The translations under genes and the position numbers were made by a program. This document shows, one piece after another, positions 1 through 64,000 of a stretch of DNA of 64,000 bases. How positions within the stretch are numbered: position 1 is the first letter of the stretch; each line of letters starts with the position of its first letter. Below the pieces are notes generated by a model. That model was not told the origin of the DNA, ran no database searches, and saw nothing but the letters and a program-made list of their open reading frames with translations. Location of the stretch: NCBI RefSeq assembly GCF_007004725.1, contig NZ_ML660168.1, positions 124,001 through 188,000 on the forward strand. The letters run 5' to 3'. Source of the DNA: Aliikangiella coralliicola (lineage in GTDB: Bacteria; Pseudomonadota; Gammaproteobacteria; Enterobacterales; Kangiellaceae).

Positions 1-2
1 TT

Positions 3-662
3 TTGGCAACAGCGGGTGTTAACCTTCTTGTCGCAATATATATTTTCACCAAAGCACCGGAGTTTATTTTCCGGTTTATCACCTGGCTATTAGTTAACAC
101 AATCTATCGCATCCGTGATATAAACCTGCAAGTAGTTCCTAAGCACGGCGCTTGTGTCCTGGTATGTAATCATGTGAGTTTTATTGATGCACTCATTATT
201 GCGGGTTACTGTAAGAGAAATATTCGGTTTGTCATGTATCACAAGATATTTAAAACACCGATCATCGGTACCTTCTTCAAAATGGCAAACGCGATTCCAA
301 TTGCTCCGGCGCACGAAGATAAAAACCTGATGCAATCGGCCTTTGATAAAATTGCCTCAGAACTCGAAGCAGGACGAGTCGTCTGTATCTTTCCAGAAGG
401 AAAACTAACCCCTGACGGCGAAATTGGCGAGTTTAGAAAAGGTATCGAGAAAATTATTCAGCGAACTCCTGTGCCAGTCGTTCCGCTTGCGCTAAAAGGG
501 TTGTGGGGTTCATGGTTTAGCCGTTTCAATGGAAAAGCAATGACTGGTATTCCCAAGAAATTTATGGCAAAAATTCAACTGGTCGCCGGCGAGTCGATTG
601 CGCCGGAAGATGTCTCTGCAGAAATGCTATTTGAAAAAGTGAGCCACTTAAAAAACTCTTAG
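3..662 (+). CDS. 1-acyl-glycerol-3-phosphate acyltransferase domain, probable C-terminal part of an MFS-PlsC fusion (5' cut by window)
   Basis: The visible part is a complete PlsC-type acyltransferase domain: an NHxxxxD motif (H57, D62 counting from base 3), a substrate-binding FPEG motif (130-133) and the PVVPLAL strand near 160. Such domains acylate lysophosphatidate or related lysophospholipids at the inner membrane. The reading frame is open to the window edge and begins with a hydrophobic stretch (about residues 5-35, LLVAIYIF...FITWLL) that does not look like a normal start. In a known bacterial architecture an MFS transporter (LplT-like) is fused upstream of this acyltransferase, and the first residues here resemble the last helix and linker of that fusion. 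I therefore read it as a truncated large protein; the domain is certain, the fusion is inferred. A TTG lies at the first codon but I do not regard it as the true start. Confidence 0.85.
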   Translation: MATAGVNLLVAIYIFTKAPEFIFRFITWLLVNTIYRIRDINLQVVPKHGACVLVCNHVSFIDALIIAGYCKRNIRFVMYHKIFKTPIIGTFFKMANAIPIAPAHEDKNLMQSAFDKIASELEAGRVVCIFPEGKLTPDGEIGEFRKGIEKIIQRTPVPVVPLALKGLWGSWFSRFNGKAMTGIPKKFMAKIQLVAGESIAPEDVSAEMLFEKVSHLKNS

Positions 663-679
663 AGGGCTAACAAGCCCTC
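662..679. terminator. GC-rich hairpin between convergent genes
   Basis: GAGGGCT (662-668) and AGCCCTC (673-679) form a perfect 7-bp stem with a 4-base loop that starts inside the acyltransferase stop codon. Read on the minus strand the hairpin is followed by TAAGAGTTTTTT, so it could end leftward transcription from the peptidase-like gene at 717; on the plus strand there is no good U-tract. It is probably the shared terminator of two converging genes. Confidence 0.55.
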
Positions 680-716
680 ATCGACTTTCAAAAAAGATAG
701 ACTACTCGTCAGAAAA

Positions 717-1511
717 CTATTTGTCAGAAGAATAGTGGACCAGTTCTATCTTTTTTAAGTCTTCGACAAATCCTAGAGACTTAATTTCCCGCAAACATTT
801 TTTATAGAGAGACTTAGGTGTGGCTTTCAAGTGAGAGAGTGCAGCATCCGTTGGAATATCTTTCAATAAGGTGAAAATCGCTAAAGAATAGGCATATTCA
901 GTATCACTCAAATATCCACTCCGTTGCGATCGCCAACCTTGAGAACTCGCACCACTATACTGATGGAACGTGAATGCTGTGTTAGCCATAAAAATGCCGA
1001 ACCCAAGAAATATTGCCGCAATATCTGTCGCAAACTCCCAATTATCAAATCCTCCAGGTGGTGCTTCTTTGGTAGTTGCCGTTAAATAGTGAGCGAGCTC
1101 ATGAGCAAACGTAGCCACCAATTGTTGCGGATTATTAACCAGTTGGGGATTGTAAGTAATAACAACTTTTTGCTCACTATCAACAGAGAATGTGCCATGG
1201 GGTGAACTCGGCACATTTTGCAATGCAACGGTTTCGGCGACTCGCGGGTCAATATCTTTTTCTTGCTTTTCTAATTCACAATGCCAGTTTTGCATGTTAG
1301 CCAATGCTTTCACAGTCATAAAAGTCGCTTCAGCAACCTCATCTGCAGTGGAGACCGAGAGTGGAAAAAACTCTGAGGTAGGTAAAACTAATTGCGTGTG
1401 CTGATAAAAATCCTCTCCGCCAAAATTGCGTAACAACCAGCGGTAGGTTTCAATTTGAAAATCTCTATCAGTTTCAGATAAAAGCGGCTTACGCCTCAAA
1501 AAACCAAACAT
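717..1511 (-). CDS. HExxH metallopeptidase-like protein of unknown substrate
   Basis: 264 residues from the ATG at 1511 (a TTG one codon upstream is less likely). Residues 137-141 are HELAH, a zincin HExxH motif, followed about 20 residues later by NWEFATD (E159, D163), either of which could be the third metal ligand. There is a hydrophobic segment around 163-180 (IAAIFLGFGIFMAN) but no convincing signal peptide, so a cytosolic or peripheral protein with a buried hydrophobic helix is likely. I do not recognise a named family. The gene starts only 6 bases past the stop of the large methyltransferase-aminotransferase gene upstream, so the two are almost certainly co-transcribed. A protease role is inferred from the motif only. 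Confidence 0.8.
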   Translation of the reverse strand: MFGFLRRKPLLSETDRDFQIETYRWLLRNFGGEDFYQHTQLVLPTSEFFPLSVSTADEVAEATFMTVKALANMQNWHCELEKQEKDIDPRVAETVALQNVPSSPHGTFSVDSEQKVVITYNPQLVNNPQQLVATFAHELAHYLTATTKEAPPGGFDNWEFATDIAAIFLGFGIFMANTAFTFHQYSGASSQGWRSQRSGYLSDTEYAYSLAIFTLLKDIPTDAALSHLKATPKSLYKKCLREIKSLGFVEDLKKIELVHYSSDK

Positions 1512-1517
1512 CAATAC

Positions 1518-4500
1518 TCAGCCTAAAAAATCAAATTCGCTAAGCCGCTTTACCGCCTCTTCAAAGTCACCATCGGAACAAGATAATACAAACCGACAAT
1601 ATCCAGGTAACCCAGTCCAGGTTGAATTATTAATCACCAAATTTTTTAGTTTAAATAACTGACTTGTTACTTGATCAGCAGCATCAATCGGCGGAATTTC
1701 ATATTTATCAATGAATGCTTGAGGCTTAGCAACTAAAAATAAGCCACCACTTGGTTGAATGACTTTCCAGCCTTTTTGAGTTAACAGTTGCGACAACCGG
1801 TGGGCACGGCTTTCGAGTTCTTTCCTTTGTCGTAACAAATGATCTTGTAGCGAGCTTTCGCCACTTAATTGCGCTTCAATTATTTTTCTCACAGTATAGC
1901 CGAGGGTAAAGTGTGGACTATGAGGCAACAGGCTTTTTAAATCAGCAATTAACGGTTTACTCGTCGACCAACAATAGCCAAATCTTAAACCGCCTGCAGC
2001 ATACTCTTTAGATATCCCACCGATAAATACAAGTTTTGCTCTTTTGCTATTGACGAATTGGTAAATACAATCGGACAAGTTCCAGTTTGAATTTTCATTA
2101 AATTCCAGTCCGCTAAAGACACTATCTAGAATCACGGTGACATCGTATTTTAACGCGATAGAAAGTAGATCATTCAATTCCGCCTGAGAATAGACAGCAC
2201 CCACGGGGTTGACCACTGGTGCATTTAAAAATAACCAGCAGCCAACTCTTGTAGAAAGATACTCATCGAGCGATTCGGCGTTAATCTTAAACTGGTTCTC
2301 TTCTCCAGTATGTAAACAACCGATATCAACATCTTTATATTGCGCTGCAGCCATAAAATAACCATAACTACCGCTTGGAATAACGAGCGACTTTTTTTCT
2401 TGAGTACACAAGTTTAGCAACGAGGAGAAAATAGGCGCAACGCCATTTCCGAACAGCATTTCAGAATAGAATGTTAGTGGAATACCAAACCGGAACTCCA
2501 TTAACTCACGTAATGGCTCTTCTGGATTAGACTCCTCAACTGAACATCTCCTCACCAGGTAACTCTCAAATAACTTCTCTTTTAAAATCGTCGGAGCTGG
2601 TAATTCATTCTCCCCATAATCGAGACGGATTGTTCGGTGATCAAATGCCAGATGATTACCTTGAATGGCAGGGTGATTAAAAGCGTTCTGTGCAGGCAGG
2701 CACAAAGGAATTGATAACCTGGTATTTGATTCTGAAACGAAAGCAGCCTCTTGCTTTGAGGTAGAGCGTGTCCGCTGAAAATATAATAGTTCCTCAAGCA
2801 AGTGCGCATAATAGAGTTGTTTTAGAATGGGGGTTCGACTGTAGGTTAATTCAGCCGCATCAACCACATCTTTCACTAACTGCTGATTACTCGTTAATGT
2901 AATATTGAGAGAATAATTTTTATAAACTCGATTATTAATTAGCGCCGCCATAATAATTAAATTACTGGGCAAAGGGTGTTCAGACAAATACCGGTAAACC
3001 CCGTTGATTTGAGGCTGACTACTCAGATCAATATTGTTGGTTAAATCAACCAATAAAAAGACATTATTTTGCTGCGCACATTCGATTAACTGCCTCACCA
3101 GCTGGCTCGATTGTACTTCATGTACATCCAACTGAGTGATTATCAATTGAGGCTTAAGCTTATCAACCAATTCAATGAGGAATTCTACTTTTGACGGCGC
3201 CTCAATTATTTGCGTCGATTGCTCGTCAAATCCTTTTTCAATTAGATGGATAAGTTCTCTGGCCACCAAAGTCAGTTTAGGCCGGTAATTTGTTAACAGA
3301 CTGGTGATGAGTTCGCTACGCCCCGGCGTTATCACTAATTGTTGCTCAGTAACATTGACCTTCAAGTAGTAGCAGAAATATTCTGCAAGTTGCTGGCGGA
3401 AGTAGTTTAATCCAGCTGTATCGCCATAGGGGAAATGTTGGGTTCGTTGTAAATGTCGCGCAAGAAAAGCGAGAAACGAATAACGTTCTTCCGCATCATC
3501 AAAATTTTCATAGGTTAAGTCAATCGCACTACGCAACGCTTTTCCACCAACGAGGTCAACAGATTCAAAAATAGATTTAACCTGATCTGGAAATAGCATT
3601 TCTGCTTCATAGACATCAACAGAATGGTAAATTTTTCCGCCTGCTCGCGCGTATTCCAGCGCGGTTCTTGCGTCAATTGTCATATCTGAGTTCGGTGACA
3701 TATAAAATTCAAACCGATGGCCAGTGCTTTTTTCAATATCGACCAACATGTCAATTTCGGTATCCGCAGCCTGTTCTACCTGGGTCTGCCAAACTCGCCT
3801 GACTTTGAAACCTCTTCGTCGCATCAGACGTTCTAATACAGCCCTTCCCGGACGCCCTCCTAAGTTGAGTATTAGTTTTCCAGTCGATCTCAATAATGGA
3901 ATTGACTGCTCCACGGCACTGGCAATTAAACCTAGCCCAAACTGATCTTCAATAAATCCCTGCTTTGCAAAATAGTTGCTGAGAGAATAGAGATAATCGT
4001 CACTCGCCGTTTCTGCAATCAGATCTTCCATCACTTCAGGCTCAGGGTTTAGCACTTGGGGAATACACCCAATAATCCGATCAATTTCAAGTCGGGAGTC
4101 TTCAAAAGGATGAGTCTTTGACTGGTTAAAATAGCTGAATAAGTTAGACTCGAAAAAATAAACGCAGTCCAGTAGTGACTTTCCATTAGCCAATATTTTC
4201 AATGTTTGATCGTCGTCATTAAACGCATTCAGGAACAGGTTTAATTTAGCGCAAACGATGGCTTTGGGGTTGATATCCAATCCTGTAATATTTTGTGGTG
4301 AATAGCGCAATGCCAACGCAATTGTAATCCAGCCAATTCCACAGCCTAACTCAACCACATTTCGCTCTTGATATTCGTTAGCTGGATAACGGATCAAACC
4401 TTCGTAAAAGGTAAAAGACCATGCTTCAGGTAAAAAGGTGCTAGGGAACTGCAATAACTTAAGGCTGACGGTCTCGTCGCTTTGATCGAGAATGTTTTGT

Positions 4501-4694
4501 CTAATAAATTGAAAATGACAATCTGCTGGTGGGGCCGAGTCATAAAACTGGTAAAGCTGTTTAAAGAAAAGATAGGCTTCTAGCCGAGTCTCCTTGCTTT
4601 CGAGTTGACTGAGTAAAGTTTTGAATGCCTCGTAAGCATGGTTGCTAGATTGCTGGCACTGCTTGACGAAACCGGTCACCTTTTCATTGGTCAT
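1518..4694 (-). CDS. mmt: Plant-type methionine S-methyltransferase (SAM methyltransferase fused to PLP aminotransferase-like domain)
   Basis: 1058 residues. The N-terminal third is a class I SAM methyltransferase: motif I VELGCGIGW (114-122), GLDINPKA (138-145), and GCIPQVLNPEP (209-219) in the place of the usual NPPY loop. The C-terminal half is a fold-type I PLP aminotransferase-like domain with NAPVVNPVGAVY, an ILDSVFSG strand, the ISKEYAAGGLRFGY segment with candidate Schiff-base lysine K896, and a terminal WTGLPGYCRF with the carboxylate-binding arginine. This order, the length (plant enzymes are close to 1,090 residues) and segments such as AWSFTFYEGL, DQFGLGLI and TWTGLPGYCRF match what I know of plant methionine S-methyltransferase, which makes S-methylmethionine from methionine and SAM. 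The short bacterial enzyme MmtN lacks the second half. Function is inferred from homology. It heads a two-gene operon with the HExxH protein; no SAM riboswitch is visible upstream. Confidence 0.82.
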   Translation of the reverse strand: MTNEKVTGFVKQCQQSSNHAYEAFKTLLSQLESKETRLEAYLFFKQLYQFYDSAPPADCHFQFIRQNILDQSDETVSLKLLQFPSTFLPEAWSFTFYEGLIRYPANEYQERNVVELGCGIGWITIALALRYSPQNITGLDINPKAIVCAKLNLFLNAFNDDDQTLKILANGKSLLDCVYFFESNLFSYFNQSKTHPFEDSRLEIDRIIGCIPQVLNPEPEVMEDLIAETASDDYLYSLSNYFAKQGFIEDQFGLGLIASAVEQSIPLLRSTGKLILNLGGRPGRAVLERLMRRRGFKVRRVWQTQVEQAADTEIDMLVDIEKSTGHRFEFYMSPNSDMTIDARTALEYARAGGKIYHSVDVYEAEMLFPDQVKSIFESVDLVGGKALRSAIDLTYENFDDAEERYSFLAFLARHLQRTQHFPYGDTAGLNYFRQQLAEYFCYYLKVNVTEQQLVITPGRSELITSLLTNYRPKLTLVARELIHLIEKGFDEQSTQIIEAPSKVEFLIELVDKLKPQLIITQLDVHEVQSSQLVRQLIECAQQNNVFLLVDLTNNIDLSSQPQINGVYRYLSEHPLPSNLIIMAALINNRVYKNYSLNITLTSNQQLVKDVVDAAELTYSRTPILKQLYYAHLLEELLYFQRTRSTSKQEAAFVSESNTRLSIPLCLPAQNAFNHPAIQGNHLAFDHRTIRLDYGENELPAPTILKEKLFESYLVRRCSVEESNPEEPLRELMEFRFGIPLTFYSEMLFGNGVAPIFSSLLNLCTQEKKSLVIPSGSYGYFMAAAQYKDVDIGCLHTGEENQFKINAESLDEYLSTRVGCWLFLNAPVVNPVGAVYSQAELNDLLSIALKYDVTVILDSVFSGLEFNENSNWNLSDCIYQFVNSKRAKLVFIGGISKEYAAGGLRFGYCWSTSKPLIADLKSLLPHSPHFTLGYTVRKIIEAQLSGESSLQDHLLRQRKELESRAHRLSQLLTQKGWKVIQPSGGLFLVAKPQAFIDKYEIPPIDAADQVTSQLFKLKNLVINNSTWTGLPGYCRFVLSCSDGDFEEAVKRLSEFDFLG

Positions 4695-4977
4695 GTTTAC
4701 ACGGGTCCTTTTGAATACATTAGCTTGGTGTTATGCATCGGCGACGCTTTGTCCTGACAACAAATTGAAACTTTTTTCAAACAGGCGTTATCAGTATAAC
4801 AGTCAACTAAACCAGGTTAAAAGTTTGGATTGGCTTCAAAGATTTTTTACTAACACTATCTAAAAAATTAACTGACGGAAAGTGGCTTACCTTGCATTTT
4901 CATTTGCCGATCCAGCATTTCCTCTCTAAGATGGAACAACCATTGACTTTCAATCACCAACATCAGGGAAATTCAAT

Positions 4978-6708
4978 ATGAAAATGACAACAAAAACCCT
5001 GCTCGCCATTTCTTTATTTTCGATTACCTTTTTATCACAGGTTAAAGCCATGGATCGCATTACAGGAAAAAATTTCGCCACGCGCTCAGAAGTCATCGCT
5101 AAAAACGGAATGGTGGCAACCAGTCAGCCACTGGCAACCCAGATAGGTCTGGATATTCTCAAAAAAGGCGGAAGTGCGGTTGATGCAGCAATTGCGGCCA
5201 ATGCAGCGCTAGGCTTAATGGAACCGACCGGAAATGGTATCGGAGGCGATCTCTTTGCTATTGTCTGGGACAACAAATCAAAAAAACTCTACGGATTAAA
5301 TGCCAGCGGCCGTTCGCCCAAAGGACTCTCTTTCAAGCAGCTACAAACCAAACTGAAAGCGCTCAATCGAGACACTATTCCTCCTTATGGCATGTTGCCC
5401 ATTTCAGTGCCTGGTACCGTCGACGGCTGGTTTGAGCTACATGACAAATTCGGTAAGCTGTCAATGCAAGACAATCTAAAACCCGCCATAGACTATGCTA
5501 ACGACGGATTTCCGGTTAGTGAGTTGATTGCCTATTATTGGGATCGGAGCGTTCCTCGACTCTCTCCACAACCCGGTAGTTTTAAGTCAACCTTTACCAT
5601 TAATGGAAAAGCACCGAAAAAAGGAGAGATTTTTACCAACCCTGAACTGGCCGACACACTGACGAAGATCGGAGCGCAGGGAAGAGATGTATTTTACAAA
5701 GGTTCAATAGCCAAAAAAATTGATCGGTTTATGAAAGACAACGGCGGCTATTTAAGATATCGAGATTTTAGTGAGCACACCTCGACCTGGGTTGAGCCAC
5801 TTTCGGTGAACTACCGTGGTTATGAGGTGTTTGAATTACCGCCCAATGGCCAAGGGATCGCCGCGTTACAAATGCTCAACATGCTAGAGCAATTTGACCT
5901 TAAGGGCATGGGCTTTTTAAGTGATGAAACCTTGCACACAATGGTCGAGGCCAAAAAGCTGGTCTTTGAAGACAGAGCCAAGTTCTATGCTGATATGGAT
6001 TTTAACAAAATCCCGCTTAAAGGGTTACTCTCCAAAAAATACGCTAAAGAACGCGCTAAGCTTATCAATAAAAATGCAACGAACAGAGTGGATAGCGGTA
6101 ATCCTGCACTTTATCAGGGCGACACTATTTACCTCGCGACAGCCGATAAAGACGGCAATATGGTCTCTCTGATCCAGAGCAACTATCGCGGCATGGGGTC
6201 CGGCGTCACGGTTCCAGGGCTAGGGTTTATTTTTCAAGATCGAGGCGAACTTTTCTCTATGGACAAATCACACGCCAATGTTTACGCCCCGGGTAAAAGA
6301 CCTTTTCACACTATTATCCCGGCTTTTGTGATGAAAGACGGTCAGCCGTTTATGAGCTTTGGACTAATGGGCGGCGCAATGCAACCACAAGGGCACGTAC
6401 AGATAATTACCAACCTTATCGATTTTGGTATGAATCTTCAGGAAGCTGGCGATGCAACTCGCTGGCAACATTTCGGTTCGACAGAACCAACCCAACAAAA
6501 TACCACTTATCTAAAAGATGGCGGCACCTTAGCAATTGAATCTGATATCAGTTATCAGACCATTCAGAAGCTATTAGCCCGCGGTCATAAAATACGCTAT
6601 GACAGAGGGGGTTATGGGGGATACCAGGCCATTATGTATGACGCCAAAAATAAAGTTTACTACGGTGCTTCGGAGTCTCGTAAAGACGGTCAAGCGGCAG
6701 GCTATTAG
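4978..6708 (+). CDS. ggt: Gamma-glutamyltranspeptidase, periplasmic
   Basis: 576 residues with an N-terminal signal peptide (hydrophobic core 6-20, cleavage likely after KA at 23-24) and an AGGGAA ribosome site before the ATG. The proenzyme is expected to cut itself before the nucleophile threonine T383 (QGDTIYLA), separating large and small subunits. GNGIGGDLF near residue 88 and the MGGAMQPQGHVQ segment near 463 are family hallmarks. The enzyme hydrolyses or transfers gamma-glutamyl groups, chiefly of glutathione, in the periplasm. It stands alone, divergent from the methionine methyltransferase gene with 283 bases between, so shared sulfur-metabolism regulation is possible but not shown. 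Confidence 0.93.
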   Translation: MKMTTKTLLAISLFSITFLSQVKAMDRITGKNFATRSEVIAKNGMVATSQPLATQIGLDILKKGGSAVDAAIAANAALGLMEPTGNGIGGDLFAIVWDNKSKKLYGLNASGRSPKGLSFKQLQTKLKALNRDTIPPYGMLPISVPGTVDGWFELHDKFGKLSMQDNLKPAIDYANDGFPVSELIAYYWDRSVPRLSPQPGSFKSTFTINGKAPKKGEIFTNPELADTLTKIGAQGRDVFYKGSIAKKIDRFMKDNGGYLRYRDFSEHTSTWVEPLSVNYRGYEVFELPPNGQGIAALQMLNMLEQFDLKGMGFLSDETLHTMVEAKKLVFEDRAKFYADMDFNKIPLKGLLSKKYAKERAKLINKNATNRVDSGNPALYQGDTIYLATADKDGNMVSLIQSNYRGMGSGVTVPGLGFIFQDRGELFSMDKSHANVYAPGKRPFHTIIPAFVMKDGQPFMSFGLMGGAMQPQGHVQIITNLIDFGMNLQEAGDATRWQHFGSTEPTQQNTTYLKDGGTLAIESDISYQTIQKLLARGHKIRYDRGGYGGYQAIMYDAKNKVYYGASESRKDGQAAGY

Positions 6709-6747
6709 GATAAGTCATATAGTGAGTTTACTTCAGAACTCGAATCG

Positions 6748-7197
6748 CTACCCAAGTTTGAAATGGAAAACGAACTGGTAGCGATTTTCCGGATGATGGG
6801 TCTCAGGTATTTCGAAAACCCATTTTCTAATTGAGCTCAGGGCACAGGACTCAAACAAACCAGGTGGAGAATTATCTAGCGACACCACATTAAAAGCCTG
6901 GCCATTTTCATTCAACGAAAATTCGACCTGCACCCACCCTTGCGCATTATACTTGATGGCTTTTGTCGGAAAGCAAGGCTGCTCGACTTTGATTGGCTTC
7001 AATCCTTGCTTCACAACCGGTGGTAACGGCCTTGAGGCGTAGCGTTCAACTTTTTCCGTCCAAGACAAGGTTTCAGCACTACTTAAACCGCGAAATTGAT
7101 CGGTACTCGACTCTTGCAATCGAGATTGCGTGACACAAGAAACCAGTGTGCAAGTTGATAAAACAAATAGTCCGGCTACTCGCGTAAACCTTTTCAT
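6748..7197 (-). CDS. Lipoprotein with TonB C-terminal-like domain
   Basis: 149 residues. The leader ends in a lipobox LVSC with C21, so the protein is a lipoprotein. Residues about 70-149 form a TonB C-terminal fold: the segment from PCFPTKAIKY through GWVQVEFSLNENGQAFNVVSL to SIRKWVFEIPE matches the YPxxA...G.V.v.f.v...G.v..v.v....p...f...A..al.kW.f pattern. It lacks the N-terminal membrane helix and proline-rich spacer of real TonB, so it probably does not energise transport; similar stand-alone domains occur in periplasmic or outer-membrane proteins of unknown role. The gene is monocistronic, convergent with ggt. Confidence 0.75.
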   Translation of the reverse strand: MKRFTRVAGLFVLSTCTLVSCVTQSRLQESSTDQFRGLSSAETLSWTEKVERYASRPLPPVVKQGLKPIKVEQPCFPTKAIKYNAQGWVQVEFSLNENGQAFNVVSLDNSPPGLFESCALSSIRKWVFEIPETHHPENRYQFVFHFKLG

Positions 7198-7356
7198 GAA
7201 AATCCTTATTCGTTCGATGACAACACCAATTATTATATGAAAATTAATTGACTGGCCATTAAAAAACGATGTTCTTCTTCTAAATAAATATTACTGTTGC
7301 GATATTTTTCTCTAATGAGATTAATTATGGAGGATAATTCAAAAATATCCATTACA

Positions 7357-7380
7357 AAATAATGATTATTATCATTATTT
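7357..7380. promoter_or_regulatory. AT-rich inverted repeat, Fur-box-like or weak terminator
   Basis: Two 11-base arms, AAAATAATGAT and its complement ATCATTATTTT, surround a 4-base AT loop just outside the deacylase stop codon. Aligned by eye to the Fur consensus GATAATGATAATCATTATC, about 14 of 19 positions agree. It lies about 160-185 bases upstream of the TonB-C lipoprotein start, so a Fur operator is one reading; an AT-only transcription stop for the deacylase gene is the other. The local sequence is very AT-rich, which makes chance matches likely. Confidence 0.3.
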
Positions 7381-7818
7381 TTAAGCGTTCAACCAAAATG
7401 TGACAGGGCCATCATTACAAAGACTGACCTTCATATCCGCGCCAAATTCGCCGGTTGACACGGCTGAATATTTTTCTTTAGCCTGAGATACAAAATAGTG
7501 GAAGAGAGACTGGCCAACTTGTGGTGGCGCCGCTGTCGAAAAGCTGGGCCGTCTTCCTTTTCGGGTATCTGCGGCCAAGGTAAACTGAGGCACTAATAAT
7601 ATCTCACCACCAATATCCGCAACGCTTAAATTCATTTTATCCTGGTCATCAGAAAAAATTCGGTAGCTGAGCAGCCGTTCTAATAATCGATCGGCATTCT
7701 GCTGCTGATCGTTTTTTTCTACGCCAATTAAGGCGAGAATTCCCTGGTTGATTTCGCCGATAATTTGATTTTCAACAACGACGTTGGCGCTAGTTACCCG
7801 TTGGATCAGTGCAATCAT
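7381..7818 (-). CDS. dtd: D-aminoacyl-tRNA deacylase
   Basis: 145 residues starting MIALIQRV, the conserved family beginning; an upstream in-frame start at 7866 would add 16 unconserved residues inside the neighbouring gene and is rejected. The two catalytic signatures are present: PQFTL (77-81, normally SQFTL) and NDGPVT (135-140, the Gly-cisPro motif). The enzyme removes D-amino acids (and glycine from tRNA-Ala) from mischarged tRNA in the cytosol. The start lies 29 bases inside the 3' end of the prolyl aminopeptidase gene, so the two are translationally coupled. The serine-to-proline change at the first position of the SQFTL motif is the only oddity. Confidence 0.95.
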
Positions 7819-8767
7819 GAGTGAGAAGTTGGTGCATTTCTTTAGTCGCTTTAACAAGACCATCAATTATTCCAGCTTCACCTGCTGAATGTCCAGCATC
7901 TCTAATAACGTGTAGTTCGCAAGCATTCCATTTACTTTGCAAAGTCCAGGCATTTTCTAAGGGACAAATCATATCGTAACGCCCATGGACGATGATGCCT
8001 GGGATATCGGCCAGCTTGTCGACATTGTCAACTAACTGGTTTTCTTCTAAGAAACACTGATTAACGAAATAATGAGCACTAATTCTTGCCATTGCGAGCG
8101 CCAGATGCGGCGATGTGAATTGTTCAACAATTGCAGGATTGGGCTCTAATGTAGCAGATTTACCTTCCCAACTTCCCCAAGCTTTTGCGGCGGCCATTCG
8201 CGCCAACTCATCCTGCCCAGTCAATCGAGAATAAAAGGCTTGAAGTAAATTACTTCGCTCTGATTTAGGTATTGGTTGGATAAACTCTTGCCAATAATCA
8301 GGAAAAATTTTACGAGTCCCTTCTGCATACAACCAATCGATATCTTGTTTTCTGCCAAGAAATACCCCGCGTAAGATTAAACCTAAAACATTTTCCGGGT
8401 GCTCTTGTGAATAAGCAAGTGCCAGCGTTGATCCCCAGCTTCCCCCCATCACAACCCATTTAGGAATATCGAGATGCTGACGAATAATCTCAAGATCGGC
8501 AATCAGCGCCTGAATTGTATTATTCTCTAAACTGGCGTGTGGCTCAGAACGACCGCAGCCTCTTTGATCAAGAAGAATGATTCGATACTTTTCCGGATCG
8601 CAAAATCGTCGATGGGAAGAATCACTACCGGCACCAGGCCCACCATGCAAATAAACGATAGGAATGCCGTCTTCTGTGCCGGTCTCTTCTACGTATATCT
8701 GATGGCCCTGCCCAACTTCAACTCGGTAAGTTTGATTCGGTTTAATTTCCGGAAAAAGCTTCTGCAT
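7790..8767 (-). CDS. pip: Prolyl aminopeptidase (proline iminopeptidase)
   Basis: 325 residues, the usual size for this alpha/beta-hydrolase of peptidase family S33. The oxyanion HGGPGAG loop is at 41-47, the nucleophile S110 sits in GGSWGST, and the remaining triad members are D264 (GRYDMICP) and H292 (DAGHSAGE). It releases N-terminal proline from peptides in the cytosol. It is the first gene of a two-gene unit with dtd, overlapping it by 29 bases. Confidence 0.94.
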
Positions 8768-8874
8768 TTGCTGTCGTTAGCCCGTAATATATTATCCATT
8801 AAGCCTAGCACATAAAGCCCTTAAGTAACGGATTAAATTGAATAATCTGGCGGCACGATGCTTCCAACTCCCTT

Positions 8875-9207
8875 TTACTTATTATTGTCCTTTTTGTTTT
8901 CCGGCTCAGCTTCTTGACTATCTCCGTGACCACCATCACCTTCCAGAATAATAACCACCCCTTTGGGAACGGTTCGTGGTTCCAACCCTTTAACTCGGCG
9001 CACAATATCATAAGCGGCTTGTGCACAGTTCTCCTCTTCCCCGATTTTTTTGCACCGCTCAAACTCCAACTGCAATTCTTGAGAAATAGTCGTTTCTTCC
9101 GGAGGTGGAACATAACCAAGTAATCCTCTGGCAACATCTAACGGCGAGGAGCTCCCGCAACCGCTCACTACGAACGTCAGGGTTAGAATTATCATTCTTT
9201 TATGCAT
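8875..9207 (-). CDS. Small lipoprotein of unknown function
   Basis: 110 residues from the ATG at 9207, which has AAGGA seven bases upstream; a longer frame to 9294 would put 29 unrelated residues before the signal peptide. The leader MHKRMIILTLTFVVSGC ends in a lipobox with C17. The mature part contains two cysteines (RCKKIGEEENCAQAAYD) that may form a disulfide, and an acidic/Lys-rich tail (DSQEAEPENKKDNNK). No family is recognised. Confidence 0.7.
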   Translation of the reverse strand: MHKRMIILTLTFVVSGCGSSSPLDVARGLLGYVPPPEETTISQELQLEFERCKKIGEEENCAQAAYDIVRRVKGLEPRTVPKGVVIILEGDGGHGDSQEAEPENKKDNNK

Positions 9208-9599
9208 ATATTTCCTTAAGTCAGGCTTGAAGCTGTTTTTTAATTTGAGCGCTGCTAATTTGAGCATTGTTAAATTCAAAGGTTCAATTCCCACATTGAC
9301 ATGCAGGCTTATTATGCAAGCTCATATACAGGCTCTTGTGCATAATACATCCATTAACTAAGGCCTCAGTCGCGATAAATAGCGCTAAACATGCGTAGAA
9401 CTTACCTGGTTAAGTTTAATAATAGCTATATGAAATAGCGAACAATAAAGACAAATATCAAACAGTTTCTAAAATTTTCAAGCTATTTTATCTTAGTCGG
9501 TTAATTGAAATCGTTAATTGTATATTGCCACAACAATTTTATTGTATACAATAAAACAAGTTCTATTTTCAATTAATCCGAAAATTACTGGTATCAATC
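9208..9599. other. 392-base divergent intergenic region
   Basis: Separates the small lipoprotein gene (leftward) from the M9 peptidase gene (rightward). Apart from the perfect palindrome at 9537-9556 I see no gene, RNA or long repeat in it. Confidence 0.6.
9537..9556. promoter_or_regulatory. Perfect 20-bp palindrome, candidate operator
   Basis: TTTTATTGTATACAATAAAA is a perfect palindrome centred between 9546 and 9547, 43 bases upstream of the M9 peptidase start. The core TTGTATACAA resembles the GTATAC-centred operators of GntR-family (FadR-like) regulators. A related partial site (AATTGTATATTG) lies about 20 bases before it. No GntR gene is in the window, so the regulator is unknown. Confidence 0.5.
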
Positions 9600-10511
9600 A
9601 TGAAAAAAATCACTCACTTCATTCTGATAGTCGGTTTATCAATCACGACTGTCGTTGCCGCTAATACCCAGGTTGACAACCAGTCACCTAAAATTGAGCA
9701 AGTCCTTTCTCAATCTAAAAAATGTAGTCCTAGCGTTTCAATTCGTTCTCAAAGCCTGACCGACAAACAACAAGAAGATGCCTGTAAAACCTTGTCACAG
9801 CAAGAAGTGGCATTTCATCAGTTGTTCAACACCGAGGGAAAACCCGTTAAAAACGACTACAACACAAACATCAGGGTTAATGTATATAGCTCACGTGACG
9901 ACTATAAAAAATACGCGAGCGCACATTTTAATATCCCAACGGATAATGGCGGTATGTATTTAGAAGGCTTGCCGGAGCAACCTGATAACCAGGCGGAATT
10001 TATCACCTATGAGAGAGGAACACAGATATGGAACCTTCGCCATGAACATATCCACTACCTTGATGGGCGATTTAACATTTACGGCGACTTTTGCGCCAGC
10101 CTTCATGACTCTCACTCTCCACCAGAATATTGCCCAGAACCAGCGCCACTTTTACCTCACACAGTCTGGTGGTCTGAAGGGGTCGCGGAGTATATTGCAA
10201 ATGGAGACGACCACGCTGCCGCTTTCAAATCGATTCGAAAAGCTACTCGACGGTATAAATTGAGTGAATTGTTTGATACCAGCTATGAAACTAACGGTGG
10301 AACCGCAAGGGTTTATTTTTGGGGTTATATGGCGGTTCGATTCATGATGGAAAACCACCGAGAAAAAATTGAAAAAATGCTGGGCTTCTTAAGAAAAGGC
10401 GACTTCTCAAGATACCAAGCACTGACTCGAACCTGGGGAACCGAAATGGATGATGAGTTCGCTCAATGGATTGGAAAACTGACAGAAACCAAAGAAACTC
10501 ATGCTAAGTGA
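9600..10511 (+). CDS. Minimal M9-type (collagenase-like) metallopeptidase, exported
   Basis: 303 residues with a signal peptide (hydrophobic core 5-20). The catalytic segment LRHEHIHYLDGRFNIYGDF gives an HExxH motif at H148-E149-H152, and WWSEGVAEY supplies the third ligand E193, 41 residues later, as in Vibrio-type collagenases of peptidase family M9. The YLDGRF run after the motif is characteristic. Known M9 collagenases are 600-1,100 residues with activator, PKD and collagen-binding modules; here only the catalytic subdomain remains, so the substrate may be a different extracellular protein. Cysteines at about 160-180 could form a disulfide. The gene is preceded by a 20-bp palindrome and stands alone. 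Confidence 0.8.
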   Translation: MKKITHFILIVGLSITTVVAANTQVDNQSPKIEQVLSQSKKCSPSVSIRSQSLTDKQQEDACKTLSQQEVAFHQLFNTEGKPVKNDYNTNIRVNVYSSRDDYKKYASAHFNIPTDNGGMYLEGLPEQPDNQAEFITYERGTQIWNLRHEHIHYLDGRFNIYGDFCASLHDSHSPPEYCPEPAPLLPHTVWWSEGVAEYIANGDDHAAAFKSIRKATRRYKLSELFDTSYETNGGTARVYFWGYMAVRFMMENHREKIEKMLGFLRKGDFSRYQALTRTWGTEMDDEFAQWIGKLTETKETHAK

Positions 10512-10544
10512 CCTGAGTTCGGGATAAGCAAAATTGGAATCTTG

Positions 10545-10578
10545 TAGAAAAAGCAAAGCGGCCATCAGAGCCGCTTTG
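10545..10578 (-). terminator. Intrinsic terminator of typA
   Basis: On the minus strand a 9-bp stem, CAAAGCGGC/GCCGCTTTG (10578-10570 with 10562-10554), is followed by a CTTTTTC tract. It begins 12 bases beyond the typA stop codon. Confidence 0.8.
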
Positions 10579-10589
10579 TCATCAAACGA

Positions 10590-12413
10590 TTAACTGTCCT
10601 TTGGTGCCCGAGAAGCTCGTTTTCTTTCGCTTTCGGTCAGGAATCTTTTACGAATACGGATGTTACTTGGCGTTACCTCAACTAATTCATCATCATCGAT
10701 AAACTCTAGCGCTTGCTCAAGGGTCATCAGAATCGGTGGCGTTAACATGATATTTTCATCGGTTCCAGCCGCTCGAATGTTAGTAAGCTGCTTACCTTTT
10801 AATGGGTTCACTGTTAAGTCATTATCGCGAGAATGGATCCCAATCACCATTCCCTCGTATACCTCTGCACCATGTCCGATAAATAGTCGGCCTCTTTCCT
10901 GGATATTAAACAACGCGTATCCAAGAGATTTTCCAGCTCCGTTTGAAATAAGGACACCATTATGACGCTGTGCTAAGGCACCTTTATGTGCTGGACCGTA
11001 TTCTTCAAATGAATGATAGATCAAACCAGTTCCTGAAGTTGCAGTCATAAATTCAGTTTGAAATCCAATCAAACCACGTGATGGAATATAAAAATCAATT
11101 CTGACACGGCCATTACCGTCCAATTGCATGTCACGCATCTCAGCTTTACGTTCACCAAGTCGCTCCATGATTCCGCCCTGATGCTGTTCCTCAATATCGA
11201 CGGTCAAGTTTTCGTAGGGTTCCATCAAGACACCGTCGATTTCCCTCATAATGACTTCTGGGCGTGATACCGCCAGCTCATAACCTTCGCGACGCATGGT
11301 TTCAATTAAGACAGACAAATGTAGCTCGCCTCGACCCGAGACTCTGAACTTATCTGCGTCATCCATTTGTTCAACCCGAAGTGCAACATTGTGGATCAAT
11401 TCTTTTTCCAGACGCTCAAGAATTTGGCGTGATGTCAAAAACTTTCCATCTTTGCCCGCAAAAGGCGATGTATTAACCTGGAAAGTCATCGTTACTGTTG
11501 GCTCGTCAACTGTCAGTGCTGGTAGCGCTTCAACGTGGTCAGGATCACACAGCGTATCTGAAATTTTTGGTTCACCGATGCCGGTGATCGCAATAATATC
11601 TCCAGCGCTAGCCTCTTCTACTTCACTTCTTTCAAGTCCCATATAACCAAGCACTTGACCAATCTTTATCTTTCGCTCTTTACCTTCAGAGTCAATACTG
11701 ATCAGTTGCTGGTTGCGGCGGATACTACCGCGGGTAATTCGGCCGACACCAATAGCACCAACGTAACTCGAATAATCTAAAGAAGAAATCTGCATTTGTG
11801 TCGGTCCATCCATTTCAACTTGGGGATGGTCAACATGCTCAACGACAGCTTCGAACAGTGGTGTCATGTCGCCATCTCGTACGCTATCTTCAGTTGCAGC
11901 GTACCCATTGAGTGCTGAAGCATAAATAATTGGGAAATCCAATTGTTCATCGGTGGCACCAAGTTGATCAAACAGGTCAAATACCTGGTCAATTACCCAA
12001 TCAGGTCTAGCGCCAGGTCGGTCAATTTTGTTCACAACAACTACCGGCTTTAGGCCCTGTGCAAAGGCTTTCTGAGTGACAAAGCGGGTCTGTGGCATTG
12101 GTCCGTCAACGGCGTCAACTAATAGCAAAACCGAATCAACCATCGACATGATTCGCTCAACTTCTCCGCCGAAATCGGCGTGTCCGGGGGTATCCACAAT
12201 GTTGATACGATAATCGTTCCAGCGAATAGCAGTATTTTTCGATAAGATAGTAATGCCGCGCTCTTTTTCCAGATCGTTAGAGTCCATAACTCGTTCGGTA
12301 GGCTCTGCGCGCTGATCCAATGTGCCAGACTGCTGTAATAACTTATCAACCAGTGTTGTCTTACCGTGGTCAACGTGCGCGATAATCGCAATATTTCTTA
12401 ACTTTTCAATCAC
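10590..12413 (-). CDS. typA: Ribosome-dependent GTPase TypA/BipA
   Basis: 607 residues, standard for the family. Start is GTG with GAGG 11 bases upstream, giving the conserved beginning (V/M)[19 protein letters not shown] with the P-loop at 13-21. Further G motifs are [22 protein letters not shown] and NKIDRPGA; translation-factor domain II, the EF-G-like domains III and V and the unique C-terminal domain ending in [14 protein letters not shown] follow. TypA binds the 70S ribosome and helps assembly and growth under cold or other stress. It is monocistronic with its own terminator. Confidence 0.97.
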
Positions 12414-12849
12414 TGCTAATGTGCCTCAAAAAAACTTCAGTTAACGCCAAAATCCGGAGCGCTTTATAAAGAGGCGCGTATTCTACGCCTAAATGATTAA
12501 TGAAGCATTGTTTTTGACGTTTTTTTCACCACTTTAAGCTTAATTTACTTGAATTAGGGGTAAAAAATTGAAGTTTGACGTTTTTTCATCCAGAAATAAT
12601 TAAGCAATCAGTCAGCCCTCTCAAACAATCAACCGATAACGATGACTACATCAGAAAACTAACTACCAATAGGCTTTTAACCTAACAGTTCACAAAAAAT
12701 TATACACGAATCAACCAAACAAAACCCCAGCCGCATCTCACATGCATCTCAAACCCATCCAAATATCTCTTAGATCTTTTTCGAATCAGAGCACTCCAAC
12801 TAGTATTTTTATGCTAGTCTTGGCGAAACCATCCAAATTACTGATAGAT
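12414..12849. other. 436-base divergent promoter region typA/LysR
   Basis: AT-rich region that should hold the promoters of typA (leftward) and the LysR gene (rightward). The only structure I see is a near-exact direct repeat, TTTGACGTTTTTTTCA at 12513-12528 and TTTGACGTTTTTTCA at 12574-12588, whose starts are 61 bases apart. No gene is supported. Confidence 0.5.
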
Positions 12850-13773
12850 ATGAAAATAGATCTCGACTCAATTCGCGTACTAAGAACCATCGTAGAAAAA
12901 GGCAGTTTTGCCGCCGCAGCTAAGACTTTGCACCGCGCACAGTCAGCCATTAGTTACCAGATAAAAAAATTGGAAGAGGCGCTTAACCTCGAAATTTTTG
13001 ATCGAAGTGAATATCGCGCCGAGTTAACACCAGCCGGGCAAATGATTCTTGAAGAAGGTAACCGGTTATTAACTCAGGCTGAGCATATAGAAGGCCTTGC
13101 AGTGCAGTTGAACCAAGAATGGGAGCCGACTTTTGAAGTGGTCATTGATGGTATTTTAGAAATCGACCCTATTATGTCTGCAATGCGTGCACTCTTAGTA
13201 GAAGATATTCCCACGAAAATCTCCCTCACTATGGAATACCTCGGCGGTGTACAACACCGGTTTGATAAAAACCAGGCCGATTTAATGTTGGTCAAAGAAT
13301 ACCAGAAATCCACCCAGCTTTTATCTAAAGCGCTACCTGATGTAGAATGCTTACTCTGCGTAGCAGGCAACCACCCGCTAGCCTCACTGGACAGTGTAAC
13401 CATTGCTCAATTACAGCAACATGTTGAGTTGAGTGTCCATGATTCGAGCGAGCAAGAACTTTATGATGTTGAGCATATGCATTTTGGTGGTGAAAGGATG
13501 TTTTTTCTAAGTGACTTCAAAAGTAAAAAGGAAGCACTTCTTCAGGGTATTGGATTTGGCTGGATGCCTCATTACCTGGTAAAACGCGAGCTAAGTGAAG
13601 GCAGTTTAAAAGAAGTCAACTATCAACATGGCTCTCGCTTTGCATTTGCCCCTCACTTAGTATGGCGCGCAGAGAAAAAATTAGGGAAAACGGCACAAAG
13701 GTTTATTGAACTCTTAACTCATTCTTATCAGGAATATAATAATCGACAATCCTGGGAGGTTGTTAATGCATGA
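12850..13773 (+). CDS. LysR-family transcriptional regulator
   Basis: 307 residues from the ATG at 12850 (MKIDLDSIRVLRTI); an upstream start at 12742 would add 36 residues unlike the family. The N-terminal wHTH is clear (FAAAAKTLHRAQSAISYQIKKLEEAL, helix-turn-helix about residues 20-45), followed by the LysR substrate-binding domain. It overlaps the downstream amidase start by 8 bases, so regulator and enzyme are made together; LysR genes more often face their target, so co-transcription with the amidase suggests control of the same operon. Confidence 0.9.
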   Translation: MKIDLDSIRVLRTIVEKGSFAAAAKTLHRAQSAISYQIKKLEEALNLEIFDRSEYRAELTPAGQMILEEGNRLLTQAEHIEGLAVQLNQEWEPTFEVVIDGILEIDPIMSAMRALLVEDIPTKISLTMEYLGGVQHRFDKNQADLMLVKEYQKSTQLLSKALPDVECLLCVAGNHPLASLDSVTIAQLQQHVELSVHDSSEQELYDVEHMHFGGERMFFLSDFKSKKEALLQGIGFGWMPHYLVKRELSEGSLKEVNYQHGSRFAFAPHLVWRAEKKLGKTAQRFIELLTHSYQEYNNRQSWEVVNA

Positions 13774-15403
13774 AAACAATAACAAAAATAATTCACAGCA
13801 CACTCTTAAAATATTCGGCTTACTAGTCGTCACATTTCTGGCGAGCTGCCAATACAATAGGACCACAGATTTTAATACCCAACCTCCTGTCACCAAGACA
13901 GGCGAACATCAACAATTTGCACAAATGGTTGAGCGAAGTAACATTCCTCAACTCACGCAAAAAATGACTCAAGGTCAATTAACGGCAGTACAACTCACCC
14001 AATTTTTTATTGATCAAATCAAAATGAAAAATGATCAATTAAAAGCCGTTATCACCGTCAACCCAAATGCATTAGACGTTGCAGCCAAACTTGATAAAGA
14101 GCGAGAAGCAGGTAATGTTCGTGGTCCACTTCATGGGATCCCAATCCTGGTTAAAGACAATATTGAAACCAGGGAAATGGCAACTACTGCCGGTTCACTC
14201 GCATTAAAAAACAACCACACTAAAAGAGATGCTCTAGTAATAGCGAATCTCAGAAAAGCCGGCGCGATAATTTTAGGCAAAACCAATTTAAGTGAATGGG
14301 CCAACTTCCGTTCGGAACGATCATCGTCGGGGTGGAGCGCAGTCGGCGGTCAAACTCGAAACCCGCATGATATGGCGCGCTCAGCTTGTGGTTCCAGTTC
14401 AGGTTCTGGCGCAGCGGTCGCAGCCAACCTCGCCGTCGCAGCAATTGGCACGGAAACTGACGGCTCGGTGGTTTGTCCTTCTTCAGCCAATGGCATTGTC
14501 GGCATAAAACCCACCTTAGGACTCGTCAGCCGAGCTGGAATTGTACCAATCTCACACACTCAAGATACCGCAGGTCCTATGGCGAAAAATGTCATTGATG
14601 CCGCGATTTTATTAACTGCGATGCGCGGAAAAGATTCTGCAGATCCAGCGACTCAGTTGGCAGCGCTCAATTTTTCTAAAAATTATCTCCCCGAATCTAA
14701 CCAGAACTTTCTACAGGGAAAGCGAGTTGGAATTCTTTATTCCAATCTTTTAAATCACGAAGCAATCGCCAAAGTATTTGACAAAGCAAAAACACAATTT
14801 AAAAAGCTGGGAGCTGTATTTGTCGACGAACTAAAAGTGGAACCCTATGAAACTTTTGGCAAGGATAGCTACGATGTCTTACTTTATGAATTTAAGCACG
14901 ACCTCAATCAATACTTCGCAGGTTTACCTGGCGAGCTTAATCAATTGACCCTGGAAAAACTCATTAAATTCAATCGTCAAAATGCAGATAAAGAAATGCT
15001 GTTTTTTCAACAAGAAATCTTTGAAAAAGCACAAGAAAAAGGCAACCTCTCAGAAGCAACTTACCAAACCGCTCTTACCAATATTCGTAAAGCCACACGG
15101 GAAGATGGCTTAGATAAGTTGTTTAAAACCCATCAACTAGATTTAATTATCACGATAACCGGTGGCCCCGCCTGGTCAATCGACCGGATTAACGGCGATC
15201 ATTATTCCGGGGGTTATTCCAGCTATTCAGCTATATCCGGCTATCCACACTTGACAGTTCCCATGGGAAAAGTTCATCACATGCCGATAGGGCTATCCTT
15301 TATCGGCTTGTCACAAAGTGAGGATCAATTGATTGCTATGGCTAAGACATTCGAGCGAGTTATCGATTACGATCCGAGTAGGCCACCAAAAAATACTGAG
15401 TGA
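13766..15403 (+). CDS. Amidase-signature family lipoprotein
   Basis: 545 residues from the ATG at 13766, preceded by GGGAGG; a TTG two codons earlier is less good. The leader ends in LASC (lipobox), so it is predicted to be a lipoprotein facing the periplasm. The amidase-signature triad is complete and correctly spaced: K130 (PILVKDN), cis-serine S210 (CGSSSGSG) and nucleophile S234 (ETDGSVVCP). Family members hydrolyse amides such as peptide amides or acyl amides; the substrate here is not known. It overlaps the LysR gene by 8 bases. Confidence 0.9.
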   Translation: MHENNNKNNSQHTLKIFGLLVVTFLASCQYNRTTDFNTQPPVTKTGEHQQFAQMVERSNIPQLTQKMTQGQLTAVQLTQFFIDQIKMKNDQLKAVITVNPNALDVAAKLDKEREAGNVRGPLHGIPILVKDNIETREMATTAGSLALKNNHTKRDALVIANLRKAGAIILGKTNLSEWANFRSERSSSGWSAVGGQTRNPHDMARSACGSSSGSGAAVAANLAVAAIGTETDGSVVCPSSANGIVGIKPTLGLVSRAGIVPISHTQDTAGPMAKNVIDAAILLTAMRGKDSADPATQLAALNFSKNYLPESNQNFLQGKRVGILYSNLLNHEAIAKVFDKAKTQFKKLGAVFVDELKVEPYETFGKDSYDVLLYEFKHDLNQYFAGLPGELNQLTLEKLIKFNRQNADKEMLFFQQEIFEKAQEKGNLSEATYQTALTNIRKATREDGLDKLFKTHQLDLIITITGGPAWSIDRINGDHYSGGYSSYSAISGYPHLTVPMGKVHHMPIGLSFIGLSQSEDQLIAMAKTFERVIDYDPSRPPKNTE

Positions 15404-15423
15404 TTCTCGACCAATATCAATAA

Positions 15424-15454
15424 GCCGGCACAGTTGTCTTTCATCACTGTCGGC
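15424..15454. terminator. Imperfect hairpin between convergent genes
   Basis: GCCGGCACAGT and ACTGTCGGC pair with a two-base bulge around an 11-base loop, between the stop of the amidase gene and the stop of the RimB-RimK gene. There is no strong U-tract on either strand, so terminator activity is only a suggestion. Confidence 0.3.
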
Positions 15455-15467
15455 CCCTTGACTCAAA

Positions 15468-16877
15468 TTACACTTGCTTTGGTGCTGTGGCCAACTCTCT
15501 TTTCCAACCGAGTTTTTTCTCGATAGAGGCAATCATCATTCCGGCAATATCTTTACCCGTTGCGGTTTCTATACCTTCCAGTCCGGGAGAAGAATTTACT
15601 TCAAGTAACAAGGGGCCATTTTTGGAGCGAATTATATCGACACCGGCAATTTTCAAGCCCATAGTTTTAGCAGCCAATGTCGCCAGCTTTCTCTCTTCCG
15701 GTGTGATTTTAATGACCGATGCAGTGCCACCTTGATGAATGTTTGCTCTAAACTCGCCTGGCGCAGCTTCTCGTTGAATGGACGCCACTACCTTGCCGTC
15801 AATCACAAAACAACGCAAGTCCTTGCCGTCAGCTTCTTTTATAAACTCTTGCACAAGCAGGTTGGCTTTCAACGATTTAAATGCATTGATTACACTTTCG
15901 CCGGCCTTACGCGTTTCGGCCAGAACAACACCTCGACCTTGAGTACCTTCCAACAGCTTAACGATTAAAGGAGCCCCACCAACCATATCAATCAAATCAG
16001 AAGTATCAATTGGAGAATTAGCAAACCCTGAAGTTGGAATATTAATGCCACTTTTTAACATGAGTTGTAGTGAATAAAGTTTATCTCGTGATTGGGTAAT
16101 TGCATCAGACCGGTTACAAGCATAAACCCCCATACTTTCAAATTGGCGACTTAAAGCACACCCGTAAAAAGTTAAGCTAGGGCGAATTCGTGTAATTACA
16201 GCATCCAGATTATTTAACACTCTACCACCGCGATAATGGACCTCAGGCGATACTGCATCCAACTTCATATAGCATTGTTTAATATTGAAAAACTCAATGT
16301 GATGGCCGCGTTGTTGCGCGGCTTCAATAATTCGCTTATTGCTATAAAGGTCCGGGTTACTTGCTAGCAAACCTATTTTCAATCCTCCGCTGTTTTCACC
16401 GGGCTCAGAAGGATAATGAACCTCAAGTTCAGTGTCACTTACTTCTCCCAGGCAAAAACTTTCATCAGGATCTACCAATACTCGGCCTTTCATCGCCTCC
16501 CGACCTAATAGCATACGATAACCCATTGAGTCTCGATTAGTTAAAGTCACTTCAACTTCCCAATGCTCTCCTCCGCTTCGCAACATGGTCTTAATGACAA
16601 AACGTTTTTCAGAAGTGCCGCTGGAGCTTTTTACCCTTCGCCTATCGATAATTTTGGCTTCACATCGCACCACAATACGTCTATTTTGCTGCAATGGATG
16701 AATTTCGAAACTGACCCAGGCTTCGCTTTCCTTTTTAAAAGTCTGGATATTAAACGCATGTAAGGAAGAAGTTTTCGCACCAGAGTCAACGCGCGCTTTA
16801 ATCGCCGGAATTCCAAGCTTTGGAAAAGCACACCATTCTTCACTACCAACAACTATTTTTGAATATTCTTGTTGCAT
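15468..16877 (-). CDS. rimK: RimB-RimK fusion: retropepsin-like protease domain plus ATP-grasp glutamate ligase
   Basis: 469 residues in two domains. Residues 1-150 are the RimB-like domain (formerly called ATP-dependent zinc protease) with the aspartyl-protease motif [12 protein letters not shown] (D31) and LLGREAMKG (123-131). From about 166 a complete RimK ATP-grasp ligase follows, with [27 protein letters not shown] and [13 protein letters not shown]. In separate form RimK adds glutamates to the C-terminus of ribosomal protein S6 and RimB trims them; here maker and trimmer are one chain. The start ATG is the family start. It is divergent from the TonB receptor at 17083. Confidence 0.92.
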
Positions 16878-16952
16878 GTTTCATTCTCATTATCAATGTG
16901 TTTATGCTGAGCAGATAGCACTGGGCCTCTGTGGATTTGTTCCAATGTACAT

Positions 16953-16968
16953 TAACCTGTTCAGGTTA
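16953..16968. promoter_or_regulatory. Inverted repeat TAACCTG-TT-CAGGTTA
   Basis: A perfect 7-bp inverted repeat with a two-base centre lies between the RimB-RimK start (76 bases to the left) and the TonB receptor start (115 bases to the right), a fitting place for an operator. The size and symmetry suit a dimeric repressor; the protein is unknown. Confidence 0.4.
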
Positions 16969-17082
16969 CAGGTGTTCTACTCCATTAAATTCGTTTGGTC
17001 AACGATTCTCCCACCTCTGACGGACATGGTCTATACTGTTTAGAACATTATTGCGAGTCCCTATTATAAGTCCTTTAGATAC

Positions 17083-19176
17083 GTGAAAAAAATACTTCAG
17101 TATGGCGCTCCACTGTTGTTTTGTGTGGGAAGCCAAGCATTAGCTGAACCGCAAAACAAAGATATTCTTGGTTTGAGCTTGAAAGAGCTGTTGGAAATCA
17201 AAGTTTATTCGGTTACTAAGAGCGACTCTCTTATAGACGCGGCGCCTGCATCGGTCACTGTAATCAGCAAAAATGATATCGCTCGCTATGGCTATCAAAC
17301 AATCGCTGAAGCGTTGCAAACTGTCGCAGGATTTGCCAGCACTGATAACCTGGTCTATTCAGATTTTGGCGTTCGCGGCTCCCATGCAGGAGTAAGAGCG
17401 GCCAGCAGAATTATCAAAGTATTGGTCAACGGCCACCCTATTTCATTTCGTTCGTCCGGACAAAATTTCATTGACGATAGCCTTTTTTCTCTCGCTATTG
17501 TTGAACGAATCGAAATAATCCGCGGCCCAGCTTCGACACTTTATGGTGCCAACGCCTACCTCGGAGTCGTGAACATTGTTACAACCGACTCTCCTGATTT
17601 CGAGCAATACAGAGGCTCCATCAGCTATCAAGATTACCAACTCGCCAAGCAAGAATATCAACTCAACTTATCAGCAACTGGCAAAGGGGATAACTATCAA
17701 TTTTTACTCGACTTATCCTTTGTCACCAAAGATCGTTCAGGTCTAGAACTCCCTCAAATTTCTCCCGAATCGGCAATGTTTTATGACGGCAATAACAATT
17801 TACATGCCACCACACGAAACGATAACTCGAAACCATCCAACTTTTTTTTCACCTGGCAGTATGACTTTTCTGAAGACGCGAATATGAATTTGCAAGCCAT
17901 GCGTCAAACTGTTAATAGCGATAATGCATTTTCCGATTTAAATCCCTTAAGTGACATTGGTTACAACCGCATTAACATTATTAACCAGCAAATCAGTTTG
18001 ACTCACGAATTTCAAATGAATAGTCAACACCAACTGCGCACAAAATTTCTTTTTCATCGAGGTGATACCGGCGACGATGATCGCACAGAAATTGGTGCCA
18101 ATGATTTCTTTTTAAAAAGAAGGAGTGGGTTTGACGCCATCGAGGCACAAGCAGAACTCGTGACCCAATGGGAAAGTTTTGGTCAAACACTTTTCGGCTT
18201 TGATCATAATGATGAAGACTTCGATCTGGAAACATTTTACCGGGTAGAACGAGCCACCGGTCAAGTCACCTCATTAACACCACCGGCGACGACAACAATC
18301 GATAACACAGGGTTCTATGCCCAGTGGCAATTCCCATTTTCAGAAACCTTAACTTCAATAATTGGTCATCGATTTGACAATAATTCCATCATAAATTCGC
18401 AGAGTTCTTCTCGAATTGGTTTGGTGTGGCGCTACCAAGAAAACTTAACTTTCAAATTTCTTGCAGGTAACTCATTCCAATCCCCATCGGCAGAACTACT
18501 TTTTCGAGAGGCGGTACAAGCTGGGGACATTATTGGCAACGAGAATCTTCGACCACAAAAAGCGAAAACCTATGAAGTGGTTATGGATTGGAAACCAGAT
18601 GAAAACTGGTACGCCAATTTGACCATATTTCAAACTGAAGTTGATAACCTGGTGACTTATCGTACTGACTTTACCAACTTGTTTGCCCAAAATAGCACGG
18701 AAAGTAAATCGAAAGGATTCGAACTGGAGCTGAAATTTAATCAAAACCAATGGAATGCTTACGCTAATTTAAGTTTTCATGAAATGGAAATTTCTCCCGA
18801 TCCGAACAACCTGTTTGTACTAGAGCACCGAAAAAACGGCGAAATTTTTCCTGAGGAAATGATTAACTTAGGCACTAGCTATAATTTCGAAAAATATCAA
18901 ACCGTTGTTTCGCTAGAACACCGGTATGGCTCAGAACGTCCAGCCTCTTCTCAAAACGTTATCATTGCACAGCAATTTTACGAGTTAGATGCCTATCAAG
19001 TTTCCAGCTTGTTTATGCGCAAAGATCTCGGTTCGATGCTTAATCATGGAAATGCCAATATCCAGTTTAAAGTTCGCAACTTATTCGACAACAGGTACGT
19101 CAATCCCGGCTTTGGCGGGATTGACTTTCCCAGTCTGGGCAGACGTTACCAATTGACCTTTGAGTGGGCATTTTAA
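17083..19176 (+). CDS. TonB-dependent outer-membrane receptor
   Basis: 697 residues beginning with GTG. Signal peptide about 1-22 (cut near ALA), then a plug domain (SVTVISKNDIARYGYQTIAEALQ at about 57-80; IEIIRGPASTLYGANAYLGVVNI at about 140-162) and a 22-strand barrel ending in TFEWAF with the terminal aromatic residue. The short motif LSLKELLEIKV before the plug also occurs in the second receptor at 30309. The substrate is not evident. Its stop codon overlaps the ATG of the next gene (TAATG), so receptor and the ABC-type binding lipoprotein are translated together. Confidence 0.92.
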   Translation: MKKILQYGAPLLFCVGSQALAEPQNKDILGLSLKELLEIKVYSVTKSDSLIDAAPASVTVISKNDIARYGYQTIAEALQTVAGFASTDNLVYSDFGVRGSHAGVRAASRIIKVLVNGHPISFRSSGQNFIDDSLFSLAIVERIEIIRGPASTLYGANAYLGVVNIVTTDSPDFEQYRGSISYQDYQLAKQEYQLNLSATGKGDNYQFLLDLSFVTKDRSGLELPQISPESAMFYDGNNNLHATTRNDNSKPSNFFFTWQYDFSEDANMNLQAMRQTVNSDNAFSDLNPLSDIGYNRINIINQQISLTHEFQMNSQHQLRTKFLFHRGDTGDDDRTEIGANDFFLKRRSGFDAIEAQAELVTQWESFGQTLFGFDHNDEDFDLETFYRVERATGQVTSLTPPATTTIDNTGFYAQWQFPFSETLTSIIGHRFDNNSIINSQSSSRIGLVWRYQENLTFKFLAGNSFQSPSAELLFREAVQAGDIIGNENLRPQKAKTYEVVMDWKPDENWYANLTIFQTEVDNLVTYRTDFTNLFAQNSTESKSKGFELELKFNQNQWNAYANLSFHEMEISPDPNNLFVLEHRKNGEIFPEEMINLGTSYNFEKYQTVVSLEHRYGSERPASSQNVIIAQQFYELDAYQVSSLFMRKDLGSMLNHGNANIQFKVRNLFDNRYVNPGFGGIDFPSLGRRYQLTFEWAF

Positions 19177-20495
19177 TGCAAACGAAAATATTTACTATCA
19201 TTATATTTTGCTACCTGACGATCAACCTAATCGCATGTAGCTCAAGTGATTCAAATCAAAACCAACCACTTCAACCTGACGTTGTTGCCGATCAAATAAA
19301 GACTGACGCAATCAATATTGGCAGCATTGCTGCCAGACCTTCAAGAAGAGATGCGATATTATTAGCGGTTAAGCAAATTAACGATAGCGGCGGAGTCCTC
19401 AACAAAGAACTTAACGCAGTTACCACGATACGACGCAATGTTACCGACTCAGTTCAATTTGCGTTGGACATGGTTAATGCGGGTATCGAAGTTATTCAGG
19501 TATCTGGTTCTTCGCGTTCGACCAGTATCACCGAAACACTCAGCCCTCTTAAAAAACTGATTATTTCGGAGTCAGCCACCTCTCCTTCAATAACCGATTT
19601 TATCGACGACGATTATTTGTTTCGCCTAGCTCCTTCAGACATTTACCAAGGTCGAGTTTTAGCTGAACTGGCTGCAAACGCTGGTGCCTCCACAGCAGTT
19701 ATAGTCATCAATGAGGACGATATTTTCGGTAGTGATCTGGCATTACAGTTCCAACAAAATTTTGAACTACTCGGCGGCTCGGTTATTCAAACAGTCGAAA
19801 TTCCGTCCACAACTTTAACTGACTTTTCACCGTTCCTGGGAACAATTTATGACCAGCAACCAGATGTAATTATGAACGCAATGTTACTGCCAGAATTTGC
19901 GGCCAACCAAATTAACGCCGCGGTACAGATAAATTTTAATGGCTTTTATCTATTCCCCGACACCATTGCTGGTAAACCAGAATTTGTTAATAACCTGGTC
20001 GACCTCAGTTTGGTTGAAAATGCCCGTGGCGCTTCATCAGGATTTGGATTAGAAAACAATACTGAATTTCAATTTTTTAAGCAAAGCTTTATCGCTCAAT
20101 TTAATTTGGAACCACAAACCTTTAATGTCACTGCTTATGACTATGCAATGATAACAGCCCTTGCGATAGAAAAAGCTGGGTATGATAATAATACTGACTC
20201 GCCCAATGGAGAGCAGATCCGCAATAGTCTTCGCTCGGTAATGAATCCACCAGGAATCAAACTGGGCCCTAGCGACATTGGGCAAGCACTGTCATTAATT
20301 CGGCAAGGGCAAGATGTCGATTATAGCGGGGCTTATTCAGATACCGACTGGGATAATAACGGAGACATTTTTGGAGACGTGGTTTACAATATTTTTCTGT
20401 TAGATGCACAGCTCGGAGATTTTATCGTGAGCGGCCAAGTCGTCGTTAATATTCCCGAACCGGCCTCTGTCGTTCCAAACAAAACTGAATATTAA
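19176..20495 (+). CDS. ABC-type substrate-binding lipoprotein (Leu/Ile/Val-binding fold)
   Basis: 439 residues from the ATG at 19176. The leader ends LIAC with C21, a lipobox. The mature protein is a periplasmic-binding-protein type I fold (family of branched-chain amino-acid and amide binding proteins): INIGSIAARPSRRDAILLAVKQINDSGGVL near 45-75 is the standard first strand-helix, and SESATSPSITD and NAGASTAVIVINEDDIFGSD follow. No permease or ATPase is nearby; instead it is coupled by TAATG to a TonB-dependent receptor. It may hand ligand to or from that receptor or act as a periplasmic chaperone or sensor; that role is inferred. Confidence 0.88.
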   Translation: MQTKIFTIIIFCYLTINLIACSSSDSNQNQPLQPDVVADQIKTDAINIGSIAARPSRRDAILLAVKQINDSGGVLNKELNAVTTIRRNVTDSVQFALDMVNAGIEVIQVSGSSRSTSITETLSPLKKLIISESATSPSITDFIDDDYLFRLAPSDIYQGRVLAELAANAGASTAVIVINEDDIFGSDLALQFQQNFELLGGSVIQTVEIPSTTLTDFSPFLGTIYDQQPDVIMNAMLLPEFAANQINAAVQINFNGFYLFPDTIAGKPEFVNNLVDLSLVENARGASSGFGLENNTEFQFFKQSFIAQFNLEPQTFNVTAYDYAMITALAIEKAGYDNNTDSPNGEQIRNSLRSVMNPPGIKLGPSDIGQALSLIRQGQDVDYSGAYSDTDWDNNGDIFGDVVYNIFLLDAQLGDFIVSGQVVVNIPEPASVVPNKTEY

Positions 20496-20587
20496 AATTT
20501 CTATCTCAGTGTTGCTTTGGTTAACAATTGAGTTTAGATTCAACAACAGTCAAATTAGCCAGGCTTCAAAGCGAAGCGCTTTGCAAA

Positions 20588-21448
20588 ATGCCAATGAGTA
20601 GCGAATCCAATATGCCAAACCAGAATTTAACGCTAACTGACATTTCAATTTATCCAATCAAGTCGACAACCGGAATTTCAATAGACCGGAGTCATGTTTC
20701 CCCATGGGGTCTGGATTACGATCGAAATTTAATGCTTGTCGATGATGAGGGTGTATTTATCAGTCAACGGAAATATCCGAGGATGGCTCTGATAAAAACC
20801 CGCCTGATAAAACAGCGTCTATCCATCAGCGCACCTGGGTTACCTGAAATTGAGTTTGAATTGAAAGATAATACGGATTTTGCCAACTCAATATTTCAGC
20901 CAGAATCAGTCCAGGTTGAAGTGTGGAAAACGGAATGTTATGGACATGTTGCAAATGAAACAATTAATCAATGGTTTTCGCAATTTTTAAATATGTCGGT
21001 CAGGCTGGTTCATTATGATCATCAAAAACCTCGTGTTACTGCCCCTGAATACTCTCAGCCCGGTGATATCGTCAGTTTTGCCGACGGTTTTCCTTTGTTA
21101 GTTATCAGTCATGCTTCCCTGAACGATCTTAATAGCCGCCTTGCGACACTGGTTTCCATGAAAAATTTTCGTCCCAATATCGTCATTGATGGTTGTGCCC
21201 CCTATGCCGAAGATGACTGGAAACAAATTCGCGTTGGAGAAGTCGTATTTGATGCGGTCAAGCGTTGCAGTCGTTGCGTATTAACCACCGTTAACCCCAC
21301 AACCGGCGAAAAAAGGGAAGATAAAGAACCCTTGAAAACTTTAAGCCAGTATCGCCGTGGGCCTGGTGGCGTCTATATTGGAATGAACTTGATACCGCGA
21401 ACACGCGGCATCATTCGCAAAGGAGACTCAGTTGAGCTTCTCAGCTAG
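20588..21448 (+). CDS. MOSC-domain protein, YcbX-like
   Basis: 286 residues from the ATG at 20588; the frame extends to a TTG at 20528 and other in-frame ATGs lie at 20594 and 20612, so the start is uncertain, but the conserved part begins with LTLTDISIYPIKST just after these. An N-terminal beta-barrel MOSC_N region is followed by the MOSC domain with KRCSRCVLTTVNP, whose cysteine is expected to bind the molybdenum cofactor. Members such as YcbX help reduce N-hydroxylated compounds. Unlike E. coli YcbX, no C-terminal 2Fe-2S ferredoxin domain is present. It follows the binding lipoprotein gene by about 90 bases. Confidence 0.85.
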   Translation: MPMSSESNMPNQNLTLTDISIYPIKSTTGISIDRSHVSPWGLDYDRNLMLVDDEGVFISQRKYPRMALIKTRLIKQRLSISAPGLPEIEFELKDNTDFANSIFQPESVQVEVWKTECYGHVANETINQWFSQFLNMSVRLVHYDHQKPRVTAPEYSQPGDIVSFADGFPLLVISHASLNDLNSRLATLVSMKNFRPNIVIDGCAPYAEDDWKQIRVGEVVFDAVKRCSRCVLTTVNPTTGEKREDKEPLKTLSQYRRGPGGVYIGMNLIPRTRGIIRKGDSVELLS

Positions 21449-21688
21449 TCACGGTCCAGAGAATTCTCGCCCCCAGATTTCCTCCAATACTATAATAACG
21501 CTCGGTCTATCAGTAGAAAGTAAGATGCCCGAGCTTAAAATGAAAATTTTAACCGCGTGTTTAGTATTTCATCAATGAAGTCAATTATCCCCTGGCTTAA
21601 ACACTACTGAATAATATAAAATACAGCGTTTTCCGTAACTGCCGCTCTAGTGTGCGTGTATTTAACTATCTATAACTCAAGTTGGACT

Positions 21689-21720
21689 GTCTAACATCAC
21701 TATCGTCTAACATCACTACC
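21689..21720. repeat. Two-copy 16-bp tandem repeat
   Basis: GTCTAACATCACTATC (21689-21704) is followed at once by GTCTAACATCACTACC (21705-21720), one mismatch. It ends 18 bases before the start codon of the YejK gene, so it lies in that gene's leader. Confidence 0.85.
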
Positions 21721-21738
21721 AAACTTTTGAACGCCAAT

Positions 21739-22746
21739 ATGTCAATCAAACACTGTATTATCCATTCTTTGAAACGTCCTACAGAAGGCGGAGAAATTAG
21801 CTTGAAACTGCGGGATGCAGAAAATACGCCGGAAGGACCTATTGTTTCTCTATTCACTCAACTAAAACAAAGTTTTCAGCGAAGCGCTCAACGTCAGTAC
21901 GGTCTCTTCGATCCCGAACAAAGTGACAACCCTCTTCCGGGGTGGCTTAAACAGTATGAATCAGAATCAATGGGATTTACCACTGTCACCAAAAAGATTA
22001 CCGAACATCTCAAATCAACACTCGAAGAAACCAAAGATGGATTCAGCGGCCATCTATTATTCGCTGTTGAAGAGTTGCTAGAAGAGTCACATTTATATTT
22101 TTTCTGGATTAATCACACCGAAGCACAGTTTATCGACTCTGATCTTGACATTGATAATCTCGAATATATTGATGCAGGCAAAATGAACTATGTGTTTAAA
22201 CTCGACTTTAATCAATGGCAAGTGGAAAACTGGCAACAATACCTGGTCACAATTACAAGCCGGGGCAATAAAGATTTATCTCATGCTTTCCTTCAGTTCT
22301 GCGGATTTGTCTCTAGTGTCAATTTGCAACAACAAACTGATGAATTCCTAACCATTGTTGATGAGTATGCCCAAACCCTGACTCCACAAGACAGCAAACA
22401 ATATAAAAACAAAATTGTCGAATACTGCGTTGAGCAAGATATGCAAGGCAACCCGATTAACTTGAAAGATCTTTCCGGTGAACTCAATTCAACTGAGCCA
22501 GAACACTTCTCCGATTTTGTAAAAGACAAGCAGGAAGATCCCAAAGAACAAATTTATGCCCATAGAAATAGCCTGAAAAAGTTTGTTCGTTTTTATGGTA
22601 GGGAGAAAGATCTGAGCATCAGTTTTTCATCAGATATGATGGGTGAAAATGTTATTTACAATCCTGAGTCAGGAGAACTAACATTAAAGCTAGTTCCCAA
22701 ATCTCTAAAGCAACAGCTAGCCAAGTATCTGAAACGGGATGAGTAA
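21739..22746 (+). CDS. yejK: Nucleoid-associated protein YejK/NdpA
   Basis: 335 residues from the ATG at 21739 (MSIKHCIIHSLKRP, the family start); a longer frame to a TTG at 21682 would run through the tandem repeat. The sequence shows the conserved LFTQLKQSFQRSAQRQYG block (about residues 34-55), SGHLLFAVEELLEESHLYFFW, and a FVRFYGREKDLSISFSSDM C-terminal part. YejK is a cytosolic nucleoid protein that also influences topoisomerase IV. It stands alone. Confidence 0.93.
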   Translation: MSIKHCIIHSLKRPTEGGEISLKLRDAENTPEGPIVSLFTQLKQSFQRSAQRQYGLFDPEQSDNPLPGWLKQYESESMGFTTVTKKITEHLKSTLEETKDGFSGHLLFAVEELLEESHLYFFWINHTEAQFIDSDLDIDNLEYIDAGKMNYVFKLDFNQWQVENWQQYLVTITSRGNKDLSHAFLQFCGFVSSVNLQQQTDEFLTIVDEYAQTLTPQDSKQYKNKIVEYCVEQDMQGNPINLKDLSGELNSTEPEHFSDFVKDKQEDPKEQIYAHRNSLKKFVRFYGREKDLSISFSSDMMGENVIYNPESGELTLKLVPKSLKQQLAKYLKRDE

Positions 22747-22770
22747 AGCAATTTTTTAAAAGTCCTCTCC

Positions 22771-22807
22771 AAGTGTTTTTTATTTTTCCTCAAAATAAAA
22801 AACACTT
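22771..22807. terminator. Perfect 16-bp AT-rich hairpin
   Basis: Arms at 22771-22786 and 22792-22807 (AAGTGTTTTTTATTTT and its exact complement) enclose a TCCTC loop. It begins 24 bases after the yejK stop and points towards the end of the LysR gene at 22957. The run of U in the first arm suits termination in either direction, but the stem has little GC. Confidence 0.55.
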
Positions 22808-22956
22808 CTTGATATTGACATAAAAAATTAACATTCTATGGTATCAACTTTTAAAAAATCTCAGCAAAGTAATTGTCAATTAGTATCCGCGTAAATATTC
22901 ACTATTTTATTAACTAGCGATGCTTTATTAATAAAGCAAATAATTATTTCTTTCGT

Positions 22957-23823
22957 TCAGCTATTTAAAAGTTTGAGCATCGTTTTAATTTTAACGTCTT
23001 CTCTTAAGTCGCGATGGTATACAAACCACAGGGCGCTATCATTAAAATTTTTTATTTGCGTGATCTTAGTCAAACATTCGACGTTTTTTGCCTTTCTATC
23101 GTCAACAGGTCCTATTCCAATACCATGCTCTATTGCCGACTGTATATCAAAAAAATTATTACTTTGGTAGTGAATATTACGACTATCAATTTTTGGAATA
23201 ATGTTTTTAATAAAAGAAATATGTCGCTTTCTCCCGCTGGGCATTACCCAAGTATGCAAATTAAATTCACCTTCATTTTCAGGGATCCCTCGACGGCTGA
23301 TATAACAAGAAGAAGCATAGTAAGAGAAATTTAGATCGCAAATTTTATTAGCGACCAGATCACCTTGGGTCGGCGCATGACCGGCGCGAATTGAAATGTG
23401 CGCTCTACCACTTTCAAGCGGTACAATCTCGTCGCTAACGTCAGCTAAAATTCTCAATTCAGGATAAAGTTGTTGACTGCGTTTTAGTATCGGATGCAAA
23501 AAAGAAGAGTATTCTGGTAGTGTTGTAATTTTTAAAGTGCCGGTTACGTTATTATTTTTAGTTGTAAGCTTTGACTGTAGTTGGTCAAGTTTTACTTCAA
23601 TATCCGGCATCTCTACAAGTAATTGTTTTCCTGAATCAGTTAATTGATAACCTCGCTGATGCCGTATAAACATTTTGCATCCTAACGCTTTTTCTAAGCG
23701 ATTAATATGACGCAACACCGTAGTATAATTGATATTCAGCTGTTCGGCAGCTTTCCCCAGCGAGCCAAAACTTGCAACACGATAAACGACTTTTAAATCA
23801 TTCCAGTTTAGATCTTTTACCAT
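22957..23823 (-). CDS. LysR-family transcriptional regulator
   Basis: 288 residues. The wHTH is at the N-terminus (SLGKAAEQLNINYTTVLRHINRLEKALG, about 21-48) followed by a LysR effector domain (GTLKITTLPEYSSFLHPIL from about 96). It is transcribed away from the monooxygenase operon with 179 bases between the start codons, the usual layout for a LysR protein that controls the neighbouring operon and itself. Its inducer is unknown. Confidence 0.92.
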   Translation of the reverse strand: MVKDLNWNDLKVVYRVASFGSLGKAAEQLNINYTTVLRHINRLEKALGCKMFIRHQRGYQLTDSGKQLLVEMPDIEVKLDQLQSKLTTKNNNVTGTLKITTLPEYSSFLHPILKRSQQLYPELRILADVSDEIVPLESGRAHISIRAGHAPTQGDLVANKICDLNFSYYASSCYISRRGIPENEGEFNLHTWVMPSGRKRHISFIKNIIPKIDSRNIHYQSNNFFDIQSAIEHGIGIGPVDDRKAKNVECLTKITQIKNFNDSALWFVYHRDLREDVKIKTMLKLLNS

Positions 23824-23856
23824 TTTTTAAATCCCTAAAAAATATATTTCATCTCT

Positions 23857-23872
23857 AATTTTTTAAAAAATT
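23857..23872. promoter_or_regulatory. AT palindrome in LysR/monooxygenase divergon
   Basis: AATTTTTTAAAAAATT is a 16-bp palindrome close to the LysR start, and further on TGCATAAATGCA (12 bp, imperfect) appears near 23883. Either could belong to a LysR operator. The AT-richness of this region weakens the case. Confidence 0.25.
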
Positions 23873-24002
23873 TTTCAGTTCTGCATAAATGCAAAATTAT
23901 TCTGCGTATTTAAGCATTAAATTTTTTTGATTAACAGAGTAGCATTATCGTCTAAAAAATAAATCTATTGTGTGACTGTATTGTAACGGGAGGGGAGCTG
24001 AT

Positions 24003-25091
24003 ATGACACAGAATATTGCAATTATCGGTGGCGGGATAGCAGGTTTAGCACTTGCAGCATTTTATAAAAAGCTCGGAGGCCGTGTTGATATTTACGAAAA
24101 AAAATTACAGTCAAGTCGAGACGGCCTTGGTTTTATTATGTTAGAAAATGGCGTTAAGGCACTATCTCATTTAGGGTTAGAATCTAAGATTAAGAACTTT
24201 GGATTTATACTGGAAGAGTGCCAAATTCTTGACAACAATGGCAGCCCCTTAATTCAAGAATCACTTCGCGCTAGTTTTGGTGTAACACGAAAGGCATTTA
24301 TTGACGCGCTGTTATCTCAGATACCCAACGACTGGTTACATTTCGATCATTACTTTTCCCATTTTGAGTGGGACAAAAATAATAAAGCAAAAACGGCCGT
24401 GTTCGATAACGGCGTTAGTGTGAATGCTGATTTATTTATTGGCTGCGACGGAGCCCACTCAGCTGTACGCACACAAATTTTTCCCGAGTCGTCTCGTTCT
24501 CAGGTAAAAGTCAAAGAGCTAGTTTCAATTGTTGAGAATCCCGCTCTTGTTGCTTCTCTCAATAAAAAATTTACCAAATATAAATCTCTTGATGGTGGAT
24601 TAGCTGTTGGTATTCTTCCCGTTGATAAAGAAAAATTAATCTGGTTTATCCAATTTGATGTGACAAAACATAACTTCATTGTATTAAGCGAACAAGGTAA
24701 AAGAATTTTTGCTAAAAATATCGTTGAAAAATGGCCAGCGCCTTTAGCACAGTTAATTAGAGAAACAAATTTTAATCATTCACACCTGTCACAAAGTAGC
24801 TACCTCAACCCCATCGAAAGGTTCCATAAAGAAAATGTTATTTTGATTGGAGACGCAGCCCATGCACTTCTACCTTTCACTAGCCAAGGAGTTAACTCAG
24901 CGATTGAAGACGCAACTGAACTAGCGAATATTTTATATAGCACACAATCTGAATATTTAAGTTTAGCGCTTGATCGTTTTTTCGTGACGCGAAAAAAAAT
25001 TATCGCTCAATACCTGGACCAAGGTATAAAACTGCAAGATGAATTTTTACGTCCTCATCAAGCGGACCAAAAAATTCCTTTTGCTTTTTAA
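24003..25091 (+). CDS. FAD-dependent monooxygenase (PHBH-like group A)
   Basis: 362 residues with a strong GGAGGGG ribosome site. It has the three group A flavoprotein marks: GxGxxG dinucleotide-binding motif (IIGGGIAGLALAA, 7-19), the DG motif (FIGCDGAHSAVRTQIF, near 147-162) and the GD motif (ILIGDAAHALLPFTSQGVNSAIEDA, near 278-302). Such enzymes hydroxylate aromatic or activated substrates with NAD(P)H and oxygen. First gene of an operon with an aminotransferase (26 bases downstream) and a DsbA-like protein. The substrate is unknown. Confidence 0.92.
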   Translation: MTQNIAIIGGGIAGLALAAFYKKLGGRVDIYEKKLQSSRDGLGFIMLENGVKALSHLGLESKIKNFGFILEECQILDNNGSPLIQESLRASFGVTRKAFIDALLSQIPNDWLHFDHYFSHFEWDKNNKAKTAVFDNGVSVNADLFIGCDGAHSAVRTQIFPESSRSQVKVKELVSIVENPALVASLNKKFTKYKSLDGGLAVGILPVDKEKLIWFIQFDVTKHNFIVLSEQGKRIFAKNIVEKWPAPLAQLIRETNFNHSHLSQSSYLNPIERFHKENVILIGDAAHALLPFTSQGVNSAIEDATELANILYSTQSEYLSLALDRFFVTRKKIIAQYLDQGIKLQDEFLRPHQADQKIPFAF

Positions 25092-25117
25092 TTTAACCAA
25101 GTAACTTGCGCAGACAA

Positions 25118-26329
25118 ATGGACAACGTAATCAATTACACTATGCAGTCAACGCTGTTTTCCCATCACAATGTGCCATTAGATTTGCTCGCAAAACGAGC
25201 ATATAATTTTCGATGGGCGGAAGTTGATGCGGGAATAATACCTTTAACAGCCGCAGACCCTGACTTTCAAGTTGCGCTCGAAGTTCGAAATGCAATTGCA
25301 TCATATGCGATGGATGGTGTTCTGTCCTACGGCCCTCACGGCGGTTTAAGTCAATTCAAACACGCATTAGCTAACGTGTTATCGGAACGAAAGTCATACG
25401 ATATTTCGTGCAACAACCTGTTACCAGTCGATAGTGCGGCCAGCGCAATGTACTCCGTTGCCCGTACTTTTTTATCGGCCGGAGATGAGGCTATTATTTT
25501 TGATCCGGTCGATTTTTTATTTGAAAAATCAGTGACCAGTGCAGGAGCCAAAGTAATCCGCTGCCCTTTCGATAAAAGTTCGGGTCGATTTATGCTGGAG
25601 TTACTACCCAAATTAATCAGTCGCAAAACAAAAATGATCGGCGTTTGTAATCCACACAATCCGCTTGGAAAATTGCTAAGTCCACAAGAAATAGAAGACA
25701 TTGCCCGTTTTGCCAATGAACACCAGCTATGGATTATGAATGACGAAGTTTGGTCCGATATTATCTATCCAGAAAATCAGTTTTTCAGCTTTCACCATTT
25801 AGCATCTAACTTGCGTCAGAAAGTTGTCACAGTTTACGGCTTTTCAAAGAACTTTGGATTAGCAGGATTAAGAATCGGTGCGATTATCGCGCCTGATGAC
25901 AATATTTATCAGCGAATCGTTAACACTTCAAACGTGCTGACAACTGCCGGCGGAGCGTCGGTATTATCCCAAATAGCGGCGATTACCGCACTCACTCAAT
26001 GTTGGTATTGGGTGGATGAGTTTATCAAGCATCTAACAGAAATGCGTGACTATGCAGTAACACGTCTAAACAATATGCCTGGAATTCAGTGTGAGAAGCC
26101 CCAGGCAACCTATTTACTATTTCCAAATATTGAAGCGACAGGATTCACCGCTGAGGATTTTTCAGCGAAGCTTCTCAACGAGAAAGTTGCGGTGGTACCC
26201 GGCACCAAACGTTTTTTCGGCCCTGGAGCAAAAGGTCATATCAGAATTAGCTTCGCAACAAGCAAAGAAATACTTAGCGAAGGACTAAATCGAATTGAAA
26301 GAGCAGTCAGTAAGGAAAAGGAGAATTAA
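25118..26329 (+). CDS. PLP-dependent aminotransferase class I/II (MalY/PatB-like or biosynthetic)
   Basis: 403 residues from the ATG at 25118 (a further in-frame ATG is at 25142). Fold-type I enzyme: IPLTAADPDF near 40, LSYGPHGGLSQFKHAL near 72, NPHNPLGKLLSP near 180, NDEVWSD near 207 and the Schiff-base lysine K244 in GFSKNFGLAGLRIG. The ADPDF variant of the substrate-loop motif (ADMDF in the C-S lyases MalY and PatB) leaves open whether it transaminates or cleaves C-S bonds. Its TAA stop overlaps the ATG of the next gene. Confidence 0.88.
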   Translation: MDNVINYTMQSTLFSHHNVPLDLLAKRAYNFRWAEVDAGIIPLTAADPDFQVALEVRNAIASYAMDGVLSYGPHGGLSQFKHALANVLSERKSYDISCNNLLPVDSAASAMYSVARTFLSAGDEAIIFDPVDFLFEKSVTSAGAKVIRCPFDKSSGRFMLELLPKLISRKTKMIGVCNPHNPLGKLLSPQEIEDIARFANEHQLWIMNDEVWSDIIYPENQFFSFHHLASNLRQKVVTVYGFSKNFGLAGLRIGAIIAPDDNIYQRIVNTSNVLTTAGGASVLSQIAAITALTQCWYWVDEFIKHLTEMRDYAVTRLNNMPGIQCEKPQATYLLFPNIEATGFTAEDFSAKLLNEKVAVVPGTKRFFGPGAKGHIRISFATSKEILSEGLNRIERAVSKEKEN

Positions 26330-27192
26330 TGGCACTTTTTAAAATGGAGAAGCAGTTACTCGAAAGCCAAAGAGGAATATCGATAGTCGACAATTCAGTG
26401 GCCGATGTAGTTTTTGTGACAGATCCAATTTGTTCTCACTGTTGGGCAATTGAGCCAGCTTGGCGTCGATTAATCCTCAACTATGAAATAACAACCCGAT
26501 ACATACACGGTGGCTTGCTACCGGGATGGGAAAACTTTGGAGATCCAGGAAACAATATTTCGGAACCGCAAGACGTGGTAAAACACTGGAACGAAGTTGC
26601 GAAGGACTATCATCAACCAATTGATGCCAGCGTTTGGGAAAGAGATCCTATTTCAAACTCATATATCTTGTGTAAGGCTGCATTAGCTGTCCGCACATTA
26701 GCCCCTGAATTGGAACTCACATTTGTCAGACGAATGCGGGAGCAGGTATTTCTTTATGCCAAGAACATCGCCAAAGATTTCGAATTGATAAGGCTCGCAG
26801 AAAGTATCGGAATTAAAAGTAGCGCTTTCTGCAAGTTACTTCACAGTGCAAAAATTAAAAAACACTTTGCACAAGAACGAGCGGAAATGGAGAAACTTGG
26901 TGCTAAAGTTTTTCCGTCCCTAATATTTTCAGGTGATACCAATCTTGAGTTAACCGGCTCTCAAACCTATGAAAGCCTTGAGCAAGCAATTTTAAGTGCA
27001 CAAACTAATTACATCAGGAAGCGCTCACTGACAGATGAACAAAAAATTCGCTCATTTAGAACCTGGACATTAAGAGAGGCAACCGAAGTTTTACAAAAGG
27101 GCGAGTTTTCAACGCGAAAAATACTCAATCGTAATGGCTATAAACCAATGTCTCTAGCTAATTCTGAATTTTGGTACTTAGAAGAAAAGTAA
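26329..27192 (+). CDS. DsbA/FrnE-family thioredoxin-fold protein
   Basis: 287 residues. The thioredoxin-fold active site C35-S-H-C38 (TDPICSHCWAIEPAW) and the cis-proline loop KVFPSLIF (P196) are present, with the helical insertion expected for DsbA/FrnE relatives between. The CxHCW form is like that of cytosolic FrnE and SpxH/YjbH rather than periplasmic DsbA, and there is no signal peptide, so it should act in the cytosol. A 70-residue C-terminal extension follows. Translationally coupled to the aminotransferase gene. Confidence 0.85.
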   Translation: MALFKMEKQLLESQRGISIVDNSVADVVFVTDPICSHCWAIEPAWRRLILNYEITTRYIHGGLLPGWENFGDPGNNISEPQDVVKHWNEVAKDYHQPIDASVWERDPISNSYILCKAALAVRTLAPELELTFVRRMREQVFLYAKNIAKDFELIRLAESIGIKSSAFCKLLHSAKIKKHFAQERAEMEKLGAKVFPSLIFSGDTNLELTGSQTYESLEQAILSAQTNYIRKRSLTDEQKIRSFRTWTLREATEVLQKGEFSTRKILNRNGYKPMSLANSEFWYLEEK

Positions 27193-27232
27193 CGATCAAT
27201 TAACCAGTTTAGACCTCCCTCCTTGGGTATTC

Positions 27233-27261
27233 ACGGGCTTGTTGTTTAGCCCGTTTTTTTT
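27233..27261 (+). terminator. Intrinsic terminator of the monooxygenase operon
   Basis: ACGGGCT (27233-27239) pairs with AGCCCGT (27248-27254) around an 8-base loop, followed by eight T. It lies 41 bases after the stop of the DsbA-like gene. Confidence 0.9.
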
Positions 27262-27264
27262 GCC

Positions 27265-27963
27265 TTACAATTGAGTTTCATTGTCAATACTGCTTAGCAG
27301 CTTTTCTATTTCCGTTAGCGCAAGCTGAATTTCTAGTTTAAGTTCATGTATTTGCCGTTGCTTGCGGTATAAAAGTGTCAGAGCTTTTTTGTCATTCAGT
27401 AGCTGTTGATAAAGCTGCGTATTCCAAACAGGATTCTCGTCACCTGCTTCTTTTTCTAGCGAAAAGTATCGGAAAAGAAAAGGGGTCGCATAAAGGTCAT
27501 TAAACTTGTTGAACTTATTTTCCAGAAACCAATTGAGGCGAGGATAAATATAGTCATAAACGTTAATAAGATTAACTTTAAGCTCACTACTCTTTATCGC
27601 ATCTAAACCAGAACTTTTTAACGACTCATAAGCAGCAGTTCGAGTTTCTAATACCAGGCTCCATGATATTCTAGAAAACTCTGAGGCAAATATATCCGAT
27701 TCCGGGAGTTCTTTCTCTAAGTGCTCTGCTATCAACCCAACAGACTCAGAAATAGATTCCAGTCGCCTAATTCGGTTATTAAAATGCTCCACATCTCGCT
27801 TTAACGCAGATTTAATCTGGCTCAAGGTTTTGTTTTTGAAAGACTGTGACTTCCTTTCATCATTCCAGTTTTCAATTTGTAAGGCGACCAGAATTCCTAC
27901 AACAATTAACAAAAACTCCGTGACAAAATCAGTTATGCGTTTGCCGTTTATTATTTTTTTCAT
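27265..27963 (-). CDS. DUF6090-like membrane-anchored protein
   Basis: 232 residues. One N-terminal membrane helix with the signature FLLIVVGILVALQIENWNDERK (about 15-36), typical of DUF6090-type proteins, then a mostly helical, charged domain. No catalytic motif is visible. It stands alone, ending against the terminator of the convergent operon. Confidence 0.75.
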   Translation of the reverse strand: MKKIINGKRITDFVTEFLLIVVGILVALQIENWNDERKSQSFKNKTLSQIKSALKRDVEHFNNRIRRLESISESVGLIAEHLEKELPESDIFASEFSRISWSLVLETRTAAYESLKSSGLDAIKSSELKVNLINVYDYIYPRLNWFLENKFNKFNDLYATPFLFRYFSLEKEAGDENPVWNTQLYQQLLNDKKALTLLYRKQRQIHELKLEIQLALTEIEKLLSSIDNETQL

Positions 27964-28108
27964 AAGGTCACTATATTTTCGTTTTTAGTGACTATCATCT
28001 CAAAATAACCCGGCTCAAGCAAATACCGTTTTTATGAGTCAACGGGCTCAACAATACAACTAACTTGAAGCACGGATGACTCACATAACAATTATTAACC
28101 AGTATTTT

Positions 28109-28810
28109 TCACTTTTCGTTATCAGTTTCAAACCAGCGATAAATCACACCCGCGACAACGGCTCCTAAAATAGGTGCCACCCAAAATAGCCATAGCTGTG
28201 CAAGCGCCCAATCTCCCTGGAAAATGGCCACCCCTGAACTACGCGCGGGATTTACTGATGTATTAGTCACAGGAATGCTAATCAGATGAATCAAGGTTAA
28301 ACCAAGCCCAATTGCAATTGGTGCGAATCCTTCTGGTGCACGTTTATCCGTTGCACCTAATATGATTATCAGAAACATCAAGGTCATCACAATCTCAGTA
28401 GCAAATGCAGCAGTCATGCTATAACCGCCAGGAGAGTGTTCAGCGAAACCATTGGACGCAAATCCTGCTGAAGCATCGAATCCGGCCTGACCACTTGCAA
28501 TAACAAAAAGCACAGCAGCCCCTGCAATTCCTCCGAATACCTGGGCAATAATATAAGGAGCAAGTTCTGATGCAGAAAATCGTCCTCCCGCCCATAGCCC
28601 AAAAGACACAGCAGGATTGAGATGGCAACCAGAAATATGTCCAATTGCATAAGCCATGGTCAATACAGTTAATCCAAATGCTAAAGAAACGCCAAGTAAG
28701 CCAATGCCCACCTGTGGAAATGCAGCAGCAAGAACCGCACTACCACATCCGCCCAATACCAACCAGAATGTTCCAATAAACTCCGCGGTTACCTTTTTTG
28801 CTAAAGTCAT
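28109..28810 (-). CDS. aqpZ: Aquaporin Z
   Basis: 233 residues from the ATG at 28810, chosen because AAGGAGAT precedes it. Six membrane helices and two NPA boxes (HLNPAVSFG at 65-67; SVNPARSSG at 186-188 with the selectivity arginine R189), positions close to those of E. coli AqpZ. H175 (IHLISIP) and F42-type residues of the selectivity filter are in place, so it should pass water and not glycerol. Monocistronic. Confidence 0.96.
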
Positions 28811-29037
28811 TTTTATCTCCTTGATCTCATTTCGTTTCATTTGTTATCGGTAAGAAATTTTAATTTTTACTCAATAAACTCTAGTATAGTCACCGAAAGA
28901 GCAATTCGTATTATTTTGAATTTTTATTGCTTTATAAGAAGTTTAATAACTAAGCAGGGGATGCATTTTTTAGGGTAAATAATTTTGACTTAAAACACAG
29001 AAAGTGAATGAAATAAAATGGCGCAACCGTAAAGCGA

Positions 29038-29694
29038 CTAACTCACGACCAATTGATAAATTGTCTGATTGCTCTGAGAATATTTTTTCTCAAATAATGT
29101 GAGAGGCTCGCCAATATCAATAGCATCAACTTTGAAGCGATTTTGCGTTAGTAACTCCCATGCGATGGCAAACTCTTCAAGGTAAATTTTCCAATTACTT
29201 TTCAGTGTGTGATTTTTTGCGAGTCGATCTAAGTATGGAAATACAGAATGACCATGCCAGCGCCTTTGCAAATGTACCATTTTTGGCCAGGGGTTAGGAT
29301 AAAGAATAAAGTGCTTGTCGAAATAAATATGATTCTCGATACAAAGCCGCCAGATATCTTCACAATTCGCTCGCAATAATAAACAATTTTCCGGTGTATC
29401 ATTTTCTACACCTTGCTTATTTAAACGATGGTAAGATTGATCAATACCGACAATCAAAGCGCCAGGATTATTTTGAGCAAGCGTTATACTACTCATCGCT
29501 GTTCCACAACAAGAATCCATCATGAGCGCATCATAGTTACTTTGTGCTAGCCTTAATTGCAATAGCTCAAAAGCTCTAAGATTATGCGCTTGATAAGGTT
29601 TCCGATAATCGGAATTGATGTGACGAAGAACAACTCTTTGTAATTGTTCATGAACGCCATTTTGATTGCTAGTAACGACTTTAGAGTGGTACAT
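29038..29694 (-). CDS. TrmB-like SAM-dependent methyltransferase, divergent
   Basis: 218 residues. FILYPNPWPKMVHLQRRWHGHSVFP (about 129-153) is the signature of tRNA (guanine-N7)-methyltransferase TrmB. However motif I reads MMDSCCGTAMSS (about 58-69) instead of the EIGFGMG-type loop of real TrmB, and the N-terminus (QRVVLRHINSDYRKPYQAHNLRAFELL) differs too. I read it as a paralogue whose RNA target may not be tRNA G46. Monocistronic. Confidence 0.75.
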   Translation of the reverse strand: MYHSKVVTSNQNGVHEQLQRVVLRHINSDYRKPYQAHNLRAFELLQLRLAQSNYDALMMDSCCGTAMSSITLAQNNPGALIVGIDQSYHRLNKQGVENDTPENCLLLRANCEDIWRLCIENHIYFDKHFILYPNPWPKMVHLQRRWHGHSVFPYLDRLAKNHTLKSNWKIYLEEFAIAWELLTQNRFKVDAIDIGEPLTLFEKKYSQSNQTIYQLVVS

Positions 29695-30308
29695 GAATAA
29701 TTCTTTTATTAAATTCTATCGGTAGTTTTTCTCTGAACATAATCGCTAGAGGTTTGTGCTCTATTGGCTAAAAATAAAAGCACAGGTTATATAAACTCAA
29801 AACTGTTTTCATATTGACAATTTTATCAGCTAATAAGAAATTGAGCTGACTGTACACTATTTACTCCTCAAACGATTATGATTATCAATTCGAGACTAGT
29901 CAGAATAAGCAGGCTCACAATTCAGTTCTATGTTATCCAATTCAGTTCTATATTATCTTATCAGGCTTAAAATGTCGGTAATTAATTTGAACAATAAGTT
30001 TGACTGAATTTATCAATAAAAAGTAAGTTAAACGATCAACTGAGCACGTTAAAAGATTTTAAGTGGTTTATCTTACCTGTTTAAAAGTGGAACGCCACCA
30101 AGCTATTGAATTCCCTGTGTAAATTCTCTCAGAACCGAAGCTCATTCGCAAACAGAAACGATTAAAGACACGGTCTCGTCAATTCGATAAGGCCAAACTA
30201 ATCAAATTTTCACTGACTTCCCCTTTATTTTTCAGGAATTTGTTCTTTAATTAATCTATCCCCGACTGATTCTTGTTATTGCATTAAGCAGTACTGAAGA
30301 GAAACCTG
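29695..30308. other. 614-base intergenic region before the second TonB receptor
   Basis: Holds a 6-bp inverted repeat TCAGCT/AGCTGA (29826-29849), a weak Fur-like site (29874-29892, about 13 of 19 matches) and a two-copy 20-bp tandem repeat (29918-29957). No coding frame is convincing. The last 350 bases before the receptor start show nothing I can name. Confidence 0.5.
29918..29957. repeat. Two-copy 20-bp tandem repeat
   Basis: CAATTCAGTTCTATGTTATC (29918-29937) is repeated directly as the same sequence with one G to A change (29938-29957). It sits in the divergent region between the TrmB-like gene and the receptor gene at 30309. Confidence 0.85.
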
Positions 30309-32585
30309 ATGGCGTTTATTAAGAATATTAGGCATTCAATTCTGATAGCTCTGGCAGGCTCTGTGTTTTCAATAACAGCTTTAGCAAATGATGAAGAGGA
30401 CGAAAACTATTCAGATATATTAGATCTTAGCCTCAAAGATCTACTAAGTTTGAAAGTTACTGCCGCCTCAAAGTTTTCACAAAAAATATCAGAAGCTTCC
30501 AGCGTCATTAGCGTGTTCAAAAACGAACAAATTCATCAATATGGCTGGACAGTTATTAATGATGTTCTTTACTCTCAACCGGGGTTTGGGCCTTCACAGG
30601 ATTATGATCGTCCAACAGTTGCTACAAGAGGAAACTTCGACAGCTGGAGTAACAATCACATTTTACATCTTGTTGATGGTGTACCATTTAATGATAACTT
30701 GTACGGCTCAGCTTACACCTGGTTAATGCCGCTTTTTACAACCAATACTCTTGAAGTTATTCGAGGCCCAGGCTCGGCGCTTTATGGTTCTAACGCCACC
30801 AATGGCGTGGTGCAAATGAATACATTTAACGCAGAAGATTTACATGGCGAATCGTTTGCAAAAATAAGTTTCGGCGACAGCAATACTCGTCGAGTTGAAG
30901 TCATGAGTGGAATCAATAGTGGCTCATATGATTTTATTATGGCGTTTTCTACTCATGAAACAGACGGAAATAGTTACCTTTCATTTGACGGCTCTGATCG
31001 ACTGGCAACACTATCTGATCCAGTAACTGGCCGCCCGCGCTCACAACAATTTTTTAATCGAGACAAACGGAGAGATTCTTACTTATGGGCCAAACTATCG
31101 ATCAATGATAATTGGAATATCCAGTATCACCATCAAGAATGGGACTTTGATACCGGCCATGGTTGGGTATTCTGGATACCCGATCTGGATGAAGAAATGA
31201 ATGAGTATCGTAATATTATGTCAGTCAAATACTCTGGTAAAATTTCTGATCAAGTTTCACAGGAATACGTGCTTCGATACCAAAAACATAACATCACCTG
31301 GAATCAGCGTTATTATCCCAATGGTGCTTTCGAAAATTTCTACCCAACGGGTATGTGGGAATATCTGGATACAGACGCCGAGGATATTTTTATTCGAACT
31401 CAATGGACTTACTTTCAACCCGATAGCAATGTCGTATGGTTGGCAGGGATCGAGGGCGATAGATTTAGTTATGATGGCGACAACGAACACTTTAGCAACA
31501 TTAATATCGACTCGGCGTTAGCGGAACCATTTCCTGGTAACATGAATAACCCACTTGGACCCTGGCTACACTTTATCATCGATGAACCTGTGATCAATAC
31601 AGCGGTTTATGGTCAATACACCAATAATGCTTTTATAAGCGATCAGCTATCTCTAACGCTAGGTGTTCGTTGGGACAGGCTGTCGGTTCACTATCAAGAT
31701 ATCAATGATAATAACATTCGAAAACATCGGGACTTTTCCCGGGCCAGCCCTAAATTTGCATTGGTGTATGTTGTGGATGATACCTTGTCCTATAAACTCT
31801 TAGCAGGAGAAGCTTTTCGCACACCGACACCGACTGAAATGGCCGGCGCTCATACTTTTTCTCTCGCGTCCAATATTGGAGAGTTAGAGCCTGAGTTATT
31901 AACCACTTACGAATTAGAAACCAATCTATCCATAGATGACAATCATCTTTTTCGTGGAAATTTATTCTGGACAAAATTCGAAAATCAAATTGCGTTTTCA
32001 ACAGTCAACTTTAATTTGAGCACCAATGTTTATTCTACCGAAAACGCAGGAATAGAATTAGAGTTTATCGGCAATTCTACTAATATGAGTTGGTTTGCCA
32101 ATATTTCTTATACCGAGCGGTTAGACGAAACTATTTTAGCATTTTTTATTGATGAAACCGATCCAGATTCAGTACCAATACCCGAGTTTACTCAACACGC
32201 TGATGATCTCAAATGGGAACCGGGAGTTAAAATTAATGCAGGCCTCACCTACCAGGTTGGAAAATTTGATTTAGCTTTAACAACTCACTATCACGGAGAA
32301 GTAGAACGCAGAGATAATGAAATTGGCAACCCCGGCGGTGTTTTGCCTTTAGGCGTGACGGTGCCTTTAAATTACAACCTTGATGACCACCGACCTACGA
32401 CTGTTGATAGCTGGATTACTTTCGACCTGAAAACAAATTATCAAATCAACGAAAATATAAATATCGGTATACACGTTAAAAACCTGTTCGAAGAAAAAGC
32501 CCGGTTAGTTAAAACCGGGCCATTCCCGTTTGATTATCAGATTAATGATCGCCAGGTTAATTTTTATTTGCAAAGTCGATTTTAA
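30309..32585 (+). CDS. TonB-dependent outer-membrane receptor
   Basis: 758 residues. Signal peptide about 1-26 (cut at ALA), an acidic stretch (DEEDENYSD), the short LSLKDLLSLKVTAASKFSQKISEA motif shared with vitamin B12-type and related receptors, plug domain (VISVFKNEQI near 66; LEVIRGPGSALYGSNATNGVVQM near 150-172), barrel, and a terminal strand ending in LQSRF. The ligand cannot be read from sequence. Possible partner: the amidohydrolase lipoprotein that converges on it. Confidence 0.92.
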   Translation: MAFIKNIRHSILIALAGSVFSITALANDEEDENYSDILDLSLKDLLSLKVTAASKFSQKISEASSVISVFKNEQIHQYGWTVINDVLYSQPGFGPSQDYDRPTVATRGNFDSWSNNHILHLVDGVPFNDNLYGSAYTWLMPLFTTNTLEVIRGPGSALYGSNATNGVVQMNTFNAEDLHGESFAKISFGDSNTRRVEVMSGINSGSYDFIMAFSTHETDGNSYLSFDGSDRLATLSDPVTGRPRSQQFFNRDKRRDSYLWAKLSINDNWNIQYHHQEWDFDTGHGWVFWIPDLDEEMNEYRNIMSVKYSGKISDQVSQEYVLRYQKHNITWNQRYYPNGAFENFYPTGMWEYLDTDAEDIFIRTQWTYFQPDSNVVWLAGIEGDRFSYDGDNEHFSNINIDSALAEPFPGNMNNPLGPWLHFIIDEPVINTAVYGQYTNNAFISDQLSLTLGVRWDRLSVHYQDINDNNIRKHRDFSRASPKFALVYVVDDTLSYKLLAGEAFRTPTPTEMAGAHTFSLASNIGELEPELLTTYELETNLSIDDNHLFRGNLFWTKFENQIAFSTVNFNLSTNVYSTENAGIELEFIGNSTNMSWFANISYTERLDETILAFFIDETDPDSVPIPEFTQHADDLKWEPGVKINAGLTYQVGKFDLALTTHYHGEVERRDNEIGNPGGVLPLGVTVPLNYNLDDHRPTTVDSWITFDLKTNYQINENINIGIHVKNLFEEKARLVKTGPFPFDYQINDRQVNFYLQSRF

Positions 32586-32638
32586 GTAGAGAATGAATCT
32601 GAATTCCGGCTCCAATATCAAAATCTCTTGAAACCACA

Positions 32639-32688
32639 CCTTGTCATCTTGAGCGTAGTCGGGAGATCCTCCAAGGCTAGGCTAGGCT
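32639..32688. repeat. REP-like hairpin element plus 5-bp tandem repeat
   Basis: CCTTG (32639-32643) and CAAGG (32672-32676) bracket an inner ATCT/AGAT stem with the loop GAGCGTAGTCGG. This TCATCTTGAGCGTAGTCGG-type sequence matches the widespread bacterial REP pattern I know. It is followed by three copies of AGGCT (32674-32688). It lies between convergent genes, the usual place for REPs. Confidence 0.6.
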
Positions 32689-32745
32689 AGCCCATCCCCT
32701 AACGATGATACTTAACATTTATCACGCAAGTAACATGCTTTTATT

Positions 32746-34233
32746 TTACTGAAATTTCAAAGGAACTACCGGCATTTTTTGAAATTCTTTCGCCATCTCA
32801 TCCAAATCCTCCTGGGTAAACCAGTGACCATTAACCATTACGCCAAGTCGTTCTCGGGTATTTGAAATATCGGTTAACGGATTATTGCTCAATAAAACCA
32901 GGTCGGCTTTATGACCTACACGAATTTCACCAAAACTGGTATCTTCCCCGGTGATTTTTTCAATCATCTCAGCGGCAAAGCGAGTTGTTGTCAACAGGGC
33001 CTGGTAGGGAGTAACACCAGCCTCAACCAGTAGTTCTAGCTCACGATGTATAAACTCCGGGATAGAACCGGGATCGGAAGTATCAGAGCCGGCTAAAACT
33101 ATTACACCTGCATCAATCAACGACTTTGCAAGTGCTAATGAACGCTCGTGTTCTAATTCGGTTAAGCTTGATTCTTCACCGATCTGAGTTCGCCACTGTT
33201 CAAGAATTGGCTCAGGAATAAACCGGTAACTGTCATTTTGAAATACATCGACTCCCTCAGATAACGCCATGACAACTTCATCAGTCGACCAATTAAATAC
33301 TACTGAAACCTGCTCTGATACCATCATATCAACAAGCCATTGTTGATAAACTTCCCACGACATGTCTTGATCCTCAAACCTCTCAACCAGCTCAGTGATA
33401 TGCGCAATTTCATCGTGATTTCTCAACACAGTTTCCAACTCAACCTCTGGAATATGCCCTGCAATAAACCAGTCATTACTTTTGGCTTCACCAACCGCAG
33501 CCATATAAATAGCTTCCTCTACACCAGCATATATTTTCAGGTAGTCATAGCCCAGCTGAACTTGACGATTGACTTCCTGAACAGCTGCATCGGGGTCTGA
33601 AGGCACTGCGACAGACACATTTTCTAAAAAATCATCACTTAACTCTTCGATATCGATTCCCAACTCCTCAAATAGTAATGGATTATTTAGCATTGGTCCG
33701 CTAGAAATAATTCGAGTACCGAGCCAGTCACCGGAAGAAACTTTATCACGCCAATCAATATTTCGGGGCGTGCCAGAATAAGATCGCGTAGTGGTGATCC
33801 CCTGTTGCAAGTAGAGCGACATTTGTGCTGGTTCAGTGAAAAGTAATGCGACCTCCTCTAAATTTCCATCGTGTTCAAAATGAACGTGAGAATCGATAAA
33901 ACCAGGTAGTAAATAACCCCCTTGCGCATCAATGACAAGGGCTTCTGTTGGAATAGCAATGCTATCTTGTGGACCAATTTCAATAATTTCGCTATTTTCA
34001 ACGATAACACGCTGATTATTCCTCACAACATCGTCTTCTTCGGTTGTCATGGTAATCACATTAACATTATCGAATACCACGCTGGCGGGGTATTCAGGCG
34101 GCGCTTTACCCGCCTGGAATGTTTCGACAGGCAGAGGTTCGTTAATGATAGGGTCAGGATTGTCAGAGTGACAACTTGATAATACAGCTCCCCCGAAAAT
34201 ACTTAAAACAATGAAACGAAAAAAATTAACCAC
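32746..34233 (-). CDS. Amidohydrolase-family lipoprotein
   Basis: 495 residues. Lipobox LSSC with C21. The metal-dependent hydrolase barrel is complete: HVH pair H116/H118 (GFIDSHVHFE), lysine of YLKIYAG near 232, histidines of AGHIPE and IAHITE, and the metal-site aspartate in LAGSDTSDPGS near 385. FAAEMIEK...VGHKADLVLLSNNPL is the usual C-terminal return to the small domain. Family relatives are imidazolonepropionase-like and dipeptidase/prolidase-like enzymes; substrate unknown. It lies downstream of the AraC regulator gene on the same strand (118-base gap). Confidence 0.9.
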   Translation of the reverse strand: MVNFFRFIVLSIFGGAVLSSCHSDNPDPIINEPLPVETFQAGKAPPEYPASVVFDNVNVITMTTEEDDVVRNNQRVIVENSEIIEIGPQDSIAIPTEALVIDAQGGYLLPGFIDSHVHFEHDGNLEEVALLFTEPAQMSLYLQQGITTTRSYSGTPRNIDWRDKVSSGDWLGTRIISSGPMLNNPLLFEELGIDIEELSDDFLENVSVAVPSDPDAAVQEVNRQVQLGYDYLKIYAGVEEAIYMAAVGEAKSNDWFIAGHIPEVELETVLRNHDEIAHITELVERFEDQDMSWEVYQQWLVDMMVSEQVSVVFNWSTDEVVMALSEGVDVFQNDSYRFIPEPILEQWRTQIGEESSLTELEHERSLALAKSLIDAGVIVLAGSDTSDPGSIPEFIHRELELLVEAGVTPYQALLTTTRFAAEMIEKITGEDTSFGEIRVGHKADLVLLSNNPLTDISNTRERLGVMVNGHWFTQEDLDEMAKEFQKMPVVPLKFQ

Positions 34234-34351
34234 TATTAGCTCCTTAAAAATCAGTTGAAGTTGAACGTGGTTAAATTGCCCTGAAACGCCGGTAATGTCG
34301 TCCCTCCCGACAAATCAGGACAAATTTTCGAGCTTTATTGAATTGAAAAAA

Positions 34352-35626
34352 TCATCGTGAAGGATTCTGGATATTTTTACGGAACTGGTTAGGCGTTATC
34401 CCCGTATTTTTCTTAAAGGCATTGTAAAAAGCGGAACGGGATTTAAATCCGGCGGCGAGGGAAATATCCAGAACACTGGTGTTTAATTCGGCCTGTAACA
34501 AGCGCTTAGCTTCTTCGACTCTAAAACGATTAATGTAGTCGAAAAAATTCTGCTCTGCACACTGATTAATCGCCTGGGAAAGGTAATGACGAGGAATTTC
34601 GGTCGCTTTGCTCAGCTGATCAAGCGACAACGCTGAATCCAGAAATGGCTGTTGGCTTGCAACATAGTTTTGTAATTCCTCAAAAATGGCGTTCGCTTGT
34701 TCGTGGTCAACGGCAGAGTTTTTATACTTTTCTGACAAAATTTCAATTTTCGGGCTCTTGGATAAATCGCTACCAATTTTTTCATCAGCATTGGATAGTT
34801 CTTGCTCAGGAGTCTGCAAAGCTTCGATTTTGTTTTCAACAACAGGGCGATTAAATATACCAGGTTGCTTAAGTCCTAACAGACTGAAGAGATAAATAGA
34901 TAAGACCATTCCAACCTCGGCAAACCTCACCGGTTGATCCCAAAGCAAAGCCAGAGGGTCACATCCAGTCTTTATAATTCCTTCTTCACAAGCTTCGATA
35001 TAGATGAATTTTACCTCATCAAATATCCATAACAGGTAAAGTACGACTAACGAAACTGTGATCAAAAACAGCCAGTTCAGATTAATCTTTTCTGAATAAG
35101 AAAATTGATCAGCGATAGACTTTTTATGACGAAGTAATCGCTTTAACACACAAGCCAGGTAAATTCCGACAATGACATAGGCGAATGGAGTAACCCAGAA
35201 CTCGAATAAGTCATCATAAAATTGACCGATATCAGACTGAATGTTAGGCGAATACAAAAAGTCCTGCTTGATCTCCACACTGGAAAAATAGAAAGGCAGA
35301 CATATCAAAACTAGCAATATTGCAGGAAAAAAATGAACAATATTCGCTCTGAAATAATCAGCCGATGTTAACCGGCGCGTATACAAGTAGAGTAAAGGCG
35401 CATACAAAAAAATAAGTGGTTCAGTAATACCAACCAGGTGCGGAAAAGACCTCAAATATCCATTATCATCCAATAACCCCTCGATCAATGACACAGATAA
35501 GGTGAATATCAATAGTGACAAAATCAGATTAGCATTGTTCTTTCGGTCGTTGCATTGATAAAGGGCGTAGCTCAGGTAAAAGCCATGAAAACCACCTAAT
35601 AGCAATACAATTGAAATTAACGACAT
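34352..35626 (-). CDS. Membrane-bound AraC-family regulator
   Basis: 424 residues. The first 265 or so hold about seven hydrophobic helices (starting MSLISIVLLLGGFHGFYLSYAL) and the last 100 the AraC DNA-binding domain: LSLDQLSKATEIPRHYLSQAINQ and VLDISLAAGFKSRSAFYNAFKKNTGITPNQFRK. The design suggests a membrane sensor that binds DNA directly. It precedes the amidohydrolase gene on the same strand and is the best candidate to control it. Confidence 0.92.
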   Translation of the reverse strand: MSLISIVLLLGGFHGFYLSYALYQCNDRKNNANLILSLLIFTLSVSLIEGLLDDNGYLRSFPHLVGITEPLIFLYAPLLYLYTRRLTSADYFRANIVHFFPAILLVLICLPFYFSSVEIKQDFLYSPNIQSDIGQFYDDLFEFWVTPFAYVIVGIYLACVLKRLLRHKKSIADQFSYSEKINLNWLFLITVSLVVLYLLWIFDEVKFIYIEACEEGIIKTGCDPLALLWDQPVRFAEVGMVLSIYLFSLLGLKQPGIFNRPVVENKIEALQTPEQELSNADEKIGSDLSKSPKIEILSEKYKNSAVDHEQANAIFEELQNYVASQQPFLDSALSLDQLSKATEIPRHYLSQAINQCAEQNFFDYINRFRVEEAKRLLQAELNTSVLDISLAAGFKSRSAFYNAFKKNTGITPNQFRKNIQNPSR

Positions 35627-35840
35627 TATTGAACACTCAAAACTAATTCATTTAACAAGAGAAAAGGTGTAAGCCTTCCTGATTTAGTAGCATTCTAAAT
35701 TAAAGTTTTCAGACCTACCATATTTGATTAATATGTTCTCAAGAAGCTAAGTAATTGCCACCAGAAAATAAACGCTTAAAAATGGTGTCATTGTTTTCCT
35801 CAGTTTTTTACAGTCATGTAAAAACATCAAATTAGTTAGA

Positions 35841-36965
35841 TTAGTTATTAACTTCCACAATAACTCGGTCAATAATCTCTCGAGCAGTAGTAATGTTTTC
35901 TAAATCAGGATATATGTTTCCATCTTTTCCTGAGTGGTGCCCCCTACCAATTAACTCCATTGCATATAATTTTTGTGTATCGTCTAATGAAATGATTGCT
36001 TCATAAACGAGGGAAGGTTGCGCGCTATAACCATCACCTGAATAGATCCGATCGTTGGGAAAACGATCACTAGAGTAGAACTCGTTAAAATCAAATGATG
36101 TGTTAATTTCTAATCGAATTTTGAAACGATTCTTAACCCGAGTATTTAAATTTGAAGTTAGCAAGATACTTTGATTTATCGTGGCTCCCGTATATGCATC
36201 AGCAATCGCAGAGTCACCGTCAGGTATGAGCTTGTCATCATTCGTACTTGACATATTTTTGTACAAAAATACCGGTAGAGATTCTGGTCTGGCTCTTTCA
36301 GTTTTCGATTCAGGGAAGACTCCAGACTCAAATGTGGTTGACAAATCAACATCTCCCGATAAAAAGACGTGTGAATCAAAAACAATATTACTATCTATTT
36401 TTGTTACTTTATTAACAAAGTTATTCTTTGCGAGCTTCGACGTAACATAGATTGGTTGTATGAAATTACCTTCTATATCCTCAACCCATATAGCATATTG
36501 TGGCCAGGTAAAGTAACGCCCTTTACGTAAATCTATTGTCAGTGTTGGGCCGGTGTGTGAATCTTGTCTTTTGTCGACAACGGCATACACTAGTTCGTTT
36601 TTATCGGAAGCCTCTGCGCCAGCTCTCAGTGTGTTACCCCATTTATAAAGCAGCTCCATGGGTGGCAATCGATAATAAGACATTACAGCAAGTATACTGG
36701 TGACAACAATCGCAACTGGTAATGCAAGATTTGTCGGTGCCTGCTTTGTAAATAACTTCACTTTTAAATGATGCTTTAAAGCTGGAAAATTATTTTTAAG
36801 ATGAAATATTGCGATGAGTATCAGCGAAAAGCCCACGATAGTATGAATCAAAGCAATAGCGCTATTGTATCGTTGGCTAAACATTAATAAGGATGTAACG
36901 GTTATAATCACAAACGTCGACATAACCAATAAGGTAACCAAGCTTCTTTTATTGATGTTTTTCAT
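35841..36965 (-). CDS. DUF4405 membrane protein with periplasmic DUF2271-like domain
   Basis: 374 residues. The N-terminal part has three membrane helices with histidines placed as in cytochrome b561/DUF4405-like bundles (H41, H55, H65/H66), so haem binding is possible. Residues 125-374 form a soluble domain with LTIDLRKGRYFTWPQYAIWVED, which recalls DUF2271. Residues 256-262 read DAYTGAT, close to the D-x-x-S/T-G-A-T motif that ApbE flavinylates; function of this motif here is not shown. Last gene of the operon beginning at 38520, 22 bases after its neighbour. Confidence 0.75.
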   Translation of the reverse strand: MKNINKRSLVTLLVMSTFVIITVTSLLMFSQRYNSAIALIHTIVGFSLILIAIFHLKNNFPALKHHLKVKLFTKQAPTNLALPVAIVVTSILAVMSYYRLPPMELLYKWGNTLRAGAEASDKNELVYAVVDKRQDSHTGPTLTIDLRKGRYFTWPQYAIWVEDIEGNFIQPIYVTSKLAKNNFVNKVTKIDSNIVFDSHVFLSGDVDLSTTFESGVFPESKTERARPESLPVFLYKNMSSTNDDKLIPDGDSAIADAYTGATINQSILLTSNLNTRVKNRFKIRLEINTSFDFNEFYSSDRFPNDRIYSGDGYSAQPSLVYEAIISLDDTQKLYAMELIGRGHHSGKDGNIYPDLENITTAREIIDRVIVEVNN

Positions 36966-36987
36966 AAGTTTTATTAGTACTCAGGTG

Positions 36988-37716
36988 TTAATTAACAAGG
37001 TGAAACGAGCGATATGTTTTAAGAGAAAATTCGTTTACGCTAACAAAAATTGCATATTTTCCTTTTAATGTTCTTGAAATTGACTCAGTAACCCACGGAC
37101 CATTTTGCCATGCCTGGGTGTATTCGATTCTGACATTGAACTTACTAACTTCAACCAAAGGAGCTGGTTTAAAACGTCGCTTAGAGTATGTTTTTAATGA
37201 TATGAAACGAGGGGATTGTTTGGATACAGTTAGCTCCGAAACCAATGCGGACGTCAACTGTTTGTTGATTCTATTACTGTCGACATCTCCTGTAGCATCG
37301 TCAATGTTTGCCTTAACTAAACTTGGAATGCTAAATACCCACGTAGTTTCAGTTTCTCTAATGAGTTTGGCGTTAGCAGGAAACCTTGCTGGATTAACTA
37401 ATACACTAGTTTCCCAATTGAATTCATCTTCCTCTTGATTGTTGGTGCCAACCATTGGCTTGACGATTTCTTCACCGTTGGTATCTAATTTGATTAATTT
37501 AGCAATTGACTGTTTATCGCCACTTTCTTCTTCACTAACTTCTAAGAAGGAAATAGATTGCCCTTTTAACAAAGGCTGCCAACCAGTGACAATTTTATTT
37601 AAAGCTAGCTTATAAGCCGCTTGAGCGGTATTTGTTGAAGACTTCTCACTTGATGCAGCAACTGGGCAAAAAAGCAGGAAAATCAGGAGTACTTTATCTA
37701 CTGTCATGTTCATCAC
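36988..37716 (-). CDS. Exported protein of unknown function
   Basis: 242 residues with an N-terminal signal peptide (VDKVLLIFLLFCPVAASS). The rest is a beta-rich soluble domain without known motifs (for example RRFKPAPLVEVSKFNVRIEYTQ); it is periplasmic by prediction. Starts 3 bases after the CPBP gene, so both are co-transcribed with the DUF4405 gene behind it. This trio may be one functional unit in the cell envelope. Confidence 0.7.
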   Translation of the reverse strand: MMNMTVDKVLLIFLLFCPVAASSEKSSTNTAQAAYKLALNKIVTGWQPLLKGQSISFLEVSEEESGDKQSIAKLIKLDTNGEEIVKPMVGTNNQEEDEFNWETSVLVNPARFPANAKLIRETETTWVFSIPSLVKANIDDATGDVDSNRINKQLTSALVSELTVSKQSPRFISLKTYSKRRFKPAPLVEVSKFNVRIEYTQAWQNGPWVTESISRTLKGKYAIFVSVNEFSLKTYRSFHLVN

Positions 37717-37719
37717 CGC

Positions 37720-38520
37720 TTAATCGTGTGCTTGCGAAAAATAGGGCTTGCTCGACTTTATATAAAGCAAACCAGGAATTGTGGATAGTACGAAAAAGAT
37801 GACAATGATAACGATATAGCCCGCCAAACCAGGGCTTTGAAATTCGCCAGTACCGGGCACCAGGTAGTCATTAATCGTTCCAATGGCGTTGATTAAGCTA
37901 TGCACGATAATGGCAGGCCATAATGACTTTGTTAAGTAAACCAGACCAGCAAAACCAACCCCTATTAAGGTTGCAAAAACGACTTGTGCAAAAACGTCGA
38001 GTGCGGGCATGTTATAAAGGTTGCCAAGGTGAGCCAGACCAAATATGACCGCTTGAAAAATTGCAGCAAGAAAAACCCCTTTTTTGGTAGCGCCCCAAGC
38101 CTTAACTAGTATATAAAAACAAAGGCCGCGCATGAGCACTTCTTCAAAAAAACCAGTGGCGAAATTAGACAAAATCCAGGCAGAAACGGCATGTGTTGAA
38201 AACTGTATTTCTGTCCAGTTAACACTGGTAAAACTCAAGAAAGCAATTAGCTGTAATGGAATTGTGGCTAGAAACCATCTAGGGTGCCACGAAGATAGAG
38301 GCTTGGTTAACCCTGCGGATTCTGTCCAATTACAGTGTTTAAGGATTTTGAATACCGCGGCAGAAATTCCTGCAAGCAAAAATAATCTTGGTAAGTTAAA
38401 TAGCGGTACTGGATCTGGCTCAAATATTTTAGCTAGAAATAATAACGCGACTGACAAGAATGTCATGGTGATTGTAAGCGTCGCTGGACACTCTTCCATA
38501 TATTGTTTTAACGTATTCAA
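37720..38520 (-). CDS. CPBP-family intramembrane metalloprotease
   Basis: 266 residues, about eight membrane helices. All CPBP (CAAX protease/bacteriocin-processing, Abi) motifs are there: E126-E127...R131 (FFEEVLMRG), H164 (FGLAHLGN) and H207/N211 (VHSLINAIG). Family members cleave inside membranes, some processing peptides or giving immunity to them. First gene of the three-gene operon and divergent from the regulator at 38709. Confidence 0.9.
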   Translation of the reverse strand: MNTLKQYMEECPATLTITMTFLSVALLFLAKIFEPDPVPLFNLPRLFLLAGISAAVFKILKHCNWTESAGLTKPLSSWHPRWFLATIPLQLIAFLSFTSVNWTEIQFSTHAVSAWILSNFATGFFEEVLMRGLCFYILVKAWGATKKGVFLAAIFQAVIFGLAHLGNLYNMPALDVFAQVVFATLIGVGFAGLVYLTKSLWPAIIVHSLINAIGTINDYLVPGTGEFQSPGLAGYIVIIVIFFVLSTIPGLLYIKSSKPYFSQAHD

Positions 38521-38592
38521 TTTGATCGTTACCTGTTCTGTGTGATTTAGCGCTATAATGTCACCATACGCCCCATATCACGCATTATAGAT

Positions 38593-38612
38593 TTCTATAA
38601 TTTTCTATAATT
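38593..38612. repeat. Two-copy exact 10-bp tandem repeat
   Basis: TTCTATAATT occurs twice in a row in the 188-base region between the CPBP operon and the wHTH-TPR regulator gene. It may include promoter -10 elements (TATAAT) or be a regulator site. Confidence 0.7.
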
Positions 38613-38708
38613 ACTTACATAACAACGACTTGCACTAAAATCACAATGTAGCTAAATGTCGACAATTTGTTTGCTCTAGACCATAAATAAATAGTTAAAA
38701 GTATAAAA

Positions 38709-40223
38709 ATGTCACGTTACTATCGAATAGATGAGTTATTTTTTTACCCTCAAAAAAATGAAGTTCACCGAAAAAATGAGATTTTTAAAGTAAGGCCTAA
38801 AACGGCCGATCTACTTGCGGTATTGCTGAAAGCTAATGGTGAAATTGTTAGTAAGCATGACTTACTTCAGCAAGTATGGAGTGATGCGATTGTAGAAGAA
38901 CATGTCGTTTTTCAATCGATAACTGAACTCCGTAAGATTTTTGATGACTCTTCTATTATAAAAACACACCCGAGAAAAGGTTATTCAGTTACAGCGAACA
39001 TCAAAGAATGCTTTACAGCAGCTCCTGATTTAAATCCCGGTCCTAAGACATTTATTGAGAAGACAAAAAACCTTACTTGGCTTAAGTACCTTGTTGCAAT
39101 GACAGCGTTTCTGTTTGCTGCAGTTTTCTATCGCTCACTCATTGATATTGAGCCCTTGGATTCTTTCGGCTCTATTATTGTTTTACCAGTGAAAAACCAT
39201 ATTGAAGATGCAGATCATTCATGGCTCAAATATGGCGGTATGGATTTGCTCATTAAACGCTTAAAGCCGCAAATGAAGCTTTCTGTTTTGCAAACCGAGG
39301 ATGTACTAGAAATCATCAAGCGAGCTCAAGTTGATACAGACTCATTGGATACTAATGGTATTTCCAGAATTTTTGAAGTGTCAGGTGCAGAGCTTATTAT
39401 TGAGCAATCCCTTTCAGGTTCAACAAGAGACTACCAATTGGTGTATAGCTTGCACAGAAAAGCTGAAACCAGGCGAGGTGCGTTGTTTTCTGAAAATGTT
39501 GAATCCTTGTTTGTTGATCTCGATGACCGAATATTAAGCTTTACAGGCATTCAAAAAAAATCACAAAGTAATAATTATCAGAACGACTTTGCAAATGAAT
39601 TGGTTGCCAAAGCGATGGATCAACTTCAACTTAAAAACTTCAGTAAAGCCGCGACCTTGCTCAAAGCAGTTCTGGTTACCGAGCCTAACAACTGGACCGC
39701 ATATAAACTGCTCTCCCAAGTTCTTAACCATACCGGCGAATTTGAAGAAGCAGAGCAAGTAAGCTCAGAAGGTATGCGACGTATCGCGAAAAACCCAAAT
39801 GAGCTGGAACTGGTGAGAATAATGTTTTGGAATGCTTTAAGTATCACCCAGCAAAACAAATATGAACAGGCATTAATAGTGTTAGAAGAGGCAAAACGAA
39901 AAGCGAAAGCGGTTAATGATTTTTTGTATATTGCAAATATTTCCAGAGTATCAGGTAAAATTTACTTAGCTCAGCAACGTTATGATATGGCAGAAAACGA
40001 ATTTAACGAGGCCCTTTCTTCCCATAGCGCTATTCAGTGTCCATTCGGTCGTTCAAATACTCTCATCGATTTAGGTGAGCTCGCTTTTCATTCCAAAGAG
40101 TTCGTAAAGGCAAAAAGTTTTTTCAGAGAGGCATTAGAACTTGCAGAAGAAAGGCATCTAGGTGATACCATTAAACTTGCTGAGCATTGGTTGGTAGAGG
40201 TCAAAAACCAGAGCAGTTTTTAA
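38709..40223 (+). CDS. ToxR/CadC-like winged-helix regulator with TM helix and TPR repeats
   Basis: 504 residues. Residues 1-100 are an OmpR/CadC-type winged helix (VRPKTADLLAVLLKANGEIVSKHDLLQQVW, and the wing segment IIKTHPRKGYSV). A membrane helix follows at about 122-141 (WLKYLVAMTAFLFAAVFY), and the periplasmic part ends with about four TPR repeats (from residue 295). This is a one-component sensor that would bind DNA from the membrane. It is divergent from the CPBP operon and probably controls it. Confidence 0.9.
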   Translation: MSRYYRIDELFFYPQKNEVHRKNEIFKVRPKTADLLAVLLKANGEIVSKHDLLQQVWSDAIVEEHVVFQSITELRKIFDDSSIIKTHPRKGYSVTANIKECFTAAPDLNPGPKTFIEKTKNLTWLKYLVAMTAFLFAAVFYRSLIDIEPLDSFGSIIVLPVKNHIEDADHSWLKYGGMDLLIKRLKPQMKLSVLQTEDVLEIIKRAQVDTDSLDTNGISRIFEVSGAELIIEQSLSGSTRDYQLVYSLHRKAETRRGALFSENVESLFVDLDDRILSFTGIQKKSQSNNYQNDFANELVAKAMDQLQLKNFSKAATLLKAVLVTEPNNWTAYKLLSQVLNHTGEFEEAEQVSSEGMRRIAKNPNELELVRIMFWNALSITQQNKYEQALIVLEEAKRKAKAVNDFLYIANISRVSGKIYLAQQRYDMAENEFNEALSSHSAIQCPFGRSNTLIDLGELAFHSKEFVKAKSFFREALELAEERHLGDTIKLAEHWLVEVKNQSSF

Positions 40224-40268
40224 TACTCATTAAGACTGAATATGTATCGAATTTTCCAAAAAGCGTGA

Positions 40269-41663
40269 TCAGAAATTGTTCGCAACATCCGTTAAGCATT
40301 GCATAACAATATCTACATCACTGGTTTGAGTTTCCCAGTTGCTTAATGCCGCGCGAATACATTGTTTACCCTGCCATAGTCCAGGGCTAAGGAAAACGCG
40401 ACCGTCCAAATTAATTGCCTTGAGAAACTTTTTTGTTTTTTGAGTCGCTTCAATATCAGATAGCCCTTCGCAATTTGGCCGAAATAAAACAACATTCAAC
40501 TGGCAGTCATGAAGTAATTCGTAATCTTGAGATTTGTTAATTTCTTTCGCAAAAAATTTTGCTAATTTTACGTTCCTGTTGACCCAGTCAGCAATGCCTT
40601 TTTTTCCATAGGTTAATAAACTCAGCCACACTGGAAGCGCGCGAAACCGCCGAGAATTTTCAACACCAAGGGACAAAAAATCAGGGTCAGTCTGGTTCGT
40701 TTGTAAATATGGCGCCGGAACATTCAACGAGTTAAACAACATGTCTAAATTGCGTGTCAAAAATACACCACAATCATAAGGAACATTTAGCCATTTGTGG
40801 CAGTCGAGCGTAATCGAGTTTGCACGCTCTAATCCTCTCGTTTTTTCTCCGCCAATCAACCGTTCAAATATGCCAAACGCGGCATCCACATGCAGCCAGC
40901 ATTGGTATTGCTCGCCAAGCTCACTAATGCTCTCCAAATCATCAAAGTCTGTACCGGTTACTGTACCCGCGCTGGCTATGATAACTTTCGCTTTGACTGT
41001 TGACTCGGATAGTTTGTTATCCAGATCTATCACATCCATTTGTTCCGAATTAGGTAAAGACTTTACCTTGGTAACACAATTTTGGCCTAACCCAGCCATA
41101 CCAAGCGTTTTTAACATACTAGCGTGAGGTGTCGTTGAAAAGATTTCAACTGACAGACCGGCGACACCTTCTTTAGCAACATCGATTCCTTGTTTTTGCC
41201 CCGCAAACTGTCGTGAACATAACGCGCCTAAAAAATTTGAGGCTGTAGCGCCGGTTGTTACTATTCCAGAAAAACTCTCAGGCAAATCGAATAATTGGCA
41301 AAGCCAGCGAATGGTTTGTTTTTCCACCTGCGTTGCAACAGAGTCGCCCGATGAAGAGAGGTTTTGATCGAAAGTGCTGACCAACCAATCAGCAAAAGTT
41401 GCAACGGGCGTTGCACCACCAGTAACAAATCCCCAATACCGTGGACCTCTGCTGGCAGATAACTGCGGAATCACGTGGTCACAAAGTACCTCAAGTGCAG
41501 ATTGAAAATCGAGCCCATTAGTCGACATTGGTAAATCAGGGAGTTTCGCGTGAGTAATCGCAACGGCTCGCTCATCCAAATCATGAAAAAAATTTTTGGT
41601 CAATAACGAAAAAGTTGCTAGAAAATTCTCAAGCTCTTGCCAGTCAGTCTTACGAGGTATCAT
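40269..41663 (-). CDS. PLP-dependent (group II) amino-acid decarboxylase
   Basis: 464 residues. Family marks: stacking histidine H180 (TTPHASMLK), D260 (HVDAAFG) and the Schiff-base lysine K290 (LDCHKWLNVPYDCG). Relatives decarboxylate aromatic amino acids, glutamate or related acids; the exact substrate cannot be read. TTGATASNFLGAL and ESRRF-like VENSRRFRALPVW segments also fit. No operon partner; convergent with the TPR regulator. Confidence 0.88.
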   Translation of the reverse strand: MIPRKTDWQELENFLATFSLLTKNFFHDLDERAVAITHAKLPDLPMSTNGLDFQSALEVLCDHVIPQLSASRGPRYWGFVTGGATPVATFADWLVSTFDQNLSSSGDSVATQVEKQTIRWLCQLFDLPESFSGIVTTGATASNFLGALCSRQFAGQKQGIDVAKEGVAGLSVEIFSTTPHASMLKTLGMAGLGQNCVTKVKSLPNSEQMDVIDLDNKLSESTVKAKVIIASAGTVTGTDFDDLESISELGEQYQCWLHVDAAFGIFERLIGGEKTRGLERANSITLDCHKWLNVPYDCGVFLTRNLDMLFNSLNVPAPYLQTNQTDPDFLSLGVENSRRFRALPVWLSLLTYGKKGIADWVNRNVKLAKFFAKEINKSQDYELLHDCQLNVVLFRPNCEGLSDIEATQKTKKFLKAINLDGRVFLSPGLWQGKQCIRAALSNWETQTSDVDIVMQCLTDVANNF

Positions 41664-42020
41664 CGCTTAATCCTGTCTTACCTGAATATCACAATTAATT
41701 ATGGGATATAAATTCAGTTAAAACAGATACAGATCACAACCAATTGGACAAAACAGATGATTATAAAGTGCGGCCTAACCTCGATTGTAGCAACGTCAGC
41801 TTAAATTCTGCTTAATTTAGCACTGATTGTTACTTTTATATCAAACAGACGAACACCCTCTCCAAAAACTTAGAGATATCAACAAAACAAAAGATTACGA
41901 TTGTTATCGAGTAGTGCGCAACGCTATATCAATTGAAAATATTCCACACGCGTGCATACACATTCGCAAACGTCGTTTACGTCATCAATCGAAATTTAGT
42001 AGCTAACTAAATTTAAATTT
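41664..42020. other. 357-base region between decarboxylase and truncated LysR gene
   Basis: Divergent from neither gene; both lie on the minus strand, so it holds the decarboxylase promoter and the end of the LysR fragment. At 41992-42014 a perfect 9-bp inverted repeat (AAATTTAGT/ACTAAATTT, 5-base loop) follows the LysR-like stop. Nothing else is recognised. Confidence 0.45.
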
Positions 42021-42332
42021 TCAGGCACCAGGTGCAAATCTTTGTATTGGCAGTGGGTGCGCACGGGCACTGAGCTGGTTCGAAAATTCCTTTATCTCAT
42101 TAACCGTTTCCATCACTTCTTGCGCTTTTTCTAATACAATTTTGCCTTGTGCAGTAATACCAACCAGACTCTTACCATTTCTGGAAAAAATCTCTATGCC
42201 TAATTCTTCTTCAAGCAAGCGCAGTTGCTTACTAACACCTGGTTGGGATGTATAAAGCTTTTGCGAAGCCTGCGTGATATTCAACCCACAATCGGCAATT
42301 GCCAAAATAAATCTCAATTGTTGAAGTTTCAT
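42021..42332 (-). pseudogene. Truncated CysB/Cbl-like LysR gene (DNA-binding half only)
   Basis: 103 residues. The first 85 are a good LysR wHTH and linker of the CysB type (MKLQQLRFILAIADCGLNITQASQKLYTSQPGVSKQ and IFSRNGKSLVGIT), but the frame then runs into ARAHPLPIQRFAPGA and stops, with no effector domain in the following sequence. CysB proteins are about 325 residues. I read it as a decayed or truncated gene, though a stable small DNA-binding protein is possible. Confidence 0.65.
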
Positions 42333-42516
42333 TGCTCTTTATTTACCTCTTTTTGGTCGTTCCATTTTTTTCCCGGACATAGCCGTGTCGCTCTCCAACT
42401 TTTTTATTATTAATTTTATTTCCTTATTATTCCTTTTTTTTATCTTTTATTCCTTCATTTATCTCATATATTTATTTAATTATTATTAATCTTTTATTGC
42501 TTGCAATCGGCACAAA

Positions 42517-44214
42517 CTAAATGGCCATCGCATGGACACCGGCAACAGCTCTTCCTGAAGGATCTGAGTTACCTTGAAAACTTGCATCCCAAGCCAATGC
42601 TTCTTTAGTACTACAAGCAATTGACTTTCCACCAGGGACAGTAACCGCCGCACTGTTACTGTTAAACCGAGCTGCAAATAGTCTTCGATACAACAAACCT
42701 TCTTTGGTGTCCGGCGTATTGATCGGAAAATCAACAGCCGCTCTTTCAAATTCTAGATCGCTAATTTCTGCCTCAGCATAATCCTTAAGCGAATCAATCC
42801 ACGAGTAACCCACGCCATCAGAAAACTGCTCTTTTTGTCGCCACAAAATCTCTTCTGGTAAATAACCTTCAAAAGCTTCCCGCAGGATATGTTTTTCAAT
42901 TTTACCGCCACCACACATTTTAGCTTCCGGGCTTATGCTCATTGCAGCATCAAGAAACTTACGGTCAAGGAATGGGACTCTTGCTTCAACTCCCCATGCA
43001 GCCATGGATTTATTCGCTCGCAAACAATCAAATTGATGAAGTCGTTCTAATTTTCGCACTGTTTCTTCATGGAACTCTTTCGCATTTGGTGCTTTATGAA
43101 AGTAAAGGTAACCACCAAATATTTCATCAGCGCCTTCACCAGACAACACCATCTTGATACCCATGGATTTAATTTTCCGCGCCATTAAAAACATAGGTGT
43201 CGATGCCCTCACCGTGGTTACATCGTATGTTTCCAGGTGGTAAATCACATCAGAAAGCGCATCTAGTCCTTGTTGTACCGTAAAATGAATTTCATGATGG
43301 ATAGTACCGATTTTTTCTGCCACTTTTTGTGCGGCTTTCAAATCTGGCGATCCTTTTAGTCCGACAGCAAATGAATGAAGCTGGGGCCACCAGGCTGGAG
43401 AATTCTGATCATCTTCCACCCTTTTGGCTGCATTTAACTGAGCGATTGCAGAAACTACCGACGAATCAAGACCACCGGACAACAATACGCCGTAAGGCAC
43501 ATCTGACATCATATGTTTCTTGACGGATTCGACCATTGCTTCGCGAATATCGACAGGTGAAGCAGGTTGGGTTGCGACATTACTGTAGTCTTTCCAATCG
43601 GGTTGATAATAGGCGCGGATTTCGCCTATCTGGCTGTCAAGGTAGTGCCCCGGAGGAAAACTATGCACTTCTTCACATATATCAACCAGGGTTTTCATCT
43701 CCGAGGCAACAAACAGTTGGCGTTGTTTATCATAGCCATAATAAAGGGGGATAATACCAATTGGATCGCGGGCAACCAGGTATCGCTTTTCCTTGTCATC
43801 AAACAGGATAAAAGCGAACATTCCCTCCAATTGATTTAAACGATGTTCGATCTGTTGTCGGGACACAACGGCACCTGACTTACGATCTTCTGCGTATAAC
43901 CCTAACAATACTTCACAGTCTGACTCAGTTTGAAATGCATAGTCAGTCACTTCAGCCTGTGCTAGCGCTTTGTGGTTATATATCTCGCCATTAACTAGCA
44001 GTGCCAGGTCGCCATCTTCATTGAGTAGAGGTTGTTCACCACTATTGATATCAACTATCGCAAGCCGTTCATGGACCAGCACAGCAGAATCGTTTGTCCA
44101 GATACCTGACCAATCAGGTCCTCGGTGTCTTTGCTTTTTGGACTGCTCAAGCGCCAGGCTACGCAGCGCCTGAGGATCTTGCTGAATATCCAAAATACCG
44201 AAAATAGAACACAT
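42517..44214 (-). CDS. asnB: Asparagine synthase (glutamine-hydrolysing)
   Basis: 565 residues. The N-terminal glutaminase domain starts with the nucleophile C2 (MCSIFGILD) and has RHRGPDWSG; the synthetase domain shows the pyrophosphate loop SGGLDSS near 245 and GEGADEIFGGY near 360. It converts aspartate, glutamine and ATP to asparagine in the cytosol. The C-terminus (DPSGRAVAGVHAMAI) is like that of E. coli AsnB. Divergent from an asnC-type regulator; the intervening region carries a 3 x 15-bp repeat. Confidence 0.97.
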   Translation of the reverse strand: MCSIFGILDIQQDPQALRSLALEQSKKQRHRGPDWSGIWTNDSAVLVHERLAIVDINSGEQPLLNEDGDLALLVNGEIYNHKALAQAEVTDYAFQTESDCEVLLGLYAEDRKSGAVVSRQQIEHRLNQLEGMFAFILFDDKEKRYLVARDPIGIIPLYYGYDKQRQLFVASEMKTLVDICEEVHSFPPGHYLDSQIGEIRAYYQPDWKDYSNVATQPASPVDIREAMVESVKKHMMSDVPYGVLLSGGLDSSVVSAIAQLNAAKRVEDDQNSPAWWPQLHSFAVGLKGSPDLKAAQKVAEKIGTIHHEIHFTVQQGLDALSDVIYHLETYDVTTVRASTPMFLMARKIKSMGIKMVLSGEGADEIFGGYLYFHKAPNAKEFHEETVRKLERLHQFDCLRANKSMAAWGVEARVPFLDRKFLDAAMSISPEAKMCGGGKIEKHILREAFEGYLPEEILWRQKEQFSDGVGYSWIDSLKDYAEAEISDLEFERAAVDFPINTPDTKEGLLYRRLFAARFNSNSAAVTVPGGKSIACSTKEALAWDASFQGNSDPSGRAVAGVHAMAI

Positions 44215-44246
44215 GGTTATTTCACCTTTTACATCAATTAACTATT

Positions 44247-44291
44247 TAAGCTAAGGTCTTATAAGCTCGGGTTTCATAAGCTAGAGCTTTA
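44247..44291. promoter_or_regulatory. Three tandem 15-bp units between asnB and asnC
   Basis: TAAGCTAAGGTCTTA, TAAGCTCGGGTTTCA and TAAGCTAGAGCTTTA follow each other without gaps. Each unit begins TAAGCT and has partial dyad symmetry (TAAG...CTTA). Lrp/AsnC proteins bind 15-bp imperfect palindromes, so this looks like a tandem operator array for the AsnC-like protein encoded next door. It lies 33-77 bases upstream of the asnB start. Confidence 0.6.
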
Positions 44292-44439
44292 AGCGATTAA
44301 TTACACCAACGCTTTACACAATAGTTAACCAAATCAAGCTATTTGTGAATAGAACAAAACAAAAACAACCAAACAGGTGAATAATATTTAAAATTAGGTT
44401 AGTATTTTTCAAAATCGTTAAAAAAAGAGGGCTAAACCC

Positions 44440-44898
44440 GTGCAAAGTCAACAAATCGATAATTTGGATAAAAATATTCTAAATGCATTAATTGAAGACG
44501 CCAGAACGCCCTATGCCGAATTGGGCAAGCGGTTTAAAGTGAGCCCTGCGACTATCCATGTTCGTATCGAAAAAATGAAAGCCGTCGGCATTATTGCCGG
44601 AACCCGACTATCTGTAGAGCCTAAGCAACTTGGGTATGACGTCTGCTGTTTTATTGGCATAAGCTTGAGTAGCGCGCGAGATTATCCAGAAGTCATCAAA
44701 CAGCTCAAACAAATTGACGAGGTGGTTGAAGCCTATTACACCACCGGTAAATACAGCGTTTTTACAAAAATTATGTGTCGTTCGAACGATGATTTGCAGT
44801 GGTTGTTACTCGATAAAATACAGTCAATAGAAAAAATTCGCGCAACCGAAACTTTTATATCGCTGCAAAATCCGATTCATCGGACAATTCAGCTTTAA
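44440..44898 (+). CDS. asnC: AsnC/Lrp-family regulator
   Basis: 152 residues beginning with GTG (GAGG upstream). N-terminal HTH (NLDKNILNALIEDARTPYAELGKRFKVSPATIHVRIEKM, about 8-46) and the RAM effector domain behind. The size, the HTH sequence and the position divergent from asnB all point to AsnC, the asparagine-responsive activator of asparagine synthetase genes. Its likely target is asnB through the tandem units at 44247-44291. Confidence 0.9.
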   Translation: MQSQQIDNLDKNILNALIEDARTPYAELGKRFKVSPATIHVRIEKMKAVGIIAGTRLSVEPKQLGYDVCCFIGISLSSARDYPEVIKQLKQIDEVVEAYYTTGKYSVFTKIMCRSNDDLQWLLLDKIQSIEKIRATETFISLQNPIHRTIQL

Positions 44899-44935
44899 CT
44901 GGTAATTTTTTCACTTTTGATAAGAGGCAGGTTAC

Positions 44936-45589
44936 ATGTGTGGCGCATTCGGCATTAATCAGAATAGTTCATTGATCAAAATATTACTCGAAGCACTGCA
45001 TATTTCCACCGAAATAGAGAGTGACTTGAATATCAGGCCAAACGCCAGAATTCCCATTTCTATTGGTCAAGGTGGTCAAGCTACAGGCGTTGAAGCTAAT
45101 TGGTGGCTTTTTCAAAAGAGAACTGAAACAGGCTTTACCTATCACAATCAATGGCGTTCATTTAATACACGCAAAGATAAACTTTTTTCTAATCGCCAAG
45201 CAGATTTTTCATATAGACGTTGTGTTATTCCCGCCAGTTGTTTTTATGAGTGGAAAGGCAACCGCTACAAAATTGAACCCGTAGATAAAGCAATCGCGTT
45301 CGGCGGTTTATATAAAGTGTGGCACGCCGGCGATGAACCTCCCCACTACTCCTGCTCGATCATCACACTTCCACCACACCCGAAGCTTTGTCACATTCAT
45401 GATAAATCGATACCACTCATGTTGCTGCCGGAAGAAATTACTCCCTGGCTTGACGACTCTTTTCATAACCCCAATTATTGGTTGCCGACTCTTGAAACCA
45501 AAATCAGATTTGATTTGAGAGTCACGCCCGTTGACAAAAAAGAGCCAGGTAAAGAAATCGGCGAAAGTGAAATCATTCCAGCCGATTAA
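44936..45589 (+). CDS. yedK: SRAP-domain protein (YedK/HMCES family)
   Basis: 217 residues. The catalytic cysteine C2 follows the initiator methionine, with N32/R34 (NIRPNARIP), E105 (CFYEWKG) and H155 (IHDKSIPLML) in the positions known from YedK. The family forms a stable thiazolidine crosslink with abasic sites in single-stranded DNA to protect them at replication forks. It begins 37 bases after asnC and may be read with it. Confidence 0.93.
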   Translation: MCGAFGINQNSSLIKILLEALHISTEIESDLNIRPNARIPISIGQGGQATGVEANWWLFQKRTETGFTYHNQWRSFNTRKDKLFSNRQADFSYRRCVIPASCFYEWKGNRYKIEPVDKAIAFGGLYKVWHAGDEPPHYSCSIITLPPHPKLCHIHDKSIPLMLLPEEITPWLDDSFHNPNYWLPTLETKIRFDLRVTPVDKKEPGKEIGESEIIPAD

Positions 45590-45611
45590 GCCGCCATGCC
45601 TTCGAGATAGT

Positions 45612-46979
45612 TTATTCTGCTAGCGAAAGCTGTTTTTGCTCTAAAAGCTTGAAAATATTCTGCCCAACTATCGTGTTGTCCAAATGCCCACGAAAGCTTT
45701 CACTTCCAGGTCCCAACGCGTAAAGGAAAACATCAACACCAGTATGACCATAGGTCGTCCAACCGGTATAACTCCTTTTAGAAATTACCTCACTCACCAA
45801 ACGTCGTGTTTTATCCCAGCTTTTTAAGTTGGATTCGCGCAATAATTGCTTTTCTGCTTCATTGAGTTTAAGTGAAGTCGCCTTATGAAATTCAGCAACA
45901 AGATTGCCTGATCGCTGAGCCTCTGTTGTAATTTTGGCTGGCGTATACTTAAATGACCGGATAACCTCTACATCCCAATGGTATCGGTCTTCGCCAGTCC
46001 ACCTGGAGCCAATTGATAATCCACCGGTCTCATGATCGGCGGTGGCAACGACCAATGTATTACCATCGGCTTTTGCAAAGTCCACGGCCGTTTTCATTGC
46101 GGCTTCAAAGTCCGCCATTTCAGAAATTACACCAACAATATCATTCTCATGGGCAGCCCAGTCAATCTGGCTACCTTCCACAACCAGGAAAAAACCCTTT
46201 GGATTTTTTGAAAGCTGCTCAATGGCCACTTGTGTCATCTCGGCCAGGGAAGGTGTGTGACTATCACGATCCCACATTTTCGGTAAGCCTTCTTTAGCGA
46301 ATAGACCAATAAGTTTTTCGCTATCAGCTTTGAGTAGTTCTTTTTTACTATCGACCACTGTGTAGCCTGCCTGAATAAACTCAGACAACAGGTTTCTGTC
46401 CTTTCGGACAAAGTAATTTAATCCGCCACCCAGCATTACATCAACCATTGGTGAGCCATCTTTCTGATTGTCAAAATACTGATCGGCAATATTATTTTTT
46501 TGCTCTCTATCAATCTGATGACTGGCAAACGCAGCTGGTGTAGCGTGTACAATTTCTGAGGTAGCGACCAACCCTGTAGACAAGCCAATGTTTTTAGCCT
46601 GTTCCAGAACCGTTTTATAGTGATTACCATTTTTGTCAATCGACAATGCACCGTTTACCGTCCGCTTTCCTGTTGCATAGGCGGTTGCGGAAGCCGCAGA
46701 ATCCGTCACGTTTTCTTTAGAATCATAAGAATTGGTACTTAAACTTCCCACCAGGTAATCATCAAAAACCAATTTTTCTTCTTCAGCAGTTTCGGGATTG
46801 TCTTTAAACATTCGGTACGCTTTGATATGAGCCGGCCCCATGCCGTCACCAACCAGCAGAATAATATTCTTTGGTTTAGGTGATGAATTAGTCGGCGAAT
46901 TAGCTGGTGGTTCAATCGTGACCGGCGCACTATCGCAGGCTGACAAAATGACAACCAGAGAAAAACTCAGGAGTTTCAT
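45612..46979 (-). CDS. phoA: Alkaline phosphatase, predicted lipoprotein
   Basis: 455 residues. The leader ends LSAC (C15), so the enzyme is probably lipid-anchored, unlike the soluble E. coli form. Active-site marks: metal ligand D45 (LLVGDGMGPAH), the phosphorylated S94 in VTDSAASATAY, GSQIDWAAH near 278, ATADHETGG near 324 and YGHTGVD near 420. It hydrolyses phosphomonoesters in the periplasm. No Pho box was identified. Confidence 0.93.
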   Translation of the reverse strand: MKLLSFSLVVILSACDSAPVTIEPPANSPTNSSPKPKNIILLVGDGMGPAHIKAYRMFKDNPETAEEEKLVFDDYLVGSLSTNSYDSKENVTDSAASATAYATGKRTVNGALSIDKNGNHYKTVLEQAKNIGLSTGLVATSEIVHATPAAFASHQIDREQKNNIADQYFDNQKDGSPMVDVMLGGGLNYFVRKDRNLLSEFIQAGYTVVDSKKELLKADSEKLIGLFAKEGLPKMWDRDSHTPSLAEMTQVAIEQLSKNPKGFFLVVEGSQIDWAAHENDIVGVISEMADFEAAMKTAVDFAKADGNTLVVATADHETGGLSIGSRWTGEDRYHWDVEVIRSFKYTPAKITTEAQRSGNLVAEFHKATSLKLNEAEKQLLRESNLKSWDKTRRLVSEVISKRSYTGWTTYGHTGVDVFLYALGPGSESFRGHLDNTIVGQNIFKLLEQKQLSLAE

Positions 46980-47131
46980 GGATTATTTGTTGCAGTATCA
47001 AAATTAGATAGCGGTATTCTATATCAATTCACCAATTGATTAACATCGCATTATTAACACTTGCATCTACATGCCCTTCGCAAGCCTCCAGACAGACGGT
47101 TTCGCTGCTATTTACAAGAGTAAAAAATCAA

Positions 47132-48304
47132 TCAGGCAACAGCATCATCGGCATCACCAACCTTAGAGGAGGGCAAAAATTCTGGTTTAGCGAGCTGACT
47201 AAATGCGTAAGCGATTACCAGAAATAATATTGGTTCAGTGACATCTGCTTGACCAACGGAGATAAATAACTGACATATTTCAATACCAGAGACAATCGCT
47301 AACCCGATTAAAATTGCCTTTATTTTATCTCCCCAATAGGCTTGCGCAAAGTGGGCTAAGCATCCAAACGTAAATAATCGTTCCAGGAAATTATAGGTGT
47401 TCACCCACATAGAGCCACTCAAATAACTGCCCAAGGGTGTCCAATTGAAATTAGACACGAACATTTTTTGATGCCACGGAAATAAATTTTTAACCACTAA
47501 TGCAATCGCTGTGAGTGCAACGATAACGACAAGCTGTTTTGAATCTGGCACTTTAAACGCGAGTACTCCACCAATTAGCGCTGAAATAATAAAAGTAAAA
47601 TCAACATCGTTATGAGCAATCAGAAGTTTTAGTAAAACAACAACAAAGACAAGACCTAAAGTGTTCAGGTAATTAAGGCGTCGCCAAGGATTGTCTTTAA
47701 TTAATGTCAGAAAACAATACCAGAATACACTTTGCGCAAAACACTGATACCAAATTAGATAAGGTGAATTGGCGATTGCAGCAATACTATCGATAAAACT
47801 GATCATGCTCCAGTCGGGAAAAAATGGGAACAACTGATACAAAAACCAAAACATCACCAAAATAATAGGTACGACATATTGGCTGTGCCATTCGCGATTA
47901 AGTCTGGGATTCAATTGCATTTGCTGCTGCACAATAATCGCGACAATAATACCGATTAAAATTCCCCATAAGTTAACCATCGCATCGCCAACGGTCGGAA
48001 CGCGGCTGGGTAAAAAGAATTGAGCCATTTGAAGAAGATAAGCAAATGCAAATCCCAAAAATAAAATCACTATCGCACGTCGACGTATTGGTGTTTTTTC
48101 TAAAGGCGCATAGAAAAAAGCAAAATATCCGAGAGGAATAAAGGTAAGAAAATTGCTCAAAACGTCACCGTTAGTGGTTTTGTGTGCAATACTGATCCCC
48201 CAATCAAGCCAAGCTATCTGACTAAAATCGGGCCATACGAAGTTAAACGGATAGAGCGATCCGTAAACAATTATTGTAATAACAATCCATAACAACGAAC
48301 GCAT
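47132..48304 (-). CDS. VanZ-like polytopic membrane protein
   Basis: 390 residues, ten or more hydrophobic segments. The N-terminal 120 residues carry VanZ-like features (DVLSNFLTFIPLGYFAFFY, and LQMAQFFLPSRVPTVGDAMVNLWG). VanZ-type proteins are loosely linked to glycopeptide tolerance, but most are of unknown role; none can be given here. Monocistronic, convergent with phoA's upstream side. Confidence 0.82.
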   Translation of the reverse strand: MRSLLWIVITIIVYGSLYPFNFVWPDFSQIAWLDWGISIAHKTTNGDVLSNFLTFIPLGYFAFFYAPLEKTPIRRRAIVILFLGFAFAYLLQMAQFFLPSRVPTVGDAMVNLWGILIGIIVAIIVQQQMQLNPRLNREWHSQYVVPIILVMFWFLYQLFPFFPDWSMISFIDSIAAIANSPYLIWYQCFAQSVFWYCFLTLIKDNPWRRLNYLNTLGLVFVVVLLKLLIAHNDVDFTFIISALIGGVLAFKVPDSKQLVVIVALTAIALVVKNLFPWHQKMFVSNFNWTPLGSYLSGSMWVNTYNFLERLFTFGCLAHFAQAYWGDKIKAILIGLAIVSGIEICQLFISVGQADVTEPILFLVIAYAFSQLAKPEFLPSSKVGDADDAVA

Positions 48305-48527
48305 GATAATTTGTTATCCAAAACCTTTAATAGTCAAGACCCTCTGGCATTTTTTAAGGTTAAACAGTCGTATCTCAGTTAGTTAAAAACAATTTCCGTT
48401 GACAAATAGGTTAATTCCTACATAAAACAATACTAACTCTAAAGACCCCCGTCGGCCAACCGCTATTTCAATTTGGACGCATATTTTCAGATATCTTGGA
48501 ATATCGACAAGCATTGGGTATCCTTGC

Positions 48528-49754
48528 GTGCACTATCAATTTCCTCGCGGTGTGGAATCTTTGTCCGATAATATCCGAAACTTGGTGATCCTTGGAGGCT
48601 ATGGAAACTTCGGTAAACGTATTGCACAACATTTGTGTCAACACAAAACAAAAACAATTTATATCGCCGGTAGAAACCAGGCAAAGGCCGAAGCCGCTTG
48701 TGCGTCTCTTTCAGAACTAACCGATCATCAAAAATTAATACCGCTGAAATTAAATACCGAAGGGCTGGATTTTATGAGCAGTTTAAAAGCGGTCTCGCCG
48801 GATATATTGATCCATACCGCAGGGCCATTTCAGAGGCAACATTATCACGTACCTCAGGCATGTATTGATGCTGATTGTCATTACATTGATCTCGCCGATG
48901 ATCGCCGCTTCGTCTGTGACATAGGTCAGCTCAATCAACAAGCGAAAGACAAAAATCTATTAGTCGTATCAGGCGCCAGCTCAGTACCAGGCCTCTCCTC
49001 AACGGTAATCAGCCAATTAGCACTGGAATACAAATCCCTGGAAACTATTGATATCGCAATTGCGCCTGGCAATAAAGCAGAAAGAGGGATGGCAACACTC
49101 ACAGGCATTTTATCCTATACAGGACATCCTTTTGCATCATTTATTGATGGTCAGTGGCAAACGATCTACGGGTGGATGTCCTCTCGTCAAATCGACTTCG
49201 GTGAATCTGTCGGTAAACGCTGGTTAGCAAACGTAGACGTTCCCGACCTCGAACTTTTCCCTGGTTTTTATGCCGGGATAAAAACAGTTCGTTTTCAGGC
49301 CGGCCTCGAATTAGCGTTACTTCATCGCACCATGGAAATGATGGCATGGCTGGCAAAGAAAAAATGGGTGAAGAATTGGGCGCCATTAGCTCCTCTTATT
49401 TTCAAAATTAGCCAAGGTTTTAATTTCTTCGGTAGTGATATCGGCGGCATGAGAGTTCAGCTTGATGGTATCAACCACAACAATCAGCAACAACAAACGC
49501 AGTGGACTCTGATTGCAGAAAACGGTATCGGGCCGTTTATTCCAACTTTTCCCTCCATTATTCTGGCTAACAAACTGATAGCCGGAGATATCACAGACTA
49601 TGGCGCAAAACCCTGTCTCAATCTATTTTCTCTAACCGAATTTGATTTCATCGCGGGCCCACTCGGCATCTATAATAAAACTATCCGTGAGAATATTACC
49701 CAGCCTGTTTCCCCTCTCACCGCAGCCAATCCAACTGGAGCCAATCGTGGATAG
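48528..49754 (+). CDS. Saccharopine dehydrogenase-like NAD(P)-binding protein
   Basis: 408 residues from a GTG; the start is uncertain because the conserved part begins at about residue 18 (NLVILGGYGNFGKRIA, a Rossmann GxGxxG). FIAGRN-like YIAGRNQAKAE and DILIHTAGPFQRQHYHVPQACIDADCHYIDLADD are typical of the trans-acting saccharopine dehydrogenase/reductase family. It overlaps the next gene by 8 bases. The substrate is unknown. Confidence 0.8.
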   Translation: MHYQFPRGVESLSDNIRNLVILGGYGNFGKRIAQHLCQHKTKTIYIAGRNQAKAEAACASLSELTDHQKLIPLKLNTEGLDFMSSLKAVSPDILIHTAGPFQRQHYHVPQACIDADCHYIDLADDRRFVCDIGQLNQQAKDKNLLVVSGASSVPGLSSTVISQLALEYKSLETIDIAIAPGNKAERGMATLTGILSYTGHPFASFIDGQWQTIYGWMSSRQIDFGESVGKRWLANVDVPDLELFPGFYAGIKTVRFQAGLELALLHRTMEMMAWLAKKKWVKNWAPLAPLIFKISQGFNFFGSDIGGMRVQLDGINHNNQQQQTQWTLIAENGIGPFIPTFPSIILANKLIAGDITDYGAKPCLNLFSLTEFDFIAGPLGIYNKTIRENITQPVSPLTAANPTGANRG

Positions 49755-50220
49755 CTACCTGACAGTAAAACTCATTCATATTATCGCTGCCGTGGTCGTT
49801 GCTGGAACAGGAAGTGGGATCGCTTTCTTTATGTTAATGGCGGTAAAATCAAAGGAGCCGCAAGTCATCAGAGTTATTTGTCGCCATGTGGTTTTAGCCG
49901 ACTGGTTATTCACCGCACCGGCGGTAGTGATACAGTTAATTTCCGGTTTATATTTAATGGAGTTACTTGGTTATTCTTTTACTTCCCCCTGGTTTGCTGC
50001 CGTTATCAGTTTATTTATTTTCATCGGCATATGCTGGCTACCGGTTATTATCATTCAATACAAATTGAGAAAATTATCTGCAGAGAAATCTTTTCGCCTC
50101 GATAGCTCCCTTAAATTTCAACAGTTATTCAAGCGCTGGATTTTCCTGGGCATTCCGGCTTTCACAGCAATTCTGATACTTTTCTGGCTGATGGTGTTTA
50201 AACCATTAGCTGTCACATAA
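49747..50220 (+). CDS. DUF2269-like integral membrane protein
   Basis: 157 residues from the GTG at 49747 (TGGAG upstream), which overlaps the stop of the preceding gene; longer frames would run deep inside that gene. Four membrane helices with KLIHIIAAVVVAGTGSGIAFFM at the start and LADWLFTAPAVVIQLISGLYLM, characteristic of DUF2269 proteins. Function unknown. Confidence 0.8.
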   Translation: MDSYLTVKLIHIIAAVVVAGTGSGIAFFMLMAVKSKEPQVIRVICRHVVLADWLFTAPAVVIQLISGLYLMELLGYSFTSPWFAAVISLFIFIGICWLPVIIIQYKLRKLSAEKSFRLDSSLKFQQLFKRWIFLGIPAFTAILILFWLMVFKPLAVT

Positions 50221-50245
50221 TCATGATTTCGATAACTGAATTAAT

Positions 50246-50638
50246 ATGTCTTACTCACATCTGACACTCATTAGACTCAGCTTGGCATCGTTATGGATAT
50301 TCACTGCCTTAACCTCACTTGTTTGGGGTTATCAGACCGGAGTCGACATTTTAATCAGTGCTAAATTTCACAACATTCGTATCGACGAATCAACGGCAAG
50401 GCTGCTCGTATATGCGGGCAGTGGCGTCGATTTCATTATTGGAGTCTGGTTGTTATCAAACCGCTCAATCAAGCTTTGTTGTAATATTCAAATTTTTGTC
50501 ATTATTATTTTTACGCTTTTAATCACTATCATTGACGCGAGTTACTGGTTTCATCCTTTTGGTCCGATCACCAAAAATATTCCGATACTGGTTTTGATAT
50601 TAATTTATCGGGCACAATTAAAAACTAATTCGTCGTAA
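50246..50638 (+). CDS. DoxX-like membrane protein
   Basis: 130 residues, four helices. RLSLASLWIFTALTSLVWG near the start and the helical spacing resemble DoxX-like families. Third gene of the oxidoreductase operon, 25 bases after the DUF2269-like gene. Its 3' end overlaps the convergent DUF3667 gene by 14 bases. Confidence 0.7.
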   Translation: MSYSHLTLIRLSLASLWIFTALTSLVWGYQTGVDILISAKFHNIRIDESTARLLVYAGSGVDFIIGVWLLSNRSIKLCCNIQIFVIIIFTLLITIIDASYWFHPFGPITKNIPILVLILIYRAQLKTNSS

Positions 50639-51383
50639 ACCAAACCAGGTAGCCTTTTATCGCCATAATAATGACTAATACAGTGATTGCCGCATAACAA
50701 ATATAAGCCAAAGCGGCTCTCCAAATTCCCGATAAAAATGAACTCTGGAAAAAAACCAGGATAGACCAAATACTGTAAACGATTGCAAACAATCCCTGCA
50801 GAGTATCAATAATTTTATTCGGCGAAAGCTGTGTAATGAGCAAAAAGGTTGTTATTATCGCGAGGTTGGCATTCAAGTAAAATAAAAATGCAGTGACTTC
50901 ACCAGCAGTTCTTTTTTTACCAAAAAAAAGCCCCAGAAAAAAGCCACAAACCGGCACAAAGGCCAACATAATGAAATGACTATATCGCAGAACCCACTGA
51001 GCAATGAGCTGTTTTTTATCATCAGGTATATTAATAAAATCAGGCAACACCAACTGAGCCTGAGGCACACGGCCTTCGGCTTGCAGTAACTGCATGATTA
51101 GTAAACTCATCCCCATAGTGATGATGAAGTATTTGACCGGATGAATAAAACGAATTCTCTTTCCCAAAACATAATTCAAACTGGCCTTTCCCGGGTTAAC
51201 TAACATTTCGCGAATAGTCACAAATAGCCGGCTATCGTAATCAAAAACCTGAGAAAATGTATGGCGAATCGATTTGGCCATAGTTATCGTTTGGGTGTGA
51301 GTATTTTGGCCGCAGTTTGCACAGAAATTTCCACTGGCAAGATAACCACAGTTAAGGCACTCGGTCATGAATTCTTTTTCCAT
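50625..51383 (-). CDS. DUF3667 membrane protein with N-terminal zinc ribbon
   Basis: 252 residues from the ATG at 51383, chosen because AGAGGA stands nine bases upstream; ATGs at 51392 and 51368 also fit. A zinc ribbon CLNCG...CANCG opens the protein, then the DUF3667 helical segment (TFSQVFDYDSRLFVTIREMLVNPGKA) and about five membrane helices. No function is known. Convergent with the DoxX-like gene, with overlapping stop codons. Confidence 0.82.
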   Translation of the reverse strand: MEKEFMTECLNCGYLASGNFCANCGQNTHTQTITMAKSIRHTFSQVFDYDSRLFVTIREMLVNPGKASLNYVLGKRIRFIHPVKYFIITMGMSLLIMQLLQAEGRVPQAQLVLPDFINIPDDKKQLIAQWVLRYSHFIMLAFVPVCGFFLGLFFGKKRTAGEVTAFLFYLNANLAIITTFLLITQLSPNKIIDTLQGLFAIVYSIWSILVFFQSSFLSGIWRAALAYICYAAITVLVIIMAIKGYLVWFTTN

Positions 51384-51626
51384 AGAGCCCATTCCTCTCT
51401 ATTTTTTATTCTTATCTTTTACACTGAGACTATCAAATATTTTGATCAACCAACAGCTTATTTAATCGTCAACTTCAACATATCTACTTAATCAATCGTC
51501 TCGACCAATTCGGATTTGTGTTTTAATCAATTCCCAATATAATGTCGCGCGACAAAACTATCTATTTTTAAGATAGTTGGCTAAAGTTATAAAGATGTGA
51601 TCAGGGAATAAACCAACAAATCAATA

Positions 51627-53909
51627 ATGGAAATGAATAAAATTAACCAATTAACTCGATACTTCATTCTGGCAACCTGCTTTTTCCAATCGCTCATCAT
51701 TTCTGCCGCAGAAACTTCTGTTCAGCGAAAAAAGATTAACTACCAACTGCCGCATGTCGCGGAAACCATTAACGTTGATGCCAGTCTTAATGAATCGGCA
51801 TGGCAACAGGCGCTAAAAATCGAACTAAATTATGAAACTGATCCTGGTGAAAACACTACACCACCGGTAAAAACAGAAGTTTTTTTGTTCGAAAATGGTG
51901 ACACGCTTTTCGTCGGCTTTAATGCTCATGACCCAGATCCATCAGCCATCAGAGACTATTTGACTGATCGTGATGATGTTTGGAGTAGCGATTTTGTCGG
52001 TATCAAATTTGATACTTTTGGAGAATCACGTAAAGCCTTTCAATTTTTTGTTAATGCCCTTGGGGTTCAGGCAGACGCCACCCAGGAAGATTTTCGCGGT
52101 GACGACTCTAACTGGGATGCCATCTGGGATAGCGCGGGTCGTGTGACAGAAACAGGTTATATCGTTGAAATGGCCATTCCACTGCGCGCGCTTCGTTTCC
52201 CCGAAAAGCAAGGTTTTCAAACCTGGCCGATGGAAATATTAAGATTCTACCCGCGAGAATTTCGCCATCGTATCGCCAGCTCACCGGTTAACCGAAATAT
52301 TCCTTGCCGTGTTTGCCAATTTGACCACTTAATCGGGTTTTCTGATATTAAACCGTCTAAAAACCTTAGCTTTACCCCGACACTGGTTGTCGCTCAGTCA
52401 GACAGCCGGGAAGACGCGTTTTCGGAATGGGACGAAGGGGATATCGACAACGAAGTTGGTTTAGATTTTCGTTGGGGAATTACACAGGATATCATTCTGA
52501 ATGCGACCTTTAACCCCGACTTTTCTCAAGTGGAAGCAGATTCGGCACAACTGGATATCAACAATACCTTCACCATTTTTCTCGAAGAGAAACGCCCTTT
52601 CTTTTTGGATGGTGCGGACTATTTTAATACCCTGAATCGCCTGGTTCATACGCGGGATATTATCGAACCAGACTTTGGCCTTAAAGTTACAGGACAGAAT
52701 AACGGACATAGCTTCGGCGTATTCACGGCTGACGACAAACACACCAGCTTTCTAGTGCCAGGAAACCAGGGGTCAGAGCTGGTGCTATTAGAAAATGCCA
52801 AAAGTGAAAACCAGGTTCTGCGTTACTCCTATGACCTGGGTAACAAAAATACAATCGGCGTTTTAGTAACGAATCGCGATGGCGATGATTATTCAAACCA
52901 GGTAACTTCGATTGACGGCAAATATTGGTTTGACGGTAACAACTCCATTCAGATCCAGTATATGAGCTCTGACAGCCGCTATGCTGACGTAGTCATTGAC
53001 GAGTATGACTCAGTCAGCGTGAAAAATATTTCAGACGACGCCTACAGTATTAATTTTGATCATGAGTCACGTAACTGGTGGGCTTACGCGAGCTACAATG
53101 AGTTTGGCAAAGATTTTCGCGCAGATCTGGGCTTTCTAAGCCGAGTAAACTATGACAAAAGCGTCATCGGACTTGGGTATAAATGGTTTCCCGAAAACAA
53201 TAACACCTGGTGGAATAAAATCACTCTAGGCGGCGACTGGGATGTTACTTACGACAACGATAATCTTAAACTAGAACAAGAAAGCGAACTTAATTTCAGG
53301 CTATTTGCAGCGCTCCAATCAGAGACTGGCTTTGGGTTCGGGAAACGTGACCGTTATTATGATGGTGACGAATTCGACAATACACCTGGAAATTATTTTG
53401 ACGAACAGTTTATCTATTTCTTTTCGTTCTTAAAACCGGTAGAGGGTCTAAAAATCGGCTCTGAATTTGAATGGCAAGACGAAGTTGATGTGAGTAATGA
53501 GAGGCTTGGGGAATCTTTCAGGATCTCTCCCGACGTAACCTGGCAGTTTAACCGCCATTGGACCTCCCGCCTTGAGTATACTATTTTAGATTTCGATGTT
53601 CCCGATGGTGACCTTTTCGACGCCAAAGTGCTCAATTTCAGATTAACTTACCAGATTGATGTGCGGAGTTTGCTCAGATTTACGGTACAAGGTTTAGATA
53701 TTAAAAGAACCCCGGGGCTGTATCTGGATGACGTTGATGCCAGAGAAAAATCGCTGAACACACAGCTATTGTATTCCTATAAGATAAATCCCCAGACACT
53801 GTTTTTTGCAGGCTACTCCGATCAGGGCTATCAAGATGATGACCTTGATAGTATCAAGAAAACAGGCCGTTCGTTATTTATGAAATTCAGTTATGCCTGG
53901 CAGCTTTAG
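51627..53909 (+). CDS. Exported CBM9-like plus DUF5916 outer-membrane barrel protein
   Basis: 760 residues; a second ATG two codons on is equally possible. Signal peptide about 1-30, then a carbohydrate-binding family 9-like beta-sandwich (ETINVDASLNESAWQQA, VGFNAHDPDP; about 45-225) and a DUF5916 domain (LDFRWGITQDIILNATFNPDFSQVEADSAQLDIN at about 278-312, FFLDGADYF) with a C-terminal barrel ending in SYAWQL. Such proteins are found beside secreted or membrane-bound enzymes; role unknown. Confidence 0.85.
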   Translation: MEMNKINQLTRYFILATCFFQSLIISAAETSVQRKKINYQLPHVAETINVDASLNESAWQQALKIELNYETDPGENTTPPVKTEVFLFENGDTLFVGFNAHDPDPSAIRDYLTDRDDVWSSDFVGIKFDTFGESRKAFQFFVNALGVQADATQEDFRGDDSNWDAIWDSAGRVTETGYIVEMAIPLRALRFPEKQGFQTWPMEILRFYPREFRHRIASSPVNRNIPCRVCQFDHLIGFSDIKPSKNLSFTPTLVVAQSDSREDAFSEWDEGDIDNEVGLDFRWGITQDIILNATFNPDFSQVEADSAQLDINNTFTIFLEEKRPFFLDGADYFNTLNRLVHTRDIIEPDFGLKVTGQNNGHSFGVFTADDKHTSFLVPGNQGSELVLLENAKSENQVLRYSYDLGNKNTIGVLVTNRDGDDYSNQVTSIDGKYWFDGNNSIQIQYMSSDSRYADVVIDEYDSVSVKNISDDAYSINFDHESRNWWAYASYNEFGKDFRADLGFLSRVNYDKSVIGLGYKWFPENNNTWWNKITLGGDWDVTYDNDNLKLEQESELNFRLFAALQSETGFGFGKRDRYYDGDEFDNTPGNYFDEQFIYFFSFLKPVEGLKIGSEFEWQDEVDVSNERLGESFRISPDVTWQFNRHWTSRLEYTILDFDVPDGDLFDAKVLNFRLTYQIDVRSLLRFTVQGLDIKRTPGLYLDDVDAREKSLNTQLLYSYKINPQTLFFAGYSDQGYQDDDLDSIKKTGRSLFMKFSYAWQL

Positions 53910-54024
53910 CTATCAGTTTTAACTGTCAGTCCTGGTTTTCGTCCTGGCGCCAGGCATCCAAACTTAAACCTGAACTCGTAATTCGAAGTACAAATGCCGA
54001 GTTCAGATGAGGGAGCTATGAGCG

Positions 54025-54306
54025 CTACTGCCAGCGCTTCAGAGTGGGAATAAATGAATTAGCCAACTGTTCAGCTTGTTCTTGCGGCATACCAAGTTCA
54101 CCGGTCATGTTTGCTATCGAGCTATCTATCATTTGCTGGAGTGTCTGTTCTGGTTGAACAAACGCACCATCCTTAAAACAAATGCTGCAATATTCCTGGT
54201 GAAAACTCCCATCTCCCATGGTCCCAAGGTTACCGAAACTTTCTGAAATGGGCATTCCACAACTTTGACAGCGTGGTTTATCGTTACTTACTTCGTTGGT
54301 ACTCAT
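54025..54306 (-). CDS. Zinc-ribbon protein, small
   Basis: 93 residues from the ATG at 54306 (GAGAA upstream). Four cysteines in a CQSCGMPI...YCSICFKDG arrangement mark a putative zinc ribbon of the kind annotated Zn_ribbon_2. The C-terminal part is helical (LQQMIDSSIANMTGELG). Function unknown. Confidence 0.8.
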   Translation of the reverse strand: MSTNEVSNDKPRCQSCGMPISESFGNLGTMGDGSFHQEYCSICFKDGAFVQPEQTLQQMIDSSIANMTGELGMPQEQAEQLANSFIPTLKRWQ

Positions 54307-54502
54307 AGTTATTCTCTTAAAAATCAAATTGTTAGCTTAAACTTCTATTAATGACGTCGAGTTCTGACATTACATTACGTTAAAAAACTCCCACCTGCTT
54401 ATGCTCAGTAGTAAGAGTCTTCACTATTTTTTTAATTTATTTGTAACATATCAAAGCCAACGCCGTCTCTGTTAACGCTACTTTTTGATAGTCCCCTAAT
54501 TT

Positions 54503-54529
54503 GCCGCACTTAATGTGCGGCTTTTTTTT
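54503..54529 (+). terminator. Strong intrinsic terminator without an adjacent gene
   Basis: GCCGCAC (54503-54509) and GTGCGGC (54515-54521) pair around five bases, followed by eight T. It is rightward, but both flanking genes are leftward; the nearest plus-strand gene ends at 53909. It may end an unannotated small RNA. Confidence 0.85.
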
Positions 54530-54550
54530 GGCCACCATTTAAGTAATAAC

Positions 54551-55030
54551 TTAACCGCACTCATTTCCCATCGAAGCAAACCACTCAGCCCCTCTTTGAG
54601 CAATTTCTTCGCCAGTCAAATCTTCCATATGAGTGGCAATTGACCAAATATGACCTGAGGGATCGCGTACCTGGCAATAACGATCACCCCAAAACATATC
54701 TGCAGGCGGCATCACTTCTTCCGCCCCAGCGGTAAGCGCTTGCTGATAAGCATTATCTGTGTCCTCAACATACAAACAAATAAAACAACTGCTCCCACCG
54801 AGTTGATTAGGGGCTTTAGGGCCTTCTTCTCCCCATTGATTACTACCCACCATCACCATTGCATCACCTATTTTTAACTCCGCGTGCATCAATAAATCAT
54901 CAGGGCCAGGCATACACATGGTAATTTCGGCATTAAAAGCAGATTTATAAAACTCCAACATATCGGCACCACCATTGATGATGATATGTGGTGTAATGCT
55001 GGTGAAACCTTCAGGAATTGGATTAGCCAT
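54551..55030 (-). CDS. VOC-family protein (PhnB/glyoxalase-like)
   Basis: 159 residues with the PhnB-type pattern of the VOC superfamily: ITPHIIINGGADMLEFYKSAFNAE at the start, DDLLMHAELKIGDAMVMVG, and MFWGDRYCQVRDPSGHIWSIATH. The metal and substrate are not certain. Single gene. Confidence 0.88.
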   Translation of the reverse strand: MANPIPEGFTSITPHIIINGGADMLEFYKSAFNAEITMCMPGPDDLLMHAELKIGDAMVMVGSNQWGEEGPKAPNQLGGSSCFICLYVEDTDNAYQQALTAGAEEVMPPADMFWGDRYCQVRDPSGHIWSIATHMEDLTGEEIAQRGAEWFASMGNECG

Positions 55031-55313
55031 GAAAACGCTCCTTTTTAATCGAGAATAAGTGAAATAAACGGTTGAGCTCTCTAGATTGAGTAAATTGAAC
55101 TTTCCTCAACTCAATTTTGGTGAACGACAACCTGATTTTTACTTCCAATACTCCGGCTTCACCAAGCATCAATCGCTGCTAGTAATTTTATAAATTCAAT
55201 CATCAAGTGTAGTTCAAATCAAAAAAATGTCAGCCTGTGCCGATTAGAAATTCCGGTTCTTACTCACAACTAATTAACCGGATTTAGGGTCATTTAGATT
55301 ATTTCGGTGTCCG

Positions 55314-55904
55314 TTAAATCAGCGTGTTCACTCTTTGTTTTAAATGCCCAACGATTTCGCGTTCAAACCAGGGATTTTTTTTAAGCCATATATTATTGCG
55401 AGGACTTGGGTGCGGCAACGGAATAATATCTGGCGCAAACTCTTTCCATGCTCTCACCGTTTCAGTCAAGTTTCGCTTCATATTTTTACCGAGATAGTAA
55501 CGCTGAGAATATTGGCCAATCGTCAGCGTCAACTGAATATTAGGCAGCAACGGCAAAAGTTTTTTATGCCAGGTTTGAGAGCATTCCAATCGCGGTGGTA
55601 AATCACCACTTTTTCCCTTACCGGGATAGCAAAACCCCATGGGTATAATCGCTATTTTTGACGCATCGTAAAACGTATCATCATCCACTCCCAGCCAATC
55701 GCGTAACCTGACACCGCTAGGATCATTAAATGGAATGCCAGTTTCATGAACGCGAGTTCCTGGCGCCTGGGCCGCAATCAATATTTTCGCAGAGACACTA
55801 GCACGAAAAACGGGGTTAGGTCCAAGGGGCAAATTCGACTCACAAAGCCTGCATTGGGAAATTTCAGATTTCAGCGTGTCGAGCTGAACAGCTAATGATT
55901 TCAT
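55314..55904 (-). CDS. Uracil-DNA glycosylase-family protein
   Basis: 196 residues from the ATG at 55904; a longer frame would overlap the preceding gene. It is a UDG-fold protein: AAQAPGTRVHETGIPFND (water-activating loop), MGFCYPG and PHPSPRN (leucine-loop counterpart). CRLCE near the N-terminus provides two cysteines. Members of this bacterial group are mostly uncharacterised. It is 14 bases downstream of the DUF6265/SnoaL gene and probably shares its transcript. Confidence 0.85.
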   Translation of the reverse strand: MKSLAVQLDTLKSEISQCRLCESNLPLGPNPVFRASVSAKILIAAQAPGTRVHETGIPFNDPSGVRLRDWLGVDDDTFYDASKIAIIPMGFCYPGKGKSGDLPPRLECSQTWHKKLLPLLPNIQLTLTIGQYSQRYYLGKNMKRNLTETVRAWKEFAPDIIPLPHPSPRNNIWLKKNPWFEREIVGHLKQRVNTLI

Positions 55905-55918
55905 CAAATTATCATCCA

Positions 55919-56815
55919 CTAACACTTCTCTGCGCGGTAATACCACACATTTTTAATTAATCCATCTTCAACCTCGTAAACAACCGGACTACATTGCGAA
56001 TGACTTTTGCCATTAGATTTCCAGGTCGCTTTTTCTATGGCGGAAACGAAACTGCCACCACTAATCAGACTGACCAACGTCGATTTTGTGTCACCACCGC
56101 CAGAAAAATAATGTTGCATTGCTTTTCTTAATTCAGCTTTATCACCAGTCTCTACAATAACTTGATTGTCTTTCATACTCATCCATTGAACATCCTCGTT
56201 AACCTGCCCCATCATTTCTGTTAAAGCAGATTCGTTATACGCACGAACATAACGAACGACTAATGCTTCATTTGATGCTGCCTTATCCTGACTAACACTC
56301 ATTGAATTATCTAGAGCGTTTTTGGAAGCAGCCATTTTTTGACTGGTGTAATTAATATCAAACCCCTTTCCATCATTGCCTCGAACTTTTACTAACAAGC
56401 GGCTGTTAGAAATTCTGTTGTATTCAATGACGTTGGGGAAATCATGCTGTCGATTCTCGAATTTTAAGCGAGTAGAAGAACAATCGATTAGCTTAAAAGC
56501 GACCGGAAATTCGTTCTGAGGTGTTTTAGCGAGATAAAATATTTCCCCCGACATTTCAACGATTCTTAATGTCTCAACAAAAGGAACGCTTGCTGTTTTA
56601 TGCGGCTCAACACCCAGTTGGGTTGTTGCGCTAAAGCCGACCATATTTTGTTTATCGAGCACCTTCCAGGTCTCCTCGACAGTTGATTTGCCGCTTTTAG
56701 CAGTCCATTGACCAATCAACCAATTTGTAGACTGAATATCTCTGCAATTGACCTTATCTGTCGCACTCACGCTCAAACAAAACAGCGCCCAAAATAAACC
56801 TGGTATTATCTTCAT
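55919..56815 (-). CDS. Exported DUF6265 plus SnoaL-like protein
   Basis: 298 residues from the ATG at 56815 (another at 56821). Signal peptide MKIIPGLFWALFCLSVSA. Residues 25-155 match the DUF6265 pattern (WLIGQWTAK...EETWKV, FENRQHDFPNVIEY), and from about 180 a SnoaL/NTF2-like domain follows (NEALVVRYVRAYNESALTEMM...VQWMSM). Periplasmic; function unknown. Confidence 0.8.
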   Translation of the reverse strand: MKIIPGLFWALFCLSVSATDKVNCRDIQSTNWLIGQWTAKSGKSTVEETWKVLDKQNMVGFSATTQLGVEPHKTASVPFVETLRIVEMSGEIFYLAKTPQNEFPVAFKLIDCSSTRLKFENRQHDFPNVIEYNRISNSRLLVKVRGNDGKGFDINYTSQKMAASKNALDNSMSVSQDKAASNEALVVRYVRAYNESALTEMMGQVNEDVQWMSMKDNQVIVETGDKAELRKAMQHYFSGGGDTKSTLVSLISGGSFVSAIEKATWKSNGKSHSQCSPVVYEVEDGLIKNVWYYRAEKC

Positions 56816-57052
56816 TATCATCAAAATTTCGCCATTATTTTTCAGGTTATCTAGTTATCCTCAACATCTGAGAAAGGAGCATAACCAGTTGATATTTATA
56901 TAATTTTAAAGAAACACTCATCTATTAAAGTAGGATTATTTACACTCCGCATTATGTATTCTCTCCATCAGGTTATTTTGTCATTTATCTCTAGTTGTCA
57001 GCCAGTCTAATATCGTTCTATAATGCAATTGGGTAGCAATCAGGATAGCAAA

Positions 57053-57235
57053 ATGGCAAAAGCAAGACCTCCAATAGGCAGTAAAGCCAAAAAAATTATT
57101 ACTATGGCCAAGCCTAACAAAGCAGGCGAAGTTAATAAATTGTATCGTTACGCACGTACAGGTCAGTATGGTGCAGTTCGTATTAATGGTACCAAATATG
57201 TTATTAAACCTGCCAACGATGCTGACTGTGCCTAG
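57053..57235 (+). CDS. Small basic protein coupled to a membrane protein
   Basis: 60 residues from the ATG at 57053, preceded by AGGAT. Strongly basic at the start (MAKARPPIGSKAKKII), no cysteines until the end, ending in ANDADCA. It carries a compact segment TGQYGAVRINGTKYVIKPAN. Its TAG stop overlaps the GTG start of the next gene by one base, a sign of tight translational coupling. No family recognised. Confidence 0.65.
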   Translation: MAKARPPIGSKAKKIITMAKPNKAGEVNKLYRYARTGQYGAVRINGTKYVIKPANDADCA

Positions 57236-58056
57236 TGAATGTTGCCCTTCCCGCTCTTTTAGTATTTTTTTTTATTATTCCAGGCTTCATTTTTCAAAAG
57301 TTCTTTCGTAAAGGAATTTTTGAAGTTGAATACAAGGAACCTTTCGCTTCGTCAACACTGATTACCGTTATCTCGGCGATTGTCTTAAATTCATTTTTTG
57401 TTTTTTTGATCTGGCTACTTGCCAAAATTAACGCCCCGATTATTAAAGCTGTTGATCAAAAACTTCTGGTGGAAATGTTTGTTAGTAGTAAAAATATAGC
57501 ATCTAAACCCGATACCGTTAGTGCAATTTCATCTTCAATACCTTATGTAGTTGGCTATATTTTGTTTTCCTGTTTTGGTGGCGCATTTTTTGGGTTGCTT
57601 TGCCGAGTCGTGTTGGAGAAAAATTTAAAAAGGCAGACGGTATTAGATTTTTTTCTGGGAAGTAACGAGTGGGAAAAGATTTTCTGGGTTAATGGAAAAA
57701 AGAGTGACAACGATCTCACCAGGGTTGCAGCCACAATCGATCTGGCTGGCGGAACTTACATTTATACCGGATTTTTAAAATCTTTTTCTTTAGATAAAAG
57801 CGGCGATCTTGATCGACTTGAGCTTATCATTGTTTCCAGAAGAAAGTTGGACAATGATCTACTACCTGAAAACGAAGATCCAGAAGATCCTAATGATCCT
57901 CAGGACAGATTCTACGAAATAATCGGCGACCGCTTTGTGTGTAAATATCAAGATATTAAGACATTGAACATTGAATATCTGGAAATTGAAGAATCAGAAA
58001 GTCAGGAGCCTGAAACCGCAAAATTAGAAGTGGTAAACGAAGCCGTACCGTCTTAA
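57235..58056 (+). CDS. Membrane protein resembling DUF6338
   Basis: 273 residues beginning with GTG. Three N-terminal hydrophobic segments (about 5-22, 38-62, 100-125) and a soluble C-terminal domain ending with an acidic tail (ENEDPEDPNDPQ, EIEESESQEPE). LPALLVFFFIIPGFIFQKFFRKGIFE recalls DUF6338, whose role is unknown. Coupled to the 60-residue protein by the overlap TAGTG. Confidence 0.7.
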   Translation: MNVALPALLVFFFIIPGFIFQKFFRKGIFEVEYKEPFASSTLITVISAIVLNSFFVFLIWLLAKINAPIIKAVDQKLLVEMFVSSKNIASKPDTVSAISSSIPYVVGYILFSCFGGAFFGLLCRVVLEKNLKRQTVLDFFLGSNEWEKIFWVNGKKSDNDLTRVAATIDLAGGTYIYTGFLKSFSLDKSGDLDRLELIIVSRRKLDNDLLPENEDPEDPNDPQDRFYEIIGDRFVCKYQDIKTLNIEYLEIEESESQEPETAKLEVVNEAVPS

Positions 58057-58141
58057 GACAACTTGTTATTAGTTAAAAAATAAGGCCTGATGAACTGCTA
58101 CGCAATTATAAGCATTGCTCCCAAAGTTGAAGGTATAATCG

Positions 58142-59062
58142 ATGAAAAACACCATTATTACTGCTTCGTTGTTCTTACTGCTGGGTACATTCTTATTCAT
58201 TCCGTCAAGTGGTTTGGCGCTAGGTAATACCGGGCATGAAGCCATCTGTGAAATTGCCTATCTTGAGTTAACACCAAAAGCGAGAAAAGCCGTCGATAGT
58301 TTGCTCGCGCTAGAAAAAAAAGCACGGTTCAAAACATTCCGTCGGGCTTGTACTTGGCCCGATGACAGAAAAGACGAAACGACTGCAAAACGTAAGCGAG
58401 AACATTACATTAATGTACCACGAAACTGGAGTTACGTTAGCAAAGCAAAATGCCCGCTCGCTAAAACTTGCCTTTTCACTGCGATAAGTTCAGATGAGTC
58501 GGCCCTGAGGAACAGCAAAAACTCACAAAAGAAATTACGCGCCTTAAAATACCTCGGCCATTGGGTGGGTGATATTCACCAACCGTTTCATGTTTCCTTC
58601 GCCGACGACCGCGGCGGCAATGAAATTCATTTGGAAAAATCAATTGGCTGCAGAAAAAATCTTCACGCAGTTTGGGATCAATGTATTCCCGAAAATATCA
58701 TGGAGTCTCTTAGCTTAAATCCGAGAAAAACAAGCCATAGAAAGCGTTTCGGCCAAATGCTGCACAGAATGATAACGGCAGAACAAAGAGAAAAATGGAA
58801 ACAAGAAAAACAGCCGGTTACCTGGGCCAATGAATCTCTTTCACTGGTGAGAAAGCAACAGGTTAAATATTGCTTTGAAAACGGTAAACACTGTCAATAC
58901 AGCCCGGCATCATTAACACACGTTCGGCACGGTAAGCAGTCAAACACTCGCACTATTAATTTGACCGATGAATATGAAAAGAAATTTCAAAAAATTATGA
59001 CCCGACGAATTCAACAAGCTGGTGTCAGATTGGGCGCTTTACTCAACGATATATTTGGCTAA
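58142..59062 (+). CDS. S1/P1-family nuclease, exported
   Basis: 306 residues with a signal peptide (1-26). The zinc-site residues of the P1/S1 family can be traced: H32 (TGHEA), D74 or D75 (CTWPDD), H88, H140/D144/H150 (LGHWVGDIHQPFH), and H175/D179 (NLHAVWD). In known members the mature chain begins with Trp, whose backbone binds zinc; here the aligned residue is L27 (ALGNTGHEAI). Single-strand nuclease activity in the periplasm or outside is expected. Confidence 0.88.
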   Translation: MKNTIITASLFLLLGTFLFIPSSGLALGNTGHEAICEIAYLELTPKARKAVDSLLALEKKARFKTFRRACTWPDDRKDETTAKRKREHYINVPRNWSYVSKAKCPLAKTCLFTAISSDESALRNSKNSQKKLRALKYLGHWVGDIHQPFHVSFADDRGGNEIHLEKSIGCRKNLHAVWDQCIPENIMESLSLNPRKTSHRKRFGQMLHRMITAEQREKWKQEKQPVTWANESLSLVRKQQVKYCFENGKHCQYSPASLTHVRHGKQSNTRTINLTDEYEKKFQKIMTRRIQQAGVRLGALLNDIFG

Positions 59063-59080
59063 CATTTTGAATTGTTCCGA

Positions 59081-59461
59081 TTATCTCGCTCGCTTAACCA
59101 GCGTCAGTAAAATCATACCGATAGACAATGACAGTAAAGCAACCAGATCAACAAGGATCACTCGGTTGATAGCCTCATTATAACCACCTTCAAACCATGC
59201 GATCGCAATAAATGAAACAACACTGACAAATCCACAAACAAAGGCTGAGAATTGTAATGCCGGTTTAAATGCTGCAATGACAAAAAAGACGCCCAGCAAC
59301 CCAAACAACACGGCACGATGTCGCATCAGAATAACAAGACTCGAGTCATCAAAAGAAAGGCCATACAAGCTCGCTAACTGCTCAGCCCCAAAAACGCCGG
59401 ACAGCGGCAACAAATGGATAACACCAACCAGCAGTAACAGTATGGATATCACTTTTTGCAT
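59081..59461 (-). CDS. Four-helix integral membrane protein of unknown function
   Basis: 126 residues from the ATG at 59461, preceded by AAGGAAAG. Four helices (LLLLVGVIHLLPLSGVFG, AVLFGLLGVFFVIAAFKP, FVCGFVSVVSFIAIAWF, ILVDLVALLSLSIGMILL). A conserved small-membrane-protein family of gammaproteobacteria by appearance. No motif suggests activity. Confidence 0.78.
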   Translation of the reverse strand: MQKVISILLLLVGVIHLLPLSGVFGAEQLASLYGLSFDDSSLVILMRHRAVLFGLLGVFFVIAAFKPALQFSAFVCGFVSVVSFIAIAWFEGGYNEAINRVILVDLVALLSLSIGMILLTLVKRAR

Positions 59462-59537
59462 ACTCTTTCCTTTTGAAACAAATGAGTCAACAATTTTCGT
59501 AACATCAAGCAATCTTACTACTTTTTTGGCTAATGAC

Positions 59538-59556
59538 TATTACCTGCAAGGTAATA
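59538..59556. promoter_or_regulatory. Perfect 8-bp inverted repeat upstream of the four-TM gene
   Basis: TATTACCT-GCA-AGGTAATA lies 77 bases upstream of the start at 59461, in the promoter area. Its form (8-3-8) suits a dimeric repressor such as a TetR or MerR protein. Confidence 0.35.
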
Positions 59557-59572
59557 GAACATGATCATTCTG

Positions 59573-59642
59573 GGTTCAGATGACCTAGTTTAGACAATCT
59601 GGTTCAGACAATCAGGTTTAGATGACCTGGTTTAGATCATTT
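59573..59642. repeat. Five 14-bp tandem units (minisatellite)
   Basis: Units GGTTCAGATGACCT, AGTTTAGACAATCT, GGTTCAGACAATCA, GGTTTAGATGACCT and GGTTTAGATCATTT run without gaps. The last unit covers the stop codon of the GNAT gene (59637-59639), so changes in copy number could alter that protein's end or the intergenic distance. Confidence 0.85.
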
Positions 59643-60155
59643 AATATATTCAAGCTTCTTATAAAAATAAACAGTTGGCTCAAAGGCTCCATTAGAGTCT
59701 TTAGCAAAATATGGTATCTCCCCTACTTCAATGTAGCCGAGTTTGCGATATAAAAAAGACGCCGTATCTCCAACCTTGGTATCTAGAACTAACAAAGAGC
59801 GATCATTTTTCTCCGCGCAGTTTTCCAGAAAACTCATTAACTGTTTGCCGATTCCTCTGCCTCGCATGGAACGGTGAACAATCAGCTTCTCAACTTCTGC
59901 TCGATGCAATCCATTATCTTTCATACAAAAGGACAATTGTACGCAGCCTAAAATTTCCGCGTTTTTCCGAGCGACAATTAATTTCTTATAACCCGCAGAA
60001 ATTTCCGCCTGAATACTTTGCCAATATCTGTATGCCTGTTCCCTTTCAAGAGGTGCGGTATAACCAATTGACGCCCCACTACCAACACCGTCGATCAATA
60101 CATCACATAACGGCTCGATAACTTCGTCAATGTGACTTATTTCTTCTATAACCAC
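59637..60155 (-). CDS. GNAT-family N-acetyltransferase
   Basis: 172 residues beginning with GTG, with GGGGG upstream. The acetyl-CoA pyrophosphate loop is clear (MRGRGIGKQLM near 96-106), with VEKLIVHRSM before it and KLGYIEVGEIPYFA near the end. The substrate is unknown. Single gene; its stop lies within the 14-bp tandem repeat. Confidence 0.9.
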   Translation of the reverse strand: MVIEEISHIDEVIEPLCDVLIDGVGSGASIGYTAPLEREQAYRYWQSIQAEISAGYKKLIVARKNAEILGCVQLSFCMKDNGLHRAEVEKLIVHRSMRGRGIGKQLMSFLENCAEKNDRSLLVLDTKVGDTASFLYRKLGYIEVGEIPYFAKDSNGAFEPTVYFYKKLEYIK

Positions 60156-60514
60156 AATTCCCCCTTCTAGGGTCTGTTAAGCTTTCTAAAACTACCATGC
60201 CCTTTGAAAGATAAACACTTCAAGTCGTTTAATACTACGTTTTTTACATGCCAAACAAAAGCGATAAAGTGATTTATACTAGCTGACTCAGACCGAGTAA
60301 TATCAATAAACAATTTCATGCCTCAGCACGGCGGATAACTTCGCTCGAACAAAACTGTTCGTTTCTGAACACAAGACAAAATCCACACTGTTCGATTACG
60401 CACAGGTTTATCATCCATGTCTAAAATTATAGCTTTCCTCATTTAGCAGTAAGAAATAATTACCTTATAAATCAACAAATTGTAATAGAGTTTGGCACAA
60501 CTTTTGTTTTTGGC
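60156..60514. other. 359-base divergent region with the exporter promoter
   Basis: Between the GNAT gene (leftward) and the exporter operon (rightward). Apart from the sigma-54-like element at 60492-60508 no gene or repeat is recognised. Confidence 0.5.
60492..60508 (+). promoter_or_regulatory. Sigma-54-like -24/-12 promoter
   Basis: TTGGCACAACTTTTGTT fits the RpoN consensus TTGGCACGNNNNTTGCW, with GG and GT separated by ten bases (GC would be the ideal). If used, transcription would begin at about 60516-60520, which argues for a translation start downstream of 60515. Confidence 0.45.
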
Positions 60515-61837
60515 ATGATTCCTGATAACAGCTTGATTGCACCAAGCAGAAACTCATCAACCAGGTCAAAACAGGACAGCCAGTTGGACAAACCCTTAGA
60601 CAATAAATTGCTAAAGCAACGACGCTTATTAACAACCATAAAGATATTGACGGTCGCAACAATTGTAACTGTATTATTTTTTGTTTTGATAGGGAGCTTT
60701 ACGACCTCACTCAGACGTGACGAAATTCGTACTGCGAAAGTCATTAGTGGCAATCTAAAAACAAGCCTCTCTGCTTCCGGTTTGATTGTCCCTTTGTACG
60801 AAGAAACCATTGCGAGCAGTATCGATTCAAGAATTGACAAAGTTCTAGTACAGGCAGGTCAATCCGTGAAGCAAGGGCAAACGCTCTTACAATTAGACAA
60901 CACAAAGATCACGCTCGAGCTCGACAACATGGATGAAGAAATTGCACTGAAGCAAAACCAGATAGATACACGAAATTTGAATCTTGTGCGAAGTCTTAAC
61001 GATTTTAAAAGTCAGCAAGAGCTACTCTTTGTTGACCTGGATAGCCGGCAAACTCGTTTCGCAAGAATGCAGCAGTTAGCGTTATCTGGTGGAACCTCAA
61101 AGCACGACTTGAAAGAAGCCGAACTCAATGTTAAGCGAACGCAAATTGAAATTCGCCAATTAAAGCAAGCAATCAAAGATTCAAAAGCTTCAACACTTGC
61201 AGAAATTGAAGGGCTTAAACTTGAAAAGTCAATTCTGGAAAAATCTCGCCAGGAGAAACTCAGATTACTAGAAAGTGCAAATGTTAAGGCACCCCGTGAC
61301 GGACTGGTGGTTTGGTTAAAAAATGAAGAAGGCAGCGCGGTAGTCAACGGTGAGTCGTTGATCAGAATTGCCGACACCAGCGCCTACAAATTAGAAGTTT
61401 CAATTTCAGACTTTTACTCCAGCCAACTTTGGCAAGGAATGTCTGCAGAGTTTGACCAGGAACAAACTCACTATTCAGGAAAAGTTGAGTCAATTATTGC
61501 TGCGGAACAAGAAGGTGTATTAAAGCTGATTGTTTTACTTGATGAAAGCACGCAAAAAAATCAAACCCTGTTACGCCAAAAACAACGAGTTGACGTTAAT
61601 TTAATTACCGGCGAAATAGAAAATACGTTAATGCTTGCTAAAGGACCATTCATCAATGGCGCAGGCATCCAAAAGGTTTTTGTGATCAATGATCGACAGG
61701 CTGTGGCCAAAGAGATTTCAGTCGGCTCAAGCAACCGAGATTACTATCAAATCAAGCAAGGACTTAGTAAAGATGATGAAATTATTATTTCTGACGTTCG
61801 CTCTTACGCACACTTAAAACAACTCGAAATAAACTAA
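60515..61837 (+). CDS. MacA/HlyD-like periplasmic adaptor of an ABC exporter
   Basis: 440 residues from the ATG at 60515, but no ribosome site precedes it; a TTG at 60584 (residue 24) has AGGA seven bases upstream and fits the putative promoter better. One membrane helix (about 41-65), a lipoyl-like half (IDKVLVQAGQSVKQGQTLLQLD), a coiled-coil hairpin (about 130-230) and beta-barrel domains, as in MacA. It links an inner-membrane ABC transporter to an outer-membrane channel, here not encoded nearby. Confidence 0.85.
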   Translation: MIPDNSLIAPSRNSSTRSKQDSQLDKPLDNKLLKQRRLLTTIKILTVATIVTVLFFVLIGSFTTSLRRDEIRTAKVISGNLKTSLSASGLIVPLYEETIASSIDSRIDKVLVQAGQSVKQGQTLLQLDNTKITLELDNMDEEIALKQNQIDTRNLNLVRSLNDFKSQQELLFVDLDSRQTRFARMQQLALSGGTSKHDLKEAELNVKRTQIEIRQLKQAIKDSKASTLAEIEGLKLEKSILEKSRQEKLRLLESANVKAPRDGLVVWLKNEEGSAVVNGESLIRIADTSAYKLEVSISDFYSSQLWQGMSAEFDQEQTHYSGKVESIIAAEQEGVLKLIVLLDESTQKNQTLLRQKQRVDVNLITGEIENTLMLAKGPFINGAGIQKVFVINDRQAVAKEISVGSSNRDYYQIKQGLSKDDEIIISDVRSYAHLKQLEIN

Positions 61838-61887
61838 TCCCAAGCCAATAAATTAACCCCATTATCGATTAACATCAGGAAAAAAAT

Positions 61888-62553
61888 ATGCTTAACCTCA
61901 ACAATATTGCAAAGACTTACCAGACAGAAAAAATCGAAACAATCGCGTTAAAAAATATCAACCTGAATATCAATCGTGGTGAATTTATTTCTATTATGGG
62001 ACCTTCCGGCTGCGGTAAAAGCACGTTATTGAACATTATGGGATTGCTAGACGAACCCAGTGACGGCGAAGTGAAAGTTAACGGTAAAAGTATTACCTCT
62101 TATCATGACAAAGAAATGGCCAGCCTGAGAAATAGTAAAATCGGCTTTATTTTTCAGAGCTTTCATTTAATTCAGGATCTCAGAGTTATCGACAATGTAG
62201 AACTACCATTGCTTTACCGAAAAATTAGCGCGAAAGAGCGACGGCGACTGGCTACCGCGGCACTCGAACGAGTAGGTTTAAAAGCACGAACAAGTCATTT
62301 CCCTTCACAACTTTCCGGTGGGCAACAACAAAGAGTCGCAATTGCCAGAGCAATCGTTGGCAAGCCCGAACTACTGCTCGCAGATGAGCCGACAGGAAAC
62401 CTGGATAGCCACATGGGAAATGAAATCATGCAAATTCTCGAATCATTACATAAAGACGACAAAACAACCATTGTCATGGTCACTCATGACGATGAACTCG
62501 CCAAAAGAACCGAGCGCACTATTCGTGTCTATGACGGTCAGCTAATTCACTAA
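61888..62553 (+). CDS. MacB/LolD-type ABC transporter ATPase
   Basis: 221 residues, the LolD/MacB ATPase size. Walker A GPSGCGKST (38-46), signature LSGGQQQRVAIARA, Walker B LLLADEPTGNLDS and the switch histidine (VMVTHDDELA). It powers the permease encoded 11 bases downstream. In this family ATP drives mechanotransmission rather than transport through the membrane. Confidence 0.95.
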   Translation: MLNLNNIAKTYQTEKIETIALKNINLNINRGEFISIMGPSGCGKSTLLNIMGLLDEPSDGEVKVNGKSITSYHDKEMASLRNSKIGFIFQSFHLIQDLRVIDNVELPLLYRKISAKERRRLATAALERVGLKARTSHFPSQLSGGQQQRVAIARAIVGKPELLLADEPTGNLDSHMGNEIMQILESLHKDDKTTIVMVTHDDELAKRTERTIRVYDGQLIH

Positions 62554-62564
62554 AGGAAAATAAA

Positions 62565-63815
62565 ATGTTTAAAAACTATTTAGTGACAGCCTGGAAAGTA
62601 TTACAACGCAGGAAGTTTTTCACGTTTATCAGTTTATTTGGTATTACGATAACTTTAACAGTACTAATGATCCTTAGCACTGTTCTTGATAATTTTCTCA
62701 ACCCATCAGGCCCCAGCAAAAACAGCGATCATCTACTTTTCGTTGATCGCATCAAGGTAACCTCCAAAGATGGCAACAGCAATTGGACTTCGCAGCCAGG
62801 GTTTCGATTTTTGAAAGACAATGTTCTCAAATTAAAAATGCCTGAAAAGTTTTCTATTTTCACGGTAATAGAAGAAAGTGCAAGTTACTTAAATGGCGAC
62901 AAGGTCACTAACCACTTAAGGCTAACAGATTCTACTTATTGGGAAGTTTTAGACTTTAATTTTATTGAGGGTCATCCTTTTAACAAGCAAGAACTCGAAT
63001 CTGGAAAAAAAGTCGCAGTCATCAACGAAACAACTCGACGTAATTTCTTCGGTGACGCCAATGCAGTTGGAAAGTCGATTGAAATTAACAGCCAAAAATA
63101 CCAGGTCGTTGGCGTAGTGCGCGATGTTTCGTTTATGGAAATTCAAGCCTACTCTGACATTTGGCTTCCCTACACAACATCTTCGTCCACTTCTTACAGA
63201 AGCAACTTAATCGATAACTGGAACGCAATTCTATACCACTCTAACAGCAATATGATCAAATCAATGCAGGCGGAATATATCGCAATGCTTAAAAACGATT
63301 TCGTCACGCCTGATCCAGAGGAATTCCATAAGGTCGAAGGTGGCGCAGACACCTTGCTTGATATATTTGCGCGTGAATTCACCAGTTCTTATGGTTATGA
63401 CAGTGGTGCAGCGTCATTGATTTCGATATTAATAGGACTAACCATCAGTTTCATGTTACTCCCTTCTATTAATCTGATTAATCTCAATATTAGCCGAATT
63501 ATGGAGCGGTCCTCTGAAATTGGCGTCCGCAAGGCATTTGGCGCGTCGACAACACAGCTGGTAATTCAATTTGTTACCGAAAACATAATTATTACTGCCA
63601 TCGGTGGCATATTAGGACTGTTACTTAGCGGGTTGATTCTATTTCAGATCGAGCAAAGCGGACTAGTTCCCGGTGCTGATTTTCGCTACAGCTGGCACAC
63701 ATTTATTTATGGTAGCGGGTTGATCTTTTTATTTGGTTTGCTCTCTGGTGCTTACCCCGCTTTCAAAATGTCGAAGTTACACCCGGTCGCAGCTTTAAAA
63801 GGAGGCTCCAACTAA
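62565..63815 (+). CDS. MacB/FtsX-type ABC transporter permease
   Basis: 416 residues: one N-terminal helix (FTFISLFGITITLTVLMILS), a large periplasmic MacB_PCD domain (about 45-275), then three helices with the FtsX signature ERSSEIGVRKAFGAS near 313. Its stop overlaps the start of a second permease by one base (TAATG). Fits export of a peptide or small molecule together with the adaptor. Confidence 0.92.
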   Translation: MFKNYLVTAWKVLQRRKFFTFISLFGITITLTVLMILSTVLDNFLNPSGPSKNSDHLLFVDRIKVTSKDGNSNWTSQPGFRFLKDNVLKLKMPEKFSIFTVIEESASYLNGDKVTNHLRLTDSTYWEVLDFNFIEGHPFNKQELESGKKVAVINETTRRNFFGDANAVGKSIEINSQKYQVVGVVRDVSFMEIQAYSDIWLPYTTSSSTSYRSNLIDNWNAILYHSNSNMIKSMQAEYIAMLKNDFVTPDPEEFHKVEGGADTLLDIFAREFTSSYGYDSGAASLISILIGLTISFMLLPSINLINLNISRIMERSSEIGVRKAFGASTTQLVIQFVTENIIITAIGGILGLLLSGLILFQIEQSGLVPGADFRYSWHTFIYGSGLIFLFGLLSGAYPAFKMSKLHPVAALKGGSN

Positions 63816-64000
63816 TGTTTTCACATATTGCAAAGCTAATCTGGAATCGTAAACGCTCGAACGTCCTTATCATTACTGAAATCGTGATTACATTTATTGT
63901 CTTGTTTGCCATTATTTCAGCAACCCTTCACAACTATCGATTATTTAATCTGCCTCTCGGCTTTAACTGGGAAAACACCTGGGCAATTGAACTCAACACT
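63815..64000 (+). CDS. Second MacB/FtsX-type permease, 3' end outside window
   Basis: The first 62 residues are visible, from the ATG at 63815 (coupled by TAATG to the gene before). MFSHIAKLIWNRKRSN, followed by one membrane helix (VLIITEIVITFIVLFAIISA), is the usual beginning of the second permease in such adaptor-ATPase-permease-permease operons. Confidence 0.85.
   Translation, partial: MFSHIAKLIWNRKRSNVLIITEIVITFIVLFAIISATLHNYRLFNLPLGFNWENTWAIELNT

Follow-up and report, generated by a model that had tools for sequence, protein, structure and literature searches.

Does a full-length, plant-like methionine S-methyltransferase (MMT) encoded by a marine gammaproteobacterium do more than methylate methionine, and is the aminotransferase-type domain attached to it still able to work? 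MMT is called ubiquitous in plants, and its C-terminal half carries no assigned role in the portion of that account drawn on here (PMC11464771). The locus that raises the question lies in a 64-kb stretch of DNA (the window), which corresponds to C9:124001-188000 of a source genome of 7,044,713 bases in 22 contigs, from a genus placed in the Gammaproteobacteria by NCBI. The gene occupies 1518..4694 on the minus strand, where a frame running from 4694 to 1518 opens with ATG, preceded on its 5' side by AAAAGGACC, and encodes 1058 residues free of internal stops, many stops being met when the same interval is read on the plus strand. The frame is far beyond chance, since whole-length homologues at 50-65% identity are present in other genomes. 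Pfam places the methyltransferase fold MTS at residues 109-159 (E 5.6e-7) and Aminotran_1_2 at 730-1051 (E 2.4e-31). The first-pass annotation had described a 1058-residue chain with an N-terminal SAM methyltransferase, a C-terminal fold-type I PLP domain and K896, all of which is confirmed, the strand being minus; the motifs that it quoted are each found in the minus-strand translation, VELGCGIGW at 114-122, GCIPQVLNPEP at 209-219 and WTGLPGYCRF around R1034. Its two-domain layout holds for both named domains and fails for residues ~367-660, which are no mere linker in the model and take on a second, degenerate PLP-enzyme fold there. The chain is modelled, then, as three parts: methyltransferase, degenerate PLP large domain and complete PLP domain. 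The 64-kb window gave no tRNAs and no RNA family at its gathering score.

The SAM methyltransferase domain (residues 1-366; 3597..4694, minus strand) carries GCGIG at 117-121, a GxGxG motif that is invariant among eight aligned MMT proteins, together with D140, C210 and N216. A profile of the first 647 residues has as its first PDB match MmtN of R. indicus (7vvv, E 9.9e-9), aligned over 194-353, and in this profile alignment the SAM-contact Cys121 of MmtN falls on C210. The methionine contacts fare differently: Glu127 becomes Asn (N216) in 9/9 proteins, Arg132 becomes V221 (Val in seven and Ala in two of the nine), and Glu250 lies opposite a gap and has no counterpart. With these residues replaced or missing, the methionine site of MMT differs from that of MmtN, and because the contacts are not kept, methionine as the substrate leans on membership of Group III, the plant-like class of MMT. 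The earlier call of a full-length plant-like enzyme is well supported, in that the order of the domains agrees, the profile extends to MmtN 7vvv, and Arabidopsis MMT1, in a provisional version of its sequence, appears collinear with the window protein from end to end (47%, 30% and 27% identity by part). Membership of the protein in Group III, a kind of MMT already known, is very likely, and the enzyme most likely converts methionine to S-methylmethionine (SMM). In 2022 Peng described, as Group III, plant-like MMT that shares this dual-domain layout and occurs in some Deltaproteobacteria and Oligoflexia, and most SAM- and methionine-binding residues of MmtN are said there to be conserved in MMT (PMC9135737). 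The novelty implied by the first-pass annotation therefore falls away: plant-like MMT in bacteria is already published (PMC9135737), and what is added here is its placement in the source's gammaproteobacterial family; the word Kangiellaceae is absent from that paper.

The C-terminal part (residues 661-1058; 1521..2714, minus strand) is, by structure and profile matches, a complete fold-type I PLP (aminotransferase) domain. Conservation was assessed over 11 genomes, comprising nine whole MMT proteins and two pieces. Five residues are invariant in all 11: K896 (2007..2009, minus strand) at the Schiff-base lysine position, D857 (the PLP Asp), R904 (the phosphate Arg), R1034 (1593..1595, minus strand) at the position of the substrate carboxylate Arg, and F860 (2115..2117, minus strand) at the position of Tyr225 of aspartate aminotransferase (AAT). 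N829 is found in the ten MMTs that are readable there and is masked in one, and positions 717 and 718, the Tyr70-type site, vary, with Tyr in one MMT of 11. The residue at the F860 position is Tyr in 58, His in two and Trp in one of 61 other aminotransferase-family matches, a non-random set chosen as matches of the MMT profile or PF00155. Since F860 takes the place of the Tyr of 58/61 other aminotransferases, the reaction may be something other than plain transamination. Order in the AF2 model is poor right at the active sites, with pLDDT <50 at 212-254, 862-865 and 896-902, among others. That the PLP domain might be active had been proposed before, and the proposal is strengthened by the invariant Lys, Asp and both Arg, though Phe replaces the usual Tyr at 860; on these residues, the attached aminotransferase of bacterial MMT looks still able to work.

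The same Tyr-to-Phe replacement in 11/11 MMTs may be read as a sign of other sulfonium amino acid chemistry, namely decarboxylation to DMSP-amine, or an ACC synthase-like gamma-elimination or cyclisation releasing dimethyl sulfide. SMM and SAM share one type of leaving group, and ACC synthases do appear among the sequence matches of MMT (7dlw, E 1.7e-9), with GntC as the best NCBIfam match. The GntC score is 87.7 bits against a cut-off of 415, however, MMT stays under the cut-off in all 25 models listed, and the top structure matches of the C-terminal part are plain aminotransferases, which makes this chemistry, in our judgement, improbable.

The middle domain (residues 367-660 in the model; 2715..3596, minus strand) adds to the picture. 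The AF2 model and structure searches give residues ~400-645 the look of a truncated PLP-enzyme large domain from which the small domain is absent. By sequence the resemblance is weak: hhalign yields 29%, and 0.3% against the chain's own C-terminal domain, and in a PDB profile search EvgA (E 0.057) ranks over the best aminotransferase (E 0.39). The fold call rests on the AF2 model of this part and the structure searches. Conserved in this domain are Y423 (3426-3428), kept in 10/10 MMTs that cover the position, D550 (3045-3047), and Asn587 (2934-2936), all on the minus strand; D550, Asn587 and Asn588 are identical in all 11 MMT genomes. Asn587 is assigned to the lysine position by setting LIIMAALIN against LVFIGGISK without gaps. 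The stretch around Y423 is aligned by hhalign to the YxxxxGxxxL motif of aminotransferases, the Tyr of which is, in aspartate aminotransferase, the Tyr70 that is donated to the other subunit.

Because the two copies keep complementary halves of a dimeric active site, we infer that MMT is, as modelled, an aminotransferase pseudo-dimer with a single chain and a single active site. The C-terminal domain would bind PLP on K896 and, given its residues and fold, would be catalytically competent, most likely as an aminotransferase. Its substrate would be the methyltransferase product or a close relative, the candidate reactions being the one that turns SMM into 4-dimethylsulfonio-2-oxobutyrate, which resembles the intermediates of DMSP pathways, or else one involving the methionine keto acid. 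The middle domain, a lysine-less copy without a small domain, would stand in for the second subunit of an aminotransferase dimer and lend Tyr423 to the K896 site. A weak hint of a contact between Tyr423 and K896 comes from the structure search, in which nine of 50 rows start at model residues 418-425. We hold this reading, a Group III MMT with a competent K896 PLP domain that is likely an aminotransferase and a lysine-less middle copy that lends Tyr423, with a little more confidence than doubt. In open-licence papers we found no prior description of a third, degenerate PLP fold in MMT or of the complementary-residue pattern.

Comparison with the plant enzyme bears on this reading from both sides. 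The provisional Arabidopsis MMT1 sequence keeps D857, F860 and R1034 and has Leu at K896, Lys at R904 and Ser at both N829 and N824; it also has Lys at the Asn587 position, an odd feature that seems to be a swap with the C-terminal Leu. If that sequence is right, the C-terminal lysine would have disappeared in plants while bacteria retained it. Among the open-licence literature matches listed, none was identified as discussing the lysine of the plant MMT domain. A PLP domain that, by the provisional sequence, can persist in plants without its lysine would also suit a scheme in which SMM comes from the methyltransferase and the two PLP folds have structural or regulatory roles only, for instance as a methionine or SMM sensor, as may hold in plants. 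The Asn at the lysine position of the middle copy in 11/11 MMTs and the unusual F860 point the same way. We think this scheme rather unlikely, since K896, D857, R904 and R1034 are the same in 11/11 MMTs at identities to the window protein down to ~50%, which would be unexpected for an unused site. The pseudo-dimer with a working K896 site can be carried further: MMT may be a self-contained two-step enzyme whose bacterial form keeps an ancestral activity on sulfonium amino acids, namely that of the SMM transaminase still missing for DMSP synthesis; land plants may have inherited the chain and lost the lysine. A loss of this kind would explain the puzzling C-terminal half of the plant enzyme. 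We offer this extension tentatively, as a conjecture that we doubt more than we believe.

MMT was found in eight of 40 genomes of the source's gammaproteobacterial family, whole in G000, G001, G002, G004, G012 and G013, in two pieces on two contigs in G006, and cut at a contig end in G010; one genome of another family of the same order and two MAGs complete the total seen. Within the genus it is present in 5/7 genomes, and its distribution there suggests loss or patchy inheritance. A full-length MMT match is absent from G003 and G005, members of the same genus that are 98% and 92% complete. A scan of named genomes returned four full-length homologues, L009 to L012, at 62-65% identity, and two loci, L013 and L014, that match the aminotransferase part only. 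An order-wide sample gave MMT in 6/345 genomes, five in the source's family (the source included) and the sixth, G1092, in a family where one of three genomes has it. In a tree of the nine whole MMT proteins found here, G013 groups with G1092 and the other seven fall together. Wider samples gave no further member. The whole-length profile, run on 369 Gammaproteobacteria with the best two candidates per genome, reached full coverage in the source genome only, the others among the matches listed being aminotransferase parts. A profile of the methyltransferase and middle parts matched only the source genome among 398 Pseudomonadota (best three candidates per genome) and 0/297 genomes of the phylum of the Desulfobacula MAG that holds L014, a set without a positive control. 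That such samples miss members is plain from the order sample, which later gave G1092. MMT relatives were not found in plasmids and viral contigs, and a phage search returned 18 records, all of them short of 80% query coverage, the five listed matching the aminotransferase part.

We then consider what the neighbourhood offers. The divergent neighbour of MMT (4978..6708, plus strand) is a gamma-glutamyltranspeptidase-like gene that adjoins it in 4/5 same-genus genomes and is treated here as a neighbour, not as part of a system. An acyltransferase-like gene lies on the other side of MMT in 5/5 same-genus genomes, with one gene between the two in the window and in L010 (Aliikangiella marina). In the window, a 265-residue frame (717-1514, minus strand) starts 3 bp after the MMT stop; it contains AHELAHY, of the HExxH type, and its SprT-like match (E 0.0022) is under the cut-off. 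As a general operon partner this frame was rejected, because the other loci listed do not have it next to MMT. In L012 only, the MMT stop codon (TAA) overlaps the start codon (ATG) of a gene for a carbon-nitrogen hydrolase (L012:5069-5829), the best NCBIfam match of which is PRK10438, an amidohydrolase (159.9 bits vs a cut-off of 249). PRK10438 probably corresponds to YafV, one of the omega-amidases that work alongside glutamine transaminases, and a link of the L012 hydrolase to a glutamine transaminase is thus possible. Amidase coupling as a general feature of MMT loci was rejected, since it occurs in L012 only. In L078 (G012), proB- and proA-like genes directly precede MMT and share its strand (7663-13353, minus strand); proline, like DMSP, is an osmolyte. 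The window also holds another gene of the PLP aminotransferase family, at 25106-26329 on the plus strand and not close to MMT (Aminotran_1_2, E 2.2e-52 at G000:C9:149235-150296). When the frames at the MMT loci of ten genomes were viewed by eye for DMSP genes, a flavin amine oxidase-like gene was seen in L009 (L009:11585-13153, minus strand), which adjoins MMT and is encoded on the other strand. In plants, DMSP synthesis includes an amine oxidase step. The transpeptidase-, acyltransferase-, flavin amine oxidase- and proB-/proA-like names are presumptive, given from the sequences of these neighbours.

Genome-wide, the cupin DMSP lyase PF16867 was over its cut-off in 0/14 genomes; partial matches under the cut-off occur in 4/14, the best in the source genome (24.7 bits vs 27), and likewise in 2/14 control genomes. 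Bacterial Group III genes have been described as lacking linkage to DMSP, NRPS or methionine-cycle genes and as hard to assign a function, with DMSP made by one of four strains tested and by none of the other three (PMC9135737). A plant-style SMM cycle, in which SMM formed by MMT is converted back to methionine by a separate homocysteine S-methyltransferase, would agree with the role of MMT in plants (PMC9135737) and with a separate 317-residue PF02574 frame in G002. It is not supported here, because the source genome has one PF02574 match, a 1230-residue frame that by its size would be MetH. Among the eight family genomes with MMT, moreover, only G002 has a short, separate and weaker-scoring PF02574 frame; the two partial matches in G010, one of them in a frame truncated at the end of a contig, are probably one split gene. 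We consider such a cycle very unlikely.

The bacterial protein, which retains the Lys, Asp and Arg expected of a PLP enzyme, is one in which the role of the C-terminal half can be assayed. Any activity of its PLP domain would bear on the purpose of the puzzling extra half of the plant enzyme and could supply a transaminase step for DMSP synthesis, and a family of marine gammaproteobacteria joins the likely makers of SMM. For higher plants, an SMM transaminase-decarboxylase is given in the part of PMC5557254 drawn on here. For the sulfonium pathway of Burkholderia, the available extract of the source has BurD as the proposed transaminase, burD being dispensable and its loss merely lowering the amount of product.

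A parallel is DsyGD, in which a methyltransferase is joined to another sulfonium-pathway enzyme and which the excerpt of PMC11306096 used here describes as bifunctional. According to the same excerpt (PMC11306096), the substrate of the DsyGD methyltransferase is methylthiohydroxybutyrate and the fused partner is a decarboxylase; the analogy with MMT is one of design only. MmtN of Group I (7vvv, Roseovarius indicus) shares with MMT a homologous methyltransferase domain and the same predicted reaction, and differs in being a single domain of 305 residues as against 1058 residues in three parts; this difference from a single ~305-residue domain also rules out the window protein as a Group I MmtN. 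Fold-type I aminotransferases (PF00155; 8wou, 6f77) and the C-terminal domain of MMT are alike in fold and in K896, D857, N829, R904 and R1034, whereas in MMT Phe occupies the Tyr225 position, the same domain conserves no residue of the Tyr70 type, and a lysine-less fold is fused to it. Published Group III enzymes and the window protein agree in being one long chain (~115 kDa) that starts with a SAM methyltransferase and ends in an aminotransferase-type part, and, as far as frames viewed by eye go for the loci here, in showing no evident link to DMSP, NRPS or methionine-cycle genes. The window MMT stands apart from them in being gammaproteobacterial and in being modelled as three parts, against the dual-domain structure in print, and from the plant domain, which in the provisional sequence lacks the lysine, in that the Lys, Asp and Arg of its PLP site are intact.
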